Assembly: GCA_024276695.1 (NCBI GenBank)
Contig: JAJRWR010000007.1
Coordinates: 1 to 55,978, forward strand
Reading direction: 5' to 3'
Length of the DNA: 55,978 nt
DNA from: an archaeon
Lineage (GTDB): Archaea; Thermoproteota; Nitrososphaeria; Nitrososphaerales; Nitrosopumilaceae
A program made the position numbers and the translations under genes. Shown piece after piece: positions 1-55,978 of this stretch. Numbering within the stretch: the stretch's first letter is position 1; every line of letters begins with the position of its first letter. Below the pieces are notes generated by a model. It saw only the letters and a program-made list of their open reading frames with translations. It ran no database searches and was not told where the DNA came from.

Positions 1-549
1 CATCTTCTCAGAATGAAGATGCAACATAAAGTTGCTGCACACCTTTCGAAAGGTGAAGATGGCAACGCTAAACGACCTAGAGCCGTCAATTGCGTTTCCA
101 ACGCTGTAGCCAAGGTGCACATAGTCGCCCTCACCTGTAATGTCTACGTCTTCTTTGAAGACATACAGTGCTGACATGCTTGCAAGGTTCTTGCTTGCCA
201 TTACATGTTCATGTACTTCGTACTTGCAGAACCACTGTCGGTCATCAAAGACAAATGGTCTGGCATCAAGTCTTTGTGCAATATTATCTGCCTTTTCGAT
301 GACAAGCTCGTTTGGAAGTACCTGATATCTGCTTGAGAGAATTGCAATTGGATCTCCTTTTCTCTCAATGAATTGGTACTTGTTCCAATCCTTGCCGTTT
401 GCCTCTATGTTGTATGTCTTGATTCCGTATTTTCTAAAACTATCCTTTGTCTTGATGGACAGTTTGCTTCGCTTGTTTGCTTTGTAGATGTTTTGTTTGT
501 CAGAAACAATTCTGTTTGTTTTGTTTTGTGTTTGGTTTGTTTGTTCCAT
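1..549 (-). CDS. DUF932-like plasmid/phage protein, truncated by window edge
   Basis: An open frame runs leftward from ATG at 549 to base 1 without a stop: 183 codons are visible and the C-terminus lies outside. A GGAGG ribosome-binding site (561-565 as CCTCC) sits about 11 nt upstream of the ATG. Residues 151-160 (GNAIDGSRSF) and 165-173 (FTFRKVCSN) resemble the DUF932/YfjQ core, where an x-DGSxSF motif is followed by VCxN. That family is common on plasmids, phages and integrated elements and its biochemical role is not established. The N-terminus is rich in Asn, Gln, Lys and Thr. Together with the ParM/ParB-like genes to the right it argues for a mobile-element backbone. Family call moderately sure, function unknown. 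Confidence 0.6.
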   Translation of the reverse strand, partial: MEQTNQTQNKTNRIVSDKQNIYKANKRSKLSIKTKDSFRKYGIKTYNIEANGKDWNKYQFIERKGDPIAILSSRYQVLPNELVIEKADNIAQRLDARPFVFDDRQWFCKYEVHEHVMASKNLASMSALYVFKEDVDITGEGDYVHLGYSVGNAIDGSRSFSVAIFTFRKVCSNFMLHLHSEKM

Positions 550-952
550 ATTGGATTCAACCTCCGTCTCTGAAAAGAATCAGAAATGCAGTTTCTGAAT
601 TGCTCAAGTGTTTTGTATAGTCGTCATCTAGTTCGGTCCTGCAAAACATGCAAAACCAAATACTAAAAATTCTAGATGTTGAGAATTTCTCAAAAATAAT
701 TCCATTGTTTGTTGATGGAATTTTATCAAAGCTTTGTGAGCTAGTTGAAGTGAAAAGAGGATCAGTCTTTTCAGAGGATTTTTGACGCTTCTTGTTTGGT
801 CTTTGAATTTTACTACCAAGAATGCAAATTTTTGCAACTTGACAATTTAGCAAGTACTCTGGGGGAGATACTGTTTTTCCTATGCAAATAGGTAATTTTT
901 TGTGTGTTTTTTGCGTTCCGAAGAAGCGTCACATACAAAGAAATGGTTTGGC
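550..952. other. Non-coding or weakly coding gap upstream of the DUF932-like gene
   Basis: No convincing gene is seen in this 400 bp stretch. A leftward frame at 853-557 (TTG start, 98 codons) ends 8 bp before the DUF932-like start and contains a WFCMFC segment. An ATG-started frame overlaps it in another phase, and neither has a recognisable family. The stretch holds the promoter and leader of the DUF932-like gene and runs into the repeat array at 953. Confidence 0.35.
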
Positions 953-1030
953 TTAAGGAGTTGCGGGATCATTCCAATTAGGTTTAAGGAGTTGTGGGAC
1001 TGCATAATTTAGGCTTAAGGAGATGCAAAC
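953..1030. repeat. Three direct repeats with 31-bp spacing (iteron / parC-like)
   Basis: Copies start at 953, 984 and 1015. The first two are TTAAGGAGTTGYGGGA and the third diverges after TTAAGGAG (TTAAGGAGATGCAAAC). Each is preceded by a TTxGGY element. The 31-bp period is about three helical turns, so bound proteins would lie on one face of the DNA. The array lies directly downstream of the actin-like ATPase and its small basic partner and upstream of the DUF932-like gene. That is where a partition-complex centromere (parC) or replication iterons would be expected. The role is inferred from position and geometry. Confidence 0.55.
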
Positions 1031-1040
1031 TTGGATAATT

Positions 1041-1343
1041 TTACCAGTTTTCAAATTTAGAAAGTGACTTGAACCTTTTGGTCGCAGTTTTTTGCGACCG
1101 TAAAACTTTGTTGGTTGCATCAGTCTTTTGTGTGGCAGTATGTTGTACGTCAGTCAAACCTAAAAGTTCTAGAGGATCAATTCCAGTTACATCTATGCTT
1201 TGCAGTAAAAGCTCCAAATCAGGTCTTGCTTTTTTGAGTTTCTTTTTTATTCTGTATCTCAGATCCTTTGCAGCATTCTTTGAGAATGTGGATGGATCCT
1301 CAACAAAGTCTCTTTCTGTTTTACTGAGCATAATCGCTTTCAA
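1041..1343 (-). CDS. Small basic protein, candidate DNA-binding partner of the actin-like ATPase
   Basis: The protein is 100 aa with no recognised family. It starts 4 nt after the actin-like gene's stop, so the two are almost certainly co-translated. A Lys/Arg-rich helix (about residues 28-42, containing RIKKKLKKARPD) is followed by a hydrophobic helix-like stretch (DLELLLQSI, then DPLELLGL), and the C-terminal third is again basic. In type II plasmid partition (parMRC) the gene after parM encodes ParR, a small DNA-binding adaptor that bridges parC repeats to the filament. Size, charge, order and the repeats immediately downstream match that role, but no ParR homology can be claimed by eye. 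It could instead be an unrelated element protein. Confidence 0.5.
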   Translation of the reverse strand: MKAIMLSKTERDFVEDPSTFSKNAAKDLRYRIKKKLKKARPDLELLLQSIDVTGIDPLELLGLTDVQHTATQKTDATNKVLRSQKTATKRFKSLSKFENW

Positions 1344-1346
1344 GTA

Positions 1347-2198
1347 TCATTCTATTTTTGCCAGCTTGTGCAAACCAATTGCATTGCTCATAATTGGAAT
1401 CTTTGGAACTTGAATCTCCATCTTTAGCTTTCTTTGAAGAGATCTTTTCATTCCAGGTATCATGATTCCACCACCAGAAACTACAACATCATAATGATCC
1501 TTCTCATCTAAACTTGACATAATGTTGAATAGTTTGTTTGATAGAATGTCAGTTAGTTTTGCAACATTTTTTCTAATCTCTGAGTTTTGTTTGGTAAATG
1601 TACTTGCCTGCAAATATGAAAACTCGCCAAGACCTTGTGTGATAAAATCAGTTGCCTGAGGTAAGCTCACACCAATTATAGGGTCCTGATTATCAAAGAC
1701 TACAATTTCAGTTGTTCCCTGCCCTATTGACATAATGATTGCATCTTTTTTGTTCATGTCAATCAAGGTTCCTGCAACCTGTGGGACAATTCCACATTTT
1801 TTTAGTTGAATTTGATTTTCGATTATTCTTCTCAGTCGCGTCTTTTCTTTGCGTGCATCATATGGAAGTCCCACAATAATGCTAATTCCTGAATTGTATT
1901 TGTTATCCAAGTTATTTTGTTGCAACCCGATTCTGCAGACTCGATTGATTGCCTCAGATACCAGAGCCTCAAATCCCCGCTGGTTAATTGGCCTTCCTTC
2001 AGAAACGGGTCGGATTATTACAGTATCGGGATACTTGGAAAAATCTCTTGCCTCTTTTCCTACAGCCTCGATTCTGCCTTGAGACTCTTCCCATTTTCCC
2101 ATATCACGATAGGCAAAAAGAGATGGAAAAATCACATGACCATAGTCTGAGACGCATTTTACAAAGCCAGTTCCCACATCAAGTCCTATTGAGACCAC
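1347..2198 (-). CDS. ParM/actin-like ATPase
   Basis: The protein is 283 aa from a GTG start at 2198. Actin/Hsp70-fold motifs are in order: phosphate-1 GLDVGTGFVK (residues 5-14), the segment IIVGLPYDARKEK (107-119), phosphate-2 SIGQGTTEIVVF (157-168) and the adenosine-binding glycine motif SGGGIMIPGM (241-250). At about 280 aa it is shorter than MreB or crenactin and closer to ParM/Alp segregation actins, which form filaments that push replicons apart. It lies between a prepilin peptidase gene (22 nt upstream) and a small basic protein (4 nt downstream). The ATPase-fold call is firm. The segregation role is inferred from the basic partner and the repeat array, and cell-shape or pilus-related roles remain possible. 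Confidence 0.8.
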   Translation of the reverse strand: MVSIGLDVGTGFVKCVSDYGHVIFPSLFAYRDMGKWEESQGRIEAVGKEARDFSKYPDTVIIRPVSEGRPINQRGFEALVSEAINRVCRIGLQQNNLDNKYNSGISIIVGLPYDARKEKTRLRRIIENQIQLKKCGIVPQVAGTLIDMNKKDAIIMSIGQGTTEIVVFDNQDPIIGVSLPQATDFITQGLGEFSYLQASTFTKQNSEIRKNVAKLTDILSNKLFNIMSSLDEKDHYDVVVSGGGIMIPGMKRSLQRKLKMEIQVPKIPIMSNAIGLHKLAKIE

Positions 2199-2220
2199 AC
2201 AAGAAAAATTTCAAAATGAT

Positions 2221-2898
2221 TTAAGATAAATTGCAATTTTGAAGACACACACTAAAAGAAAGATCAAGAGAGATTATTGTGATTATCAAACCTACAAGAC
2301 CAATCAAAAAGAATAGAGTCAAGGGCATTGCAAGTGATACATACACATCATCTTTGGAAAATTCATCATCAGGATCATAACGAAATCTGAACTTTCTTCT
2401 TTCTGATACAATTCTTTCTGCAGGAAAAGTAAATTTTTCACTCTTTGATCTTTTATGTATTAAAAAGAATGCAACAATTCTTCTATACAGTGGTTCATCA
2501 AACTCTTCAAATATTTTATTATTCAAAAAAAGTGTTCTAGAGTTGGCAGCTACATTGTAGATAATACCATAAATTACTGAAATTGTTGTAGCAATTACAA
2601 CCATACTTAGGGGAATGATAAAGTCATGATACGTTGGAAGTATAACAGACAATGATATTAGCGCCAGTGCATCAGCTCCTGCGTACAGTCTGAAAAACCA
2701 AAATGTTGATGCCAGAGTAACACCAACTACCATACTTACAATATCTATGGTATCAGGAAGCTCAACTGTATACAGAATTGCACCTGACCCACCACATACC
2801 AGCCAGATAATATCATGAATATTTCTTTCCTTTACATCATAAAATGCAGCTACTGCAAACATGCTGATTGCAATAATAATTCGAATCTCCTCAGCCAC
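2221..2898 (-). CDS. A24-family prepilin peptidase (archaellin/pilin leader peptidase type)
   Basis: The protein is 225 aa from a GTG start with several membrane segments (about residues 7-20, 33-46, 52-70, 78-108 and 195-215). The two catalytic aspartates of type IV prepilin peptidases are recognisable: D21 in FYDVKERNIHD and D76 in YAGADALAL, the archaeal variant of GxGD. Members cleave the short basic leader of archaellins and type IV pilins at the membrane. No pilin or pilus ATPase gene is visible nearby. Here it is embedded in a run of DNA-segregation-like genes, directly upstream of the actin-like ATPase. It may serve element-encoded pili or host surface structures. Confidence 0.75.
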   Translation of the reverse strand: MAEEIRIIIAISMFAVAAFYDVKERNIHDIIWLVCGGSGAILYTVELPDTIDIVSMVVGVTLASTFWFFRLYAGADALALISLSVILPTYHDFIIPLSMVVIATTISVIYGIIYNVAANSRTLFLNNKIFEEFDEPLYRRIVAFFLIHKRSKSEKFTFPAERIVSERRKFRFRYDPDDEFSKDDVYVSLAMPLTLFFLIGLVGLIITIISLDLSFSVCLQNCNLS

Positions 2899-2975
2899 AT
2901 GACTAAAAAGACATCACAATAAAACCAAAGTTACTCAAAATCTTCATCAAAATTTTGTTGAAGATTATGAGCAGA

Positions 2976-3662
2976 TCAAACTTGAGAAAATTTTGAAAGA
3001 ATTCTCTTGGATTTGTTTATATCCTGTCGCAGTTTTTGGTCCTGCGCTAAGATGTGCTCTCTTCTTGATGGAATTTGCGTAATCCATTTTTGTAGCTCTT
3101 CCAAGTCATCGTGATAATGACGTTTTAGATCCGAAAAGATTCTGGGCATTATTCTCAGGGATTTTTTGGAATATCTTGCTGCCATCTTCTTTGTCTTTAG
3201 CTGCTCAAAGGCAAATCTCAGATTTTCTTGCGAATAGATTCCTTCAAAAATCTCAGCAAACCTGGGATAGACGTAAAATCCTACCAAGTTGCCTTTTTCT
3301 AGTCTTCCCTGCATGCCATACGCATCAGCCAGGGCACACAAACCCAGAAAACTAAGGTTCAGAGTAAGGCCTATTGCAAACCAACGACCCTTCTGGGTTA
3401 AAAAATAAGATTTGCTGTCATCATTTCCCTTAGATGATATCAGTTTTCTGTCCAGCAGATTGAATATGGTTCCTTTCCGTCCTATTTTCTTTAGCCTCAA
3501 TGAATCTTCAATTTCTTGGATATCATAGTTTTTGTCAGGATATAACAGGACAAGGACTTTTGCAGTAATGGAGGATTTTTTGATGTGTCCCCCATGAAAT
3601 ACCATAGCACGTAATCTCTGGATAGTTTCCTTTGTTAATCTGGTATTTTCAGTCAAGGTCAA
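2976..3662 (-). CDS. Winged-helix-like protein of unknown function
   Basis: The protein is 228 aa from a TTG start that overlaps the stop of the ParB-like gene (TTGA), so translation is coupled. The first 100 residues look like a winged-helix DNA-binding domain: helices around TAKVLVLLYPD and DIQEIEDSLRLKKIGRKG, then NLLDRKLIS and a wing ending YFLTQKGRW. The remainder is helical and basic, with no recognised motif. It is the third member of a tightly coupled TFB / ParB-like / wHTH trio, so a replication, segregation or regulatory function for an integrated element is likely. No specific family can be named. Confidence 0.5.
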   Translation of the reverse strand: MTLTENTRLTKETIQRLRAMVFHGGHIKKSSITAKVLVLLYPDKNYDIQEIEDSLRLKKIGRKGTIFNLLDRKLISSKGNDDSKSYFLTQKGRWFAIGLTLNLSFLGLCALADAYGMQGRLEKGNLVGFYVYPRFAEIFEGIYSQENLRFAFEQLKTKKMAARYSKKSLRIMPRIFSDLKRHYHDDLEELQKWITQIPSRREHILAQDQKLRQDINKSKRILSKFSQV

Positions 3663-4795
3663 ATCTTTTGAGAAGCAATTACTACAATTCTTTGATTTTG
3701 ATCTTCAAGATTATCTACAAACTTTTGAAGCTGTTTGCAAGTTCTAAATGACTTGAAATATACGGGGTCCCCAAAATCTAGTTGCAGAAATTTTGCATGC
3801 TTTGAGGGAATCATAAAGACTGGTTCGGAAGAATCACCGCTAATTGATATCACTGTATCGTCTTCTTTTATTTCTGATATGGTGTGATTCTTTGTGTCAA
3901 CTAGAAATTTTGTTCCGTGAGGACACTTTAGTAGTGCACGATTTGGAACGTTACTTATAATCTCTTTTGCTTCATCAATATCTTCTTTTGAATGGACTCT
4001 CCTTACAGCTTGTTCATCTTGATTATTTTTAGAAACAGCAGATTTGTTAGCAGAAGGTTTGGTATCATCACTTAATGAAAATATGATTGGTTCTCTTTCT
4101 TTTACTTCTTTTCTAAATGAGGAGAATGCAATTTCTAGCTGATCAAATGATGGAAAGCTTATCTTGGATTCAGGAGTGTTTGGTGGGATCATTTGAATCA
4201 TCATCTTTACAGATTCGACTTGATCCTGCTCATCTTTGATCTTTCCAATTGCCTCAATGACATAAACTGGTAGGTGCACCATAGAATACTTTGATGCAAG
4301 CTCATCAAGATATCTTTCAAGCAAGAGGTGTGCTTCCTCTGTCAGGTTGACCTTGAATAATCTTGAATACGATTCATTGAGCCAAAGCTTTTTTGGAATC
4401 TCTTCAGAGTCGTAACCATCTTCTTTTAGAAACTCATATGCATCATAAAATTTTAGTGGGTTGATTTGGTTTCTCTGGTTCAATCTTACATGAAGTATTA
4501 CTGCTTCTGTCATGTTTTGCACGTTGTGTAGTTTTGCTCTAATCTTGTCGATTCCAAAGGATCTCAGAGATTCAACTCTTGCGTGGCCATCAACTATAAT
4601 GAGGGTTTTATCATCTGCCAGCTCAGCGACATCTATTGGCGGGATGCTGTCAGGGTCCGTCTTGGCTGTCTTTTTTATCATCTCAATTTGCAGATCAGTG
4701 TGAAGTGTTATTCTGACTGGGCACTCCCTCAATCCTGCCAGAGGAATTAGATCATCTTTTTGCAAGCCCATCTTACTCAATGAATGCTCCTCCAC
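3659..4795 (-). CDS. ParB/Srx-type N-terminal domain protein
   Basis: The protein is 378 aa from a GTG start lying inside the end of the TFB-like gene (23-nt overlap). Residues 15-120 match the ParB-like fold: a strand segment IPLAGLRECPVRIT, a variable loop, then IIVDGHARVESLRSFG (66-81), which corresponds to the ParB GxxR/GHHR CTPase box. Residues 110-150 have helical KFYDAYEFLKEDG-type sequence like the ParB HTH region. The C-terminal half is charged and unassigned. ParB proteins bind centromere sites and partner with ParA. Here no ParA is visible and an actin-like ATPase is encoded instead. It may alternatively be a ParB-type transcriptional regulator. Confidence 0.65.
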   Translation of the reverse strand: MEEHSLSKMGLQKDDLIPLAGLRECPVRITLHTDLQIEMIKKTAKTDPDSIPPIDVAELADDKTLIIVDGHARVESLRSFGIDKIRAKLHNVQNMTEAVILHVRLNQRNQINPLKFYDAYEFLKEDGYDSEEIPKKLWLNESYSRLFKVNLTEEAHLLLERYLDELASKYSMVHLPVYVIEAIGKIKDEQDQVESVKMMIQMIPPNTPESKISFPSFDQLEIAFSSFRKEVKEREPIIFSLSDDTKPSANKSAVSKNNQDEQAVRRVHSKEDIDEAKEIISNVPNRALLKCPHGTKFLVDTKNHTISEIKEDDTVISISGDSSEPVFMIPSKHAKFLQLDFGDPVYFKSFRTCKQLQKFVDNLEDQNQRIVVIASQKI

Positions 4796-5525
4796 GCCTT
4801 CCCAAGGCTATTTGAACTGCCTTGCGAGCCTTGGCCTCATTAGTTCCACTCATGGCATCAAATAGAGCCCTTGCCTTCTTTCGAACCAAATCAAAATCGA
4901 CCTTGAGTTCTAGGTTTTTCTGCTCTCTTGCAAGATACAAATTAAGATAATAGCATTCAGAATTTTTTTCATCTACAGAGTAACTTATGCCAAGACTTTG
5001 GGCAGTCAGCTTTATCCTAGAGAAGACCTTTAGCATTGTTGGGACCCGCTTTACTTTGAAGGACATTCGGATTGCATCTTGAATCTCTTTTTCACTTTTT
5101 GGAATAGAATATCTTTTGGAGGCAGTAAATAGAGCAAAGCTTGCAATCTCTGCCTTTGAATATGTTGTGCTGTGACGAAGCTTAGAGTATGTGTTCCATG
5201 CCTCCAGATAGCAGTATCTTGGAAGGCCAAGCTTGTCACATGCATTTGAGAAAGGAGAGACATCAGATTTGGGTTCATGTGTTCTCTTTGTGAATTCTGC
5301 CTTGACAGGTTGTGTTCCAGGTTCAATCTCGTGGAAAAGATTTAGTGTGCTTTCATTAGCAACTTCCTGCAAGTTATCTGTTCCAAGTACCACGCCGCAT
5401 CTTTTGCAAACAATTTCATAATTTTCTGTTATCACATGATCATCTTTACTGTGAAAACATGCAATTGAAGGAACAGAAATTCCATTGAATCTGTTTTGTT
5501 TAATTGATAGTTCTTCACTCATCAT
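4773..5525 (-). CDS. TFB-like (TFIIB-related) transcription initiation factor, element-associated
   Basis: The protein is 250 aa. The N-terminal zinc-ribbon candidate uses C23 with H25 or H30, then C40-x2-C43 in CKRCGVVLG, so the first ligand pair departs from the usual CxxC. Residues about 95-250 hold cyclin-like repeats (SKAEIASFALFTASKRY; ARKAVQIALGRRGGA). Archaeal TFBs recruit RNA polymerase to TBP-bound promoters, and thaumarchaea carry several paralogs. It is shorter than housekeeping TFBs (about 300 aa) and the second cyclin repeat looks degenerate. Its start overlaps the upstream small Cys protein's stop (ATGA type), so the genes are coupled. It may direct transcription of element genes. 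Confidence 0.65.
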   Translation of the reverse strand: MMSEELSIKQNRFNGISVPSIACFHSKDDHVITENYEIVCKRCGVVLGTDNLQEVANESTLNLFHEIEPGTQPVKAEFTKRTHEPKSDVSPFSNACDKLGLPRYCYLEAWNTYSKLRHSTTYSKAEIASFALFTASKRYSIPKSEKEIQDAIRMSFKVKRVPTMLKVFSRIKLTAQSLGISYSVDEKNSECYYLNLYLAREQKNLELKVDFDLVRKKARALFDAMSGTNEAKARKAVQIALGRRGGAFIE

Positions 5526-5902
5526 AGCAATTCCCTCAAAATTAGTTCAACTGATGGTTTTGCATCAGATTTGTTGTCCTCTTTACAGTGATTTTCTAGA
5601 AACTTTTCTGATTCTTCCATTATGATTTTGTATTTGGCTAATCTCTCATGGATTTTATTTCGAAATTCATCTTCGTTTTCTAGCTTGAATTTGGTTGGTA
5701 AATTTGTCTTGTTATCATCATTGGTTGACTGGAAATTATTGTGCTCGTTTCTTTCCTCAACTCTTTTTCTCACTTGAGTTTCAAAGCATCTTTGCTCAAT
5801 GCACATTGCTCTAGTATCAGGATCATAATGAATCTGCTCGTCAATCTTCCATTCTTTTTTGCATTCCCGACATGAAGAATTTCTGTTACTTGAGATTCTC
5901 AT
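5522..5902 (-). CDS. Small Cys-motif (zinc-finger-like) protein
   Basis: The protein is 126 aa. N-terminal cysteines C11-x2-C14 and C34/C39 could form one zinc site. The rest is highly charged, with a helical segment RNKIHERLAKYKIIMEES and a C-terminal VELILRELL. No family is recognised. It is the first gene of the leftward run and its stop overlaps the start of the TFB-like gene, so it probably belongs to the same transcript. The promoter must lie in the palindrome-rich spacer at 5903-6142. A DNA-binding or adaptor role is plausible but unproven. Confidence 0.5.
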   Translation of the reverse strand: MRISSNRNSSCRECKKEWKIDEQIHYDPDTRAMCIEQRCFETQVRKRVEERNEHNNFQSTNDDNKTNLPTKFKLENEDEFRNKIHERLAKYKIIMEESEKFLENHCKEDNKSDAKPSVELILRELL

Positions 5903-5941
5903 AATTTAACCTCCCCTCTCTTGGCCATCGGTAGATTTGGA

Positions 5942-5996
5942 GAATGCACCATACCGGGGGCATTCACGGCTACAAATTGACCATGGATTTGTAGCC
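5942..5996. promoter_or_regulatory. Two adjacent palindromes in the divergent spacer
   Basis: The first dyad has 6-bp arms GAATGC/GCATTC (5942-5947, 5960-5965). The second is a perfect 10-bp dyad, GGCTACAAAT / ATTTGTAGCC (5968-5977, 5987-5996), around a 9-nt centre containing CCATGG. They lie between the leftward accessory run (start 5902) and the rightward gene at 6143. They could be an operator, a replication or attachment structure, or RNA hairpins. The sequence does not decide between these. Confidence 0.5.
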
Positions 5997-6111
5997 CAAA
6001 TCTTACAATTAGCCTATTTTTACTAAATAATGTAGTCAATACCTACACAAAGAACCCATTTCTTAATAAGGATACTTGTAAAATAGACTTATTTCTTCAT
6101 ATATCATAAAG

Positions 6112-6120
6112 TTTATAATC
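6112..6120 (+). promoter_or_regulatory. Archaeal TATA-like box for the gene at 6143
   Basis: TTTATAATC lies 31 bp upstream of the TTG at 6143. With transcription starting about 25-28 bp downstream of an archaeal box A, the message would be leaderless or nearly so. This explains the lack of a Shine-Dalgarno sequence and supports the TTG start. Confidence 0.45.
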
Positions 6121-6142
6121 ATGTCCTACACTTTACTACATA

Positions 6143-6490
6143 TTGGTTCAGTCAAGAAGACATAATCTCACAGTAACTTCTGAGATCTATGATCGTGTTG
6201 CCAAAATATACAAGAAAGAAAAAACAGACAAGAGTCTGACGCAATGGGTTAGCTACAAATTACTGTTGGCGCTAGAAAAAGACAACTTTTTGAAAAGCTA
6301 TGCTCCATTTCTTAACAAGATTACAATTAATGGAAACAGTGTCATTATACGGGATGAAAAGATACAAAGACTTGTAGAAGTCATATATCGTGACAACAAA
6401 TTCTGGTGCGATGTTGATGAAGAAGAGTGCTGCGTTCATGTACACTTTGCATTGGCGCTTCCAGAGTTGGCAGAATTACAAAATAAATAA
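6143..6490 (+). CDS. Ribbon-helix-helix-like small regulator
   Basis: The protein is 115 aa from a TTG start. The N-terminus (QSRRHNLTVTSEIYDRVAKIYKKEK) reads like a ribbon-helix-helix repressor: a basic beta strand, then helix A with DRVAKIYK, then a second helix ending in SYKLLLALEKD. The C-terminal half (NSVIIRDEKIQRLVEVIYRD, DVDEEECCVHVHFALAL) is unassigned and carries adjacent Cys-Cys and His residues. It is divergent to the accessory operon across two palindromes, so an autoregulator of that spacer is a reasonable guess. It converges with the HEPN gene (10 bp gap). The family call is from pattern only. Confidence 0.5.
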   Translation: MVQSRRHNLTVTSEIYDRVAKIYKKEKTDKSLTQWVSYKLLLALEKDNFLKSYAPFLNKITINGNSVIIRDEKIQRLVEVIYRDNKFWCDVDEEECCVHVHFALALPELAELQNK

Positions 6491-6499
6491 TTGTAATTA

Positions 6500-7651
6500 C
6501 TAAATTGTTATAGAATATTCTTTCTTAAACAAGGTTTTAACATCAGTGTATTTTTTAGATAAGTGGATATATTCAAAAATCAAAGTTCGTAATAATTCAT
6601 GAGTTGTACCAACATCTTCTTTATCTACGATTAACTTTCCTGCATGTATTGCACCACTTCTTATGTCATAATATTGTTCCAATAAATTCTTGTAAAATGT
6701 ATGATTTTTTCTATCCCCCTTGCTAAAAATTATTGCGATTCTTTCTGCCATGCGTTTTCGTTTATCGTACTTATTATCAAAAATCACAAGGTTTTCTAAC
6801 CCATAAGTATATTTCAGGAATTTAGATAGTTCATCTTCGGTTTCCTTACCAGCATCACCATACCAATATAACGTACTGAGAATTATGGATTGTACTTCAT
6901 TCAAATTTTCAGAAAAAAGGAATGTTTTAAGCTTGTTCCAATATGGAGTGATTTTTTTCCAATATTCATTGGTCCTCCAAATGTGCGCATTTAAGTGAAG
7001 ACTTGAAAATGACGCAGAAAAAGTATTTGTATCTAGATTTACTATCAAGTAATGAAATTTTGTTTCAGGAAAATGATATTCTCTTTCTGTAATCCCCGAT
7101 GGAGGATCAAATAATCTCATAGCATGAATTAATCGTTTTAGGTTTGAATTAGCAAGAAACATTCCCTGTTCTTTGTCTTTTGCTTGAACTTCTACAATAG
7201 CAAAAACTTCTGTTTTATTTAATGAGGTTAAATCCTTCAGAGTTTCTTTGGCAGAGAAATGCCCTGTTTGTTTTCTAAATGAGGCTAATTTTCTTAACTT
7301 TGTTAAATTTAGTTTTTTTAACTTGACCTTTCCAAAATCTAGATCCTTACGATAATCTACATTGTTGACAGGTAGAATGAAACGGAAATTTGTAATAGGT
7401 AATTCTTTCAGATTTTCTAACCAATTCTTAATACTTTGCCCCATAACACCATATTTTTTTCTATCAATTTTAAGTTGATAAATAAATTCTTCAAGTTCAT
7501 TAGAAATGAAATCATCAGATAGTTTTATTTTCCAGTTTTTTGATTTTTGCCTTACAAACTGTATTACCTTTAACCAATAATAATCTGATTCAAAGGGTAT
7601 ACAGATTGTATTATTTTCTTGGGGTTTATGCAGAACTTTTGACATTTTCAT
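6500..7651 (-). CDS. ApeA-like HEPN-domain protein, possible defence RNase
   Basis: The protein is 383 aa. The C-terminal 100 residues are helical and contain YYDIRSGAIHAGKL, giving the HEPN RNase signature R331-x4-H336. The wording IRSGAIHAG matches the Apea-like HEPN group (Y-x-x-RS-x-I-x-H-G). The N-terminal 230 residues are a separate domain with no clear motif, as in ApeA proteins with a large target-sensing region. HEPN RNases act in abortive anti-phage defence and toxin systems. The frame remains open about 45 codons upstream of the assigned ATG but has no ATG, GTG or TTG there, so the N-terminus may be decayed or the gene 5'-truncated. Confidence 0.6.
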   Translation of the reverse strand: MKMSKVLHKPQENNTICIPFESDYYWLKVIQFVRQKSKNWKIKLSDDFISNELEEFIYQLKIDRKKYGVMGQSIKNWLENLKELPITNFRFILPVNNVDYRKDLDFGKVKLKKLNLTKLRKLASFRKQTGHFSAKETLKDLTSLNKTEVFAIVEVQAKDKEQGMFLANSNLKRLIHAMRLFDPPSGITEREYHFPETKFHYLIVNLDTNTFSASFSSLHLNAHIWRTNEYWKKITPYWNKLKTFLFSENLNEVQSIILSTLYWYGDAGKETEDELSKFLKYTYGLENLVIFDNKYDKRKRMAERIAIIFSKGDRKNHTFYKNLLEQYYDIRSGAIHAGKLIVDKEDVGTTHELLRTLIFEYIHLSKKYTDVKTLFKKEYSITI

Positions 7652-8165
7652 TTTATCAAATTTCTTGGGATTTAGAAGAGTAAGATCTGTAATTTTTTTA
7701 ATATTTGAAACTGTTTTAGAAACAGAGATATTCGTTGTTACTATTTTGTCATCACACCTTGTTCTAAGATCAGATTAGATGGATTTCTTTGTTTTGAATA
7801 TCTTTAGACAGTATTTAGATTGTTCAAAATTTTATTGGTTTTTATTACTTGTAATCCATTAATCATAATCAGATAGTGGTTTTAAGCAGCATTTCCAAAC
7901 ATTACATGAAAATCTCTTGAAAGAGCAAAGATTCAGAAGTGATTCGTTACTTGTGAATCACGGACACCATTAGGTCCATGAAATCATTACAACATTAGTG
8001 ATTAAAAATTAAAGAACTCTTTCCAGTTGTAATTATTTCAAACAACATAGAAAACAATTTCAGTTTTTGAGAATCGTCAAAACCTTGCCCAATTTAGGCG
8101 CAAAATTTTGGCATTATTTGTTCATTGAGAGCTCTTAAATACGTGAAGCTCTTTTTAAATGAATC
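7652..8165. other. 514-bp intergenic region with three consecutive hairpins
   Basis: No gene is seen. The right part of the gap has three back-to-back stem-loops: GTGATTC/GAATCAC (7938-7960, 9-nt loop), GGAC/GTCC (7961-7976) and AATCATTA/TTAGTGATT (7982-8003, one G-U pair). Arms 1 and 3 share the GTGATT word. The left part contains the open, start-less extension of the HEPN frame. It could be a small structured RNA or the scar of an insertion. Confidence 0.4.
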
Positions 8166-8717
8166 TCAGGATTTTAGGCAATCTCGAATCTGTTTTAGTA
8201 TTCTTGCAGAAGCTCCCCACACGATTTGATTTTCATATTCAAAAGTGTACATTTCTTGAATAAGATTATGAGATGGATCAGGATCCCTTGCTTGGGTTTT
8301 TAAGAATGATTCTAGAGGAATATGAAAAATTTTTTCGACTTCAGCATTAGCTGAGAGCACAGGAATTTTATCAACGATTGAGATAAAAGGTAAAATTAAA
8401 AAACCAGAATTCAATGTAACCACCGGTTCTAGTTGACCAATCACTTGTTCTTTAGAAATTGAAAGTCCAATCTCCTCACGGGTTTCACGTAAAGCAGTTT
8501 CTAAAAGATCTAAATCATCAGAATCTAGTTTTCCACCGGGAAATGAAATTTCTCCAGCATGAAATTTCATATGTTTCGGTTTTTCAGTCATTATGACAAT
8601 TGGTTCAGTCCCATAAATTACCACAAGGATTGATGCCAAACGATACTTTTCATTATTTTCTATTCTTGGATTGATAGAGGTAGAAAGGAAGGATTTTAAA
8701 TCATCTAATAACACCAT
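8166..8717 (-). CDS. Nudix hydrolase, CoA-pyrophosphatase type
   Basis: The protein is 183 aa. A full Nudix box spans residues 61-85 (GGKLD...ETALRETREEIGL), giving the Gx5Ex7REUxEExGU pattern that binds Mg2+. The preceding segment HAGEISFPGG (53-62) is characteristic of the CoA diphosphatase group (NudL/PCD1, UPF0035), which cleave CoA and its derivatives to phosphopantetheine and 3',5'-ADP. The gene is a single unit with its own short upstream region, divergent to the MTHFR-like gene. The Nudix call is firm and the substrate comes from the motif only. Confidence 0.85.
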   Translation of the reverse strand: MVLLDDLKSFLSTSINPRIENNEKYRLASILVVIYGTEPIVIMTEKPKHMKFHAGEISFPGGKLDSDDLDLLETALRETREEIGLSISKEQVIGQLEPVVTLNSGFLILPFISIVDKIPVLSANAEVEKIFHIPLESFLKTQARDPDPSHNLIQEMYTFEYENQIVWGASARILKQIRDCLKS

Positions 8718-8788
8718 AATTTTTTCCTACTATTCCATATGGGTTTTGATATTCAAAGGTTTTAACCCAGAAGAAAAGAAATGAAAAT

Positions 8789-9526
8789 ATGACAATCAGG
8801 TATGAAGCTAATCCACCTAAAATTCTACCTGGTGTTGATACAAATGAATCAATTCAAAAATTTGTAGAAAAGATAAAAATTATTTCAAAGAAATGTGATG
8901 CAATTCATCTAACCGAAAATGTGTTAGGATTTCAAAGGGTTTCTCCAATTGAAGTTGGAAAAATCATAAAAAAGGAAATTCCTAGTTTGCCAATTACCGT
9001 AAGTCTTAGAGTTAGAGACAAGTGTGAAAATGAAATTTCAGAATTTGTAGATAATTGCATTTCCATTGGATTTTCAGGTATTTTGATTTTGATGGGAGAC
9101 CCATCACAAACAGGAAAAGAAGACTCTGGGCAAATTCCTAGTTTGACAGTGAAGAGATTGAGAGAACAAGGAGTAGATTCAAAGATTGACTTGTATCTTT
9201 CAATTTCAAACAAGCCTAATTTTTCAAAAATTGGAAAAAAAATAGATGCGAGTCCCAAAGGATTCATGACTCAAGTAATTCAAAACATAGAACAAGTTCA
9301 AGATTTATCTGAAAATCTCAAAGGATTTTTAATCATTCCAATTATTTTGTATCCATCACCCAAAAATGAAAAATCGGCTAAATTTTTGAATTTAGATTTG
9401 ACAACTTATAGTCAAAAGTTTGAAGAATTATTGAAAAAAACACAGGATATCACAGGAGATGTTCTACTTACTTCTCCAAATGACTTTGGTGGATTGAATG
9501 AATTTTTAGAAAAATCATCCAATTAG
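8789..9526 (+). CDS. Methylenetetrahydrofolate-reductase-like protein
   Basis: The protein is 245 aa, shorter than bacterial MetF (about 290). It has the TIM-barrel layout of the MTHFR family: N-terminal YEANPPK, CDAIHLTENVLGFQRVSP, ITVSLRVRDK, then FSGILILMGDPSQTG with the typical GD-P after a hydrophobic strand. Family members transfer hydride via flavin to make methyl-tetrahydropterin, the methyl donor for methionine synthase. The gene converges with and overlaps the methionine synthase core by 4 bp, supporting a joint role in methyl supply. Given the short length, the enzyme may use a different pterin or be a divergent paralog. Confidence 0.65.
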   Translation: MTIRYEANPPKILPGVDTNESIQKFVEKIKIISKKCDAIHLTENVLGFQRVSPIEVGKIIKKEIPSLPITVSLRVRDKCENEISEFVDNCISIGFSGILILMGDPSQTGKEDSGQIPSLTVKRLREQGVDSKIDLYLSISNKPNFSKIGKKIDASPKGFMTQVIQNIEQVQDLSENLKGFLIIPIILYPSPKNEKSAKFLNLDLTTYSQKFEELLKKTQDITGDVLLTSPNDFGGLNEFLEKSSN

Positions 9527-12021
9527 AGTACAAAATATTTTGCATCGGGGTGATGAATCACTATTGCAGCAGTAGATTGTTCAGGTATAATTTGACCAGA
9601 GTCAGTTAAAGTCATTCCAGATTTTTCAGGTTGTAATAATTTCCATACTAGATGATGTTGTGTCACATCAGGACAGCTAGGAAATCCCCAACTGTATCTT
9701 AAACCACCTTTATCCAAATTCAATTCAGATTTTATTTTTTGATTTACCCATTCTGCTAAGGCTTCTGCCACTTCAACTGCCAATCCATGGAGATAATATG
9801 CATCAGTATACTTGTCTTCCTTATTCCATTGCTCAATTATTTCAGTTACTTTATTACCCACAGTTACAGATTGGAATGCAACAATATCATCATCACCAAA
9901 ATAATCAGTAAGACAGAGATGATCAGGTTTAGTAGAACGAGGAAATTCCAACTCCACATCATCTCCGTCAGGATTCTCTACCAATAATTTTCTATCTTTA
10001 TTGTGACATTTGAAATATCCATAAACAATTTCAGGTTCAATGAGTTTCTCTCGTATAATTCGAATTTTCCATTCAGTCAGTAATTGTTCATGTTCATCTT
10101 CGGATTCAGATCCTACTTTTCCTCTTAACCCCCAAGACAATTTAAATAGAGATTTTTTGTCAATCATAGCCCAAACTTCATCCATGTTGATTTGATCTAA
10201 TTTCAATCGAATTGGTTTGCCAATTATTTTAGGGGTAGGTGGAATTACTGGTTTGATTTCACTTTTCGGAAGAGTGTCAGGATCTACTAGTACACTAGAT
10301 TTTTCTTTCCAGTTCTCTACCTTTTCTTTCCAATCAGCCAAGAGTTTAGGTTTTTCATCTGAAATTAAAACATCCATTGTTTTTAGGCCTTCAAACATAG
10401 TATTGCAATAAAATACACCAGGCTCATATATCCCATATTCTTTTGCTATTCTGTTTATGTAATTACTGTTAATTGCAGCTCCACCACAAAGAATTGGAAT
10501 GACCATATTGTTTTTTCTTGCATGCTCTACAAAAAATTTCATTTGTTTTGAAGTAGATACCAATAATGCAGACAATCCAATAGCATCGGGTTTTGTTTCA
10601 TCAATTTTTTCAAGAAATTTTTGTAGTGGAACTTGTTTGCCTAAATCATGTACGGTATAACCATTATTTTGAAAAATTGTCTTTACCAGATTTTTGCCAA
10701 TGTCATGTACATCTCCGTAAACAGTTCCTAAAACGAGAACACCCTTACTTGTTCCCTCTTCTTTAACCAAATATTTCTCAAGTTCACTTACTGCAGCCTT
10801 CATACATTCAGCAGATTTTAGAACGAATGGAAGAATAAGTTCACCTGCACCAAATTTGTCACCTACTTCCTTCATTGCAGGAAGTAAGTCCTCATTGAGA
10901 GTCTTAATGGCGCCATCATGAGTTATCTCTTTGGAAGCATCAATGGATAAAATTCCATCAGTATTTTTAATAATAATATTTTTACCTAGTTTTTCCACAA
11001 TGGCAGATACAACATCGTTTTGGATTCCATCTTTGAGTCGATTTATAATTCTAAAGTTTGCTCGTTTTCCAGCAGGCCAAGAAGGATCAACGTCTACTTT
11101 CTTTGAAACAGTCCCACTTTGAGGTCCTGCATTCTCAAAGTAGGCAATTAAATCAGACAAAGCATTCGGATGAGAATTAAAAATCAGATCTTCTGCAAGT
11201 TTTTTCTCTTTCTCATCAATTTCGCCATAGGGAATAATCTCTTTTGCATTTACAATTGCAGTGTCAAGACCAGTTTTTACAGCATGATATAAAAATACAG
11301 AATTTAGAATTGTTCTAGCATACGGAGCTAAACCAAAACTGATGTTGCTCAACCCTAAAGTAGTAAATGAATTTGGGAATTTTTCTTTAACAAGCCTAAT
11401 TCCCTCAAGAGTGTTTTTTCCTGCATCAAGAAATTCATCTTCTCCGGTTGCCAAAGTAAATGTTAAAACATCAAATATGAATTGTTCAATTTTAAGCCCA
11501 TATTTTTTTCCTGTTTCATAAAGCAATTCAGCAGTGTCAACTTTTTGTTTAGGTGTTTTTGCCATACCTTCAGGTCCAATACACAATGCAATTGCAGGCA
11601 ATCCATATTTTGCCATAATCGGAGCTAATTTTTCAAATCTACTTCCATCTCCCTCAAGATTAATTGAATTAATTATCGGCCTTCCAGGAATTTGAGTTAC
11701 AGATGCTTCAATCACTTCAGGATCTGTAGAATCGATTACAAGTGGAGCATCAATTTCTAAGCTTAATCGTTTTACTAAATTTAACATGAATTCTTTTTCA
11801 TCTGCACGTTCGGTAGTTGCAACACAAACATCAAGACAGTGTGCACCATCCTCAACTTGAATTCTACCCAAGTCAACTAATCCATCATAATCATCGGCAA
11901 GAACTAATTTTTTTGCTTTACGAGAACCCTGAGTGTTGATTCTCTCTCCAATAATTAGTGGAGCTGGAACTTGTTTAAGATCAACTGCCTTTAATGCTGA
12001 ACTTACTCTAGGAACTGTCAA
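9523..12021 (-). CDS. metH: Cobalamin-dependent methionine synthase: pterin, B12 and reactivation domains
   Basis: The protein is 832 aa from a TTG start at 12021 (an in-frame TGA lies just upstream). Domains in order: pterin-binding TIM barrel (about 20-290; IIGERINTQG, VIDSTDP, IINSINLEGDG); B12 cap and cobalamin-binding Rossmann domain (about 325-550) with the axial-ligand motif DVHDIG (437-442, H439), SALLVST (484-490) and GGAA (513-516); and a C-terminal AdoMet-activation domain (about 620-832, GGLRYSWGFPSCPD). The homocysteine-binding module is absent and encoded by the upstream gene 31 nt away, so MetH is split in two. It makes methionine from homocysteine and methyl-pterin in the cytoplasm. 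Confidence 0.9.
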   Translation of the reverse strand: MTVPRVSSALKAVDLKQVPAPLIIGERINTQGSRKAKKLVLADDYDGLVDLGRIQVEDGAHCLDVCVATTERADEKEFMLNLVKRLSLEIDAPLVIDSTDPEVIEASVTQIPGRPIINSINLEGDGSRFEKLAPIMAKYGLPAIALCIGPEGMAKTPKQKVDTAELLYETGKKYGLKIEQFIFDVLTFTLATGEDEFLDAGKNTLEGIRLVKEKFPNSFTTLGLSNISFGLAPYARTILNSVFLYHAVKTGLDTAIVNAKEIIPYGEIDEKEKKLAEDLIFNSHPNALSDLIAYFENAGPQSGTVSKKVDVDPSWPAGKRANFRIINRLKDGIQNDVVSAIVEKLGKNIIIKNTDGILSIDASKEITHDGAIKTLNEDLLPAMKEVGDKFGAGELILPFVLKSAECMKAAVSELEKYLVKEEGTSKGVLVLGTVYGDVHDIGKNLVKTIFQNNGYTVHDLGKQVPLQKFLEKIDETKPDAIGLSALLVSTSKQMKFFVEHARKNNMVIPILCGGAAINSNYINRIAKEYGIYEPGVFYCNTMFEGLKTMDVLISDEKPKLLADWKEKVENWKEKSSVLVDPDTLPKSEIKPVIPPTPKIIGKPIRLKLDQINMDEVWAMIDKKSLFKLSWGLRGKVGSESEDEHEQLLTEWKIRIIREKLIEPEIVYGYFKCHNKDRKLLVENPDGDDVELEFPRSTKPDHLCLTDYFGDDDIVAFQSVTVGNKVTEIIEQWNKEDKYTDAYYLHGLAVEVAEALAEWVNQKIKSELNLDKGGLRYSWGFPSCPDVTQHHLVWKLLQPEKSGMTLTDSGQIIPEQSTAAIVIHHPDAKYFVL

Positions 12022-12052
12022 TGTATAAAATCACATCTGTTTTTCTAAATAC

Positions 12053-13015
12053 TTAACCCTCGATAGAGTTGGCTTTTTCGTCAATTACTTTCCTCAAGGC
12101 TTTAATGTGTTCTGGATTTGTTCCACAACAACCACCGATAATTCGAACTTTTTTGTATTCATTAAGAAAATCGCCTAACGCAGTACCCATTTTTTCAGGA
12201 GTCATCTTGTAAACAGCTTGACCTCCATCATTTTCAGGCATACCAGCATTTGGAACAACCAACACGCTATGTTCATTTTGTTCATCTAGCCATCTAACAC
12301 TAGGAGTCATCTCAATTGGTCCAGTGGAACAATTCAATCCAAACACATCGATTCCCATATCAGATACTGTAGTGTAAGCAGATTGAATATTTGTTCCAAG
12401 TAGCATTTTACCATATTGATCCAAAGTTGTGTTTGCAATTATTGGGACTTTTTTACCAGTTTTTTTTATTGCATTATGACATGCTTCAATTGCTAATTTT
12501 ACTTCCAGAATATCTTGACTTGTTTCAATAAGTAATGCATCAACACCCCCAAGAATTAATCCCTCAGCTTGTAGCTCAAATGCTTCTCGAATTTCATCAA
12601 GGGGTTTTTGACCTAAATCAGGATCATTGGAACTTGGAAGATATCCTGTTGGACCCATAGAACCAATCACATATCGAGGTTTGTCAGTGTATTCGTTGCA
12701 TACTTCAGATGCAAGTATGGTAATTTTTTTATTGAATTCAATTGTTTGATCACCAAAACCATATTCATCAAGTTTAATTTTGTTTGAACCAAAAGAATTA
12801 GTTTCAATACAATCAGAACCAGCATCTAAATAATTTCTATGAATCTGTTTAATCCATTCAGGATGTGTAATTACTAAACCATCGTTAAAGCCATCTTGAT
12901 TATTTGGAAAATCTTCAGGTTTAGGATCATGTCTTTGAATTTCAGTCCCCATTGCACCATCAAATAACAAAACTCTATTTTTCATTGCATCAAGAAATGG
13001 TTCTTTTTCAATCAA
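12053..13015 (-). CDS. Homocysteine S-methyltransferase module of methionine synthase
   Basis: The protein is 320 aa, equal to the first domain of bacterial MetH. It starts with the family motif LLFDGAMGTEIQ and has ETNSFGSNK at 72-80. The three zinc-binding cysteines are present: C229 in GLNCSTGP and C296-C297 in GGCCGTNPEH. This module binds and deprotonates homocysteine through zinc. It is the first gene of a two-gene leftward operon and precedes the pterin/B12 half by 31 nt. It could also work with other methyl donors, but adjacency makes the split MetH reading the best one. Confidence 0.88.
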   Translation of the reverse strand: MIEKEPFLDAMKNRVLLFDGAMGTEIQRHDPKPEDFPNNQDGFNDGLVITHPEWIKQIHRNYLDAGSDCIETNSFGSNKIKLDEYGFGDQTIEFNKKITILASEVCNEYTDKPRYVIGSMGPTGYLPSSNDPDLGQKPLDEIREAFELQAEGLILGGVDALLIETSQDILEVKLAIEACHNAIKKTGKKVPIIANTTLDQYGKMLLGTNIQSAYTTVSDMGIDVFGLNCSTGPIEMTPSVRWLDEQNEHSVLVVPNAGMPENDGGQAVYKMTPEKMGTALGDFLNEYKKVRIIGGCCGTNPEHIKALRKVIDEKANSIEG

Positions 13016-13126
13016 TTTAATTTCAAAATGTTCTCGGACAGTTTAACTCTTTTCAGAAAAACAACTAAGAGCAGTAGGATTGATACGTATGTTGAAATTA
13101 GGTGAAACCCAATTTTTTGTACATTT

Positions 13127-14230
13127 ATGCAAAAGTTGTCAATTAACAATCTAGTTCGCAGTGCCACCTTTTTTCAACATGCCGGAATTTCCATAGTCTT
13201 TGTTTTCATGCCTATAATTGCAAGGAGCGTTACAGAATCAATTTTTGAAATTGGTCTTTTAGTAGCATCGTTTAGTTTTGCTCAGATTTTATCTGAAGTC
13301 TATTTCGGAAGACATTCAGACAAGAAGGGAACTAGACTCAAATTCATCAGAATTGGCTTTATCGGATGTGCCATAGCATTTGGATTGCATTATTTTGCAG
13401 ATGACCTGAGTATGTTTTTCATAGTGAGGATTGCTGCGGGGATTGTCAGCGGAATTATGATTCCTGCAATGATTGCGTATACCTATGAGGCAAATATTGA
13501 CAAAAAGAGAGCAGCAACTGTAATTTCATTTCATGCATTAGGATGGCTTGCAGGAATTGCGGCTGCAGGAATTGCAAATGATTTGAGATTGATTTTCTTA
13601 ATCAGTGCTGCTTCATTTCTTATAGGATTATTGTTCACAATCAAATTGCCAAATCCAGAACAAGAAAAAGAAATACGGCCAGGAACTACAAAAAAAATAA
13701 TTACAAAAAATAAATTTCTCTTTTTATCATTATTACTAAGACATATTGGTGCAGCAGCGGTATGGACAATACTTCCAATAATGATTGTAGAAAGATTAGG
13801 TGGAGAACTATACCACATCTCAATTGTATATGTCGCAAATACCTTGACGGCATTTATCTTGATGAATGTGATGGCAACAAAGGTTCACCTTTCAAATGTA
13901 ACTAAATTTAAAATTGGTATTGGATGTACGACATTCGTATTTATAGGATTAGCAATGATTACAGATTGGTGGATGGCTATGCCATTTATGGCACTTGTTG
14001 GAGGAACTTGGGCATTTTTGTTTATTGGGGGAAACTTTCATCTGATGGAAAATAATCCTCGTTCTACATCAACCGGAATTTTTAGTTCTACACTATCTAT
14101 TTCCACAGTGATTGGACCTGTAATTGCAGGAAGTATTGCATTTGCATATGACTATGTTGCAGTGATGTATTTTGCAATTGCAATTATCATATGTGCATTT
14201 GTAGCATCTCTAAAAATTAAAAAACCATAG
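13127..14230 (+). CDS. Major facilitator superfamily transporter
   Basis: The protein is 367 aa with about 12 hydrophobic segments. The loop after the second segment carries the MFS signature-like YFGRHSDKKGTRLK (G-x-x-x-D-x-x-G-R-[KR] class). It is a secondary carrier in the cytoplasmic membrane. The substrate cannot be told from sequence, though the family includes drug/metabolite exporters. It is divergent from the methionine synthase operon and ends 2 bp from the ABC permease gene, which converges on it. A paralog of similar length lies at 39819-40973. Confidence 0.8.
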   Translation: MQKLSINNLVRSATFFQHAGISIVFVFMPIIARSVTESIFEIGLLVASFSFAQILSEVYFGRHSDKKGTRLKFIRIGFIGCAIAFGLHYFADDLSMFFIVRIAAGIVSGIMIPAMIAYTYEANIDKKRAATVISFHALGWLAGIAAAGIANDLRLIFLISAASFLIGLLFTIKLPNPEQEKEIRPGTTKKIITKNKFLFLSLLLRHIGAAAVWTILPIMIVERLGGELYHISIVYVANTLTAFILMNVMATKVHLSNVTKFKIGIGCTTFVFIGLAMITDWWMAMPFMALVGGTWAFLFIGGNFHLMENNPRSTSTGIFSSTLSISTVIGPVIAGSIAFAYDYVAVMYFAIAIIICAFVASLKIKKP

Positions 14231-14231
14231 A

Positions 14232-14999
14232 CTATCTCAAACCCCAACGAGACATTACTTTGTTTTCCAATCTTTTGAAAATAATACCATCAACTGCCAG
14301 ACCAATTCCCATGATTACCACCATAATTCCAATGACTTGTGAAACATCATTAAGAGAACGACCTGCATTAAGCAAAAATCCCAATCCTAGGAATGAAAAT
14401 AGTATTTCAGCACCAATTACACCTCTCCAAGCAAATGCCCAGCCTTGTTTGAACCCAGAAATCATGTATGGGAACGCTGCAGGAATCAATACTGCTGTAA
14501 TCAACTGACTTCCCTTTGCACCCATATTTCGAGCAGCCTCGATAAAGTGAGGATCTATGTTTTTGACTCCAGTGTAGGTGTTAATAGTAACTGCAAAAAT
14601 TGCACCAATTGCCGTGACAAAAATTATTCCCCCATCAGTTAATCCAAACCAGAGTATTGCCAATGGAACCCAAGCAATTGAAGGAATTGATTGCAATCCC
14701 AAAACTAGAGAACCAACAGTTTGGTTGATCACATCTATTCTTGCCATAAATATTCCAAGAACTATTCCACCAGCAATTGCAATTGCCAATCCAATTGATA
14801 ATCTCCACATACTAGTTGCTATTCCATATAACAAACTACCATCTACAACACCATATGCTAAATCTTCTGCAACCTCATATGGAGATGGAAAAATATTATC
14901 AGGCCATACTCCAGCCATTGCAATCACTTGCCAAACTACAATGATTCCGATATAAAATGCAATTCTGTGTGGTGTGAAACTCTTTGCCATAATTATCAC
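14232..14999 (-). CDS. ABC transporter permease (SsuC/TauC/NrtB family)
   Basis: The protein is 255 aa with six predicted membrane helices. The conserved permease loop is near residues 160-180 (EAARNMGAKGSQLITAVLIPAAFP), matching the EAA motif through which the permease docks on the ATPase. The family imports nitrate, sulfonate, taurine or thiamine precursors. It is the last gene of a leftward three-gene operon and overlaps the ATPase gene by 4 nt. The substrate is not resolvable by eye. Confidence 0.87.
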   Translation of the reverse strand: MIIMAKSFTPHRIAFYIGIIVVWQVIAMAGVWPDNIFPSPYEVAEDLAYGVVDGSLLYGIATSMWRLSIGLAIAIAGGIVLGIFMARIDVINQTVGSLVLGLQSIPSIAWVPLAILWFGLTDGGIIFVTAIGAIFAVTINTYTGVKNIDPHFIEAARNMGAKGSQLITAVLIPAAFPYMISGFKQGWAFAWRGVIGAEILFSFLGLGFLLNAGRSLNDVSQVIGIMVVIMGIGLAVDGIIFKRLENKVMSRWGLR

Positions 15000-15760
15000 G
15001 CTTTACTTTTCTTTACCTCAGGTCGAAGTTCTGCCAAGACATCTTGTTGGAATTTTAATAATGATTCATCTTCAGTAATTCTAGGTCGTGGAAAATTATT
15101 ATCAACTTCTTTTTTAATTACAGATGGACGATTACTGAAAATTGCAACTTTGGTTCCAAGGACAGCAGCTTCTGAAACACTGTGAGTGACAAACAAGATT
15201 GTCTTTTTTGTTTTCTCCCAAATCAATTGCATTTCAACTAAGAGTAAATCACGAGTTTGTGCATCAAGTGAAGCAAAAGGTTCATCCATTAGTAATACAT
15301 CAGGATCCATTACAAGAGCTCTTGCGATAGCTACACGTTGTTTCATTCCAGTTGAAAGTTGGTAAACGTAAGAATCCGCAAATTTGGTCAATTGCATCAT
15401 GTCCAAATATCTATGAGATATTTTGGCGCGTTCCTCTTTTGGAATGCCAGCCATCTTTAATCCAAATTCCACATTATCCTGAACCTTAAGCCATGGGAAT
15501 AATGCCCCCTCTTGGAACACCATAATCCTTTCTGGTCCAGTTTCAGTAACATTATGGCCATCAAACAAGATTTGTCCTTCATCAGGTTTTTCCAAGCCTG
15601 CAACTATGCGCAAAAAGGTAGATTTTCCACATCCTGAAGGACCCACTAAGCATACAAAGTCTCCAGCCTCTACTTTGAGATTTATTCCTCCCAGAGCTTT
15701 GAGTTTATGAGAATCATGGCTGAAATATTTTACAATATTTTGTGCCTCAAGTTTGGTCAT
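14996..15760 (-). CDS. ABC transporter ATPase (SsuB/TauB/NrtD family)
   Basis: The protein is 254 aa. Walker A is GPSGCGKST (40-48), the Q-loop is VFQEGALFPW (81-90), Walker B is VLLMDEP (155-161), followed by ASLDAQ (D-loop) and a switch His in FVTHSV. The ABC signature reads LSTGM rather than the usual LSGGM, a mild substitution also tolerated in active ATPases. It energises uptake by the permease encoded next to it. The start overlaps the substrate-binding protein stop by 4 nt. Confidence 0.9.
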   Translation of the reverse strand: MTKLEAQNIVKYFSHDSHKLKALGGINLKVEAGDFVCLVGPSGCGKSTFLRIVAGLEKPDEGQILFDGHNVTETGPERIMVFQEGALFPWLKVQDNVEFGLKMAGIPKEERAKISHRYLDMMQLTKFADSYVYQLSTGMKQRVAIARALVMDPDVLLMDEPFASLDAQTRDLLLVEMQLIWEKTKKTILFVTHSVSEAAVLGTKVAIFSNRPSVIKKEVDNNFPRPRITEDESLLKFQQDVLAELRPEVKKSKA

Positions 15761-16785
15761 GTGTTATTACCTCCTTTGTTTGAATTTGTATCAAAGTAGT
15801 AAAAAATATCAGACAAATCATATCCATTTCTTCCAAGATAGCCTAGGGTATCTGCTTTTTCTGCAAATGAATGAATAGTATCAGGTAAAGGGTCATATGT
15901 AATTACAAGATTGGATAATGCAATATCTACAACATTATCAGATAAGGATTGACCCAAATAGGAATTCAAAAAATCATTAAAGATAATTCTGGTCTCTACA
16001 GGATTTTGATTAATCCAAATTGCTGTTTCACGATGAGAGTCCAACAAATTCGTAATCAACATAGGGTTTTCTTCTACAAAATCAGTATTCCCAATTAAAA
16101 GAACAGATGCAAATTCTTGATTAGGCCATAATTCTTCTTCATAAAATAATCGTTTTCCATTTAATTCAGTTTCTAAAATAGTAGCCCAAGGTTCTGCAAC
16201 CCATGCACCATCTATATCACCTTTAACAAACAACGTATAGATATCAGGATTTGGAATATTGTAAACGATTACAGATCCTCCTTTTTCAGCTGGTTTTAAT
16301 CCATTTTCGGAAAGATAGTTACGTAAGGAAACATCCTGAGTGTTACCAATTTGCGGAGCGGCAATTTTTTTTCCTGCAAAATCAGATGCAGTATTTATTT
16401 TAGATTCAGGATGAACAATAAAACTAGCTCCACCACTTGCAGCACCAGCAAGAATCTTTACGTTATGATTTTCAGAATTTAAAAATCCATTAATTGCAGG
16501 ACCAGGTCCAACATATGCTAAATCAATTGAATTGGCAAAAAGAGATTCAATTGCCTGAGGGCCACTGTCAAAAACTTGAGTTTCAATTTTTATTTGATCT
16601 CCAAGAGTATTTTGGAAAAATCCTTTCTCAATTCCTACGATTGGAATAGCATGTCCAATATTTGGAAAATATGCAATACGCAGATTTGGATCATGTGTAT
16701 TATCACTAGTGTTTAGAGTAATTCCCAATACAGATAGCAAAATAACTCCCACAATACTTGTAGAAATTATCGATCTGGTTTTCAT
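15757..16785 (-). CDS. Substrate-binding protein of the SsuA/TauA/ThiY (NMT1-like) type
   Basis: The protein is 342 aa. An N-terminal hydrophobic segment (residues 7-24) acts as signal or anchor and no lipobox cysteine follows. The body has the NMT1/SsuA pattern: LRIAYFPNIGHA, IKIETQVFDSGPQAIESLFANSIDLAYVGPGPAING, then GASFIVHP. Such proteins capture an anion or thiamine precursor outside the membrane and deliver it to the permease. It is the first gene of the transporter operon, and its promoter lies in the roughly 130-bp spacer before argG, which diverges. Candidate substrates are sulfonates, taurine, nitrate and hydroxymethylpyrimidine. None is favoured by visible evidence. Confidence 0.85.
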   Translation of the reverse strand: MKTRSIISTSIVGVILLSVLGITLNTSDNTHDPNLRIAYFPNIGHAIPIVGIEKGFFQNTLGDQIKIETQVFDSGPQAIESLFANSIDLAYVGPGPAINGFLNSENHNVKILAGAASGGASFIVHPESKINTASDFAGKKIAAPQIGNTQDVSLRNYLSENGLKPAEKGGSVIVYNIPNPDIYTLFVKGDIDGAWVAEPWATILETELNGKRLFYEEELWPNQEFASVLLIGNTDFVEENPMLITNLLDSHRETAIWINQNPVETRIIFNDFLNSYLGQSLSDNVVDIALSNLVITYDPLPDTIHSFAEKADTLGYLGRNGYDLSDIFYYFDTNSNKGGNNT

Positions 16786-16916
16786 AAAACAGCGTTATAT
16801 TTGGCGGTTAAATAATAATCGAATTTTAGCTCAAGCTAGTCAGAAATTTTTTCAAATAATTATTTTTGAGCCTATCACAAAAGATAAATTCCAAAATACG
16901 ACGAAAAAGATGTTTT

Positions 16917-18116
16917 ATGACTCAAAAGGGAATTCTTGCATTTTCGGGGGGATTAGATACATCAGTTGTTGTAAAATATCTTCAAGATGAACATGACATG
17001 GATGTCATTACAGTTACTGTAGATGTTGGGCAAGGTGATGATTGGAAAAAGATTACGGCTAAAGCAAAAAAACTCGGTGTAAAAAAACACTATAACATTG
17101 ATGCAAAAAAAGAATTTGTCAAAGATTACATTTTTCCATCAATCAAAGCAAATGCTCTTTATCAAAAAAAATATTGCCTTGCAACTGCCCTTGCTAGACC
17201 ATTAATTGCAGAAAAAGTTTTAGAAATTGCAAAAAAAGAAAAAGTAACATCACTTGCACATGGTTGTTCGGGAAAAGGAAATGATCAAGTAAGATTTGAT
17301 ATCACATTACGTTCAGGTTCTGATCTTCCAATCATAGCTCCAATTCGAGATAAAAACTTGGATAGAGATACGGAATTAAAGTTTGCAAAAAAACATGGGA
17401 TTGAAATCGATACAGTTGCTAAAAAATTCAGCATTGATCAAAACTTGTGGGGTCGTGCAATAGAAGGAGGAGTGTTGGAGGATCCATACAACGAACCACC
17501 TGATGATGCATTCATTTGGGTTAAAACAAAAAACTTACCAGATAAGCCAACATATTTAGAAATTAAATTTACTAAAGGAATTCCAATTGGAGTAGATGGA
17601 AAAATAATGGAACCACTGAAACTAATAGAATACATTAACAAAAAAGCCGGCAATGCAGGTGTTGGAATAGTTGATCATATCGAAGACAGAGTTGTAGGAA
17701 TCAAATCTCGTGAAGTATATGAAACTCCAGCAGCAACATGTCTAATTGAAGCTCATACAGATTTAGAAAAAATGGTCCACACCAAACATGAAAACAAGTT
17801 CAAGTCAATGATTGATGATGAATGGGCATATTTGGTCTATTCAGGACTCTGGCAAGATCCTCTAAAAACAGATCTTGATGGGTTCATCGAGGCATCACAA
17901 AAACCGGTTTCAGGAACAGTGAAGTTAAAAATGTACAAAGGAGGTCTCAGAGTTGTTGGAAGAAAGTCCAATAATTCATTGTACAGTCATGATATTGCAA
18001 CTTATGGAGTAGAATCAACATTTGATCAAAGATTGGCCAAAGGATTTGTAGAATTATGGGGAATGCAGTCAACAGAAGCTAATAAATTACAAAAGAAAGG
18101 GTCAACAAAAACATGA
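16917..18116 (+). CDS. argG: Argininosuccinate synthase
   Basis: The protein is 399 aa. I place the start at ATG 16917, giving MTQKGILAFSGGLDTSV; a longer TTG-started frame from 16866 only adds unconserved residues. The PP-loop AFSGGLDTSV (8-17) binds ATP, and later motifs DVGQGDDW, AHGCSGKGNDQVRF and EGGVLEDPYNEPP are characteristic. It condenses citrulline and aspartate in the last stage of arginine synthesis. It heads the argG-lysW-argX-lysYZJ-lysM run and its stop overlaps the lysW start (ATGA), so the cluster is translationally coupled. Confidence 0.95.
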   Translation: MTQKGILAFSGGLDTSVVVKYLQDEHDMDVITVTVDVGQGDDWKKITAKAKKLGVKKHYNIDAKKEFVKDYIFPSIKANALYQKKYCLATALARPLIAEKVLEIAKKEKVTSLAHGCSGKGNDQVRFDITLRSGSDLPIIAPIRDKNLDRDTELKFAKKHGIEIDTVAKKFSIDQNLWGRAIEGGVLEDPYNEPPDDAFIWVKTKNLPDKPTYLEIKFTKGIPIGVDGKIMEPLKLIEYINKKAGNAGVGIVDHIEDRVVGIKSREVYETPAATCLIEAHTDLEKMVHTKHENKFKSMIDDEWAYLVYSGLWQDPLKTDLDGFIEASQKPVSGTVKLKMYKGGLRVVGRKSNNSLYSHDIATYGVESTFDQRLAKGFVELWGMQSTEANKLQKKGSTKT

Positions 18117-18280
18117 ACTGTCCAGAATGTGATGCAACACTAAACATCCCAGACGATGCCGCTGTAGGAGAAATAATTTCCTGCCCTGATTGTGGCGCTG
18201 ACTTTGAAATCTCAAAAAAAGATGGATCAAATGTTGAGCTTAAACAAGCAGAAACTGTAGGCGAAGACTGGGGAGAATAA
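18113..18280 (+). CDS. lysW: LysW-type amino-group carrier protein, arginine-side copy
   Basis: The protein is 55 aa: ATG at 18113 overlaps the argG stop and the TAA overlaps the next gene's ATG. Two CxxC pairs (C3/C6, C25/C28) form a zinc ribbon, the body is acidic, and the C-terminus is VGEDWGE, the canonical LysW tail. The gamma-carboxyl of the final Glu is linked to the amino group of the substrate (glutamate for arginine, aminoadipate for lysine), protecting it during synthesis. Position between argG and the ArgX ligase indicates the arginine branch, although in other archaea one LysW serves both. Confidence 0.93.
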   Translation: MNCPECDATLNIPDDAAVGEIISCPDCGADFEISKKDGSNVELKQAETVGEDWGE

Positions 18281-19136
18281 TGTCAAAAGTTTGTATTGTC
18301 TTTGACCGCTTAAGAGCGGAAGAAAAGATGTTACAAAAAGAAGCATCCGAATTAGGACACGATGCATTGATGTTAGATGCAAAAATTACTCAAATCAATA
18401 CAGACAGTAAAAAAGAGGATTTTGATTTTGGAGATGTTGTTTTAGAAAGATGTGTTAGTTATTTTAGAGGTCTTCATTTTACAGCTAGTCTAGAATTCAT
18501 GGACATTTCAGTGTTAAATAAATTTGCAGTTGCAAATATTTGTGGAAATAAAATGTTTATGACATTACTTTTGAAAAAAATAACATACCAACACCAAAAA
18601 CATATTTTTCATTTTCAAGTGAAAGTGCAGTAGAAAATTTAGAAAAAGTTGGATTCCCCTTAGTGATAAAACCAGTAATAGGTAGCTGGGGAAGAGGAGT
18701 AATGCCACTTAAAGATAAAGATACCATGGAAGCAGTTTTTGAAATTAGAGACATTACCGATAGTCCTCATGATAGGATTTACTATTTACAAGAATTAATC
18801 AAAAGACCCCCAAGAGATATCAGAGTTATCACAGTGGGGGATGAGCCCATTGCAGCCATGTATAGAAAATCTTCAGGTGGATTTAAGACAAATATTGCAC
18901 TAGGGGCAGACCCCGAACTTTGTGTGATCACAAAAGAAATGGAGGATATGGCAGTAAAAGCATCAAAAGCTATGGGTAGTGGAATTTTAGGAATAGACAT
19001 GATGGAAGATGATGAAAGAGGATTAGTTGTTCATGAGGTCAACAATACAGTAGAATTCAAAGGATTAGCAAGAGTGGCACAACGAAATATACCAAAAAAG
19101 ATGGTAGAGTATGCTCTAAGCTACGTTAGAAAATAA
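18280..19136 (+). pseudogene. argX: ArgX: glutamate-LysW ligase, broken by a one-base frameshift
   Basis: This is an ATP-grasp ligase of the LysX/ArgX/RimK family, in two frames. The first covers the N-terminus to LLLKK (about residue 100) and reads out of frame at the seven-A run 18574-18580; the second continues from about 18580 to 19136. Restoring one A gives ...LLKKNNIPTPKTY..., a family-like join. Downstream features are VIKPVIGSWGRGVM, RPPRDIRV, GGFKTNIALG and HEVNNTVEFKG. Position next to argG and the tail ending in VEFKGLARVAQRN rather than EYKN suggest the glutamate-specific ArgX. Coding on both sides is undamaged, so a homopolymer base-call error is likely. Confidence 0.8.
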
Positions 19137-19164
19137 ATTATACTCCATTAGAAGGTGTTTTATC

Positions 19165-20211
19165 ATGAAAGTAGGAGTTGTAGGGGCATCAGGATATGTA
19201 GGTGGAGAGACACTTCGTCTTCTTGTCAACCACCCAGATGTAGAGATCTCAATGGTTACATCAAGACAACACGTGGGGGAGTATCTACATAGAATCCAAC
19301 CAAGTTTGAAAGGGTTTACTGATCTTACATTTTCAGAATTAGATTATGATAAATTAACAGACAAATGTGATGTTGTTTTTACAGCAGTACCTCATGGAAC
19401 TGCAACTGAAATTGTAAAGGCACTGTATGATAGAGGGGTCAAGATAATTGATTTGAGTGCAGATTATAGATTACATAACCAAGATGCATATGACAAATGG
19501 TATGGTTGGGAACATCCACATCCAGACTATTTAGAAAAATCAGTTTTTGGAGTTCCAGAATTACATAGAGATAAAATTAAAAATGCACAACTAGTTTCTT
19601 GCCCAGGATGCATGGCCGTAACATCAATGTTAGCACTTGCACCATTGATTCGAAATAATCTAATTGATGAAGACCATATTATTGTTGATTCAAAAATAGG
19701 TTCATCTGGTGCAGGTTCAGGTTCTGGAACTGCACATGCAATGAGAGCAGGAGTAATCAGACCATATAAACCAGCAAAACATAGACACACTGGTGAAATT
19801 GAACAAGAGCTTAGTGAAATTGCAGGACATAAAATTCGTGTTTCAATGAGTCCACATGCAGTTGATGTGGTTCGAGGCATCTTATGTACAAACCACACAT
19901 TCTTGAAAAAAGATATTGAAGAAAAAGAGTTGTGGAAATTATATCGTCAAGCTTATGGTGAAGAGCAATTCGTCAGATTAATTCGAGATAAAAAAGGATT
20001 GTATAAATTCCCAGATCCAAAATTCCTAGTGGGTTCAAACTTTTGTGATATTGGATTTGATTTAGATGAAGATAATAACAGATTGATTGCATTGTCTGCA
20101 TCAGATAATTTAATGAAAGGCGCAGCAGGTTCTGCAATTCAAAACATGAATGTTATGTGTGGTTTTGATGAAATGGACGGACTCAGATATACTCCACTAA
20201 CTCCTGTTTAG
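19165..20211 (+). CDS. lysY: N-acyl-aminoacyl-phosphate reductase LysY/ArgC
   Basis: The protein is 348 aa. The N-terminal Rossmann motif GASGYVGGE (7-15) binds NADPH and the active-site Cys lies in SCPGC (C149). It reduces LysW-bound glutamyl or aminoadipyl phosphate to the semialdehyde. In archaea with LysW one enzyme typically serves both arginine and lysine, and only one copy is present here. It follows argX by 28 bp and precedes lysZ by 2 bp in the same transcription unit. Confidence 0.92.
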   Translation: MKVGVVGASGYVGGETLRLLVNHPDVEISMVTSRQHVGEYLHRIQPSLKGFTDLTFSELDYDKLTDKCDVVFTAVPHGTATEIVKALYDRGVKIIDLSADYRLHNQDAYDKWYGWEHPHPDYLEKSVFGVPELHRDKIKNAQLVSCPGCMAVTSMLALAPLIRNNLIDEDHIIVDSKIGSSGAGSGSGTAHAMRAGVIRPYKPAKHRHTGEIEQELSEIAGHKIRVSMSPHAVDVVRGILCTNHTFLKKDIEEKELWKLYRQAYGEEQFVRLIRDKKGLYKFPDPKFLVGSNFCDIGFDLDEDNNRLIALSASDNLMKGAAGSAIQNMNVMCGFDEMDGLRYTPLTPV

Positions 20212-20213
20212 AA

Positions 20214-21017
20214 ATGATTACAATCAAAATTGGCGGAAGTGTGGTAGATGATTTACATCCATCAACAATTTTAGATATTAAAAAAATTGCCGAAACAGAA
20301 GGAATAATCATTGTTCATGGAGGGGGAAAAGAAGTAACAAAAGTTTGTGAACAATTAGGGAAAGAGCCAAAATTTGTAACATCACCAAGTGGTATCAAAA
20401 GCAGATATACTGACAAAGAAACATCAGAAATTTTCACAATGGTAATGTCAGGTAGAATAAACAAAGCAATTGTTCAAATGCTTCAGAAAAATGGCATTAA
20501 TGCAATTGGTCTTTCAGGAGTAGATGCAAAAGTTATTGAAGCTGACAGAAAAAAGAAGTTGCTCATAGTTAACGAAAAAGGTAGAAAACAAGCAATTGAT
20601 GGAGGATATACTGGGAAAATTAGGGAAGTAAATTCAAAATTCATAAAATCACTTATGGAGCAAGGTCTTACGCCTGTAATTTCACCCATTGCAATAAGCG
20701 AAGAATCAGAATTTCTCAACATAGATGGAGACAGAGCTGCAGCATATGTAGCAGGCAAGGTCGGTTGTGATAAAGTATTATTCATCACAAATGTTGATGG
20801 ATTATTAATGGATGATAAACTAGTTCCAAAACTAACATTAGCAGAAGCAAAAGAAATCAGACCAAAGATTGGACCTGGAATGGAAAAGAAGATTTTGGCA
20901 TCCACTGAAGCATTAGACATGGGCGTTAAAGAAGCATTAATTGGAAATGGTCAGAGAGAAAATCCAATTTCATCAGCTATAGCACACGATAATTGTACGG
21001 TGATTGAACATGAGTGA
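20214..21017 (+). CDS. lysZ: LysW-aminoadipate/glutamate kinase LysZ/ArgB
   Basis: The protein is 267 aa of the amino-acid kinase fold: IKIGGSVVDD at the start, HGGGKEV (35-41) for phosphate binding, and GLSGVDAKVIEA. C-terminal elements are DGDRAAAYVAGKVGCDKVLFITNVDG (two pieces) and GPGMEKKI. It phosphorylates the delta/gamma carboxyl of the carrier-bound substrate. Two bp separate it from lysY and its last codons overlap the lysJ start, consistent with coupled translation. Confidence 0.92.
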   Translation: MITIKIGGSVVDDLHPSTILDIKKIAETEGIIIVHGGGKEVTKVCEQLGKEPKFVTSPSGIKSRYTDKETSEIFTMVMSGRINKAIVQMLQKNGINAIGLSGVDAKVIEADRKKKLLIVNEKGRKQAIDGGYTGKIREVNSKFIKSLMEQGLTPVISPIAISEESEFLNIDGDRAAAYVAGKVGCDKVLFITNVDGLLMDDKLVPKLTLAEAKEIRPKIGPGMEKKILASTEALDMGVKEALIGNGQRENPISSAIAHDNCTVIEHE

Positions 21018-22191
21018 AGACCAATTTATGGGAAACCTCTATCAGAGATTTCCAGTTACGATTGAAAAAGGTGAAGGATCTCATGTTTGGGATATCGATG
21101 GAAAAGAATACATCGATTGTATGGGAGGATACGGAGTAGCATTAGTTGGTCATAAAAATAAAAGAGTCAACGATGCGATAAAAGAACAAATTGATAAAAT
21201 CATTACAGTACATAGTTCATTATACAATAAAACCAGAGAAGAATTTTTGAAAACACTTATCGGTTTAGCGCCAAAAGGACTCACACAAGTTCATCTAAAC
21301 AACAGTGGTGCTGAAGCAATTGAAGCCGCAATGAAATTTGCAAGAAAGTTTACAGGTAAAAAAGGAATGGTCGCAATGAAAGGATCCTATCATGGAAAAT
21401 CATTTGGAGCATTATCATTAACGTTTAATCCAAAATATAGAAAAGCATTTGCTCCTCTTGTTGAGAAAGTTTCATTTGCATCATATGGAGATATAGAATC
21501 GCTACGTGTAGTAATTGATGATGATACAGCATTTGTTATTTTAGAACCAATACAAGGTGAAAGTGGAATTATAGTTGCACCTGAAGAATTTCTACAAGAA
21601 GTTAGAAAAATTTGTGATGAGAAAGGAATTGTGTTAATTTTTGACGAAATTCAAGCTGGTTTAGGTAGGACTGGACGATTATGGGCTTGTGATCATTGGA
21701 ATACTGCACCAGACATTTTGTGTCTTGCAAAAGGAATTGCTGGTGGCGTACCAATGGGGGCAACTCTAACGAGACCAGATATTTTAGCATCAATAAGTAA
21801 AGGAGAACATTCATCAACATTTGGAGGAAACCCAATCTCTTGTGCTGCAGGAATTGCAGCTCTCAAAGCACTTACAGAAGATGGATTAATTGAGAATTCA
21901 GAGAAGATGGGAAAATTATTCAGGGAAGGATTAGAAAAGTTGAAAGAAAAGCACACAATGATCAGAGAAGTTAGAGGTAAAGGTCTCATGATAGGAATAG
22001 AGATGAAATTTGAAGTTAGAGATATTTTAATGGCATTAATAAAAAAAGGAGTATTAATGCTATATTCGGGAAGAAATATTCTCAGAATTCTTCCTCCACT
22101 AGTAATATCTGAAGAAGATGTAACAAAAGTTTTACATGCTCTTGATTCCACACTTACTGAAGAGGAGCAAAAAAGAAATGTACAAGGATAA
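21010..22191 (+). CDS. lysJ: LysW-semialdehyde aminotransferase LysJ/ArgD
   Basis: The protein is a class III PLP aminotransferase of 393 aa. I prefer ATG 21010 over the upstream in-frame TTG 21004. PLP features are present: NNSGAEAIEAA, the FDEIQAGLGRTG segment, and the Schiff-base lysine K241 in LAKGIAGGVPMG. It converts the carrier-bound semialdehyde to LysW-lysine or LysW-ornithine using glutamate. The start overlaps lysZ by 8 nt and the end overlaps lysM by 14 nt, so it sits inside the same operon. Confidence 0.92.
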   Translation: MSEDQFMGNLYQRFPVTIEKGEGSHVWDIDGKEYIDCMGGYGVALVGHKNKRVNDAIKEQIDKIITVHSSLYNKTREEFLKTLIGLAPKGLTQVHLNNSGAEAIEAAMKFARKFTGKKGMVAMKGSYHGKSFGALSLTFNPKYRKAFAPLVEKVSFASYGDIESLRVVIDDDTAFVILEPIQGESGIIVAPEEFLQEVRKICDEKGIVLIFDEIQAGLGRTGRLWACDHWNTAPDILCLAKGIAGGVPMGATLTRPDILASISKGEHSSTFGGNPISCAAGIAALKALTEDGLIENSEKMGKLFREGLEKLKEKHTMIREVRGKGLMIGIEMKFEVRDILMALIKKGVLMLYSGRNILRILPPLVISEEDVTKVLHALDSTLTEEEQKRNVQG

Positions 22192-22597
22192 AGTAGACGA
22201 AAAAATTATTGGATATTTGAAAGAAGATTCTAGAGAATCATTTGTAGACATAGGTAAAAAACTCAAACTATCAGAATCAGCAGTTAGAAGACGTGTAAAA
22301 AATCTAGTAGACAGTGGAACTATTAAGAAATTTACTTTAGAACTTGGCGAAGAAAATACTACAAGTGCAATTGTTTTAGTGTCAGTTGATTCTGCAACAG
22401 ACACATCCAAAGTATCATTAAAACTTGCAAAATTAGATGGTGTCAAAACAGTTTATGAAATTACTGGCCAATATGACATTACAACAATTATGAGTGCAAC
22501 AAATATTGCAGAAATTAACAGTAGTATTGATGCACTTAGAAAGATTTCAGGCGTTGTAGATACCAATACAGTAATTATTTTGAAAAAAATAATCTAA
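22178..22597 (+). CDS. lysM: LysM-type Lrp/AsnC regulator
   Basis: The protein is 139 aa from ATG 22178, overlapping lysJ. The N-terminal HTH is DEKIIGYLKEDSRESFVDIGKKLKLSES (residues about 7-34) followed by a RAM ligand domain (TTSAIVLVSVDSA... GVKTVYEITGQYDITTIM). In Sulfolobus the Lrp paralog LysM regulates the lysine operon with lysine as effector. Position at the end of lysYZJ supports the same role here. It is smaller than general Lrp but complete. Confidence 0.85.
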   Translation: MYKDKVDEKIIGYLKEDSRESFVDIGKKLKLSESAVRRRVKNLVDSGTIKKFTLELGEENTTSAIVLVSVDSATDTSKVSLKLAKLDGVKTVYEITGQYDITTIMSATNIAEINSSIDALRKISGVVDTNTVIILKKII

Positions 22598-22680
22598 AAA
22601 CGACTTTCGTTTCATAATTTAATTTCAAAACTAATTTAGGATCATAAATGTATTTTTTCAACGAAGCTAGTACGAATATG

Positions 22681-22688
22681 TTTATATC
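22681..22688 (+). promoter_or_regulatory. TATA-like box upstream of lysS
   Basis: TTTATATC begins 34 bp before the lysS ATG at 22715, within the only 117-bp gap inside the lysine/arginine cluster. It marks a second transcription unit (lysS-lysW2-lysX-lysK) with a very short leader. Confidence 0.5.
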
Positions 22689-22714
22689 ATCAATTTAGGA
22701 TAACGATTTCAGTA

Positions 22715-23881
22715 ATGGAAGATCCGAATCACTATGCAAATCTGTATAACTCATATGATAAAAATCCTAAAAAAATTAGGATTTTAGATAGTACACTAAG
22801 AGAGGGTGAACAACATCCAGGTGTTTCATTTACAAATAAACAAAGAATCCAGATTGCATGGATGTTAGATTATTTTGGTGTAGATCAAATTGAAATTTCT
22901 CCAGTAGTTTCAAATGATCATAAAGAAGCAACTAAAACAATTATCAAACAAGGACTAAAAGCAGATATTGTTTCTCATGGTCGTGCACTCAAATCAGATA
23001 TTGATATTTCATTAGATTGTGATGCAAAATGGTGTGCAGCGTATTTAGGAATTTCAGATATTCATCTTAAAGACAAATTACGTATTTCAAGGGAAGAGGC
23101 ACTTGAAAGAGCAGTTGAAACAGTAGAATATGCAAAATCACATGGACTTAAAATTAGATTTACAGTGGAAGATGGAAGTAGAGCAGAACCAGAATTTCTA
23201 TTGAAAGTTTGTAAAGCAATTGAGGAAACAGGAGTGGATAGAATTAGTCTTCCAGATACTGTAGGAATTTTACGTCCAATCGGAATGTATAATTTTGTTA
23301 AAAAAGTAAGAGAAGTAGTAGATGTTCCATTAGATGCACATGTTCACAACGATATTGGCTTTGCAGTTGCCAATGCATTTTCAGCATGTGATGCAGGAGT
23401 GGATCAAATTCATACTACTATTGATGGTATTGGAGAAAGGACAGGAATTCCACCACTTGCAGAAGTTGCAGTAGCATTAACTTACCTATACAAATCACCA
23501 AATGATTTCAGATTGGACATGTTACTTGATCTATCCAGATTAATTGAAGAATACACATCAATCAAACCATATGATTCAAAACCTATTGTAGGTACATCAG
23601 CATACAAACACAAAGCAGGTACACATCTTGCAGCAATTCTCAAGAATCCTGCTGCCTATGAGCCCATTCCTCCTAGAGCAGTTGGAAATAGAAGAAGAAT
23701 AGTATTTGGGGAACTAGCTGGAAAAACAGGTGCAGCATATTTAATGTCATTATTAGGATTAGAGAAAGACGATGAAGGTGCAAAAGCAGTAGCTGCGGGA
23801 TTAAAGGGTTTAAGAATGGGTGATTTAATAGAGATCCCTCTAGAAGACAGATTTGAAAAAAAGATAATTAATGATAAATAA
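22715..23881 (+). CDS. lysS: Homocitrate synthase (alpha-aminoadipate lysine pathway)
   Basis: The protein is 388 aa of the DRE-TIM metallolyase family. The N-terminal ILDSTLREGEQHPGVSF (23-39) holds the metal-binding Asp and catalytic Arg; HVHND (209-213) supplies two metal-binding His; GIGERTGIPPL is the glycine-rich loop. Length matches homocitrate synthase rather than 2-isopropylmalate synthase, which carries a long C-terminal regulatory domain (about 500 aa). It condenses 2-oxoglutarate and acetyl-CoA as the first step towards aminoadipate. Genes for homoaconitase and homoisocitrate dehydrogenase are not in the window. Confidence 0.85.
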   Translation: MEDPNHYANLYNSYDKNPKKIRILDSTLREGEQHPGVSFTNKQRIQIAWMLDYFGVDQIEISPVVSNDHKEATKTIIKQGLKADIVSHGRALKSDIDISLDCDAKWCAAYLGISDIHLKDKLRISREEALERAVETVEYAKSHGLKIRFTVEDGSRAEPEFLLKVCKAIEETGVDRISLPDTVGILRPIGMYNFVKKVREVVDVPLDAHVHNDIGFAVANAFSACDAGVDQIHTTIDGIGERTGIPPLAEVAVALTYLYKSPNDFRLDMLLDLSRLIEEYTSIKPYDSKPIVGTSAYKHKAGTHLAAILKNPAAYEPIPPRAVGNRRRIVFGELAGKTGAAYLMSLLGLEKDDEGAKAVAAGLKGLRMGDLIEIPLEDRFEKKIINDK

Positions 23882-23903
23882 AGAGGAGTAATGAAGAGAA
23901 ATT

Positions 23904-24071
23904 ATGTCAAAATGTGAAGAATGTGATGCAGATATCTCCGTGCCAAGTGATGCAGTTGAAGGAGAAATCATAACATGTCCAGAATGTGGCGCAAGTTTTG
24001 AATTAGCTAAAGGTTCAAACGGTTTCGATCTAAAGCCTGCCCAAACGGTTGGCGAGGATTGGGGACAGTGA
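23904..24071 (+). CDS. lysW: Second LysW-type carrier protein with C-terminal Gln (EDWGQ)
   Basis: The protein is 55 aa, the same length as the first carrier and clearly homologous: C4/C7 and C25/C28 zinc ribbon, FDLKPAQTVGEDWG near the end. The last codon is CAG, then TGA, so the protein ends EDWGQ instead of the canonical EDWGE. The final Glu side chain is the known attachment point for aminoadipate/glutamate, so a Gln would have to be deamidated first, or the linkage is different. It lies between lysS and lysX, so it is probably the lysine-branch carrier. The TGA overlaps the GTG start of lysX. Confidence 0.9.
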   Translation: MSKCEECDADISVPSDAVEGEIITCPECGASFELAKGSNGFDLKPAQTVGEDWGQ

Positions 24072-24910
24072 ATCCTGACGTTACCATTCTTTACGATACC
24101 ATCCGTTGGGAAGAAAAATCTCTACTAGAAGCAGGTAAAAAAAAGAATATCAGAATCCAAATGGTTGATTGTAAGAAATTGGCAATTGATTTAGAAAAAA
24201 AACCAGAAGATTATGGGGTTGTAATTCAGAGATGTGTAAGTTACTATAGAAATCTACATTCAACTGCAGCTCTTGAAGGAATTGGTGTCAAAGTAATTAA
24301 TTGTCTAAACACGGGAGTTTTCGCAGGAAACAAATTATTTACACATATGTTATTAAAAAAATTTGGAGTTCCAACACCAGATGCAACGGTAGCTTTTTCA
24401 AAAGAAGCGGCTTTACAAGCATTAGATTCACAAGGATATCCAAGAGTGATCAAACCAACAGTTGGTAGTTGGGGCAGATTAATTTCAAAATTAAATGATA
24501 GAGATGCGGCTGAAGGAATTATCGAAAGTAGAGAAAACATGTATCCAATTTATCAGGTTCATTATTTGGAAGAATTTGTAAAAAGACCTCCAAGAGACAT
24601 AAGAGCAATCATGATAGGTGATAAAATAGTTGCAGCAATTTATCGTTCATCTAAACATTGGAAAACCAACATGGCACTTGGAGGAATTGCTGAGCCATGC
24701 AAGGTTACACATGAAATGGAAGAAATGTGTATCAAGGCCAAACATGCAATTGAAGGAGATATCGTAGGTGTAGATTTGATGGAAAGTGATGAGAAAGGAC
24801 TAGTTGTACATGAAGTAAACAACACAACTGAATACAAGAACACAGTAAGAGTTTGTGAGGTGGACATTCCTTCCTTAATGCTAGACTATGCACTGAAGAT
24901 AGAAACGTAA
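24068..24910 (+). CDS. lysX: LysX: aminoadipate-LysW ligase
   Basis: The protein is 280 aa. I choose GTG 24068 (VNPDVTILYDTIRWEE), overlapping the carrier's stop; an in-frame TTG lies 9 nt earlier. It is an ATP-grasp ligase with VIKPTVGSWGRLISK, the basic RPPRDIRA, KHWKTNMALGGIAEPCK, GVDLMESDEKG and VNNTTEYKN. The HWxTNxAxGGxAE and EYKN wording is closer to Thermus LysX than the argX-like gene at 18280 is. It attaches aminoadipate to the carrier with ATP. Overlap with the EDWGQ carrier suggests a dedicated pair. Confidence 0.87.
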   Translation: MNPDVTILYDTIRWEEKSLLEAGKKKNIRIQMVDCKKLAIDLEKKPEDYGVVIQRCVSYYRNLHSTAALEGIGVKVINCLNTGVFAGNKLFTHMLLKKFGVPTPDATVAFSKEAALQALDSQGYPRVIKPTVGSWGRLISKLNDRDAAEGIIESRENMYPIYQVHYLEEFVKRPPRDIRAIMIGDKIVAAIYRSSKHWKTNMALGGIAEPCKVTHEMEEMCIKAKHAIEGDIVGVDLMESDEKGLVVHEVNNTTEYKNTVRVCEVDIPSLMLDYALKIET

Positions 24911-24913
24911 GAA

Positions 24914-26040
24914 TTGGATACACATTTCACAGTAACCCCAAGATTTGTAGTAAAGATGCTAGAAAAAGCACTCAGATTGTACACACCATCTTTGAGTGAA
25001 AAACCAATGGCAGAATTTTTAGCTGATAAATGTGATGATTTAGGTTTTGAAGACATTCAGATTGATGAAGTAGGAAATGTAATAGCAAAGAAAGGTTCAG
25101 GTGTGCCAAGAATCATGTTATGTGGACATATGGATGTAGTTCCAGGCAAAGTCAAAGTCAGAAAAGAAGGAGATTCATTGTATGGTAGGGGGGCATCAGA
25201 TGCTAAAGCACCATTAATGGCAATGTTATTTGCTGCAGCATCCATTCAGAACAATAATGGAACAATAATTTTTGTTGGTGCAGTTGATGAAGAAGGAAAT
25301 GCAACAGGAATCAAAAATCTTGTAAAAAAGAAAATGGATATTGATTATGCTGTTTTGGAGAACCAAGCGGAATCAAAAAAGTGACAATTGCATACAAAGG
25401 AAGATTAGCAATAAATCTCAAAATCAGTGTACCAGATAGTTCTCATGCAAGTGCACCATGGTTATCAAAAAATGCAATTTTAGAATCAATGATTTTTGCG
25501 AGAGAACTAAAAGAAAAATTGGAATCCAACCAGGAGGAAAAGACTAAAGGAATGTTATTGACTGCAACCATGACAGAAGTTAATGGTGGAACAAGTCACA
25601 ATGTTACACCAAAAGATTGTGAGACAACTTTTGATATTAGAATTCCTGTAGACATGAATTGTAAAACAATTGAACAAAAAATTGCAACATTGGTCAAAGA
25701 AATATCTCAAGAAAGAGAAGTTGAAGCATTTTATTCAATTCTAGACGAAACTGAACCATTTGAGGCACCTCATAATTCACCACTAGTTAGAGCATTTACC
25801 CTAGGAATTATGGAAATTGAACATTCTAGACCAACATTGATCAGAAAAACAGGTACTGGGGACATGAATGTTCTTGGAAATCAATGGGGAATTCCAGTCG
25901 TCACATATGGACCAGGTGATCCTCATGAAGCTCACACAATAGATGAGAAAGTATCAGTGGAGGAGTATCTTAGAGGAATAGAAATTCTCAAGAAAACACT
26001 ACAGCATTTAAAAAGACTTCATGATAAAAAAATTCAGTAA
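24914..26040 (+). pseudogene. lysK: LysK: LysW-lysine/ornithine hydrolase, broken by a one-base frameshift
   Basis: This is an M20-type metallopeptidase that frees lysine or ornithine from the carrier. N-terminal half: MLCGHMDVVPGK (metal His), YGRGASDAKAPL, GAVDEEGNA. C-terminal half: TIAYKGRLAINLK, GGTSHNVTP, HEAHTIDEKV. The halves are in different frames: reading stops at 25383 after DYAVLENQAESKK. Adding one T to the four-T run 25353-25356 restores DYAVFGEPSGIKKVT, with the expected GEPSG motif. Starts at TTG 24914 or ATG 24956 are both possible. No other damage is seen, so a base-call error at the T run is likely. Confidence 0.85.
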
Positions 26041-27077
26041 TGCTCTGGTTTGTAGGTTTAGGAATTTCAGGATTTAAATCAATTCCTAGTGAAGCGTTAG
26101 AGGTATTATCAAATGCAGATATTATTTATTTGGAACAATTCACCAGTCCAATTGGAAAATCAGATTTAACAAAAATTAAAAACACTATGAATGGAGAATT
26201 AAAACTGGCAAAGAGATGGTTAGTTGAAGATGGCAATGAAATTTTAAAAAATGCAAAAAAAAAGAAAGTAGTATTATTAGCATATGGAGATCCATACATT
26301 GCTACAACTCACATTGAATTAAGAACAAGAGCAATTGAAGAAAAAATCAAAACACATTCCATTCATGCATCTTCATCACTTACTTCAATGATAGGAGAAT
26401 GTGGTTTACATTTTTACAAAGTTGGAAGGATTGCAACAATAATGAGTGAAGTGAAATCATTAACAACACCATATTATGTAATTTACAAAAATATAATTGA
26501 AGGGAATCACACAATACTTCTTTTAGAATATAATCAAGACAAAGATTTTTTCTTAGATCCAAATAATGCGTTAAATGGTCTTTTAGAAACTGAAAAAGGA
26601 CAAATGAGAAATGTCATTAGTTTATCAACATATGTTATAGTTGCATCAAGAATAGGATTCAAAGATCAAAGTATTATTTCAGGAAAAATATCTAGTTTAA
26701 AGGAAACAGATTTTGGTAAACCACCACATACAATAATTATTCCAGGAAGATTACATTTTACAGAATCAGATGCCTTGAAAATATTCGGTCAGTGTGTTGA
26801 CGAACCATTTGATAATACAGAAAAAACAAAGAAAATATCCAAACAAATGATGAAAAAATATGTTCCAATGGTAAGAGAGGCACTTGAGGAGATAGAGCCA
26901 CTATACAAAGACCAACAAGAATTTCAGGAGATTTTGGAAAATGCCGAATTGTATGTTAAAGATGCGGAGAAATTTCTTGAAGATGGTCAAGATGAAGTAG
27001 CAATATTGAGTATAGGTTATGCAGATGGTCTCATTGATGCATTAAGATTAGCAAAAGGCCTTGATCCAAAGATGTAA
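26040..27077 (+). CDS. dphB: Diphthine synthase fused to a DUF357 domain
   Basis: The protein is 345 aa. Residues 1-255 are diphthine synthase (AdoMet methyltransferase of the tetrapyrrole-methylase fold): MLWFVGLGISGFKSIP, YGDPYIATTH, ASSLTSMIGECGLHFYKVG and HTIIIPGRLHFTE. It methylates the modified histidine of elongation factor 2 in diphthamide synthesis. Residues about 265-345 form a helical DUF357 module (VREALEEIEPLY, AELYVKDAEKFLEDGQ, SIGYADGLIDALRLA), usually a separate small protein. The start overlaps the stop of lysK by 1 nt. Confidence 0.88.
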   Translation: MLWFVGLGISGFKSIPSEALEVLSNADIIYLEQFTSPIGKSDLTKIKNTMNGELKLAKRWLVEDGNEILKNAKKKKVVLLAYGDPYIATTHIELRTRAIEEKIKTHSIHASSSLTSMIGECGLHFYKVGRIATIMSEVKSLTTPYYVIYKNIIEGNHTILLLEYNQDKDFFLDPNNALNGLLETEKGQMRNVISLSTYVIVASRIGFKDQSIISGKISSLKETDFGKPPHTIIIPGRLHFTESDALKIFGQCVDEPFDNTEKTKKISKQMMKKYVPMVREALEEIEPLYKDQQEFQEILENAELYVKDAEKFLEDGQDEVAILSIGYADGLIDALRLAKGLDPKM

Positions 27078-27121
27078 TTTTTAGCGATGAATTAAAGAGA
27101 GGGTCAAAAATAGAAAAGACA

Positions 27122-27739
27122 TTGGAACAAAGTGAAAAAGCCATCCTAGCTATCATGTATGCATGTCAGATTGAAGGAAAAAAAGCATTTGAAGTAATTA
27201 AGAAAAAAAGTATGTTTTCTGAAGATTTGATCAATTCAAAAATTGATGAGTTAATTAAAAATCAATTAGTAAATGAAGATAGAAACATGCTCACAGAAGC
27301 AGGGAGAAACTCATTATGTGTAGTATTAGCAGGAGGAGTTTTCGACATCATTCATCCTGGACATATCTATACATTAAATGCTGCAAAAGAATTAGGAGAT
27401 GTTTTAGTTGTAGTTGTAGCAACTGACAATACAGCAGTAAAGATGAAGAAAAGAAGACCACTTCATGCACAAGAACAAAGAAAGGAATTAGTAAATTCAT
27501 TATCAATGGTAGATCTTTGTTTAATTGGCCAAGAAGATGATATTTTTAAAACAGTAAATCATGTCAAACCACAAATAATTGCATTAGGTTACGATCAAGT
27601 CCATCAAGAAAAATTCATCATAGAAGGATGTAAGAAAATTGAGCTTGATGCAAAAGTTGCAAGATTACAATCGCCAATTCCTGAAAGCTCTAGCTCTAAA
27701 ATTCAAAAAGAATATGGCGAAGCTATTCACGGAATTTAG
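27122..27739 (+). CDS. ribL: Archaeal FAD synthetase-type cytidylyltransferase with N-terminal winged helix
   Basis: The protein is 205 aa from a TTG start. Residues 1-65 look like a winged-helix domain (EKAILAIMYACQIEGKKAFE, ending LTEAGRNSL). Residues 68-200 are a nucleotidyltransferase with GGVFDIIHPGHIYTL (HxGH class, H-P-G-H) and the late SSSKIQKEYG. Archaeal RibL adenylylates FMN to FAD. The convergent neighbour is CTP-dependent riboflavin kinase, so FMN-to-FAD steps lie tail to tail (4-bp overlap). Other glycerol-3-phosphate-cytidylyltransferase-like substrates are less likely in this context. Confidence 0.8.
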   Translation: MEQSEKAILAIMYACQIEGKKAFEVIKKKSMFSEDLINSKIDELIKNQLVNEDRNMLTEAGRNSLCVVLAGGVFDIIHPGHIYTLNAAKELGDVLVVVVATDNTAVKMKKRRPLHAQEQRKELVNSLSMVDLCLIGQEDDIFKTVNHVKPQIIALGYDQVHQEKFIIEGCKKIELDAKVARLQSPIPESSSSKIQKEYGEAIHGI

Positions 27740-28419
27740 GAATTTATTGGAATTTTAATTGAGACTTTTGAGCCATCTTTTAATTTAGCAATTTTTCTCA
27801 AACAAGTCTTTGAAATTAATTCTATTATAGAATCATCATGATGAGTACGCTCAAGAATAATTAATTCACAATTTACAGAATTGTTGAGTTTTGCTGCAAA
27901 GCATTTTACCCATCCATAAGTTCTTTTCCCATCTGAGAAACTCTTTATTTTAATGCCATTCAAAGTTTCAAATTGTTTAATTGCTTCTTGATGAATTTTT
28001 TGATCTAGTTTAACATTTAGAGTTCCAGGATATGGAATATATCCAATTTTTGATTCAAATTGTTTTGTGTAACCTTTTAGTCCCATATAGTATGCACCTT
28101 CACCCATTCCAGAAACTAAAGTACCTTTTAGTTCAACATGAGAGGAAGAAGAATCAAGACTTTTTTGTAAAATTGCTGAGAGTTTTACCATTTCAGAAAA
28201 TCCTTTTGAGGTAATTTTGACTGAAATGTTTCTTCCATTAATTATTCGTTCAATAAATTGATTTTGTTCTAATTCAAGAAGATGTTTTGATGCGGATTGT
28301 TGGGATTTTTTGATATTTTTTCCAAGTGAAGATGTGGTAATTGAAACATAGTTGTATTTTGCACCTTTTGAAAGTAAATACGAGAGAGTTAAGAGGTGCT
28401 GAATCTTTAGATCAGTCAT
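27736..28419 (-). CDS. ribK: CTP-dependent riboflavin kinase with N-terminal winged helix
   Basis: The protein is 227 aa. The N-terminal 90 residues form a winged helix (TTSSLGKNIKKSQQSASKHLLELEQNQFIERI). The C-terminal 130 residues carry RibK motifs: LKGTLVSGMGEGAYYMG, IGYIPYPGTLNVKL and the late RTHHDDSIIELIS. Archaeal RibK phosphorylates riboflavin to FMN using CTP, and many members carry such an HTH and may self-regulate. The stop overlaps the ribL stop and dnaG lies immediately upstream (6 bp), so ribK may be co-transcribed with dnaG. Confidence 0.88.
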   Translation of the reverse strand: MTDLKIQHLLTLSYLLSKGAKYNYVSITTSSLGKNIKKSQQSASKHLLELEQNQFIERIINGRNISVKITSKGFSEMVKLSAILQKSLDSSSSHVELKGTLVSGMGEGAYYMGLKGYTKQFESKIGYIPYPGTLNVKLDQKIHQEAIKQFETLNGIKIKSFSDGKRTYGWVKCFAAKLNNSVNCELIILERTHHDDSIIELISKTCLRKIAKLKDGSKVSIKIPINS

Positions 28420-28424
28420 CTATT

Positions 28425-29567
28425 CTAAGATATGCCCAGATCACCGAATGTTTTTAGTGTCATTCCATCAGAGTTTGATAATTTTGCAACTCTATGTCCA
28501 ATTACACATTCAACACCAGTATTCTTGGCACCTTCTAAAAGTCTCTGGGTAATGATTCCATCCAAAAGAAGATATTTAATTCCAGATTGAGAAGATAATT
28601 TGCTTACAACTTCGCTGATTGGAACTTTGAAAATTTCATTTTGATCACTGTCTAATGCAACTGCTTCAAGTGTTTCATTCAGATGTGGAAATACTTTTGC
28701 AGCCATTTCTGCTACATGTTTATCATCTTCACTTTTTAATTCAGGTGCAGGTTTTCCTTCTTTAATCTCATCAGCAATAGGTCTTAGAATCTCATCAATT
28801 CTTTGCGGAGTTAATTCTTCAACTTCAACACCAGAATCTGCTTGAATTTCATAGTCTAATGTAACGACAGATTTGAGTTCTTTGAGAATGAATCCGCCTG
28901 ATCTGTCACCGTCAAGGAAGGCGACAACAGTATCTTTAGAATTACATAATTCTTTGATGGATTCATCAATTTTTGCACCTTCAATTGCAAGTGCATTATC
29001 AAATCCAGCTCTTAGAAGATTAATTACATCAGCTCTTCCTTCAACTAAAATAACCCAATTAGAATCAGTAAGACCAGAACTACAGGTTAATTTTGATGGA
29101 CCATATGTAGATAATTTTCCAGTATCACCTTGGTGAACATCATTTAGCATGCTTTCACCTTCACTAACAGTTTTAGTTGCCCATTTTTGTTTGATCTCTT
29201 TTGCACGTTTCACAATATCATCCTTCTTTGCAGATCGTACATCATCAATAGCTTCTAACTTGAATTTACAATCAAACGGACCTACTTTATCAATACTCTC
29301 AATACCAGCTGCAATTAATGCGCAAGTGTCAATGTCAGTACTCATTGGGATTAAAGCATCACCATTGGTAGTGTTTGATGTAGATTTTGCATTAACTTCA
29401 ATACGACCTACTTTAGAAACTCGTTGCAGTTCATTCAAATTCATCTCTGGGCCTAACAGTCCTTCTGTTTGGCCAAAGATGGCTCCGATTATATCTGCTC
29501 TTTCAACGAGTCCATCGACTTCATAGGAAAGTTTAACGTGATACTTGACAATTCCTGATTGAGGCAT
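28425..29567 (-). CDS. dnaG: Archaeal DnaG primase-like protein
   Basis: The protein is 380 aa. The central Toprim domain has WVILVEGRADVINLL (E176) and VVAFLDGDRSGG (D219, D221), the metal-binding triad. The N-terminal 130 residues match archaeal DnaG (KYHVKLSYEVDGLVERADIIGAIFGQTEGLLG), and the C-terminus is the usual short helical tail. Archaeal DnaG can act as a primase and is also reported with the exosome in RNA decay. Length is typical. Followed by ribK at 6 bp. Confidence 0.93.
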   Translation of the reverse strand: MPQSGIVKYHVKLSYEVDGLVERADIIGAIFGQTEGLLGPEMNLNELQRVSKVGRIEVNAKSTSNTTNGDALIPMSTDIDTCALIAAGIESIDKVGPFDCKFKLEAIDDVRSAKKDDIVKRAKEIKQKWATKTVSEGESMLNDVHQGDTGKLSTYGPSKLTCSSGLTDSNWVILVEGRADVINLLRAGFDNALAIEGAKIDESIKELCNSKDTVVAFLDGDRSGGFILKELKSVVTLDYEIQADSGVEVEELTPQRIDEILRPIADEIKEGKPAPELKSEDDKHVAEMAAKVFPHLNETLEAVALDSDQNEIFKVPISEVVSKLSSQSGIKYLLLDGIITQRLLEGAKNTGVECVIGHRVAKLSNSDGMTLKTFGDLGIS

Positions 29568-29609
29568 AAACTATTCATCTCCTTTATTATCATAATTTGA
29601 GTTTTTACC

Positions 29610-29631
29610 TGCGATATATGAGGGTATCGCA
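29610..29631. promoter_or_regulatory. Inverted repeat upstream of dnaG
   Basis: The arms TGCGATA and TATCGCA surround an 8-nt centre, 43 bp upstream of the dnaG ATG. It could be an operator or a weak hairpin at the end of the upstream transcript. There is no poly-T tail on the minus strand next to it. Confidence 0.4.
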
Positions 29632-29670
29632 AAAAAGGATGTTAAAAAAATGAAAATTTTCAAGAAATAT

Positions 29671-29698
29671 GTTTTCCATAGCAATTGCTAGGAAAAAC
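29671..29698 (-). terminator. Hairpin followed by U-rich tract downstream of the Fe-S carrier gene
   Basis: The arms GTTTTCC and GGAAAAAC flank the self-complementary TAGCAATTGCTA, giving a long stem. On the minus strand it begins 27 bp after the Fe-S carrier stop and is followed by T-rich sequence (CATTTTTTTAAC). This fits a transcription terminator for that gene. Confidence 0.55.
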
Positions 29699-29724
29699 TA
29701 AAAATGAAAAATAATGATATCAAT

Positions 29725-30075
29725 TTATTCAGTGCTAAATGAGTGACCACATGAACAGGATTTTGTAACATTTGGATTGTTAATTTTGAATCCAGAGCCC
29801 ATTAAGCTTTCAATATAGTCTACGTTTGCACCTTGTAGATGATCGACGCTGTAGCTGTCAACTAGAAGTTTGATGCCATTTTCTTCTAAGACAATGTCAT
29901 CTTCTTCTGGTGCTTTTTCAAAGCCCATTCCATATGATAGACCAGAACAACCACCACCTTGAACATATACTCTAAGGTATTCAGGGGATTCTGCTTCTTC
30001 TTTCATAAATTCTTGGATCTTTTCAGCTGCTTTTGAGGTAACTGTGACCATCTTTTGTGTTTGCTCAGTTGCCAT
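29725..30075 (-). CDS. A-type iron-sulfur carrier (HesB/IscA/ErpA family)
   Basis: The protein is 116 aa when started at the internal ATG 30075 (MATEQTQKM); a longer frame to 30126 adds a hydrophobic, unconserved leader. The three cluster-binding cysteines are present: one in GGGCSGLSYGM and two in the C-terminal SCSCGHSF. The protein accepts and delivers [2Fe-2S] or [4Fe-4S] clusters in the cytoplasm. It is monocistronic and ends before a hairpin at 29671. Confidence 0.9.
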   Translation of the reverse strand: MATEQTQKMVTVTSKAAEKIQEFMKEEAESPEYLRVYVQGGGCSGLSYGMGFEKAPEEDDIVLEENGIKLLVDSYSVDHLQGANVDYIESLMGSGFKINNPNVTKSCSCGHSFSTE

Positions 30076-30167
30076 TATGAAGAAAAAAGATGACTCAAAA
30101 TATAAGAAGTTTTTCCCACCAGACATACTAGTAATTCAAGAAATCAGTATGCTTTTTTCACAGTTTT

Positions 30168-30569
30168 CTAGTGATCAGCAATATGTTTGACCAAATCACT
30201 AGAAGTTAAAATTCCAACAACTTTATCGTCATCAATGACAGGCAATTTTCTTATATTTCTAGTAGACATCAAATCTGATGCTACCCATAAATCAGAATTG
30301 GGATCAATTGAGATAAGAGGAGAAGACATTATTCTTCGGACAGGGGTGTCAATCGGATAAGAATGTGCAGTGATTTTAATTGCAAAATCCCTATCAGTTA
30401 CAATCCCAACAGGTAAATTATTTTCTAAAACTATAACTGCCCCAACGCCAGTATCTTCCATTATTTTTGCTGCAGTAGTAGCAGTAACAGAAGAATCAAC
30501 TGAGACAATAGAATTACTCATAATTTGTTTTACCCAAGTTTTTTGTTGGATATGATCAGATGAATTCAT
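30168..30569 (-). CDS. Two-CBS-domain protein
   Basis: The protein is 133 aa, nearly all of it a CBS pair: VKQIMSNSIVSVDSSVTATTAAKIMEDTGVGAVIV, then GIVTDRDFAIK, VRRIMSSPLISIDPNSDLW, IRKLPVIDDDKVVGILTSSDL (in pieces). CBS pairs bind adenine nucleotides or AdoMet and sense energy state. No effector domain is fused. Stand-alone CBS proteins are frequent in thaumarchaea and their partners are mostly unknown. It lies between the Fe-S carrier and two regulator genes, all leftward. Confidence 0.85.
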   Translation of the reverse strand: MNSSDHIQQKTWVKQIMSNSIVSVDSSVTATTAAKIMEDTGVGAVIVLENNLPVGIVTDRDFAIKITAHSYPIDTPVRRIMSSPLISIDPNSDLWVASDLMSTRNIRKLPVIDDDKVVGILTSSDLVKHIADH

Positions 30570-30614
30570 TGATAGGGATTATGAAGAGTGATATTTCAAA
30601 TGATTAATCAAATT

Positions 30615-31217
30615 TCAATTATGATAATCATGTTCATTGAAATCAGAGCCTAGAGATACAGACAGAATTACTGTAGTGTCAGTTGTCTGAAATTTTAGTT
30701 CTTTTTCAGGTAAAAAACTACGAAAGACTTGAGTAAGTAATTGTTCAGTAAAAACAGACCACTTTAATCCCAAATCATGTTGAATCAAAAATGTGTGCAT
30801 ATCACCTTCTACTCGATGATCAGAATTCATTCCCGATGCTCGCATGTAATCTTCTAATGTTTCAACACATCGTTTTAAATCATATCCACCTTTGATAAAC
30901 AAAACAGTGTCCTTTATCATTGGAAATATCAAAGTAATTATTTCATCAATGTCTTTTCCATCTAATTCTCCTCCCAGTGCTTCAAGAATTCCTTTTGGAA
31001 CAGGAATCATTCCAATTTTACTAGCAAAGCGATCCCATTGAACATATTTTTCTAGAATCTGTCTGACAAGTACATTTTGTGAAATGCCTTTTTGATTGGA
31101 TTCAGTTTCTAACTCAGCAACTAGTTTTTCTGGAAGTCTATAGGTAATACTTCGAGTGGATTCTTTTTTTGAGGGACGGATTTGTCGATTCGACGTATTA
31201 AGATTTTTTTCCATCAT
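30615..31217 (-). CDS. Ribbon-helix-helix N-terminal regulator of unknown target
   Basis: The protein is 200 aa from ATG 31217 (a TTG 15 nt further upstream is also in frame). Residues about 20-65 read as an RHH-type DNA-binding module (RSITYRLPEKLVAELETESNQKGISQNVLVRQILEKYV in pieces). The C-terminal 130 residues (HTFLIQHDLGLKWSVFTEQLL, TTVILSVSLGS) are an unassigned alpha/beta domain that could sense a ligand. It follows a winged-helix gene by about 30 nt in the same direction, suggesting a two-regulator operon. Confidence 0.55.
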   Translation of the reverse strand: MMEKNLNTSNRQIRPSKKESTRSITYRLPEKLVAELETESNQKGISQNVLVRQILEKYVQWDRFASKIGMIPVPKGILEALGGELDGKDIDEIITLIFPMIKDTVLFIKGGYDLKRCVETLEDYMRASGMNSDHRVEGDMHTFLIQHDLGLKWSVFTEQLLTQVFRSFLPEKELKFQTTDTTVILSVSLGSDFNEHDYHN

Positions 31218-31246
31218 TTTTAACTCAAACAAAAAATCCTCAACAG

Positions 31247-31588
31247 TTAACTCATAGGCGAAGTGTTGGGAATCAATTCAACAGATGTTACCTCTAAATT
31301 ACATTTTAGAGAAATAGATTTCACCCTACTCTTGTATAGAAAGTATTTTTTTCCATCCTGATTAATTGAGCCAGAAATAGCAAGTAATTTGGCATCATAC
31401 AGAGTTTGTAATCTTCGATATACAGTGCTAATAGGAATATTTTCCTCATTAGATATTTCCATAGCAGATTTTGGCTTTTCTAGAGTATTATGGAGGATTA
31501 ATTTACAATATTTGTCAGCAAGTATTTCTAAAATAACTTGCTTTCGATCATCATCCATTATTTTTTGAGATTGAATTAATTCTTGCAT
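31247..31588 (-). CDS. ArsR-like winged-helix transcriptional regulator
   Basis: The protein is 113 aa. The HTH is visible as CKLILHNTLEKPKSAMEISNEENIPISTVYRRLQTLYDAKLL (residues about 27-70, in pieces), followed by a wing with GKKYFLYKSRV. The C-terminal part is short and hydrophobic. The gene diverges from the cupredoxin gene across a 95-bp spacer and may regulate it. No metal-binding Cys pair of classical ArsR is seen, so the effector is unknown. Confidence 0.65.
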   Translation of the reverse strand: MQELIQSQKIMDDDRKQVILEILADKYCKLILHNTLEKPKSAMEISNEENIPISTVYRRLQTLYDAKLLAISGSINQDGKKYFLYKSRVKSISLKCNLEVTSVELIPNTSPMS

Positions 31589-31683
31589 GAAAAAATAGGT
31601 TCAAAATTGGATATAACAGATTAGTCTACACTGCAAGACAATGTATACCCATTTGATAAATCATCTAGAAGATATTTTTGATT

Positions 31684-32208
31684 ATGAAACACAGATCATT
31701 GAAAATATCAATTCTGGTAAGGGTATTTTCAATTCTATTAGTTTCATTTACGTCCAATGAGGCAGTAGCAGAATCAGTTCCTAAATGGATTAAAAATAAT
31801 GCATTATGGTATGGTCAAGGAGATATTTCAGAGGCAGAATTTCTTAATGCAATCAAATTTTTGATCGAAGAGGGAATTATTATGTTAGATACTGCTGAAG
31901 AAGTTATTTCAGAAACAATGAATGCCACAATAGTTATTCCCAATGGAAATTTCGATGTTGCAGGTAGTGGGTTTTATTTACCGTTAAACTTGGAAATTTC
32001 AACAAATACATCAGTCACATGGGTAAATGATGACTCTGTTCCACATAATATTCAAAGTCAAGATGAACTTGGAAAAGTCAGTGATTTGTTCAACAGTCCA
32101 CCATTAAATACGGGAGACAGATTTGAATTTACATTTGAGGAAGCAGGAGTATACAACTACTATTGTTCATTTCATCCATGGAGAGTAGGAGTAGTTACTG
32201 TAAAGTAG
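31684..32208 (+). CDS. Exported cupredoxin (plastocyanin-like) with axial Met replaced by Arg
   Basis: The protein is 174 aa from ATG 31684. A signal peptide covers the first 27 or so residues (hydrophobic ILVRVFSILLVSF). Next is a short PKWIKNNALWYGQGDISEAEF module often seen in thaumarchaeal exported proteins, then a cupredoxin domain (about 80-174). Copper ligands seen are H121 in VPHNIQ, C161 and H164 in YYCSFHPWR. In related proteins the motif is CxxHPWM, where Met is the axial ligand; here it is R167. Thaumarchaea use many such proteins for periplasmic electron transfer in ammonia oxidation. It may bind copper differently or only carry it. Confidence 0.8.
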   Translation: MKHRSLKISILVRVFSILLVSFTSNEAVAESVPKWIKNNALWYGQGDISEAEFLNAIKFLIEEGIIMLDTAEEVISETMNATIVIPNGNFDVAGSGFYLPLNLEISTNTSVTWVNDDSVPHNIQSQDELGKVSDLFNSPPLNTGDRFEFTFEEAGVYNYYCSFHPWRVGVVTVK

Positions 32209-32265
32209 AATAAATGAAACTCTAACTTTTTTAAAATAATAAAATAAGAAGGAAATTAGGAATAG

Positions 32266-33063
<798 letters not shown>

Positions 33064-35181
33064 CTATTTTCCGCGTATTTTGCCCCATTGAGCTAATGCA
33101 GATGCTGCTGAAACCCAAGTTCTAAGGTCTTGATAAACTGGAACATTGTGTTTCTCAATCAACTTTATCATTTTTTCAGTATACGGACCACCATTACCAC
33201 CAGCAAGAATTGGTTTCTTCTTTTTATTTGAGAGATCAGCTAGATAATCAACAATTGTTTCTGCAAGTGGATCATCTTGAAAGACAAACCATGGCATTGC
33301 AATATCAACATTATTTTCATCTAAGAATTGTTGAATGACAAATCTATAGTCATCAGCAGTAGCACCACCACCAACATCTGCAGGATTACCGTTATGAATT
33401 GGAACAGTTGGAGGGAAATGATCTTTAATCTTTTTCATAATTTTTGGAGATAATTTTCCTATTGTAAGACCAAATCGTTCTAATTGATCAATTCCACCAA
33501 TCATTGGACCAGCACCATTACTGGTCATAGCAACTTTGTTGCCCTTTGCAGGAGGTTGCCAGGCTAGTGCCTTTAAGACTCCAACTAGTTCTTGATAACT
33601 GTCAACTGAAATTATTCCTGCTTGTTTGAATGCACCCATAATCATTGCATTTGAACCTCCAAGTGAGCCTGTGTGTGATGCAGCTTGTTTTGCACCGGCA
33701 GTAGTCCTTCCACTCTTCCAAATTACGATTGGTTTCTTTTTCTCTTTCATTACACGTTTAGCAGTATTGATGAATTTTCTGCCATCACCAAATCCTTCAA
33801 CGTATAATCCAATTACTTTAGTTTGAGGATCATTTGCAGCATACCATATCATATCTGCTTCATCAACATCAGAACGATTACCAAAACTAATCATCTTAGA
33901 CAAACCAAACAAGTCAGCACTTTCTAACATACTAATTCCCATAGTTCCACTTTGTGAGAAAAATGCGACATTTCCTAATTTTGAACGCACCATTCTTTCT
34001 TGTCCTTGGAATGCACAATCAAGTCTATTTGCAGCGTTAAACATTCCAATACAATTAGGACCAACTACACGAATTTTGTGTTTTATTGATAGTTCTTTTA
34101 CTTCAGATTCCATTGCGGCTCTGTCACCACCAAGCTCTTTACCTCCACCTGAAACGATTACGACATTGTGGATTCCTTTCTTTGCACAAGTTTTCATAAT
34201 TGGGCCACATAATGAAAGATCAATACAAACAACAACCAGATCAACCTTTGCAGGTATTGCATCTAATGATGGATAGCATTTGATTCCAAGAATTGATTTT
34301 TGTTTAGGATTAATTGGATATACTTTACCTTTGTAATCTTGTTTTCCAAGTGCATCTAATACAGAATTACCAATTTTACCAGGGGTTGCAGATGCGCCAA
34401 CTAGTGCAACGGATTTTGGGGTAAAGAAAGACTCCATTGAAGTAATGTTTGGTTTTGCTTTTGAGATTGAATTCTTTTTGATTGTATTGTTTAAAATAAT
34501 TTTTGCGTCAACTACAAAGTGGGATTTTGGATAAACAATTACAGGATTAAAGTCGATACTGTTAATGTAATCAGCATTTTCTACGCCTAATTTTCCAATG
34601 TTTACCAACATTTTAGCAACCATGTTTAGATCAACTGGCTCACTTCCTCTGAAACCTTTGAGAAGTTTGGAGCCTTTGAGTTCGTTAATCATTGATTTTG
34701 CATCAGATGTTGTGATGGGTAGCATTCTAAATGCAACATCTTTAAAGACTTCAGTCATCACTCCACCTAATCCAGCCATAATCATTGGACCAAATTGTGG
34801 ATCATTTTGAATACCTACAATTAGTTCAACACCTTTTGGAACCATCTTTTCCAAAAGAATTCCTTTAACTTCAACTCCTTTCTTTTTAGAAAGACGACCA
34901 TACATATCATTGAATGTTTTTTTCACATCAGCAACATTATCAATTCCAACTTTGACTCCACCAACATCAGTCTTGTGTAAAATTTGTGGGGACACAACTT
35001 TCATTACAAGAGGAAATCCAATTTTTTTTGCTTGTTTTACTGCATCGTTTGCAGAAGTAGCAAGTGCATAAGGTGGAACTTTAACGCCATAAGTTTTGAG
35101 AATAGATTTGGATAATTCTTCAGTGATGACTTTATGATCTGTTTGAATAGTTTCTTCAAAAATTTTCTTAACAATAGCCAT
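33064..35181 (-). CDS. ADP-forming acyl-CoA synthetase (3HP/4HB-cycle type)
   Basis: The protein is 705 aa, a single-chain beta-alpha fusion. An ATP-grasp domain (about 1-235; [40 protein letters not shown]) is followed by CoA-binding and ligase domains (about 255-700; [24 protein letters not shown]-like [31 protein letters not shown] with the phospho-acceptor His). It activates a carboxylic acid with ATP and CoA, releasing ADP and phosphate. In N. maritimus the matching Nmar_1309 is reported as the 3-hydroxypropionate enzyme. The substrate here is inferred from neighbourhood. Confidence 0.87.
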
Positions 35182-35223
35182 CGTTCAATCGGTAAAATTA
35201 GAATTAACTATATTAAACTTTGG

Positions 35224-35907
35224 TCAAAGGTTGAAAGATAATTTGAGATTGTTGTAAAAATTATTCATATTTGATTTTACGATTGAAATATTTTCAATAA
35301 TTTCTGATCGAATTTTTTCCGGATCAATATTAGGAATTTTTTTCAATTTTTCCTCAGCATTATCAAGCCACAAATTCACCATTGTTTCATTTACTTCTAA
35401 ATGAAATTGTAATCCGATAGCACATTTGTATTGAAATGCCTGATTTGGATAACACTCAGATGAAGCTAATCGAATAGCCCCTTCAGGTAAATCAAAGGTA
35501 TCAGCATGCCAATGAAATACAGTGAATGGGTTTTTGAAGTTAGAAAAAAACTTAGAGTCAGCACTAATTTTCAAATCATTATAAAATCCAATTTCTGTTT
35601 TAAGTCCACGATACACTTTGGCACCAAAAGCTTTTGCAATTAATTGAGAACCTAAACAAATTCCAAGTACAGGAATATTTTTTTCAACAGAATTTCTAAT
35701 TAATTGTTGTTCTGCCTGAAGATAGAACAAATCATCATTTGCACTTTCAGGTGCACCCAAAATTACAACTAGGGAAAAATCTGTGTCTGGAAGTTTTTCA
35801 TGTTTTGCATTGACAGACATTATTTCAAATCCATCTTTTTGTAAAAGTTCACCCAAATATCCAGAACCCTCAATTCTTGTATTTTGTACAAGTAAAACAT
35901 CAGACAT
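35224..35907 (-). CDS. Class I glutamine amidotransferase domain protein
   Basis: The protein is 227 aa. The nucleophile is C84 in LGICLGSQL and the His/Glu of the triad lie in GLQFHLEV (H169, E171), so the glutaminase centre is complete. The N-terminus VLLVQNTRIEGSGYLGELL resembles the stand-alone GMP-synthase-like group. Such proteins hydrolyse glutamine or act as gamma-glutamyl hydrolases, and no synthase partner is adjacent. A 46-codon gene lies directly upstream (4-bp gap). Confidence 0.8.
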   Translation of the reverse strand: MSDVLLVQNTRIEGSGYLGELLQKDGFEIMSVNAKHEKLPDTDFSLVVILGAPESANDDLFYLQAEQQLIRNSVEKNIPVLGICLGSQLIAKAFGAKVYRGLKTEIGFYNDLKISADSKFFSNFKNPFTVFHWHADTFDLPEGAIRLASSECYPNQAFQYKCAIGLQFHLEVNETMVNLWLDNAEEKLKKIPNIDPEKIRSEIIENISIVKSNMNNFYNNLKLSFNL

Positions 35908-35911
35908 TTTT

Positions 35912-36052
35912 CTAAACGTCTTGTCCTGTAATTACCCATTCAAGACTTCGAAGAATACCTGGATAATATTTCAGGGCACCCATTGAATCAGTTTTCATTA
36001 ATTGTTCTTCAATCTCTCTTCCATATTCAGCAATTTCTATTTCAGTTTTCAT
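35912..36052 (-). CDS. 46-residue protein upstream of the amidotransferase
   Basis: The ATG at 36052 opens 46 codons ending in TAG at 35912, four bp before the amidotransferase start. The product is acidic and helical (EIEIAEYGREIEEQLMKTDSM), then LKYYPGILRSLEWVITGQDV. No family is recognised. Tight spacing and amphipathic sequence without codon oddities favour a real small gene, probably co-translated with the amidotransferase. Confidence 0.5.
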   Translation of the reverse strand: MKTEIEIAEYGREIEEQLMKTDSMGALKYYPGILRSLEWVITGQDV

Positions 36053-36136
36053 TTGATATCGTTAATTTGTCATAATGAATTAATTTATTGTTTTTCAGTA
36101 TAGTGTATTTTAATATGTTAAAATAAATTCAAGATT

Positions 36137-36514
36137 ATGTTAGTAACTGAGCAAGAAATTTTAGAACTAAAAAATTTTGTATTGGAATTAAACTCAACAG
36201 AGAATAGCGCAGTAATTATTGAAGGAAAAAGAGATTCTAATGCATTAAGAAAACTAGGTTTTACAGGTAAAGTTTTAGAATTTCATAAATTTGCAGGGAT
36301 GATTGATTTTGTAGATTCTGTTGCAAAGTATGAAAGATTGATAATTCTTTTTGATAGAGACAAAAAAGGAAGAGCCCTAACTGGAAAAACAATTCAGTTA
36401 TTACAAAGAAGGACAAAAATAGATCTTTCTTTCAAAAGGAATCTTCGCATCATTACAAAGGGAAAGATAATGTTTGTTGAACAGTTAGTGAGTTACGAAT
36501 CTTATCTATCTTAA
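36137..36514 (+). CDS. Small stand-alone Toprim protein
   Basis: The protein is 125 aa. Toprim acidic residues are in place: E29 in AVIIEGKRDSNAL and D73-x-D75 in LIILFDRDKKG. It is close to the UPF0292/small Toprim group of archaea, which resemble the catalytic part of DnaG and 5S-maturase RNase M5. The biochemical role is unknown, and nucleic-acid cleavage or nucleotidyl transfer is possible. It converges on gdhA with a 2-bp gap. Confidence 0.75.
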   Translation: MLVTEQEILELKNFVLELNSTENSAVIIEGKRDSNALRKLGFTGKVLEFHKFAGMIDFVDSVAKYERLIILFDRDKKGRALTGKTIQLLQRRTKIDLSFKRNLRIITKGKIMFVEQLVSYESYLS

Positions 36515-36516
36515 GA

Positions 36517-37791
36517 TTATGGCCAAATACCTTTTTGATTAAAGGCTTCAAGTACTCGCTCTACGGCTAACACCATAGTGGCTTTTCTCATGTCAATTTT
36601 GTGCTTTTTAGTTAATGCATAAGCATCTTTGAATCCTTTCGTGATATTTTTCTCCATCTTGTTTGCAACTTCATCAAAACTCCAATAGTAGCCTTGGTTA
36701 TTTTGTACCCATTCCAAGTATGAGATACATACACCACCAGAGTTTGCCAAGATATCAGGAATTACCAAAATTTTCTTTTTATAAATAATTGGATCTGCCT
36801 CAGGTAATGTTGGACCATTTGCGGCTTCTGCAATAATTTTACATTGAAGTTTATTTGCAATTTTTGCATTGATTTGATTTTCTAATGCACCGGGAACTAG
36901 AACATCACATTTTGTTGTAAGTAATTCTTCAGTTGAGATTTTTTTACTTCCAGGAAATCCTACAACAGAGCCTTTCTTTTCTTTGTGCTCCAAAATTTTA
37001 CTGACTTTTGCGCCTTTTGGAATTGAGATTGAACCTTTAGAATCACTTACTGCAATTATCTTTGCACCCATTTTTTCCAGATATTCTCCTGCAAATGTTG
37101 ATGCATTACCAAATCCTTGTAAGACGACTTTGGCACCTTTAAGATTTAGTTTAATTGTTTTTGCAGCTTCTCTAACAGTATATGCTGCTCCCAATCCTGT
37201 TGCAACATTTCTTGCTAGTGAGCCACCCATAGAGATTGGCTTTCCGGTGATAACACCTGGAGAATATTTGTTACCGTTCAGTTTACTAAATGTATCCATA
37301 ATTTGTGTCATCTCTCTACCAGTGGTGTAAACATCAGGTGCGGGAATATCTTTTTCAGGTCCTATAATTTCAGAAATTTTGTATGCAAATTGTCGTGTTA
37401 GTCTTTCTAATTCACCATCACTGATTTTTTCAGTTTTTGGATTAACATAGATTGCACCTTTTCCTCCACCTAGAGGAATATCTACGATTGCACATTTCCA
37501 TGTCATCCATGAAGAAAGTGCCATAACTTCACGTTCCATGTATTCAACCCCACCTTCGGGATTAAAGTAACGAATACCTCCTTTGTATGGACCTCTATCA
37601 TTGTTATGTTGACTTCTAAAACCTGTGAAAATTCTAATTTTACCATTATCCATTTTTACAGGAATTTTTACTCGCATCATTTTATTTGGCATTGCCAAAT
37701 ATTCGCGTAATTCTTTGTCTTTGATTCCAATGATATCACATGCATCATTAACTTGTTTTGTTGCATTTGCAAAAGGATCGTTTTTGACCAA
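36517..37791 (-). CDS. gdhA: Glutamate dehydrogenase
   Basis: The protein is 424 aa, the usual length for hexameric archaeal GDH. The substrate-binding region is RGPYKGGIRYFNPEGG and WKCAIVDIPLGGGKGAI with the catalytic lysine segments; the dinucleotide fold is around VVLQGFGNASTFAGEYL. It interconverts glutamate and 2-oxoglutarate plus ammonium, which is central to nitrogen assimilation in an ammonia oxidiser. NAD versus NADP preference cannot be decided by eye. Confidence 0.95.
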   Translation of the reverse strand: MVKNDPFANATKQVNDACDIIGIKDKELREYLAMPNKMMRVKIPVKMDNGKIRIFTGFRSQHNNDRGPYKGGIRYFNPEGGVEYMEREVMALSSWMTWKCAIVDIPLGGGKGAIYVNPKTEKISDGELERLTRQFAYKISEIIGPEKDIPAPDVYTTGREMTQIMDTFSKLNGNKYSPGVITGKPISMGGSLARNVATGLGAAYTVREAAKTIKLNLKGAKVVLQGFGNASTFAGEYLEKMGAKIIAVSDSKGSISIPKGAKVSKILEHKEKKGSVVGFPGSKKISTEELLTTKCDVLVPGALENQINAKIANKLQCKIIAEAANGPTLPEADPIIYKKKILVIPDILANSGGVCISYLEWVQNNQGYYWSFDEVANKMEKNITKGFKDAYALTKKHKIDMRKATMVLAVERVLEAFNQKGIWP

Positions 37792-37863
37792 GACGCTTTT
37801 TCAAAATGTGCATATTATATTAACTTTAATTCAAATATTCAGATCGCTAATTCAGAAATCCAA

Positions 37864-38247
37864 TTACATGTAGACTTTGATGTGATTCATTTTTCTATCT
37901 AATTTGTCAATTGCTTCATCAAGTGCACTGATGTTGATTTCAAGAAAATTTGACAAATGAAATATTGCACCATATTTTTCACCAATTTTTGCAACCATAT
38001 TATTTTTCTCAAGGACATTCATATGATGTTGTACTGCCTTGTAATCAAGTTCAAGTTTCTGTGCTAATTGATGAGTATTGTATGGTTGATCTAGTAAATG
38101 AAAAATAATTCGTAATCGGGTAAATCCCCCCCTTGTACTCGTGAATAAGTAAAGTAAGAGTTTCCTAGTTTGTTTGTCTGTTTTTCTTTGCTCTGTAACC
38201 TGTTTTGATCTAATGATTTCTTTGAATTTTAATAGTTGATTGGTCAT
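37864..38247 (-). CDS. Winged-helix regulator (ArsR/TrmB-like)
   Basis: The protein is 127 aa from ATG 38247 (MTNQLLKF; a longer frame to 38271 is possible). The DNA-binding part is FTRLRIIFHLLDQPYNTHQLAQKLELDYKAVQHHMNVLEKNNMV (residues about 44-88, in pieces), a clear winged helix. The C-terminal helix may dimerise. It lies between gdhA and psmA on the opposite strand to psmA, with no visible effector domain. Confidence 0.65.
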   Translation of the reverse strand: MTNQLLKFKEIIRSKQVTEQRKTDKQTRKLLLYLFTSTRGGFTRLRIIFHLLDQPYNTHQLAQKLELDYKAVQHHMNVLEKNNMVAKIGEKYGAIFHLSNFLEINISALDEAIDKLDRKMNHIKVYM

Positions 38248-38358
38248 TTTTCCCGAAATTAATAAAGTCAATTTTGCTTAAAACCCTATTTCCAGATCTT
38301 TTCCATATTCAGGCAAGACAATTACCCTTAAATTGACTGAGAATGAACTCGTGATATT

Positions 38359-39084
38359 ATGATGGCATCACGCGGTTATGATATGACTCCTACAATGTAT
38401 TCACCAGATGGTAGAATATATCAAGTCGAATATGCTATTGAGACTGTAAAAAGAGGAACATTAGCCTTAGGAATTAGTACTAAAGACGGAGTAATCATGG
38501 CAGTTGAAGAAAAACCTCGTACATTACAAACTAGTAATATTACTCAAAAAATTTTCCAAGTTGATTATCATATTGGCGTTGCAGCAGCAGGTTATATTCC
38601 AGATGCTCGTGTTCAGGTAGATAGTGCAAGATTTTTCTCACAAGGAAATAGAATGACCTATGATGAATCCGTTGAAGTTGCAACAGTTGCAAAGCATCTA
38701 GCAGATCAAGCTCATCAATTTACACAATATGGCGGAGTACGTCCAAATGGAGTTTCCATGATTATTGCAGGAATTGATCAAAAAGGAGAATCAATCTATG
38801 TTACAGATCCTAGTGGAGCATATGTTCAATTTGCAGCAATTTCAATTGGTGCAGGTTCTGATGATGTAAATGCATTTTTAGAAGAACATTACAGAGAGAA
38901 TTTGAGTTTGGATGATGCAGCAGCTTTAGCTATAGCAGCAATTAATCTTAAAACAGAAGCAAAAGATGGTGTCAACCACATAAAAATGGCCAAAATCACA
39001 TCTAAAGCAAAAATCTTTGAGAAAGTTTCAGAATCATATTTACAAAATTATTCTAAAAACGCATCAAAGTTTGTTCCACAGTAA
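38359..39084 (+). CDS. psmA: 20S proteasome alpha subunit
   Basis: The protein is 241 aa. The N-terminus has the alpha-subunit signature GYDMTPTMYSPDGRIYQVEYAIETVKRG (in pieces: MYSPDGRIYQVEYA), including the helix that gates the ring. It lacks the catalytic N-terminal Thr of beta subunits, as expected. It forms the outer rings of the proteasome. Length is typical. A methyltransferase gene follows after 48 bp in the same direction. Confidence 0.95.
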   Translation: MMASRGYDMTPTMYSPDGRIYQVEYAIETVKRGTLALGISTKDGVIMAVEEKPRTLQTSNITQKIFQVDYHIGVAAAGYIPDARVQVDSARFFSQGNRMTYDESVEVATVAKHLADQAHQFTQYGGVRPNGVSMIIAGIDQKGESIYVTDPSGAYVQFAAISIGAGSDDVNAFLEEHYRENLSLDDAAALAIAAINLKTEAKDGVNHIKMAKITSKAKIFEKVSESYLQNYSKNASKFVPQ

Positions 39085-39132
39085 AATCTTTGATTTGGAA
39101 ACTATTCAAACAAGCATATTAAGACGACAGAT

Positions 39133-39822
39133 ATGGGTTTAGGAAGTTATTGGGGAGAAGTAATAGAAGTACTTCGAGAGATTATTCCAATTTATGATAA
39201 AGTTAATTCTATAATTTCATTAGGTAAAGATAAAGAACATAGAATTCGTGGAATTTCACAAAGAGTATTCCCAGGTAACAAAATTCTAGATGCAGGTTCA
39301 GGTTTTGGCAATATGTCAAAAACAGCAATGAAGTTAACTGATGATAAAATCTCAATTACACTTTATGATCCACTCGTACCAATGTTGAAAAATACAGGTA
39401 CATTTTTTGAAAAAACACCAGATATGGCAAATGGTGTTTTTGAGCACATTCCGTTTCAAGACGAAGAATTTGATGCAGTATTATGTGGTTATTCTTTAAG
39501 AGATGCAATCAATTTGAGAATTGCAATCTCTGAAATTCACAGAGTGTTGAAAAAAGATGGGAGATTTGTAATTGTAGATTTAGGGAAGCCAGATGAAGCA
39601 TTTTTCAGAGCAGGTGTTTCATTTTATCTCAGATGTATTCTACCTATTCTTGCATTTGCAGCAGGTGGAAGATTGGGATTAAAATTTGGTACACTTTATG
39701 GAACATACAAGAGATGGCCACAAAACAAAAAGCTAGAACAGTTAATCTTAGAAAAATTCTCAAGAGTAGAGTTTGAGAAAGATCTTATGGGTGGGGCAAT
39801 AATGGTTGCCGCATACAAATGA
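39133..39822 (+). CDS. Class I AdoMet methyltransferase (UbiE/MenG-like)
   Basis: The protein is 229 aa. The AdoMet-binding motif I is ILDAGSGFGNMS, motif II includes YDPLV and a later hydrophobic strand FDAVLCGYSLRDAINL, then IHRVLKKDGRFVIVDLGKP, all typical of the UbiE/COQ5 group. That family C-methylates quinone precursors, and thaumarchaea make menaquinone-like quinones, so a quinone role is plausible. The next gene (MFS) overlaps its end by 4 nt. Confidence 0.8.
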   Translation: MGLGSYWGEVIEVLREIIPIYDKVNSIISLGKDKEHRIRGISQRVFPGNKILDAGSGFGNMSKTAMKLTDDKISITLYDPLVPMLKNTGTFFEKTPDMANGVFEHIPFQDEEFDAVLCGYSLRDAINLRIAISEIHRVLKKDGRFVIVDLGKPDEAFFRAGVSFYLRCILPILAFAAGGRLGLKFGTLYGTYKRWPQNKKLEQLILEKFSRVEFEKDLMGGAIMVAAYK

Positions 39823-40973
39823 ACAGAGTTCTCATACTTGTTAACATCACAGGTTTAATCATAGGTATTTCATATGGATTACACGGTCCAATTTTACCAG
39901 TATTTGCAAAAAATATCATAGGCGCAACATATTCTGAATTGGGATTAATTGGATTAACAAATTTTATTCCTTACATGTTCATTCCGCTTTTTGTAGGAAT
40001 TTTACTTGATAGAATCAACAACGGATATTTGCTAACAATAGGTGTTGCTATTAATTCTGCATCAATTTATCTTCTATCAATTGCACAATCAGTTCCAGAA
40101 ATTATGGGATTTAGAATAATGACAGGTGTTGCACATGCATTTTTTTGGCCTCCATGTGAAGCAATTATTTCAAATGAAAGTTCTGAGCAAAACAGGGTAA
40201 AACACATCTCATGGTTTACAATGTTTTTTGTAATTGGATTCATGATAGGACCATTACTAGGTTCAGTATTACTAGAAGGTCTAGATGTAACATATAGAGT
40301 TCTGTTCCAAATTGCAGCATTTATTCTTGCATCAGCAATAATTTCGTCACTTTTAGCCTCAAGAAAAAATATAAAGAAACACCATGAACGGTTTTCATTT
40401 TCATCCATTAAAGAAATGAAGAGATTTCCTGAAGTTATCATATTATTGATTTTTTGTACATCTTCTTTTGGAATAATTCTTACAATTTATCCAGCATTTC
40501 TCAATGACAATGGAATGTCTGCTACAGATATTTTGCTATTGTATTTTGTTTTTGGAATATCACGAGTTGTATCTCTTGCATTGGTAGGAAAGTTTGCAAG
40601 GAGGACAAGTCAAACTTTGATTGCAGGAACTGTTGCCATATCAGCAGGATTAGCAATGTCTATTGTTGCAGATTCAACCATTACTTTTGGAATTGCTTTA
40701 GTTCTAATGGGATTTGGATTTAGCATATTTTTCCCATTAACTTTAGAGATTATTTTGAGTAAAACTCGAAAAGGGATTTCAGGAAAAATTATTGGTGCAT
40801 ATGAAACAATTTTTGGGATGGGTTGGGCAATAGGACCAACTATTGGAGGTCCGATTACACAATCATTTGGAAATGAAACACCATACGTTGTATTTTGTAT
40901 TATAGGTATTGGAATCACACTATTTGCAATAACAGCTAGAAAGAAACTAGAACCACGGAGGATCTCGAATTAG
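39819..40973 (+). CDS. Major facilitator superfamily transporter
   Basis: The protein is 384 aa with about 12 hydrophobic segments. The first loop after segment 2 shows FVGILLDRINNG and a later GFRIMTGVAHAFFWP, as in drug/metabolite MFS carriers. The start overlaps the methyltransferase end (ATGA), so the two are co-translated, which could hint at a joint lipid or quinone role. It converges with the PII gene (4-bp overlap). Substrate unknown. Confidence 0.82.
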   Translation: MNRVLILVNITGLIIGISYGLHGPILPVFAKNIIGATYSELGLIGLTNFIPYMFIPLFVGILLDRINNGYLLTIGVAINSASIYLLSIAQSVPEIMGFRIMTGVAHAFFWPPCEAIISNESSEQNRVKHISWFTMFFVIGFMIGPLLGSVLLEGLDVTYRVLFQIAAFILASAIISSLLASRKNIKKHHERFSFSSIKEMKRFPEVIILLIFCTSSFGIILTIYPAFLNDNGMSATDILLLYFVFGISRVVSLALVGKFARRTSQTLIAGTVAISAGLAMSIVADSTITFGIALVLMGFGFSIFFPLTLEIILSKTRKGISGKIIGAYETIFGMGWAIGPTIGGPITQSFGNETPYVVFCIIGIGITLFAITARKKLEPRRISN

Positions 40974-41284
40974 ATATCCATTGTTCCACGTTTTTTTGTG
41001 CAAATGTCAAGTGCATCAACTATATCAGATACGAAGACCTTGCCATCACCTTTAGTTCCAGAGCAAGCAACATTTGCAATTGCATTTATCACATCATCTA
41101 GTTTAGGATCATCTACAACACAAATGATCATATCTCTACTGAAATATTGTCCAACTAGAGGAGGATCTTGTGCACCTTGTCCTTGAACCTGATGAACAGT
41201 TACACCGCCAACACCAACCTTTTTGATTGCAGCAATTACTGCATCTTTAGATCCGGGTTGAACGATTGCTTCTATTTTTTTCAT
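40970..41284 (-). CDS. PII family signalling protein with shortened T-loop
   Basis: The protein is 104 aa against about 112 for GlnB/GlnK. Conserved frame: MKKIEAIVQP at the start, AIKKVGVGGVTVHQVQGQG, IICVVDD, and C-terminal GDGKVFVSDIVDALDICT with the ATP-binding GDGK. Between GQG and DMIICVV the T-loop is only about 13 residues (AQDPPLVGQYFSRD), without the usual Tyr-bearing segment that is uridylylated and inserts into ammonium channels. It may signal to another partner. No amt gene is adjacent. Confidence 0.82.
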   Translation of the reverse strand: MKKIEAIVQPGSKDAVIAAIKKVGVGGVTVHQVQGQGAQDPPLVGQYFSRDMIICVVDDPKLDDVINAIANVACSGTKGDGKVFVSDIVDALDICTKKRGTMDI

Positions 41285-41412
41285 AAAAATTATCAGTTCT
41301 GAATTTATTTAAATCAACAAGTACTTCTCATTTCTGATATTCAACAAGAAATTATTAGTTTAGGCACAAATTTCGTCATTACGTTTAATTTCAAATTAGA
41401 TCATATCAGATC

Positions 41413-41760
41413 ATGATGAATTATTCACTGAATATTGGAGGTAGTGAATGGATGATCATAATTTTCGTGGCAATAGTTTTGATTTTAGGTACAGGAAAAC
41501 TTCCAGGAGCTGCAAGAAAAATGGGTAAAGCAGTAAATGAATACAACAAAGCCAAAAATGAAATTCAAGACCAGATCAAAGAAGCAACAGAAGAGATTCC
41601 TAAAATTTCAGGACCTGTTGAAACAGAACGAGAAAAGTTAGAGATGATTGCAAAAACAGCAGGAGTAAAAATTGAAGGAAAAACAAATGATGAACTAAGA
41701 GAAAGTATCGCACTAAAAATGGGACAAAAAAGAACAGATGCGCCTGAAAAAAAGGAATAG
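41413..41760 (+). CDS. tatA: TatA-type twin-arginine translocase subunit
   Basis: The protein is 115 aa. A single N-terminal membrane helix (residues 12-29, WMIIIFVAIVLILGTGKLP) is followed by the amphipathic helix GAARKMGKAVNEYNKAKNE and an acidic tail with a C-terminal KLEMIAKTAGVKIEGKTNDEL module. TatA oligomers open the membrane for folded exported proteins, such as cofactor-bearing cupredoxins. A start two codons apart (ATGATG) cannot be decided. No tatC is visible nearby. Confidence 0.85.
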   Translation: MMNYSLNIGGSEWMIIIFVAIVLILGTGKLPGAARKMGKAVNEYNKAKNEIQDQIKEATEEIPKISGPVETEREKLEMIAKTAGVKIEGKTNDELRESIALKMGQKRTDAPEKKE

Positions 41761-41761
41761 T

Positions 41762-42550
41762 CTATTTTGATTTTTTAATTCTATATGTATTTGTGTCAAG
41801 TCGTTTTTTTGCAAATTTGTAATAGTCTGGAACTATTTCAAATCCAAGATATTTTCTTTTTAAAGATTTGCTAACCACTGCAACTTGACCTGAACCAAGA
41901 AATGGATCAAACACAATATCATTCTTTTCACTGGAATATTCTAATAATTTCTTAATTATTTCAGATGGCAATTTTGTAGGGGTTTTTTCATCCCCTGTCC
42001 AATATTCTCTTTTGATATTCCATACATCTTCCTTGTCCCCATAGTGAAGGCTACGTCCACCAGTAGTTTTTTCATCTTTTTTGAACCTAGAAAATGGGAA
42101 AAATTTTCGTTTCTTATCGTCTTTGCAAACGTAAAGACAATGATAGTGAGAAGTAACAAATTTCCTTTTAGTTACCACACCAAATTGATATTTCCAGATT
42201 ACATGATTTACGGTAGTAAATCCAACGTCATCTAGTGCACGTAAAATATCTTTAAGATTATTCCATCCTGAAAATACATACATACTTCCTGAATCCTTTA
42301 AGATTCGAAAAACTTCACTCATCCAATCAAATGTAAAATCATAATAATCCTCAGGATTGATTTCATTATATCCAGATAAAACCCTAGAAGATGTTCTATT
42401 GTAATTTGCTTTTTTAGCCTTGAAGTTTATGGCAAAAGGAGGATCAGTGATTACAAGATCAATTTTATTTTTAGGGATAGAATTCATCCCTTCAATGCAA
42501 TTTTGATTGTAAATTTTATTGATTTCTATTTTTTTCAATTTTAAATTCAA
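41762..42550 (-). CDS. Solitary DNA methyltransferase (N4-cytosine/N6-adenine type)
   Basis: The protein is 262 aa. The catalytic motif DPPF is at 36-39 (LVITDPPFAINF), and the AdoMet-binding FDPFLGSGQVAVVS lies near the C-terminus, the order of beta-class methylases. Tail LKRKYLGFEIVPDYYKFAKKRL is typical. It modifies DNA, and target sequence cannot be inferred. No restriction endonuclease is adjacent, so it is an orphan methylase or its partner lies elsewhere. It is divergent to the helicase gene, sharing an 82-bp spacer. Confidence 0.88.
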   Translation of the reverse strand: MNLKLKKIEINKIYNQNCIEGMNSIPKNKIDLVITDPPFAINFKAKKANYNRTSSRVLSGYNEINPEDYYDFTFDWMSEVFRILKDSGSMYVFSGWNNLKDILRALDDVGFTTVNHVIWKYQFGVVTKRKFVTSHYHCLYVCKDDKKRKFFPFSRFKKDEKTTGGRSLHYGDKEDVWNIKREYWTGDEKTPTKLPSEIIKKLLEYSSEKNDIVFDPFLGSGQVAVVSKSLKRKYLGFEIVPDYYKFAKKRLDTNTYRIKKSK

Positions 42551-42632
42551 GACTTCGTTCTATCTTAATAATGTCATGGGTCAAAATAGCTACCAAACAA
42601 TAAATCAGTAATCATTTCTCATAAAATAGATC

Positions 42633-45143
42633 ATGAAGTTCTCATGTCCCAAATGTAAATCAAAAATAGGAATTCAAAAAACATTCAATAAAAAAATGCA
42701 CGTATCCTGTGAAAACTGTGGCATTGAGGATCTTTTGGAATTTTCAAAGAATGCTGATGAAGTATTTCTTGAATTTCTTTCTAGATTTGACAAAGGGCTA
42801 GTAACAGAAAGCGGGTTATCTGAGGGACTCAAAGGTGAAGGAATTGTCAGAGGAGAAAATGAAATTAAAGAGATGATTGGAGATAACAAACCAGATAAAA
42901 TTACAGAAAAAATTCTGTATTCAAAAAAAGATTATATCTCACAATACAAAGTTTTGAGCAATCCTGAGCCTAAAATGGGCTGTAAAGTAGAAGATTTGGG
43001 ATTAGATGAATCAATAATAAAACATCTCAAGGAATTAAAAATAGATCAATTTTACAAATTTCAACAAGATTCAATTGAAGAAATAATATTTGGAGAAAAT
43101 GTTGTAATTGAGGCACCTACTGCATCTGGAAAAACAGAAGCATTTTTGATTCCTGTAATTCAAAGAATAAAAAAAGATGGAAGTGATGGCAATGTTTTTG
43201 CGATTTTTGTATATCCAACGAAAGCATTAGCACGTGATCAATACCCAAAAATTCAGGAATTTGCAGAAATAATAAGAATTAAAACCAAAGTCTTTGACGG
43301 AGATACGAAATTAGAAGAGCGTAGGGAAATAATAGATAATCCCCCTCATATTTTGATTACAAATTTTGATGTTCTACATTATCATATGTGGCATCAAACA
43401 AAATTTTCATCATTACTAGCATCAACTAGAATTCTTGTAACAGATGAGGCCCACGTATATTCAGGAATTTTTGGAACAAATGTTCATTATATAATTAAAA
43501 GACTAAAGAGGATTTGTACCAACAAATTGCAGTTTGTGGCAGCTTCTGCCACACTTGATGATGCACAAGGATTCTGTCAAAAGTTGTTTGGTGAAAAGAT
43601 GCAGAAGATTCAAGGATCTGGAAAAAAAGGCAGAACAGATTTTGCAATGTTGTTTCCATCACTTCGAACACAAAGGGCTCTGATGGTGGAATTGACAAAG
43701 AAATTAACTCAGAAAAATCACAAGACAATGGTTTTCAATAATTCACATCTAAATTCTGAATTACTAGCAATACAAGCAAAAAAACAAAAAGTGAACATCA
43801 AAGTTCACAGGGCAGGATTGATGGCAAATTATAGAACATCAGTTGAAAGACAATTCAAAGATGACAGTTTACAGGCGATTTCATGTACTCCTACGCTTGA
43901 ATTAGGCATAGATGTAGGCAATGTCGATTGTGTCATATCATCTACCATTCCAGTAAACAGACTAATTCAAAGAATCGGAAGAGCAGCAAGAAAAGGTCAG
44001 AGAGGATATGCATTTTTGGTATTAGGAAATGATCCAATATCACAATATTACAAGAATCATCCTGATGACTATTTTGAAGATATTGAAAAAATATACATCG
44101 ACCCCAAGAATCCATTTGTTGAAGAATTTCAAGTGTTGGCAATGGCATGTGACATGCCAATATCAAAACATGAACTAAAAGAGCATAAAGAAGTTATTGA
44201 ATATCATATTATTAACGAAAATCTAAAAGAGTTCAACAATAGAATCATTCCAAATTTTGATAAAATTAATTCAATGTTAAATGATTACAGTATAAGAGGA
44301 ATTGGAAAGTCAATAGATATTTTCTTAGATGGAAAAAAAGTAGGTGACAGAGTATTACCTATTGCATTAGAAGAATTATACAAGGATGCAATCTATTTTC
44401 TAGCTGGTATTCGTTACAAGGTAAAAGAATTTAATTATCCAAAAAACAATTATGCAAAACTAGAACGAATTCCAAGGGATTACCCATACTATACAAAATC
44501 ATTAACAGAAGAATGGCCAACAATTGAAACAGTCTTTGAGAGAAGAAACGCAAATGGTATAGAAGTTGCATTTTGTAAATTACATATAGAAAAAAAGGTA
44601 TACGGTTATGTCAATATTGAATTAGGGCAAGAAATAACTCAAGGTGAAAAAGTTCAACTTGACACTACATTAGAATATGATTTTGTTACAAAGGGAATTG
44701 TATTTCATGCACCAAGACCTCTTAAAATAATTGAAGAGTCAGAAGATGAAGAATATACAGAAGCTAGTGGATATCATGCGACAGAGCATATTGTAATTGA
44801 AGGAAGCAACATGATCACTGGAGGAGTATCACAAGACTTGGGAGGTATATCATTAGGCACTTCAGGCTTGATTTTCATATATGATGGAGCAATTGGAGGA
44901 AGTGGTGCAAGTAAAGCTCTCTATGACAGATTTGAAAAAGCTCTAGAACGTAGCATGTTCATTGTAAAGGAATGTCCTTGCAAAAATGAATCAGGATGTC
45001 CAAGATGTACATTCTCTTACAGATGCGGTAACAATAATGAATATCTCCACAAATATTCGGCGTTGGAAATTTTGGAGAGGATTAATTCAGGTGAAAAAAC
45101 AGAGTTGATAGATCCTATTGAAGGGGACAAACCTCTAGTATGA
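42633..45143 (+). CDS. SF2 DEAH-box helicase with C-terminal MZB/DUF1998 domain (MrfA/Hrq1-like)
   Basis: The protein is 836 aa. An N-terminal zinc ribbon uses C5/C8 and C26/C29. Helicase motifs: I APTASGKT (161-168), Ia YPTKALARDQ, II TDEAHVYSG, III ASATL, V-VI TPTLELGIDVG and QRIGRAARKGQ. The C-terminus has the DUF1998 (MZB) region with GAIGGSGASKALYDRF and the four-Cys ECPCKNESGCPRC. MrfA- and Hrq1-type helicases unwind 3'-5' and take part in DNA crosslink repair. It is divergent to the DNA methyltransferase. The family is clear; the repair role is inferred. Confidence 0.87.
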   Translation: MKFSCPKCKSKIGIQKTFNKKMHVSCENCGIEDLLEFSKNADEVFLEFLSRFDKGLVTESGLSEGLKGEGIVRGENEIKEMIGDNKPDKITEKILYSKKDYISQYKVLSNPEPKMGCKVEDLGLDESIIKHLKELKIDQFYKFQQDSIEEIIFGENVVIEAPTASGKTEAFLIPVIQRIKKDGSDGNVFAIFVYPTKALARDQYPKIQEFAEIIRIKTKVFDGDTKLEERREIIDNPPHILITNFDVLHYHMWHQTKFSSLLASTRILVTDEAHVYSGIFGTNVHYIIKRLKRICTNKLQFVAASATLDDAQGFCQKLFGEKMQKIQGSGKKGRTDFAMLFPSLRTQRALMVELTKKLTQKNHKTMVFNNSHLNSELLAIQAKKQKVNIKVHRAGLMANYRTSVERQFKDDSLQAISCTPTLELGIDVGNVDCVISSTIPVNRLIQRIGRAARKGQRGYAFLVLGNDPISQYYKNHPDDYFEDIEKIYIDPKNPFVEEFQVLAMACDMPISKHELKEHKEVIEYHIINENLKEFNNRIIPNFDKINSMLNDYSIRGIGKSIDIFLDGKKVGDRVLPIALEELYKDAIYFLAGIRYKVKEFNYPKNNYAKLERIPRDYPYYTKSLTEEWPTIETVFERRNANGIEVAFCKLHIEKKVYGYVNIELGQEITQGEKVQLDTTLEYDFVTKGIVFHAPRPLKIIEESEDEEYTEASGYHATEHIVIEGSNMITGGVSQDLGGISLGTSGLIFIYDGAIGGSGASKALYDRFEKALERSMFIVKECPCKNESGCPRCTFSYRCGNNNEYLHKYSALEILERINSGEKTELIDPIEGDKPLV

Positions 45144-45185
45144 TTAATCAAAATGGGATAAATATAACAAGAATCTAAAATCAAC

Positions 45186-46016
45186 ATGGAAAAAATAGCT
45201 CTTGTAACTGGCAGTTCATCAGGAATTGGTTTAGAGACAGCATTATCATTAGCAAGAGACGGCTATCACACATTTGCCAGTATGAGAAATACGGAAAAAG
45301 CAGTAGAATTACAATATACGGCAAAAAAAGAAAATCTTCCAATTGAAGTGATTGAGTTAGATGTTGATAAAGAAGAATCAATTGTTTCTACTATTAAAAA
45401 AGTTGTTGGAGATGGTGGAAGATTAGATGTACTAGTTAACAATGCAGGATATGGTCAATTTGGATGCATCGAAGATGTATCAATTGATGATTTTAGAAAA
45501 CAGTTTGAGACAAATTTTTTCAGCGTGGTGAGGATCATTCAAGAGGTTGCACCAATTATGAGAAAACAAAATTCAGGTGACATCATCAATATCAGTTCCG
45601 TTGCAGGACGAATGGGATTACCAGGGTCTCCAGCTTACATCAGTTCGAAATTTGCATTAGAAGGATTAGGTGAGTGTTTAAGATATGAGCTTGGTCAGTT
45701 TGGAATCAAAACTACATTGATTGAACCTGGGGTTATCAAAACAAATTTTTTCAATTCAATGAAAGTTGCAGAATCAAAGGCAGATCCAAAATACAAAGAA
45801 TTAACAGATCACATTTTTGCAGGATTTAAAATGATGGCAGAAATGGGAACTCCACCTTCGCAGGTTGCAGATGTTGTAATGAAAGCAATCCATGATGATG
45901 AAATGTTACCACGATATGTGGTTGGTACTGACGCAGCCATGTTTATGGAGGCAAAAAAGATGAAAACAGACCTAGAATTTGAGAAATATATGAGTAAAGA
46001 GCTATTTCAGAGATGA
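45186..46016 (+). CDS. Short-chain dehydrogenase/reductase
   Basis: The protein is 276 aa of classical SDR type. The NAD(P)-binding TGSSSGIGLETAL is near the N-terminus, then NNAGYGQFG, the catalytic Ser in INISSVAGR, and the YxxxK pair in PAYISSKFALEG. The substrate is unknown. Its C-terminal region (EFEKYMSKELFQR) is unremarkable. It starts 42 bp after the helicase stop in the same direction. Confidence 0.9.
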   Translation: MEKIALVTGSSSGIGLETALSLARDGYHTFASMRNTEKAVELQYTAKKENLPIEVIELDVDKEESIVSTIKKVVGDGGRLDVLVNNAGYGQFGCIEDVSIDDFRKQFETNFFSVVRIIQEVAPIMRKQNSGDIINISSVAGRMGLPGSPAYISSKFALEGLGECLRYELGQFGIKTTLIEPGVIKTNFFNSMKVAESKADPKYKELTDHIFAGFKMMAEMGTPPSQVADVVMKAIHDDEMLPRYVVGTDAAMFMEAKKMKTDLEFEKYMSKELFQR

Positions 46017-46094
46017 CATCGTACTTGTACGCTAAATTGATATACAGATAAAGTAGAGTTTTCATCAAAGTCCACAATTTTAAAGTGAAATGAT

Positions 46095-47765
46095 ATGAAA
46101 TGGAAAACGCTACAACACAACGGAATCTTGTTTCCTCCTGCATATGAGGCTCAAGGAATTAAGATAAAGATCAGAGGAGAAGAAATTAGTCTCAATCTAA
46201 ACCAAGAAGAAATGGTGTATCAATGGGCAAAAAAGAAAGATACACCGTATGCTCAAGATAAAGTTTTTCAGAAAAATTTTACAACAGATTTTGCTAAAAC
46301 TTTGGGTTCTAAATTTAAAAAAATATCATATGAAGATATTGATTTTTCAAACGCTTACAAAATAGTTGACAAGGAAAAAGACCTCAAGGAGATGATGACT
46401 AAAGAAGAAAAGAAATCCCTTGCTGCAAAAAGAAAAGAATTACGAGAAAAACTGAAATCTAAATTTGGAATTGCCATCATGTCTGGAAAAGATGGAAAAC
46501 CTATGGAGGTTGAAGTTGGGAATTACATGGCAGAACCTCCGGGAATATTCATCGGGAGAGGAGAGCATCCACTTAGAGGAAAATGGAAACCTCCAGTTAC
46601 TGCAAAAGATGTTACATTAAATCTTGGAAAAGAGGCCAAAATACCAGAAGGAGAATGGGGCAAAATTATTCATGACAAGGATTCAATGTGGTTAGCAAGT
46701 TGGATGGATTTTTTGACACAAAAAAGAAAATATGTTTGGCTTGCAGATAGTGCAGGATTAAAACAGGATAGAGACAAAGAGAAATATGAAAAAGCAGTAA
46801 AGCTTGCAAAAGAAATTGACAAAATTAAAGACAGGATTGTCAAAGATATGAAAAATGAAAAGAAACGAAAGATTGCTACTGCATGTTATTTGATTTATAG
46901 GACTGCAATGAGGGTGGGAGACGAAAAGGATCCAGAGGAAGCAGACACAGTAGGTGCTACAACCCTAAGAAAAGAACATGTCAAAATAACTCCAAATGCA
47001 ATTGAATTTGATTTTCTAGGTAAAGACAGTGTCAGATGGCAAGAAACAGTGAAGGCCGAAGGCCATGACAAACAATTTCATGAAAATCTCAAAAAATTAA
47101 TAGAAAAGAAAAAACCAAAAGATGACATATTTGATGGAATTACATCTAGACATGTTAATGCATATTATTCAGAGATCGTAAAAGGATTAACTGCTAAGGT
47201 ATTCAGAACATATCTTGCAACAACTGTAGTGAAAAATTACCTTGCTAAACATGATAATATGAAAGGAAAAACAGCAACTGAAAAATCATACCATGCAAAA
47301 TTGGCAAATCTTGAAGCTGCCATGATGTGTAACCATAAGAGAACGATTCCTAAGACATTTGAGCAATCATTACAGAAGAAGAGAGATATTCAGAAAAAAG
47401 TGCAAAAAGAACAGGCATGGAAGAAAACCCAAGAAACTTTGAAAAAGGTAGAGACAAGTGAACCAAAGACAGATACTCAAAAGAAAAATAAAGTAAAAAG
47501 AATCAAAACGTTAAATGAACAAATTAAAAAGCAAAAATTAAAACACAAAGAAAGACTAGAGAAATTAGACTTGCAAATTGATTTGTCAGAAAAAACCAAA
47601 GATTACAACATCGGTACATCATTGAGGAATTACATTGATCCTCGTGTTTTCAAAGCATGGACTGATGAGGTAGGGGCAGAATGGGAAAAGTTATACACAT
47701 CTGCATTACAAAAGAAATTCCTTTGGGTTAAAAATGAAAATGTAGCCTGGAAGGATTTAAAGTAA
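46095..47765 (+). CDS. DNA topoisomerase IB (eukaryote-like)
   Basis: The protein is 556 aa. N-terminal core: GILFPPAYEAQGIKI, then PPGIFIGRGEHPLRG. Catalytic residues of the tyrosine-recombinase-like fold: YRTAMRVGDEKD with the Arg, the KDSVRWQ lysine region and late MCNHKRTIPKTFE His/Arg region. The nucleophile is Y513 in LRNYIDPRV. A charged coiled coil (about 430-500, KKRDIQKKVQKEQAWKK) joins core to C-terminus. Type IB topoisomerase is a hallmark of thaumarchaea among archaea and relaxes both supercoil signs. Confidence 0.95.
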   Translation: MKWKTLQHNGILFPPAYEAQGIKIKIRGEEISLNLNQEEMVYQWAKKKDTPYAQDKVFQKNFTTDFAKTLGSKFKKISYEDIDFSNAYKIVDKEKDLKEMMTKEEKKSLAAKRKELREKLKSKFGIAIMSGKDGKPMEVEVGNYMAEPPGIFIGRGEHPLRGKWKPPVTAKDVTLNLGKEAKIPEGEWGKIIHDKDSMWLASWMDFLTQKRKYVWLADSAGLKQDRDKEKYEKAVKLAKEIDKIKDRIVKDMKNEKKRKIATACYLIYRTAMRVGDEKDPEEADTVGATTLRKEHVKITPNAIEFDFLGKDSVRWQETVKAEGHDKQFHENLKKLIEKKKPKDDIFDGITSRHVNAYYSEIVKGLTAKVFRTYLATTVVKNYLAKHDNMKGKTATEKSYHAKLANLEAAMMCNHKRTIPKTFEQSLQKKRDIQKKVQKEQAWKKTQETLKKVETSEPKTDTQKKNKVKRIKTLNEQIKKQKLKHKERLEKLDLQIDLSEKTKDYNIGTSLRNYIDPRVFKAWTDEVGAEWEKLYTSALQKKFLWVKNENVAWKDLK

Positions 47766-47808
47766 AATTAGAATCATTTAATTTCCCAAATTTTCAACAA
47801 TATATCAT

Positions 47809-47923
47809 GCCGGGGTAGCTCAGCCTGGTTAGAGTGCCAGTTAATTTGGTAAACTCTAACGGTTCTCCAACTAAGGCAATACTCATAATCTGGAGGTCGC
47901 GAGTTCGAAACTCGCCCCCGGCA
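47809..47923 (+). tRNA. tRNA-Met(CAT), elongator type, interrupted by an intron
   Basis: Acceptor GCCGGGG (47809-47815) pairs with CCCCGGC (47916-47922), discriminator A at 47923, no encoded CCA. The D-arm is GCTC/GAGT and the T-arm GCGAG-TTCGAAA-CTCGC. Removing 47841-47880 leaves CCAG joined to ACTCATAATCTGG, a perfect five-pair anticodon stem (CCAGA/TCTGG) with loop CTCATAA, so the anticodon is CAT. ACTCATAATC followed by AGGTCGC matches archaeal elongator tRNA-Met. The two exons add to 75 nt. A TTTAAT box lies about 32 bp upstream. Confidence 0.9.
47841..47880 (+). other. tRNA intron, 40 nt, at position 30/31
   Basis: The insertion separates tRNA positions 30 and 31 instead of the canonical 37/38, as deduced from the anticodon stem pairing. 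Internal complementary words (TTGG near the 5' side, CCAA near the 3' side; GCC before it and GGC within its 3' end) could form a bulge-helix-bulge target for the splicing endonuclease. The exact BHB was not drawn out, so the boundaries could shift by a base or two. Confidence 0.7.
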
Positions 47924-47970
47924 CACACAAATCACAATAATAATGCGTAGTAATCTTCTGAAACCCTTAC

Positions 47971-48005
47971 ACAAGGCCATTACCCTTGTTCGTTGATACT
48001 TTTTT
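47971..48005 (+). terminator. Hairpin plus T tract downstream of the tRNA
   Basis: ACAAGG (47971-47976) pairs with CCTTGT (47984-47989) around a 7-nt loop, followed about 10 bases later by TTTTTT. It lies about 48 bp after the tRNA and would terminate its transcript. Confidence 0.45.
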
Positions 48006-48133
48006 GCCGCATCTACGTTTTCATTCAGTTGATTACTACTATATTTTGTATAATTAAATGAAATAAAAATAATAGCATATAGATAACTAATAGATGTTTA
48101 ATTTTGATACAGAAATAGAATATTTTTACATTT

Positions 48134-48484
48134 TTAATTAATTATTTGAAGTACTTTTTTAATTATAAGATCATGATCTACATCTACCTCCATACTTATA
48201 ACAAGAATAACCCGTGTTTCTAAAAGAAATGTAATTCTTTTTATTTTCTCATATTCAGTGATAGAATATTTTCCAGTGCCTAAAAAAGGATAAAGGGATT
48301 CACGTGATTTCCAGCGTGAAATAGTACTGTGGATGGATTTTGTTATTTCTTCAGTTGGCAGATATGATTTGACATCATCAAGTATGCCACCTGCCAATAA
48401 TTCCCCACTAAAATGATACACAAAAACTCCTCTAATGGCAGGTTCTAAACCTGAAACTAAGGAACAAAGTTTTGAATAATTCAT
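48134..48484 (-). CDS. Small alpha/beta protein, possibly Roadblock/LC7-like fold
   Basis: The protein is 116 aa. The pattern NYSKLCSLVSGLEPAIRGVFVYHFSGELLAGGI, then a helix TEEITKSIHSTISRWKSR, then YSITEYEKIKRITFLLETRVILVISME, has the strand-helix order of profilin/roadblock-like modules, which in archaea act with small GTPases or as dimer platforms. This is a fold impression only, with no diagnostic residues. The gene stands alone between the tRNA and the second TFB gene. Confidence 0.4.
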   Translation of the reverse strand: MNYSKLCSLVSGLEPAIRGVFVYHFSGELLAGGILDDVKSYLPTEEITKSIHSTISRWKSRESLYPFLGTGKYSITEYEKIKRITFLLETRVILVISMEVDVDHDLIIKKVLQIIN

Positions 48485-48810
48485 GATTTTTTGTTCACTG
48501 TTAAATCTCTAATGAATTCCAAATGATTGTATAAATCAAAATTATTTGTATGTCTCATTAGTTCTTAAAATACAATCATAAAAATAACTTTAATCCACAA
48601 ATTTCTTAACAATTGTAAAGATTATTGAAAAAATTAAACAAATATTCATTATTGTTATGTCATAGCTTTTATTTTATTGTAATGTAATTACTTTAGACAG
48701 TAATCAAGACAATACTCTACAAATAAAACATCGGGACAATATGAGTGTCGATGGGTATTGATCAGTAGATTAATGCTTGATTTTGTGGGATTGCTGTCTG
48801 TACATCATCT
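48485..48810. other. AT-rich 326-bp gap upstream of the second TFB gene
   Basis: I see no open frame with coding character, no repeat array and no RNA-like structure here. It must contain the divergent promoters for the 116-residue gene and the TFB gene. Confidence 0.4.
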
Positions 48811-49730
48811 ATGATTAGGGCACCTATAGTTCAAAAGTATGGTTTTAGAAAAAAAAATACTTCATGTATGGATAGTAATACAATTACCGATATTAATACA
48901 GGAGAAATGATTTGTCAAAAGTGTGGCATTGTTTTACAAGATACAGACTCATACGACAGAAGAGACGACATAGCTACAAAAAGTATCAAAGTTGATCAGG
49001 TTGGCAATAGATCATCGCTCAGGTTTCATGACATGGGTCTTGCAACAGTTATTAACAAATTCAATCATGACTCTAAAGGAAAACCCATTGCTTACAAAAT
49101 AAGACAAGATATGCACAGAATGAGATTGTGGGATTCAAGGAGTAAGGCAAAAAACTCTTCAGATCGAAATCTAAGAACTGCTTTATCTGAGATGGATAAA
49201 TTAAAAGAAAAATTATCTTTGTCAGATGCCATTATGGAAAGATCGGCATATCTCTACAGAAAAGCTTCCAAGGCACAATTAATCAGAGGTAGAAAAATTA
49301 ATGGAATACTTGGGGCATGTGTGTATGTAGCATGTAGGGAGATGGATGTACCACGTACAATCATAGATATTTCAAAAAGTCTGCAAGAAAGTAGAGGTTC
49401 GATTGCAAAAAACTATAGAATGTTATTTAACAATCTTAAGATATCTGTATCTGTACAAGATCCAATAAAATGTATTGTAAAAATTGCAAATAATTTAGAA
49501 ATTCCTGAAAATACAACACGAGAAGCTATACATATTTTAGATGCTCTAAAAGAGCGAAGATTAACTGCAGGGAAAAACCTGATGCAGTTGCAGCTACTAT
49601 AATCTATATGGCATGTATCAAAACAGGAATAAATTTATCTCAACAAAAGATTTCAAAAGTATCTGGAATAACAGGAGTAACTATTCGCAATCGCTACAAT
49701 GACTATTTGAAATATGTTAAATTAATTTAA
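48811..49730 (+). pseudogene. TFB transcription initiation factor, broken by a one-base frameshift
   Basis: This is a TFIIB-type factor: a zinc ribbon CQKCGIVLQD (its first pair reads C-x-x-S, so one Cys is replaced by Ser), the B-linker region (FHDMGLATVINKFN), then two cyclin repeats (GACVYVACREMDVPRTIIDIS for the first). The frame stops at 49602 after LTAGKNLMQL. Adding one base in the A5CC run at 49573-49579 restores LTAGKNPDAVAATIIYMAC and 49 further codons to TAA 49728-49730, ending RYNDYLKYVKLI, a normal TFB end. A base-call error is likely. Full length would be about 306 aa. Confidence 0.82.
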
Positions 49731-49831
49731 TTTTTTACACCCTCATGTATTCCATAAATACATTCAGCACAGATTTTATTTTGATCAAAAACAGAATCAG
49801 TGTAAAGATTGCAATAGGGTTCACAGACCAA
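49727..49831 (-). CDS. Putative 34-residue zinc-finger microprotein
   Basis: TTG at 49831 opens 34 codons: two spaced Cys (C3, C7) and a CAEC pair (C21/C24), with YTDSVFDQNKICAEC in between. It overlaps the end of the TFB gene by 4 bp, tail to tail. The four Cys would form one zinc site. No family is recognised and the TTG start is uncertain. Confidence 0.35.
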   Translation of the reverse strand: MVCEPYCNLYTDSVFDQNKICAECIYGIHEGVKN

Positions 49832-49877
49832 TAGTTATTTTATGAAAACTTGATTAATTATGGATTTTACTTTATAA

Positions 49878-50405
49878 TCATCGGCTAAATCCCTGATTAT
49901 TTATTATATTAATTGTTACTGTGGACTTTATTCCAGGTATTTTTCTAATTTTTTTACTAATAATCTCAGAAATATCATTGTATGTAGGAGCTGTAATTTT
50001 ACAAATTATTTCATAGCTTCCAATCAACATATCAACCTCTACAACTTCTGGAATATCATTTAGACTTTATATCACTACATCTTCTTTTGATTTTAAACAA
50101 TGAATTGTAATAAAGGCTTGAGCCATATAGGTGTCCAATACAGATTGTTCAAGTTCATTTATTTTTAAAATTACAGATTTATCTACCAATAATGTCAAAG
50201 TAGCTCGAATGTTTGAAATTTTCCGTATTCCATTTAATATGTCATGATTAATTTTTTGAACATCAGATGTTTCAACTTTTGTAAGGATATCATATGTTCC
50301 AAATGCACCAAAAGCATTTGTTATGCTAGGAATATTTTTTAGGTTAGAAATTATAGAATTCTCCTTTCCAGATTTACTAACAATTAAAACATAGGCTTTT
50401 GTCAT
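49878..50405 (-). pseudogene. Tandem RAM (AsnC ligand-binding) protein interrupted by in-frame TAA
   Basis: The first RAM domain reads MTKAYVLIVSKSGKENSII... and the second starts at AQAFITIHC. An in-frame TAA at 50067-50069 ends the protein at 112 aa, but the same frame continues with SLNDIPEVVEVDMLIGSYEI to TGA at 49878-49880. This completes a second RAM domain like that of the paralog at 50794-51321. The paralog has Lys at the TAA position, so one A-to-T change (AAA/AAG-like to TAA/TAG class) would explain it. Either a nonsense pseudogene or a substitution error. Stand-alone RAM domains bind small ligands but not DNA. Confidence 0.75.
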
Positions 50406-50413
50406 TAATTCTC

Positions 50414-50653
50414 CTAATTTTGACCTTCAATTCCCATCAATGTAAGAGTAGAACGTACATGTTTGAGTTTTCTCACATTCCAAGTAATTGTTTCTCTAAG
50501 ATCATCACTGTTTTCATTTTCTATCTTTGCAATTATATCATATGCACCAAATGTTCCATGAACTTCTTTTACAGAATCCATATGCTTTAGCGAGTCGATA
50601 ATAGCATCTTCTGAACCCAAATCACAATTAACCAAAACATATGCAGTTCCCAT
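50414..50653 (-). CDS. Single RAM-domain protein (no HTH)
   Basis: The protein is 79 aa, one AsnC-type ligand-binding domain: AYVLVNCDLGSEDAIIDSLK, VKEVHGTFGAYDIIAKIE, VRKLKHVRSTLTLMG. The DNA-binding HTH of Lrp proteins is missing. Such proteins can cap or modulate full-length Lrp regulators by forming mixed oligomers, or act as amino-acid sensors. The gene lies directly upstream (8 bp) of the interrupted tandem-RAM gene. Confidence 0.82.
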   Translation of the reverse strand: MGTAYVLVNCDLGSEDAIIDSLKHMDSVKEVHGTFGAYDIIAKIENENSDDLRETITWNVRKLKHVRSTLTLMGIEGQN

Positions 50654-50793
50654 ATTCTAAATATTCGTAAAAATATATTTAAATAAAACTCATTAAATTC
50701 CTTAAAATTATAATGTTTTATATCTAGAAATCAAACAATTGTATATAATTTTATTCAAACATAAAATATAGACTATCTAAAACAGAATGATAT

Positions 50794-51321
50794 TCAAGAT
50801 TCTTGTTCATTGAGTATGTTCAAAGTCATGCTAGTTTTAATGTGAGGTAAAGATCTAATAGCTTTGGTTAGAACACGATTCAATGTTTTTTCATCTGGTG
50901 CTTCAACCTTACAAATAACATCATAAAATCCAAAAACTACGTCTGCTTCTTTTACTTCGGGTATGTGGCTGAGATTTTTTAATGTCGGATATTCTTCACC
51001 GTTATCACAATGAATTACAACATATGCTTTAGCTGAATTCTGTCCAAGCATCATTCCAATTAATTTTTCTGAGGTTTGAAATAATTCTCCAGATTCTGAA
51101 CGGGTTAGAGTAACTGCAGAATGTATTTTGGGCATGTTGCGAATGTCCACGGTTGCAATTTCTTTGACTTTTTCTTCACTGTCAGCTTCAATTTGGGCAA
51201 CAATATCGTATAGACCAAGTGTACCATAAGCTTCTTTTATCCCTTCAATTTTTTTCAGCGATGAAATAATTTGTTTTTCTGAACCCAAATCACAATTCAT
51301 CATGACATATGCTTTAGGCAT
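50794..51321 (-). CDS. Tandem double RAM-domain protein
   Basis: The protein is 175 aa from ATG 51321 (MPKAYVMMNCDLG); a start 12 nt upstream is also open. Two RAM domains lie in one chain (about 1-78 and 92-170), the second with AYVVIHCDNGEEYPTLKNLSHIP and VFGFYDVICKVEAP. It is likely a pseudo-dimer able to bind different effectors. It is the intact version of the gene broken at 49878-50405. No HTH is present, so it is not a classical regulator by itself. Confidence 0.82.
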   Translation of the reverse strand: MPKAYVMMNCDLGSEKQIISSLKKIEGIKEAYGTLGLYDIVAQIEADSEEKVKEIATVDIRNMPKIHSAVTLTRSESGELFQTSEKLIGMMLGQNSAKAYVVIHCDNGEEYPTLKNLSHIPEVKEADVVFGFYDVICKVEAPDEKTLNRVLTKAIRSLPHIKTSMTLNILNEQES

Positions 51322-51461
51322 TATTTGGCACATCCTACAATTGATAAAATTCGATGTTGAAACATCATTATAATAACACGTAATTAGAATAAAAGACTTC
51401 AGAATAAATTCTCACTTTATTATATACTCGATAATCTCTTGGGATTCTACTTAAATTTAGA

Positions 51462-51572
51462 TTAGTCAATAACCTCAGAATGTCCCTTTCCACGTAGTGA
51501 AAACAAGATTATTACAAGTGTGATTGCTACGCCTATTGCAGCACCATATGCAGCCATTCCAGCTTCTGCCAT
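51462..51572 (-). CDS. 36-residue single-membrane-helix protein
   Basis: ATG at 51572 opens 36 codons to TAA at 51462. The product has a Gly/Ala-rich start (AEAGMAAYGAAIG), one hydrophobic helix (VAITLVIILFSL) and a basic-acidic tail RGKGHSEVID. It resembles small single-pass membrane proteins of unknown role, and an accessory subunit is possible. It is divergent to another tiny membrane protein at 51708. Confidence 0.5.
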   Translation of the reverse strand: MAEAGMAAYGAAIGVAITLVIILFSLRGKGHSEVID

Positions 51573-51707
51573 AATTCATTGGATACAAAACTAACAATAA
51601 AGATCATGGTATCAAAATGAAAAATTTGTTTAATTTTTTATGATTATTTTTACAATCATTAAGAAACTCAAAATGTGATTTAAATTTCATTGATGGAAAT
51701 ATGATTT

Positions 51708-51803
51708 ATGAGCCTGTTAATTGCAACTCATGGTATACGAAATACTTTGATCTTCATAGGAATTTTAGCGGCTATGGCAGGAGTAGTGCTGTTTCTAAAA
51801 TAA
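51708..51803 (+). CDS. 31-residue single-membrane-helix protein
   Basis: ATG at 51708 opens 31 codons: a short polar start (SLLIATHGIRN) then one hydrophobic helix (TLIFIGILAAMAGVVLFLK). It ends 9 nt before the single RAM-domain gene and is probably co-transcribed with it. No family is recognised. Confidence 0.45.
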   Translation: MSLLIATHGIRNTLIFIGILAAMAGVVLFLK

Positions 51804-51812
51804 TGAATAATT

Positions 51813-52058
51813 ATGAAAAATGCATATGTGTTAATTAATTGTAATTTAGGAAAAGAAGAAGACATTCTAGCCACATTACGTAGTATAAAATCGGTAAAAG
51901 AAGCACATGAAATATTTGGTGCACATAACAATATTGTAGAGATGTCATCTGAAAATCCAGATACGCTTAGAGAAGACATTACATGGAAAATTCATAGATT
52001 GTTTGATGTCAGTTCCATTCTAACATTAATGGAAACGGGACAAAATCAGGAGGAATGA
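51813..52058 (+). CDS. Single RAM-domain protein, rightward copy
   Basis: The protein is 81 aa, paralog of the protein at 50414-50653 (AYVLINCNLGKEEDILATLRS, VKEAHEIFGAHNNIVEM, WKIHRLFDVSSILTLME). The usual GxYD-like strand reads GAHNN here, so ligand residues may differ. The HTH is missing. It lies between a 31-residue membrane protein and a 44-residue Cys-rich protein in a rightward run. Confidence 0.75.
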   Translation: MKNAYVLINCNLGKEEDILATLRSIKSVKEAHEIFGAHNNIVEMSSENPDTLREDITWKIHRLFDVSSILTLMETGQNQEE

Positions 52059-52088
52059 GGTCTGTCTCAAGGAATTTACAAGCAAGAA

Positions 52089-52223
52089 TTGAATGACTAT
52101 ATTAATTGTCAAACATGTCACAATCCATTACCACACTGTCATTGCAAGTGTCCATATTGTGATGAACGAGATAACTGTGAATGTGCATTGTTTGATGCAG
52201 CAACTGGGGTTAATTTTTTTTAA
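52089..52223 (+). CDS. Eight-cysteine microprotein, copy 1
   Basis: TTG at 52089 is the only usable start; the frame begins right after the RAM gene's TGA. It has 44 codons ending in TAA. Cysteines are at 7, 10, 17, 19, 21, 24, 30 and 32, giving spacing CX2CX6CXCXCX2CX5CXC. His at 11, 16 and 18 may add ligands. The same spacing recurs exactly in the next gene, so this is a real family. It could bind two zinc ions or an Fe-S or Cu cluster. No known family comes to mind. Confidence 0.6.
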   Translation: MNDYINCQTCHNPLPHCHCKCPYCDERDNCECALFDAATGVNFF

Positions 52224-52302
52224 AAAAATGATTAAATTCTAAATAAATTTAAAGGAAAAAAAATACATCTTTAATTTTCATTACACCATATATTGTATTA
52301 AG

Positions 52303-52449
52303 ATGAATGAAGATTATGCAGAATATACAAAATGTATTAGTTGTAACGCATCCTTGTTATTATGTGACTGCAATTGTCCAAAATGTGGTAAAAGAGAATA
52401 TTGTAAATGTAGTCTTATACCAATAACATGGAGTGAATTAGAATACTAA
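52303..52449 (+). CDS. Eight-cysteine microprotein, copy 2
   Basis: ATG at 52303 opens 48 codons. Cysteines at 11, 14, 21, 23, 25, 28, 34 and 36 repeat the spacing of copy 1 without change, while intervening residues differ (CISCNASLLLC versus CQTCHNPLPHC). The C-terminus SLIPITWSELEY differs from copy 1. Tandem duplication with diverged sequence but fixed Cys spacing indicates selection on metal or cluster binding. The next gene starts 21 bp downstream. Confidence 0.68.
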   Translation: MNEDYAEYTKCISCNASLLLCDCNCPKCGKREYCKCSLIPITWSELEY

Positions 52450-52470
52450 ACTTTAGAGGCATATAGTGAA

Positions 52471-52767
52471 TTGATAATTTTTTGGTTTCAGATAGGGTTT
52501 GGATTATTCTTGATTTTAATTTTAGTTGCATTAGGAATTAAATTTTCAAAAGAACAAAGCATGGTAGATGATGAAAAGATACTAAGAATAGTTGAAGAAG
52601 AATTAGAACAAGATGGATTAGATCATTATGAATTAAAATCAATCATATCCATAAACAAACCAAATGTGACTTCAGTAATCATCAATGCAGGATATCAAGA
52701 AATCGCATTGGAGATTGATAATAATTCAGAAAAAATAATCAATAAAGAACGAATTGTTAGGCAATAG
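52471..52767 (+). CDS. 98-residue membrane-anchored protein
   Basis: TTG start; an N-terminal membrane helix (about 3-24, IFWFQIGFGLFLILILVALGI) is followed by a charged soluble part (residues 33-98: VDDEKILRIVEEELEQDGLDHYELKS...) with an alternating strand/helix pattern. No family is recognised. It lies in the same rightward run as the Cys-rich microproteins and could be a partner anchored to the membrane. Confidence 0.5.
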   Translation: MIIFWFQIGFGLFLILILVALGIKFSKEQSMVDDEKILRIVEEELEQDGLDHYELKSIISINKPNVTSVIINAGYQEIALEIDNNSEKIINKERIVRQ

Positions 52768-52784
52768 TATTTAAATTAGATTTT

Positions 52785-53226
52785 TTAGATCAATCTGTTA
52801 TCTTCTTTAATGGTGTTTAAAACAATATGAGTTACAGTATTCTCAACATTGGGGATTGTAGATAATTTCTTTACAAAAACACAGAGATTTTCGATCTTTA
52901 AATTTTGCAATAACTATGGTATCGGCATCTCCTGTTATATCATAAACTGCTATCACATTGTCTTGTTTTGCAATCTCATTTTCAATTTCTAACATTTTTC
53001 CTTGTTTGGTTTTAATTTCAATTATTCCTGTAATGTCATATCCAAGTGATTCATGATCAAGTCGAACCGAATATCCTAAAATTATTTTATTTGCTTCAAG
53101 TTTTTTTAATCTAGAAATCATGGTTACAGTAGATATGCCAAATCTTTGAGACAATTGTCGTGCAGACTGTTTTGCATCAACTAACAGATGTTTTAAAATC
53201 GCCACATCTTTATCGTCAATCTTCAT
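52785..53226 (-). pseudogene. Lrp/AsnC regulator, broken by a one-base frameshift
   Basis: An HTH domain (DKDVAILKHLLVDAKQSARQLSQRFGIS, residues 4-31) and RAM domain (GYDITGIIEIKTKQG, VIAVYDITGDADTIVIAKF) are intact up to about residue 115. The frame then ends at 52843. Removing one base from the A5 run at 52875-52879 (T5 on the coding strand) restores FVKKLSTIPNVENTVTHIV and a normal tail to TAA at 52785. It is the only full Lrp in a group of RAM-only genes and could be their DNA-binding partner. A base-call insertion is likely. Confidence 0.8.
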
Positions 53227-53331
53227 ACAATAAATTAATCAAACATATATTTAAGATAATAGTGTAATTATGTACATATTTAATGTAAAATCAAGAAATA
53301 CCTTATAATCATCTAATCATAATTATCATTA

Positions 53332-54042
53332 ATGACAATGCAAATAACATCTGATCCCATTCTAGAAAAAATTCAAAAATATTTCAAGGACTATGGAATC
53401 ACATCATCCATATCTGAAGAAAAACTTGATTTTGAATCAGACTATGTAGATATTAATTTTTTAGGAACAAGAGATGGAATTGGAAATGTAGGTTCTCTAA
53501 AATTAGAAAATTCTCCGATTGATTATATTCACATTATAAAAAAACAAGAATACGCAAAATGTGATTATGCTGTAGGGGGACATGTTGGAATGGGAATTCA
53601 TAAACATTCATGGTGGAAAATGCGATTCTTTCTTACATTCCCAGAATCAATTCAAATTGGACCATTTGATATTGGAACAATTTCTACAATAAAGAAAGGA
53701 CGATTTCATTCAAAAATTGAGAGTTTTATGTGGAGTGGTTATCCAAAACTTACTACTTTACCTCCAGGGTTAATAAGAGACAATGTAGCCGAACCACTTT
53801 ATCATGATCAACGATTAAGAATACTAATGATGAAATGCTTGCTAAAAGAACGAATAATTACTATTTCAAGATATTCTCCTAGTGAATCAAATGCAGTAAA
53901 AACAAATTCTAAGATTGTAATTGAATCCAAATGGAAATATCAAAGAGATCTTTTTGCAAATAATGATAATATAGAAATGTATGAAAGAATGGCAGAGATA
54001 ACTAAACAGACCATCAACAATTTGAAATATCATTTAATATAG
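53332..54042 (+). CDS. Conserved-looking protein of unknown function
   Basis: The protein is 236 aa with no recognised family. It appears alpha/beta with an N-terminal acidic part, a His-rich central patch (GGHVGMGIHKHSWWKMRFF) that could bind metal, a Gly/Pro-rich linker (LPPGLIRDNVAEP) and helical C-terminus. It is followed after 8 bp by the next gene, so the two are probably co-transcribed. It has no signal peptide or clear membrane segment. Confidence 0.45.
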   Translation: MTMQITSDPILEKIQKYFKDYGITSSISEEKLDFESDYVDINFLGTRDGIGNVGSLKLENSPIDYIHIIKKQEYAKCDYAVGGHVGMGIHKHSWWKMRFFLTFPESIQIGPFDIGTISTIKKGRFHSKIESFMWSGYPKLTTLPPGLIRDNVAEPLYHDQRLRILMMKCLLKERIITISRYSPSESNAVKTNSKIVIESKWKYQRDLFANNDNIEMYERMAEITKQTINNLKYHLI

Positions 54043-54050
54043 GAATTAAA

Positions 54051-54521
54051 ATGCTATCTACAAAATTTGATACAAGAGATTTATCAATACAAGAAATTTT
54101 AGATGCCCCATTAGGACATGTTATTACTGTATTAGAGAACTATCTTAATTGTAAAATAAAACTAGATTTAATTGAACAAAACACCTCAAAACCAGGATCT
54201 ATATTTGAAAGAAAGATAACCATTACGGCAAATCATTTTCCTCTAATCAAAGCAATCATAAAATTTGATAAAAAGATTCTTCCAAAACGTATTGTAGAAC
54301 AATTGCTGCAAAAAAGACAATTTATAGGCACAATTATGAACCTAAATGAGATTCCAAACAAAAAAGATATCATTTCCCTCAAAGTAGAAAAAAAGAAAAT
54401 TATTCGAGTTTATCAAATAAAATATGATGAAAATACATACTTTGAGATATCTGAAGAAATCAGATTAGACTATATTGATAGTATCAAAAATGAATTTGGA
54501 ATGAAGAAAGGGTTATTGTAA
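54051..54521 (+). CDS. Putative chorismate-lyase-like fold protein (DUF98)
   Basis: The protein is 156 aa. The pattern ERKITITANHFPLIKAIIKFDKKILPKRIVEQLLQKRQFIG (in pieces) resembles the core strand order of the chorismate pyruvate-lyase/DUF98 family, with a basic residue after the first strand and IG before a long strand. This is a weak visual match and catalytic residues are not clear. It lies 8 bp after the preceding unknown gene, so the two may act together. Confidence 0.35.
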   Translation: MLSTKFDTRDLSIQEILDAPLGHVITVLENYLNCKIKLDLIEQNTSKPGSIFERKITITANHFPLIKAIIKFDKKILPKRIVEQLLQKRQFIGTIMNLNEIPNKKDIISLKVEKKKIIRVYQIKYDENTYFEISEEIRLDYIDSIKNEFGMKKGLL

Positions 54522-54664
54522 AATCATAAACAAAGTTTGAAATATTTTATCTTTTTCATCTTTTTTAAATAAATAAAAATCTGTTTAACTTTTTTGAAAT
54601 TATCAATCAATAATTAAGAAATTTGATAATTAGAGTTATTTCAAACATCACATACAAGAAAATA

Positions 54665-54919
54665 ATGCAAGATACGCTTCATCAAGATATTATAGATTTG
54701 GAAAATAATATTTTACGGATAGAAGACAACATAGTAGAATTTTTGAGACTGAACTATGATGAAGGAATTAAAAAATCACTTCACCGATTAGAATCAGATT
54801 TAAAATATCTCAGTATTATTGCAAATGGGGCTCCAATTGACAAAAATGAGGATAGAAGAATCATGGATTTTCTGAGAACACATTACAATTACTTTCAAAA
54901 ATTATCTGTTCCTGCATAA
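54665..54919 (+). CDS. Small helical protein of unknown function
   Basis: The protein is 84 aa from ATG 54665 (MQDTLHQDIIDLENNILRI); an alternative TTG start at 54623 adds an unlikely leader. It is almost entirely helical with hydrophobic spacing of a coiled coil (IIDLENNILRIEDNIVEFLRL, ESDLKYLSIIANG). It ends RTHYNYFQKLSVPA. No family is recognised. It stands alone. Confidence 0.45.
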   Translation: MQDTLHQDIIDLENNILRIEDNIVEFLRLNYDEGIKKSLHRLESDLKYLSIIANGAPIDKNEDRRIMDFLRTHYNYFQKLSVPA

Positions 54920-55000
54920 TTAACTAAACAATTGTTTGGTTTTTGAAGAGATAATTCTTGTTCATGGACAATATTATGTGGGTTTTGATATTAGGTATTA

Positions 55001-55117
55001 TCATGGATCTGTTTTGACCCAATACATTCTCTCACTACAGTTTGGACATTTTACATTAGCCTTGTAATTTCGAAAAGTCACCAACACATCACAATTCTTA
55101 CAATTCCAAGTTGACAT
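55001..55117 (-). CDS. 38-residue zinc-ribbon microprotein
   Basis: ATG at 55117 opens 38 codons. Two CxxC pairs, C6/C9 (NCKNCD) and C24/C27 (KCPNCS), are separated by 14 residues, a classic zinc ribbon. The start and stop are clean. It occupies most of the gap between 54920 and 55308. Such small rubredoxin/zinc-ribbon proteins are common in archaea, with mostly unknown function. Confidence 0.6.
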   Translation of the reverse strand: MSTWNCKNCDVLVTFRNYKANVKCPNCSERMYWVKTDP

Positions 55118-55308
55118 AACTACAATATTGCAATTGATACTTTTGTAATTATCAGTAAATTCTTCTAAACACATCATGTTTTCTTTTTTAAAAATAAAAA
55201 TTCCATTTTAGAACACCTAAAAATTTATCAACTTTTTTAAATTAATTTGAATAAACGTAAAGAGAAATCAAACTAACGCTTATCATTCTGAGATGATAAT
55301 ATTGTACA

Positions 55309-55722
55309 TTGAAAAAGGCAAGAAATAATCGCGCATCCTATTCCATTGCCGTATCTACTAATAACCATCTAGCAGACAGTATGAAGCAAAGTTTTGAGTT
55401 TTGGCACAATAATTATCAGAATTCTTTGATTAATTATCCACTAGTATGGAAAAAAGCCTTAGAGTCAGATTTAGAAATTATGAAAAAAGTAAAAACATGG
55501 GAAAAAAATTCAATTCAAAATACTGGAATTATAATGGAAGAATTCTTTGAAATGTGGTCCTATGCCATTCGAAAATCCACTTTTGAGCAAGCAAAAAAAT
55601 CAATTCAAGATTGGGAGAGGTTTTGGAAAAATGCAACTGACGAGCAGTTTAGTGTATGTAGTGAAATACTTCAAATGATAGAAAAATACTGGAGGGAAAT
55701 ACAAAGTAAAAATATTGAATGA
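55309..55722 (+). CDS. Helical protein, possibly PHA-synthase-subunit or phasin-like
   Basis: The protein is 137 aa from a TTG start (an internal ATG at residue 25 is an alternative). It is fully helical with regularly spaced Trp (FEFWHNNYQNSL, YPLVWKKAL, VKTWEKNS, FEMWSYAIRK, DWERFWKNA). The pattern recalls PhaE/phasin-like proteins that coat polyhydroxyalkanoate granules, which thaumarchaea can make, but no PhaC synthase lies in the window. The function is therefore a guess. Confidence 0.4.
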   Translation: MKKARNNRASYSIAVSTNNHLADSMKQSFEFWHNNYQNSLINYPLVWKKALESDLEIMKKVKTWEKNSIQNTGIIMEEFFEMWSYAIRKSTFEQAKKSIQDWERFWKNATDEQFSVCSEILQMIEKYWREIQSKNIE

Positions 55723-55842
55723 CAAATATAATAATGAAACATTATCATTTATGATATCTAATTATTTTTTAATTTTATTTGAAAAAAGAACAAAAAATTA
55801 ACAAATGTTAAATATTTTCTAAATTGTCTTTTTATTTCCAAC

Positions 55843-55977
55843 TCATCCCAATACTCTCCAATACATCATGACACATGCAATGTTTGCCAATCCAAGATAG
55901 TTCTCAATCTTTCTTTCGTATCTAATTCTTGTTCTGTGGAATCCGCACTTGATCCATGCAAAGAATCGTTCCACTAC
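55843..55977 (-). mobile_element. C-terminal end of an IS5-family-type transposase, truncated by window edge
   Basis: An open leftward frame from the window edge ends in TGA at 55843. The 44 visible residues include VVERFFAWIKCGFHRTRIRYE followed by NYLGLANIACVMMYWRVLG (in two pieces), which matches the end of IS5/IS4-type DDE transposases: the ERxFxWIK...RxRYExx...NYLG(F/L)xxIA tail with the catalytic Glu. The rest of the element lies to the right of the window. The left terminal repeat was not identified. Confidence 0.75.
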
Positions 55978-55978
55978 A

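Follow-up and report, generated by a model that had tools for sequence, protein, structure and literature searches.

A putative actin-based segregation cassette in the control operon of Nitrosopumilaceae ICEs

The seven-gene operon at positions 1041–5902 of the analyzed window (positions 1–55,978 of contig JAJRWR010000007.1 of a Nitrosopumilaceae archaeon, assembly GCA_024276695.1) is part of a mobile element that integrates into the chromosomes of ammonia-oxidising archaea. We consider it probable (roughly 0.65) that the operon serves a Nitrosopumilaceae integrative-conjugative element (ICE) as its control and maintenance module, in which an actin-fold ATPase and a small basic protein (BAS) move or anchor a conserved stretch of cis DNA. 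Judging from the anatomy of the cassette, its most likely function would be the segregation, and perhaps the transfer, of the excised element.

All seven predicted ORFs were confirmed on the minus strand, tightly packed in the 5′ to 3′ order Cys protein, TFB-like factor, ParB-like protein, winged-helix (wHTH) protein, A24 peptidase, actin, and BAS. The genes overlap by 4, 23 (the TFB/ParB pair), and 4 nt or are separated by gaps of 77 nt (wHTH-A24) and 22 nt (A24-actin); the actin-BAS gap is 3 nt if BAS starts at TTG 1343 and 15 nt if it starts at ATG 1331, the start favoured by homology. The same genome encodes a second copy of the operon (C9:70261–78000; 83–85% DNA identity), and the core order TFB-ParB-wHTH-(A24)-actin-BAS is found again, with a scattered distribution, in genomes of the Nitrosopumilus and Nitrosotalea types. 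Because of this second copy and the presence of the order in other genera, the set is not a chance assembly; the one-directional coupled operon of the initial annotation was thus borne out, and its order is kept beyond this strain. The pairing of an actin with a ParB-like protein, which had been singled out as unusual, is recurrent and, as far as the literature could be searched, undescribed.

The integrated state is visible by comparison with relatives, whose homology to the window ends at ~8147 (approximate right boundary at 8125–8147). In at least six relatives a different gene pair occupies this place, and at the empty site genes interpreted as ribosomal proteins L39e/L31e come immediately after the NUDIX gene (8166–8717). 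At the other end, the contig cuts the start of a DUF932 gene (1–549, minus strand), where both ICE copies break; when end overlaps were used to look for a contig that joins the window contig (C36), only C9 had the same end. Matches occurred in 30 of 250 genomes of the family, with up to seven match places in one genome, a sporadic and multi-copy distribution. Among 400 genomes of the order they were confined to Nitrosopumilaceae, as they were in a pattern-seeded scan that covered ~85,000 species, except for one bin labelled gammaproteobacterial. The empty site, this distribution, and linkage to T4SS/type IV pilus genes support the earlier proposal of an integrated element with the operon as its backbone. 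Its occurrence on free plasmids had also been suggested as a check; the actin had no matches in free plasmids, phages, or viral contigs.

The proposed partition motor is a predicted actin-fold ATPase of 283 aa (1347–2198, minus strand). It matched Pfam MreB_Mbl (2.6e-10) and, across the whole protein, a PHROG "partition protein" family (6.2e-12), and its AlphaFold model (pLDDT 90.7) resembled MreB/MamK structures (Z 28–29). MreB and MamK were its best profile and fold matches; ParM, AlfA, and Ta0583 were absent as closest folds among the matches listed, and the score against the NCBIfam ParM model was 17.7 bits (cut-off 417). The term "ParM-like" is apt for the context of this predicted protein, not as a family membership.

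BAS (1041–1343, minus strand; start probably at 1331) is a ~11.0-kDa protein with a pI of 9.8 and a candidate ParR/SrpR-like adaptor. Of the 30 actin loci, 16 have BAS after the actin, including loci without ParB; some actin loci have no BAS. A search for a Pfam family gave no convincing match, the protein has no recognisable DNA-binding family, and its structure model was confident in part only. Immediately after the BAS stop codon lie three iterons (947–1030, minus strand) with a 31-bp period and the core CTCCTTAAGCC, within a conserved non-coding block (791–1040, minus strand) that is a candidate centromere or transfer site. The block is 94% identical to that of C9 and 82% identical to that of C12, whereas in the same C12 comparison BAS was 64% identical and the 230 nt that come next were 49% identical. 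The window's block was rejected as a structured RNA (z −0.09), covariance model R1 had no match in the window, and Rfam gave no match for the window region and, for the loci of relatives, no match other than a tRNA.

This anatomy matches that of SrpMRC, the partition locus of the bacterial SXT/R391 ICEs, which consists of an actin, a downstream ~10-kDa basic protein without a recognisable domain, and repeat DNA (PMC4489591). Both are ICE-borne and combine an actin-like ATPase with a downstream small basic protein and adjacent intergenic repeats. They differ in that the present system has an archaeal host, shows no ParM membership by sequence, and is coupled to TFB-ParB-wHTH, with a pilin peptidase added in some lineages. 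The three-part layout of actin, small basic protein, and repeats is also that of ParMRC of plasmid R1 (type II partition), but the actin here is nearer to MreB/MamK and BAS is no evident ribbon-helix-helix protein. In R1 and SXT the cis DNA is located upstream of the gene pair, and here it is downstream.

Upstream of these genes in the operon, the first gene encodes a zinc-ribbon-like Cys protein of 126 aa (5522–5902, minus strand) that is confined to the window's own clade (four loci). The TFB-like factor (250 aa; 4773–5525, minus strand), a member of the conserved family A5, has a putative zinc ribbon and cyclin-like repeat, both divergent; it matched Pfam TFIIB at 7.8e-4 (19.9 bits, curated cut-off 23.6), the Pfam zinc ribbon at 17.6 bits (cut-off 29), and a PDB TFIIB profile at 4e-4. 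Its gene is contiguous with, and immediately 5′ of, the ParB gene in the TFB-bearing loci. The ParB-like protein (378 aa; 3659–4795, minus strand) has an N-terminal ParB/Srx-type domain. It matched a PHROG ParB-like family at 4.7e-8 and other profiles weakly, among them PDB ParB/sulfiredoxin (0.012), and fell under the curated ParB model TIGR00180 (18.8 bits, cut-off 58.45). None of the seven genes is ParA-like. The wHTH protein (228 aa; 2976–3662, minus strand) has weak profile support; in every locus where its gene was called, it lies immediately 3′ of ParB. The gap that separates wHTH from A24 contains a palindrome (2934–2971), a candidate operator, whose core 24-mer also occurs on contig C2 and, in a degenerate version, on C12; the C9 copy of the operon has a different palindrome at the equivalent position. 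Divergent from the operon, a small protein (6143–6490, plus strand) looks ribbon-helix-helix-like by eye and has no Pfam match; its homologues are found beside or near the operon or the actin in 17 loci.

The ParB-like and TFB proteins could be read as mainly a gene switch, with a ParB-fold clamp and a dedicated TFB activating the ICE genes and the actin being unrelated cargo in the same transcript. There is precedent in BisD and VirB, which have a ParB fold, are encoded by bacterial ICEs and virulence plasmids, and regulate genes (PMC12704722). Several ICEs carry TFB-ParB-wHTH without actin, and C36 and C9 have different palindromes behind the wHTH gene; between these two contigs the DNA identity is only 59% for wHTH and 74% for ParB. 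Against this, the recurring actin-BAS-cis cassette is left unexplained, and an element-wide promoter motif was not found with the single candidate motif tried (CTCCTTAWA), which was rejected as an ICE-specific TFB promoter since it was not enriched in ICEs and had at most one site per element. We regard the complete proposal as somewhat unlikely; its gene-switch half is compatible with a control and maintenance module.

In Nitrosotalea, the DNA 3′ of the BAS gene contains a pair of almost identical palindromes of 18 bp, spaced by ~262 bp, and this cis block has a ~330-nt RNA-like fold that is covarying and strand-asymmetric. The paired palindrome did not occur in viral contigs. Next to the block in the Nitrosotalea ICEs are leading-region-like genes (SWIM, ArdC antirestriction), and in three genomes the same block is located inside a ~4.4-kb integrase-bearing stretch without actin, BAS, ParB, or conjugation genes. 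Because the block is also present in these unrelated small elements, the cis site can be narrowed to a few hundred bases. Its presence there suggests hijacking of the ICE. With the odds somewhat against it, we tentatively propose that the ~4.4-kb stretches are satellites that pirate the cis block of an ICE actin segregation/transfer cassette, a block that in Nitrosotalea would include a structured RNA of ~330 nt not described before.

The same observations bear on the idea that actin-BAS and the cis block serve DNA transfer instead of segregation, the block being an oriT or single-strand initiation region and the actin positioning the element at the mating apparatus. The leading-region-like neighbours and the small stretches carrying the block agree with it; bacterial mobilizable elements likewise carry oriT. 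The strand-specific fold would be in keeping with a single-stranded DNA or an RNA. The fragment that SrpR binds in SXT/R391 lies between srpM and mobI, an intergenic region where oriT has also been probed (PMC4489591). However, no relaxase is recognised in thaumarchaeal ICEs (PMC6563490) and none was seen in those analyzed here, and the window's own block is unstructured. We regard a role in transfer instead of segregation as unlikely.

The A24B (FlaK/PibD-type) prepilin peptidase (2221–2898, minus strand) matched FlaK (3s0x) over nearly its whole length when searched with its family profile (6.9e-13), with both catalytic aspartates, D21 and D76, invariant as in FlaK/PibD; it differs from those enzymes in being encoded on an ICE. 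A search of the genome found two A24 genes of this family and no more, one in each operon copy. One complete genome (G179) has two large ICEs with a syntenic shared set of TFB, ParB, wHTH, actin, BAS, VirB6-like, A24, T2SSF/TadC, T2SSE ATPase, and VirB4-type ATPase; no VirD4-type ATPase was identified there by Pfam. The T4SS/pilus genes are contiguous with the operon genes in G179 and in a second relative, G189. In the window's genome, T2SSE, TadC, and VirB6-like orthologues are on contig C2, which is not physically joined to the window contig; since contig ends cut the element, they are tied to it by orthology only. As a TFB gene 5′ of ParB together with a prepilin peptidase is already known from thaumarchaeal ICEs (PMC6563490), the peptidase is assigned to the conjugation pilus and not to a host system, and it is predicted to process the pilins of the ICE. 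The initial annotation had alternatively proposed a system of the host that couples surface pili to the movement of DNA, as the adjacency of peptidase and actin in the window might suggest, but this is highly improbable given the sporadic multi-copy spread, the empty site, the ICE linkage, and the location of the same peptidase between VirB6-like and TadC genes in Nitrosotalea ICEs.

The module is not wholly without precedent in archaea, as had been supposed: thaumarchaeal ICEs have been reported to carry a TFB gene immediately 5′ of ParB as well as a prepilin peptidase (Krupovic et al., 2019; PMC6563490). Those elements share with the present ones this order, the peptidase, TadC, VirB6, VirB4-type and pilus ATPases, and integration with an empty site in relatives. 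Here the operon also contains actin and the basic protein, neither of which is mentioned in the main text of that report, and there is a conserved cis block that small elements share. An actin-BAS cassette with SrpMRC-like anatomy, linked to a known ICE core and to a cis site common to small elements, appears to be new.

In the control and maintenance module that we favour, TFB-ParB-wHTH would be the known ICE core, the A24 peptidase would mature pilins for the conjugation pilus, and actin and BAS would form a separate cassette. BAS, as a ParR/SrpR-like protein, would bind the conserved DNA immediately 3′ of its own gene, and an ATP-driven actin filament would move or anchor the bound DNA. The excised ICE, a circle of low copy number, would thereby be inherited and available for transfer. 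We infer DNA binding by BAS, filament formation, segregation, and timing; the reading of the element as "self-segregating" is drawn from the anatomy of the cassette.

For the segregation of archaeal conjugative elements and the choice of the DNA that they transfer, our results offer named candidates: the actin as a motor, BAS as its adaptor, the block as the cis site, and perhaps a new RNA. They would extend to archaea the actin-based ICE partition described for SXT/R391.

The minus-strand operon at 1041-5902 contains all seven open reading frames described in the initial annotation: a Cys protein, a TFB-like factor, a ParB-like protein, a winged-helix (wHTH) protein, a FlaK-like A24 prepilin peptidase, an actin and, as the last gene, a small basic protein (BAS, 1041-1343). 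The actin matched Pfam MreB_Mbl (2.6e-10) and, over residues 2-282, the PHROG 691 "partition protein" (6.2e-12). Its predicted model was confident (pLDDT 90.7) and resembled MreB, MamK and actin structures (MamK Z 29.1, rmsd 2.6 across 266 residues). A24 matched FlaK over nearly its whole length (6.9e-13), with both aspartates invariant. The ParB-like protein had a PHROG match (4.7e-8) and a score under the NCBIfam ParB cut-off, and the TFB matches were weak but consistent. BAS (pI 9.8) matched no family in the profiles searched, which included Pfam, NCBIfam and PHROG; in its predicted model, helices 8-15 and 22-48 were confident and the tail was of low confidence. Outside the element, the translation of 48811-49602 alone points to a separate TFB-like gene (263 aa) with a zinc ribbon.

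The window makes up one complete contig (C36) of a genome assembled into 41 contigs (1.56 Mb). Another copy of the operon is located at the end of contig C9 (70261-78000). The two copies share 91% protein identity in actin and 73% in ParB, and both contigs end inside a DUF932 gene at nearly the same base, as expected of a collapsed repeat. In two copies of the integrative-conjugative element (ICE), the palindromes in the wHTH-A24 gap differ (window 2934-2971 and L011:11784-11890). The wHTH genes of these copies diverge strongly (59% DNA identity), and the palindrome is a candidate operator co-diverging with its binder.

Gene order was compared in about 40 loci around these genes, with all ORFs clustered, and the operon core recurred in other genomes, both in the window clade and in Nitrosotalea-type elements. 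The window-clade order (Cys-TFB-ParB-wHTH-A24-actin-BAS) is entire in both copies of the window's genome, kept in G102 as far as actin, where the contig ends, and divided between two contigs in G122. Nitrosotalea-type elements have TFB-ParB-wHTH-actin-BAS, some of them with extra genes inserted, while in others one gene is absent or was not called; A24, where found, lies farther downstream, adjoining VirB6-like and TadC genes. TFB-ParB-wHTH-A24 occurs without actin in two further genera (L063, L085; L064), and other actin loci lack ParB, several retaining BAS (L069, L072, L074, L084). Because each set also occurs without the other, these genes make up two modules that are often combined, TFB-ParB-wHTH(-A24) and actin-BAS. 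Genome G161 (L077, L078) has an alternative arrangement, ParB-A24-actin, followed by an ATPase of about 1000 aa; read by eye, this resembles TraG/VirD4, which suggests that actin may be linked to a coupling protein.

The operon is a real, conserved module of an ICE. In the complete genome G179, two copies share with G189 a syntenic set of TFB (not called in G189), ParB, wHTH, actin, ArdC-like, VirB6-like, A24, T2SSF/TadC, T2SSE ATPase and TraG/VirB4-type ATPase genes. Contig C2 of the window's genome carries orthologues of T2SSE, TadC and VirB6-like, and that genome has just two A24 genes of this family, one in each operon copy. Towards the chromosome, the window's homology to relatives ends at ~8147. 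At this point, in at least six relatives, the NUDIX gene is followed by two genes, one short and basic and one with an acidic tail, which by eye appear to be ribosomal proteins L39e and L31e. The window lacks this neighbour, and 1-~8130 is element DNA; the start of C9 lies within acidic repeats resembling the same NUDIX-side neighbour. The last gene inside the element boundary (6500-7651, minus strand) encodes a 383-aa protein without an assigned family.

Actin was found in 30 and ParB in 39 of 250 family genomes; the distribution of both was sporadic, with several copies in a genome. Among 400 genomes of the order, actin was limited to Nitrosopumilaceae. A pattern-seeded scan of about 85,000 species gave 34 actin loci, all titled Nitrosopumilus, Nitrosotalea or other Thaumarchaeota/Nitrosopumilaceae except one gammaproteobacterial-labelled bin, which we take to be mis-binned. 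The viral, plasmid and phage sequences searched gave no actin match.

Immediately 3' of BAS is a 250-nt non-coding block (791-1040) with three iterons of 31-bp period (947-1030). Between the window and a locus on contig C12 of the same genome, identity is 82% in the block, 64% in BAS and 49% in the next 230 nt; the block DNA itself is thus under constraint. Besides an integrase gene, the block with its iterons and a pair of degenerate 24-bp palindromes, the C12 locus (L089:2633-6900) has BAS as an open frame and the 3' end of actin. It lacks an intact actin, and its content suggests either a remnant or a satellite.

In the corresponding region of Nitrosotalea-type elements, ATTACRGAATTCYGTAAT occurs twice, at a spacing of 261-272 bp, and the first copy lies within BAS. 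Among 250 genomes, every occurrence of the pattern ATTACNGAATTCNGTAAT belonged to such a pair, with the exception of a single site in G009. In G187:C2 (L159:7229-11601), G198:C317 (L160) and G205:C203 (L161), the palindrome pair lies away from actin, within a stretch of ~4.4 kb. The stretch has no actin, BAS or ParB and carries an integrase gene of its own, although in G205 the contig stops before reaching this gene. This stretch shares with the Nitrosotalea ICE a ~430-bp block (82-87% identity), which begins at the first palindrome and has lost the BAS frame, one non-coding stretch of ~120-175 bp and a few short matches. The two shared non-coding ICE blocks adjoin each other in the small stretch. 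In most genomes of the genus, the sequence flanking this stretch on the right is conserved. The presence of the block in small integrase-bearing stretches is the pattern expected if it is a site where ICE products act in trans.

The Nitrosotalea-type block is also a probable structured RNA of ~330 nt (L050:11477-11830 and homologues, A8), indicated by covariation and strand asymmetry and without a match in Rfam. On the operon strand, the fold of 12 sequences comprised 8 helices with 45 pairs; 93.3% of cells were paired, and 14 pairs were changed on both sides. The covariation score was reached by 0 of 500 shuffles and fell from 0.229 in register to 0.04-0.06 in slid versions. The L050 fold had a z of -5.3 against dinucleotide shuffles. 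These figures are inflated by related sequences and by a structure derived from the same alignment. The stronger points are that folding of the reverse strand is much poorer in most sequences and that L053, outside the training set, was matched at 4.4e-13. We call the RNA only probable because a conserved DNA dyad would covary too. No such fold was found in the window's own block.

Half of the module is known. Krupovic et al. (2019; PMC6563490) reported a TFIIB homologue in all thaumarchaeal ICEs, and in most of them its gene directly precedes one for a ParB-like protein; their conserved components also include prepilin peptidase, TadC and VirB6. The word "actin" is absent from the main text of that paper, and no report of an archaeal ICE actin was found in the literature searched (main texts, mostly of non-subscription journals). 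In bacterial SXT/R391 ICEs, srpMRC encodes the actin-like SrpM and SrpR, a small basic protein in which no domain is recognisable. It also includes the srpC repeats, to which SrpR binds, and is functional in stability assays (PMC4489591). As far as searched, actin-BAS, the cis site, the small elements sharing it and the candidate RNA are new. From the genes, the element and the conserved site, which are observed, we infer the actions: most likely, BAS would bind the block upon ICE excision, actin filaments would segregate or position the excised element, A24 would mature pilins of the ICE conjugation pilus, and TFB, ParB and wHTH would control expression or organise DNA.

Follow-up and report, generated by a model that had tools for sequence, protein, structure and literature searches.

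Small zinc-finger micro-proteins with C(P)XCG knuckles and fewer than 70 residues have been described in haloarchaea (HVO_2753, HVO_0758 and others), where nine of the 14 tested were reported to bind zinc (PMC11241148). In Halobacterium, a small zinc finger, Brz, is encoded directly upstream of bop and is described as regulating it (PMC2253796). Among the 2-oxoacid:ferredoxin oxidoreductases, the larger enzymes carry a small, cysteine-rich ferredoxin-like domain V, and structures from S. tokodaii are reported to reveal two-subunit enzymes that lack this domain and have a large pocket near their sole [4Fe-4S] cluster; the two-subunit form is also described as relatively oxygen-tolerant, unlike most of the enzyme family (PMC5020499).

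Here we describe a family of small archaeal proteins with eight cysteines, two members of which are encoded side by side in a 55,978-nucleotide stretch of Nitrosopumilaceae DNA (contig JAJRWR010000007.1; “the window” refers to this whole stretch). Among the papers surfaced by our literature searches, none described such a family or any small zinc protein linked to korA.

A tandem pair of eight-cysteine genes

The two window genes share a motif that reads as an imperfect repeat, in which C-X2-C-X6-C-X-C is followed, after one residue, by C-X2-C-X5-C-X-C (Table 1). Most of their other residues differ, as the initial annotation had remarked, and the two proteins are 27% identical in our alignment A1. 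That annotation presented a tandem pair of adjacent genes encoding 44 and 48 residues with identical spacing. While the spacing, the adjacency and the second length all hold, the first gene probably encodes 53 residues, and the pair gives a partial picture, with two further copies on other contigs of the genome. The longer reading of gene 1 is based on comparison with four relatives (L223, L224, L225 and L227), which start at the homologous position with ATG and continue with TCA/TCT-CAA. At this position the window reads CTG, separated by three bases from the stop codon of the upstream RAM gene and lying downstream of a GGAGG. In the same four loci, a relative of the 98-residue ORF lies behind the counterpart of gene 2.

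Table 1 The paired eight-cysteine genes and their immediate surroundings in the window
Feature	Position	Strand	Description
Gene 1 (paralogue type P1)	52062..52223	+	53 aa, likely CTG start; C-X2-C-X6-C-X-C-X-C-X2-C-X5-C-X-C; tail ATGVNFF, ATGG in near relatives
Gene 1 as first called	52089..52223	+	TTG start, 44 aa; no GGAGG-like site directly 5'; homologous start of relatives further upstream
GGAGG, possible ribosome-binding site of gene 1	52049..52053	+	Sequence reading
Gene 1 eight-cysteine motif	52107..52184	+	Codon-pattern match
Gene 2 (paralogue type P2)	52303..52449	+	48 aa; cysteine spacing of gene 1; N-terminus MNEDYAEYTK; without GG tail
Gene 2 eight-cysteine motif	52333..52410	+	Codon-pattern match
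Stand-alone Lrp/AsnC RAM-domain gene	51813..52058	+	Directly 5' of gene 1; Pfam AsnC_trans_reg
98-aa ORF	52471..52767	+	3' of gene 2; one N-terminal hydrophobic stretch (by eye)

At its other end, gene 1 appears disturbed. Of 11 relatives compared, ten end in TGG (ATGG in L223-L227), and L239 is altered as well; in the window gene a frame change within a run of G produces the ATGVNFF tail, which could be either a real change or an assembly error. Elsewhere in the window, a TFB-like gene (named by eye; 48811-49730) looks split, with a 263-residue ORF ending at 49602 and an apparent C-terminal part beginning at 49608 in another frame. An Lrp gene (52785-53226, minus strand) likewise looks frame-shifted near its end, where a 127-residue ORF ends oddly and what looks by eye like the C-terminus of an Lrp runs on in a different frame, within the ORF at 52785-52910. 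The frame changes in these three genes, gene 1 included, suggest indel errors of a draft assembly, or decay.

The RAM-domain gene upstream of gene 1 matches AsnC_trans_reg at 23.9 bits (E 3.8e-5), slightly below the gathering score of 25. Together with ORFs on the minus strand at 50067-51333, it makes up four RAM-type ORFs without a DNA-binding domain beside the full Lrp gene, two tested with Pfam and the rest assigned by mutual similarity, and groups of this kind recur in relatives. A separate 58-residue ORF (55001-55177, minus strand) contains two C-X2-C knuckles and is weakly zinc-ribbon-like.

Extent, conservation and selection of the family

A codon-pattern search for the spacing gave four matches in the host genome (1.56 Mb in 41 contigs) and a reversed-pattern control gave none, which excludes a chance origin of the spacing. 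Extended to 61 genomes, comprising the host and 60 relatives, the same search matched 45 genomes (control, 0), of which 44 remained once microsatellite matches were filtered out; the 16 matches in one genome (G019) were false, arising from a TGC/TGT microsatellite, and later pattern scans filtered such repeats too. The pattern search proposed by the initial annotation thus finds the spacing to be widespread, and the refuting outcome it had named, absence of the spacing from every relative, did not occur. With a profile built from 14 rows, 228 of the 300 class genomes had a match at E 0.001, and a 36-row profile of main members, defined below by their position, gave E values below 1e-12 in at least 26 genomes from other classes of the phylum, where many matches near E 1e-3 were left out of the membership. 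A scan of genome contigs returned 282 relatives, the best 80 of which all had Thaumarchaeota- or Nitroso-type titles, and in one scan of viral contigs 18 pattern matches included no relatives.

No Pfam or NCBIfam model scored above its curated cut-off for the window pair or the 36 members, no solved structure in the PDB was matched significantly by sequence or profile, and the best PHROGs match to five window proteins had an E value of 0.073. The earlier suggestion of a new protein family is upheld in that the family is real and has no such model; it is probably missing from Pfam and NCBIfam because it is small.

Across 36 diverse rows (alignment A2), a C-terminal T-G and seven cysteines never vary, and the eighth cysteine is conserved in more than 90%. 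Exact spacing is kept in 35 rows, the single exception having an aspartate at the seventh cysteine, which would be tolerable for either zinc or an Fe-S cluster. Eight cysteines that hardly vary, arranged in two C-X2-C-X5/6-C-X-C halves, are most naturally read as binding metal. An AlphaFold2 prediction for one main member (L137, 26 rows) gave no usable fold (mean pLDDT 61.6, pTM 0.33), in agreement with reported difficulties of AlphaFold2, which is said to misjudge the metal sites of such micro-proteins (PMC11241148). All 36 proteins are acidic, with a mean net charge of -5.2 (range -11 to -2), which argues against a nucleic-acid binder.

The family divides into a main member and three types of side copy: P1 (gene 1), P2 (gene 2) and P3, found on another contig of the host genome (C7, L001). 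Summed over pairs, differences at codon positions 1, 2 and 3 amounted to 237, 143 and 421 for the gene 1 type (eight distinct sequences), 214, 151 and 491 for the gene 2 type (ten) and 382, 232 and 833 for the third type (11). The excess of third-position and synonymous changes implies purifying selection on all three.

The C-terminus of the main member is conserved too. Tails in A2 read TGG in 27 rows, TGGG in seven and TGA in two, and the 80 best loci of the genome scan end in ATGG (68), ATGA (9), TTGG (1), TGGE (1) or TGGG (1); relatives of P1 retain the tail and P2 and P3 lack it. ThiS, MoaD and the SAMPs work through a C-terminal di-glycine, and since the tail is exactly TGG in 69 of these 80 loci, a tail-conjugated or sulphur-carrier protein of this kind was considered. 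A strict C-terminal GG is not kept, however, with GA (9 of 80), GGE (1) and GGG (1 of 80 and 7 of 36) all tolerated, and a beta-grasp fold would be unexpected in about 47 residues, making such a function highly improbable.

Gene order with korAB

The 80 best of the 282 genome-scan loci all have korA 3' of the main member on the same strand. The projected korA start lies between -30 and 150 bases away in 79 of them (the korA match in L119 is incomplete), and in the 63 loci with a readable ATG the ATG-based gap is -20 to 70 bases. In the host genome the main member lies on contig C12, 49 bases 5' of korA. Where the downstream genes were identified (L137), they matched the NCBIfam equivalog models for KorA (NF041170, 866 bits, cut-off 800) and KorB (NF041171, 439 bits, cut-off 423), subunits of the archaeal 2-oxoacid:ferredoxin oxidoreductase. 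Upstream, a divergent D-hydroxyacid dehydrogenase-like gene (by eye) was present in 75 of the 80 loci, but many loci from more distant genomes showed none. In Nitrosopelagicus-type loci (L067-L070, L073-L075 and similar), the small gene appears to touch or overlap korA, with an ATG-based gap of -20 to 2, which may reflect translational coupling.

This arrangement extends well beyond close relatives. In 25 genomes of the class chosen to span families, korA was linked to 24 of the 25 matches with E values of about 1e-8 or better (rounded; the weakest match counted is 1.1e-8), lying within 150 bases in 23 cases and at 272 in one. The unlinked exception (L164) comes from a genome with two copies, the other of which is linked to korA. 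Six of the 31 matches obtained at E 0.01 in this set, with E values of 5e-4 to 0.0084, were taken as chance and left uncounted; five of these six (L168, L170-L173) had no korA. In other classes of the phylum, korA was linked in 19 of 20 loci taken from the at least 26 genomes with matches. The exception (L211) encodes an eight-cysteine protein with an ATGG tail and has no korA within 8.1 kb; its neighbours are peptidyl-tRNA hydrolase-like and tRNA pseudouridine synthase-like ORFs (named by eye). Retention of gene order across classes, together with a fixed spacing and a fixed non-cysteine tail, is atypical of metallothioneins and speaks against a store or chaperone for zinc, copper or iron that travels with korAB by happenstance. 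The density of cysteines, the four copies in one genome and the large amounts of copper handled by ammonia oxidisers would suit a store, but on balance we consider one very unlikely.

The side copies are placed differently. None of their 19 loci, examined over 4.4-8.7 kb each, has korA nearby, and hence the window pair is linked to KorAB by similarity only; from that similarity and the phyletic spread, we infer that genes 1 and 2 are duplicates within a family whose main member adjoins korAB. At E 1e-20 or better, a KorA search of the host genome gave a single match and so no indication that the side copies have another enzyme of this class to serve. P1 instead keeps company with RAM genes: among 11 P1-type or P1-like loci, seven (L223-L227, L240, L242) have such a gene ending directly 5' on the same strand, three (L236, L238, L239) have one no more than about 400 bases away, and L237 is the one without. 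The RAM neighbour pointed out by the initial annotation is thus real for gene 1 and for the majority of its relatives; the better functional clue, the korAB link of the main member, had been missed. In Halobacterium salinarum, Lrp is reported to induce korAB, and in Sulfolobus solfataricus an Lrp is reported to activate the por operon (PMC2894021); a functional loop between RAM/Lrp proteins and KorAB is plausible. A regulator of korAB expression would fit the coupling of P1 to a RAM gene, the position upstream of korA in the linked loci and the precedent of Brz at bop. Yet the proteins are acidic in 36 of 36 rows, and a conserved C-terminal tail and a fusion to a NifU-like domain would be hard to explain, which makes direct regulation a decidedly doubtful reading.

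This fusion occurs in two loci (L005 and L006), again 5' of korA, and was seen in one family of the order (f12). The fused protein has a NifU-like domain (34.2 and 29.9 bits; Pfam cut-off 27) and ends in the eight-cysteine part. The fusion could also suggest an electron carrier, in which the eight cysteines would hold Fe-S clusters, perhaps two, and receive electrons from KorB, either replacing ferredoxin or en route to it. Gene order with a ferredoxin-reducing enzyme, and a two-subunit KorAB without a ferredoxin-like domain, would be in keeping with such a role. Against it, the 36 members gave no match at E 0.1 to the ferredoxin models of Pfam and NCBIfam, one of which a 2[4Fe-4S] ferredoxin should match, the spacing is to our knowledge no ferredoxin motif, and the C-P-Y-C-G knuckles resemble those of zinc ribbons. 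We therefore regard an electron carrier as unlikely.

In 22 korA loci drawn from other families in the phylum, the eight-cysteine protein was never upstream of korA. Four of these (L278, L280, L282, L294) have a different small protein in the same slot, with six cysteines and no Pfam match above cut-off, whose gene ends at korA, overlapping or touching it; the other 18 have neither protein. Six-cysteine frames upstream (L281) and downstream (L271) of korA were taken as spurious and left uncounted. The occurrence of two unlike cysteine-rich proteins in one slot suggests a common need of the enzyme.

A partner of this kind is not universal and not obligatory for KorAB. Among 24 genomes searched for KorA, most of them chosen for the apparent absence of the small gene, 13 scored above the cut-off, one being the window's own genome. 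The remaining 12, all of the class, yielded no eight-cysteine gene by search or upstream of korA, where fewer than 400 bases were available in two loci (L244, L247); one of them (G045) gave a single match, at E 5e-4, away from korA. Six of the 12 belong to one family (f10), and losses therefore look clustered.

A proposed role and its relation to known proteins

A partner that stabilises or matures the enzyme fits best with a cysteine-rich, acidic protein that is encoded 5' of korAB, keeps a fixed tail and can be fused to a NifU-like domain. We consider it probable, if not strongly so, that the family is a metal-binding accessory or maturation protein of KorAB, the metal probably being zinc. 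Under such a model, the two tandem C-X2-C-X5/6-C-X-C halves would most likely hold two metal ions, the ATGG tail of the main member would be the likely contact with the enzyme, and the small protein would stabilise or mature KorAB around KorB's one exposed [4Fe-4S] cluster, occupying the place of the ferredoxin-like domain carried by larger enzymes. P1 would be a duplicate that became attached to an amino-acid-sensing RAM gene, its tail retained in relatives, and P2 a duplicate that lost the tail; the two copies may act on KorAB as well, tuning it, or may serve the RAM protein. Adjacency of genes is, however, not proof of binding.

A more far-reaching version, which we put forward tentatively and think somewhat unlikely, is that the two-subunit enzyme has an unrecognised third subunit, a metal protein of about 45 residues kept across classes, which fills the empty pocket of the ferredoxin domain and either guards the exposed [4Fe-4S] cluster or loads it. 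Duplication in marine ammonia oxidisers would then have given rise to RAM-linked copies through which amino-acid sensing is coupled to the enzyme. In ammonia-oxidising archaea, KorAB has a central place in carbon metabolism. If a conserved small partner exists, it would alter the way in which KorAB is expressed, purified and assayed, and would make the loading and protection of its single exposed cluster testable. More generally, a real and widespread protein family can remain outside Pfam and NCBIfam.

How new is the family? The initial annotation held that the spacing matches no zinc finger, ferredoxin or metallothionein known to it, which is borne out in that no model exceeds its cut-off, although the family is not wholly alien, its C-X2-C-G and C-P-X-C-G knuckles being zinc-ribbon-like. 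The stretch with both knuckles weakly matches Zn_ribbon_3 (PF13248) and other zinc ribbons; eight of 36 members match Zn_ribbon_3 below threshold at E 0.1, with a best E value of 0.0004, and row 1 scores 18.4 bits against a gathering cut-off of 27. A zinc ribbon has four cysteines, whereas these proteins have eight. The best PDB profile match, a ZZ-type zinc finger (a chain of 7dd9; E 0.083, not significant), has C-X2-C where the family has C-X-C. Domain V of the larger oxidoreductases is likewise small and cysteine-rich and belongs to the same enzyme family (PMC5020499), but the eight-cysteine proteins match no ferredoxin model. Brz of Halobacterium salinarum, likened here by description rather than by sequence, is similarly a small zinc finger encoded immediately 5' of its target gene, and acts as the bop regulator (PMC2253796). 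Close in kind are the haloarchaeal C(P)XCG micro-proteins: the main member of the host genome has the knuckles CVECG and CPYCG, although the first G or the P is absent from several other rows. Two extra C-X-C pairs, the T-G-G tail and the fixed place before korA set the family apart from them, a distinction drawn from these features rather than from direct sequence comparison. Small zinc-finger micro-proteins are thus a known archaeal kind, within which this family is new and has a specific link to an enzyme.
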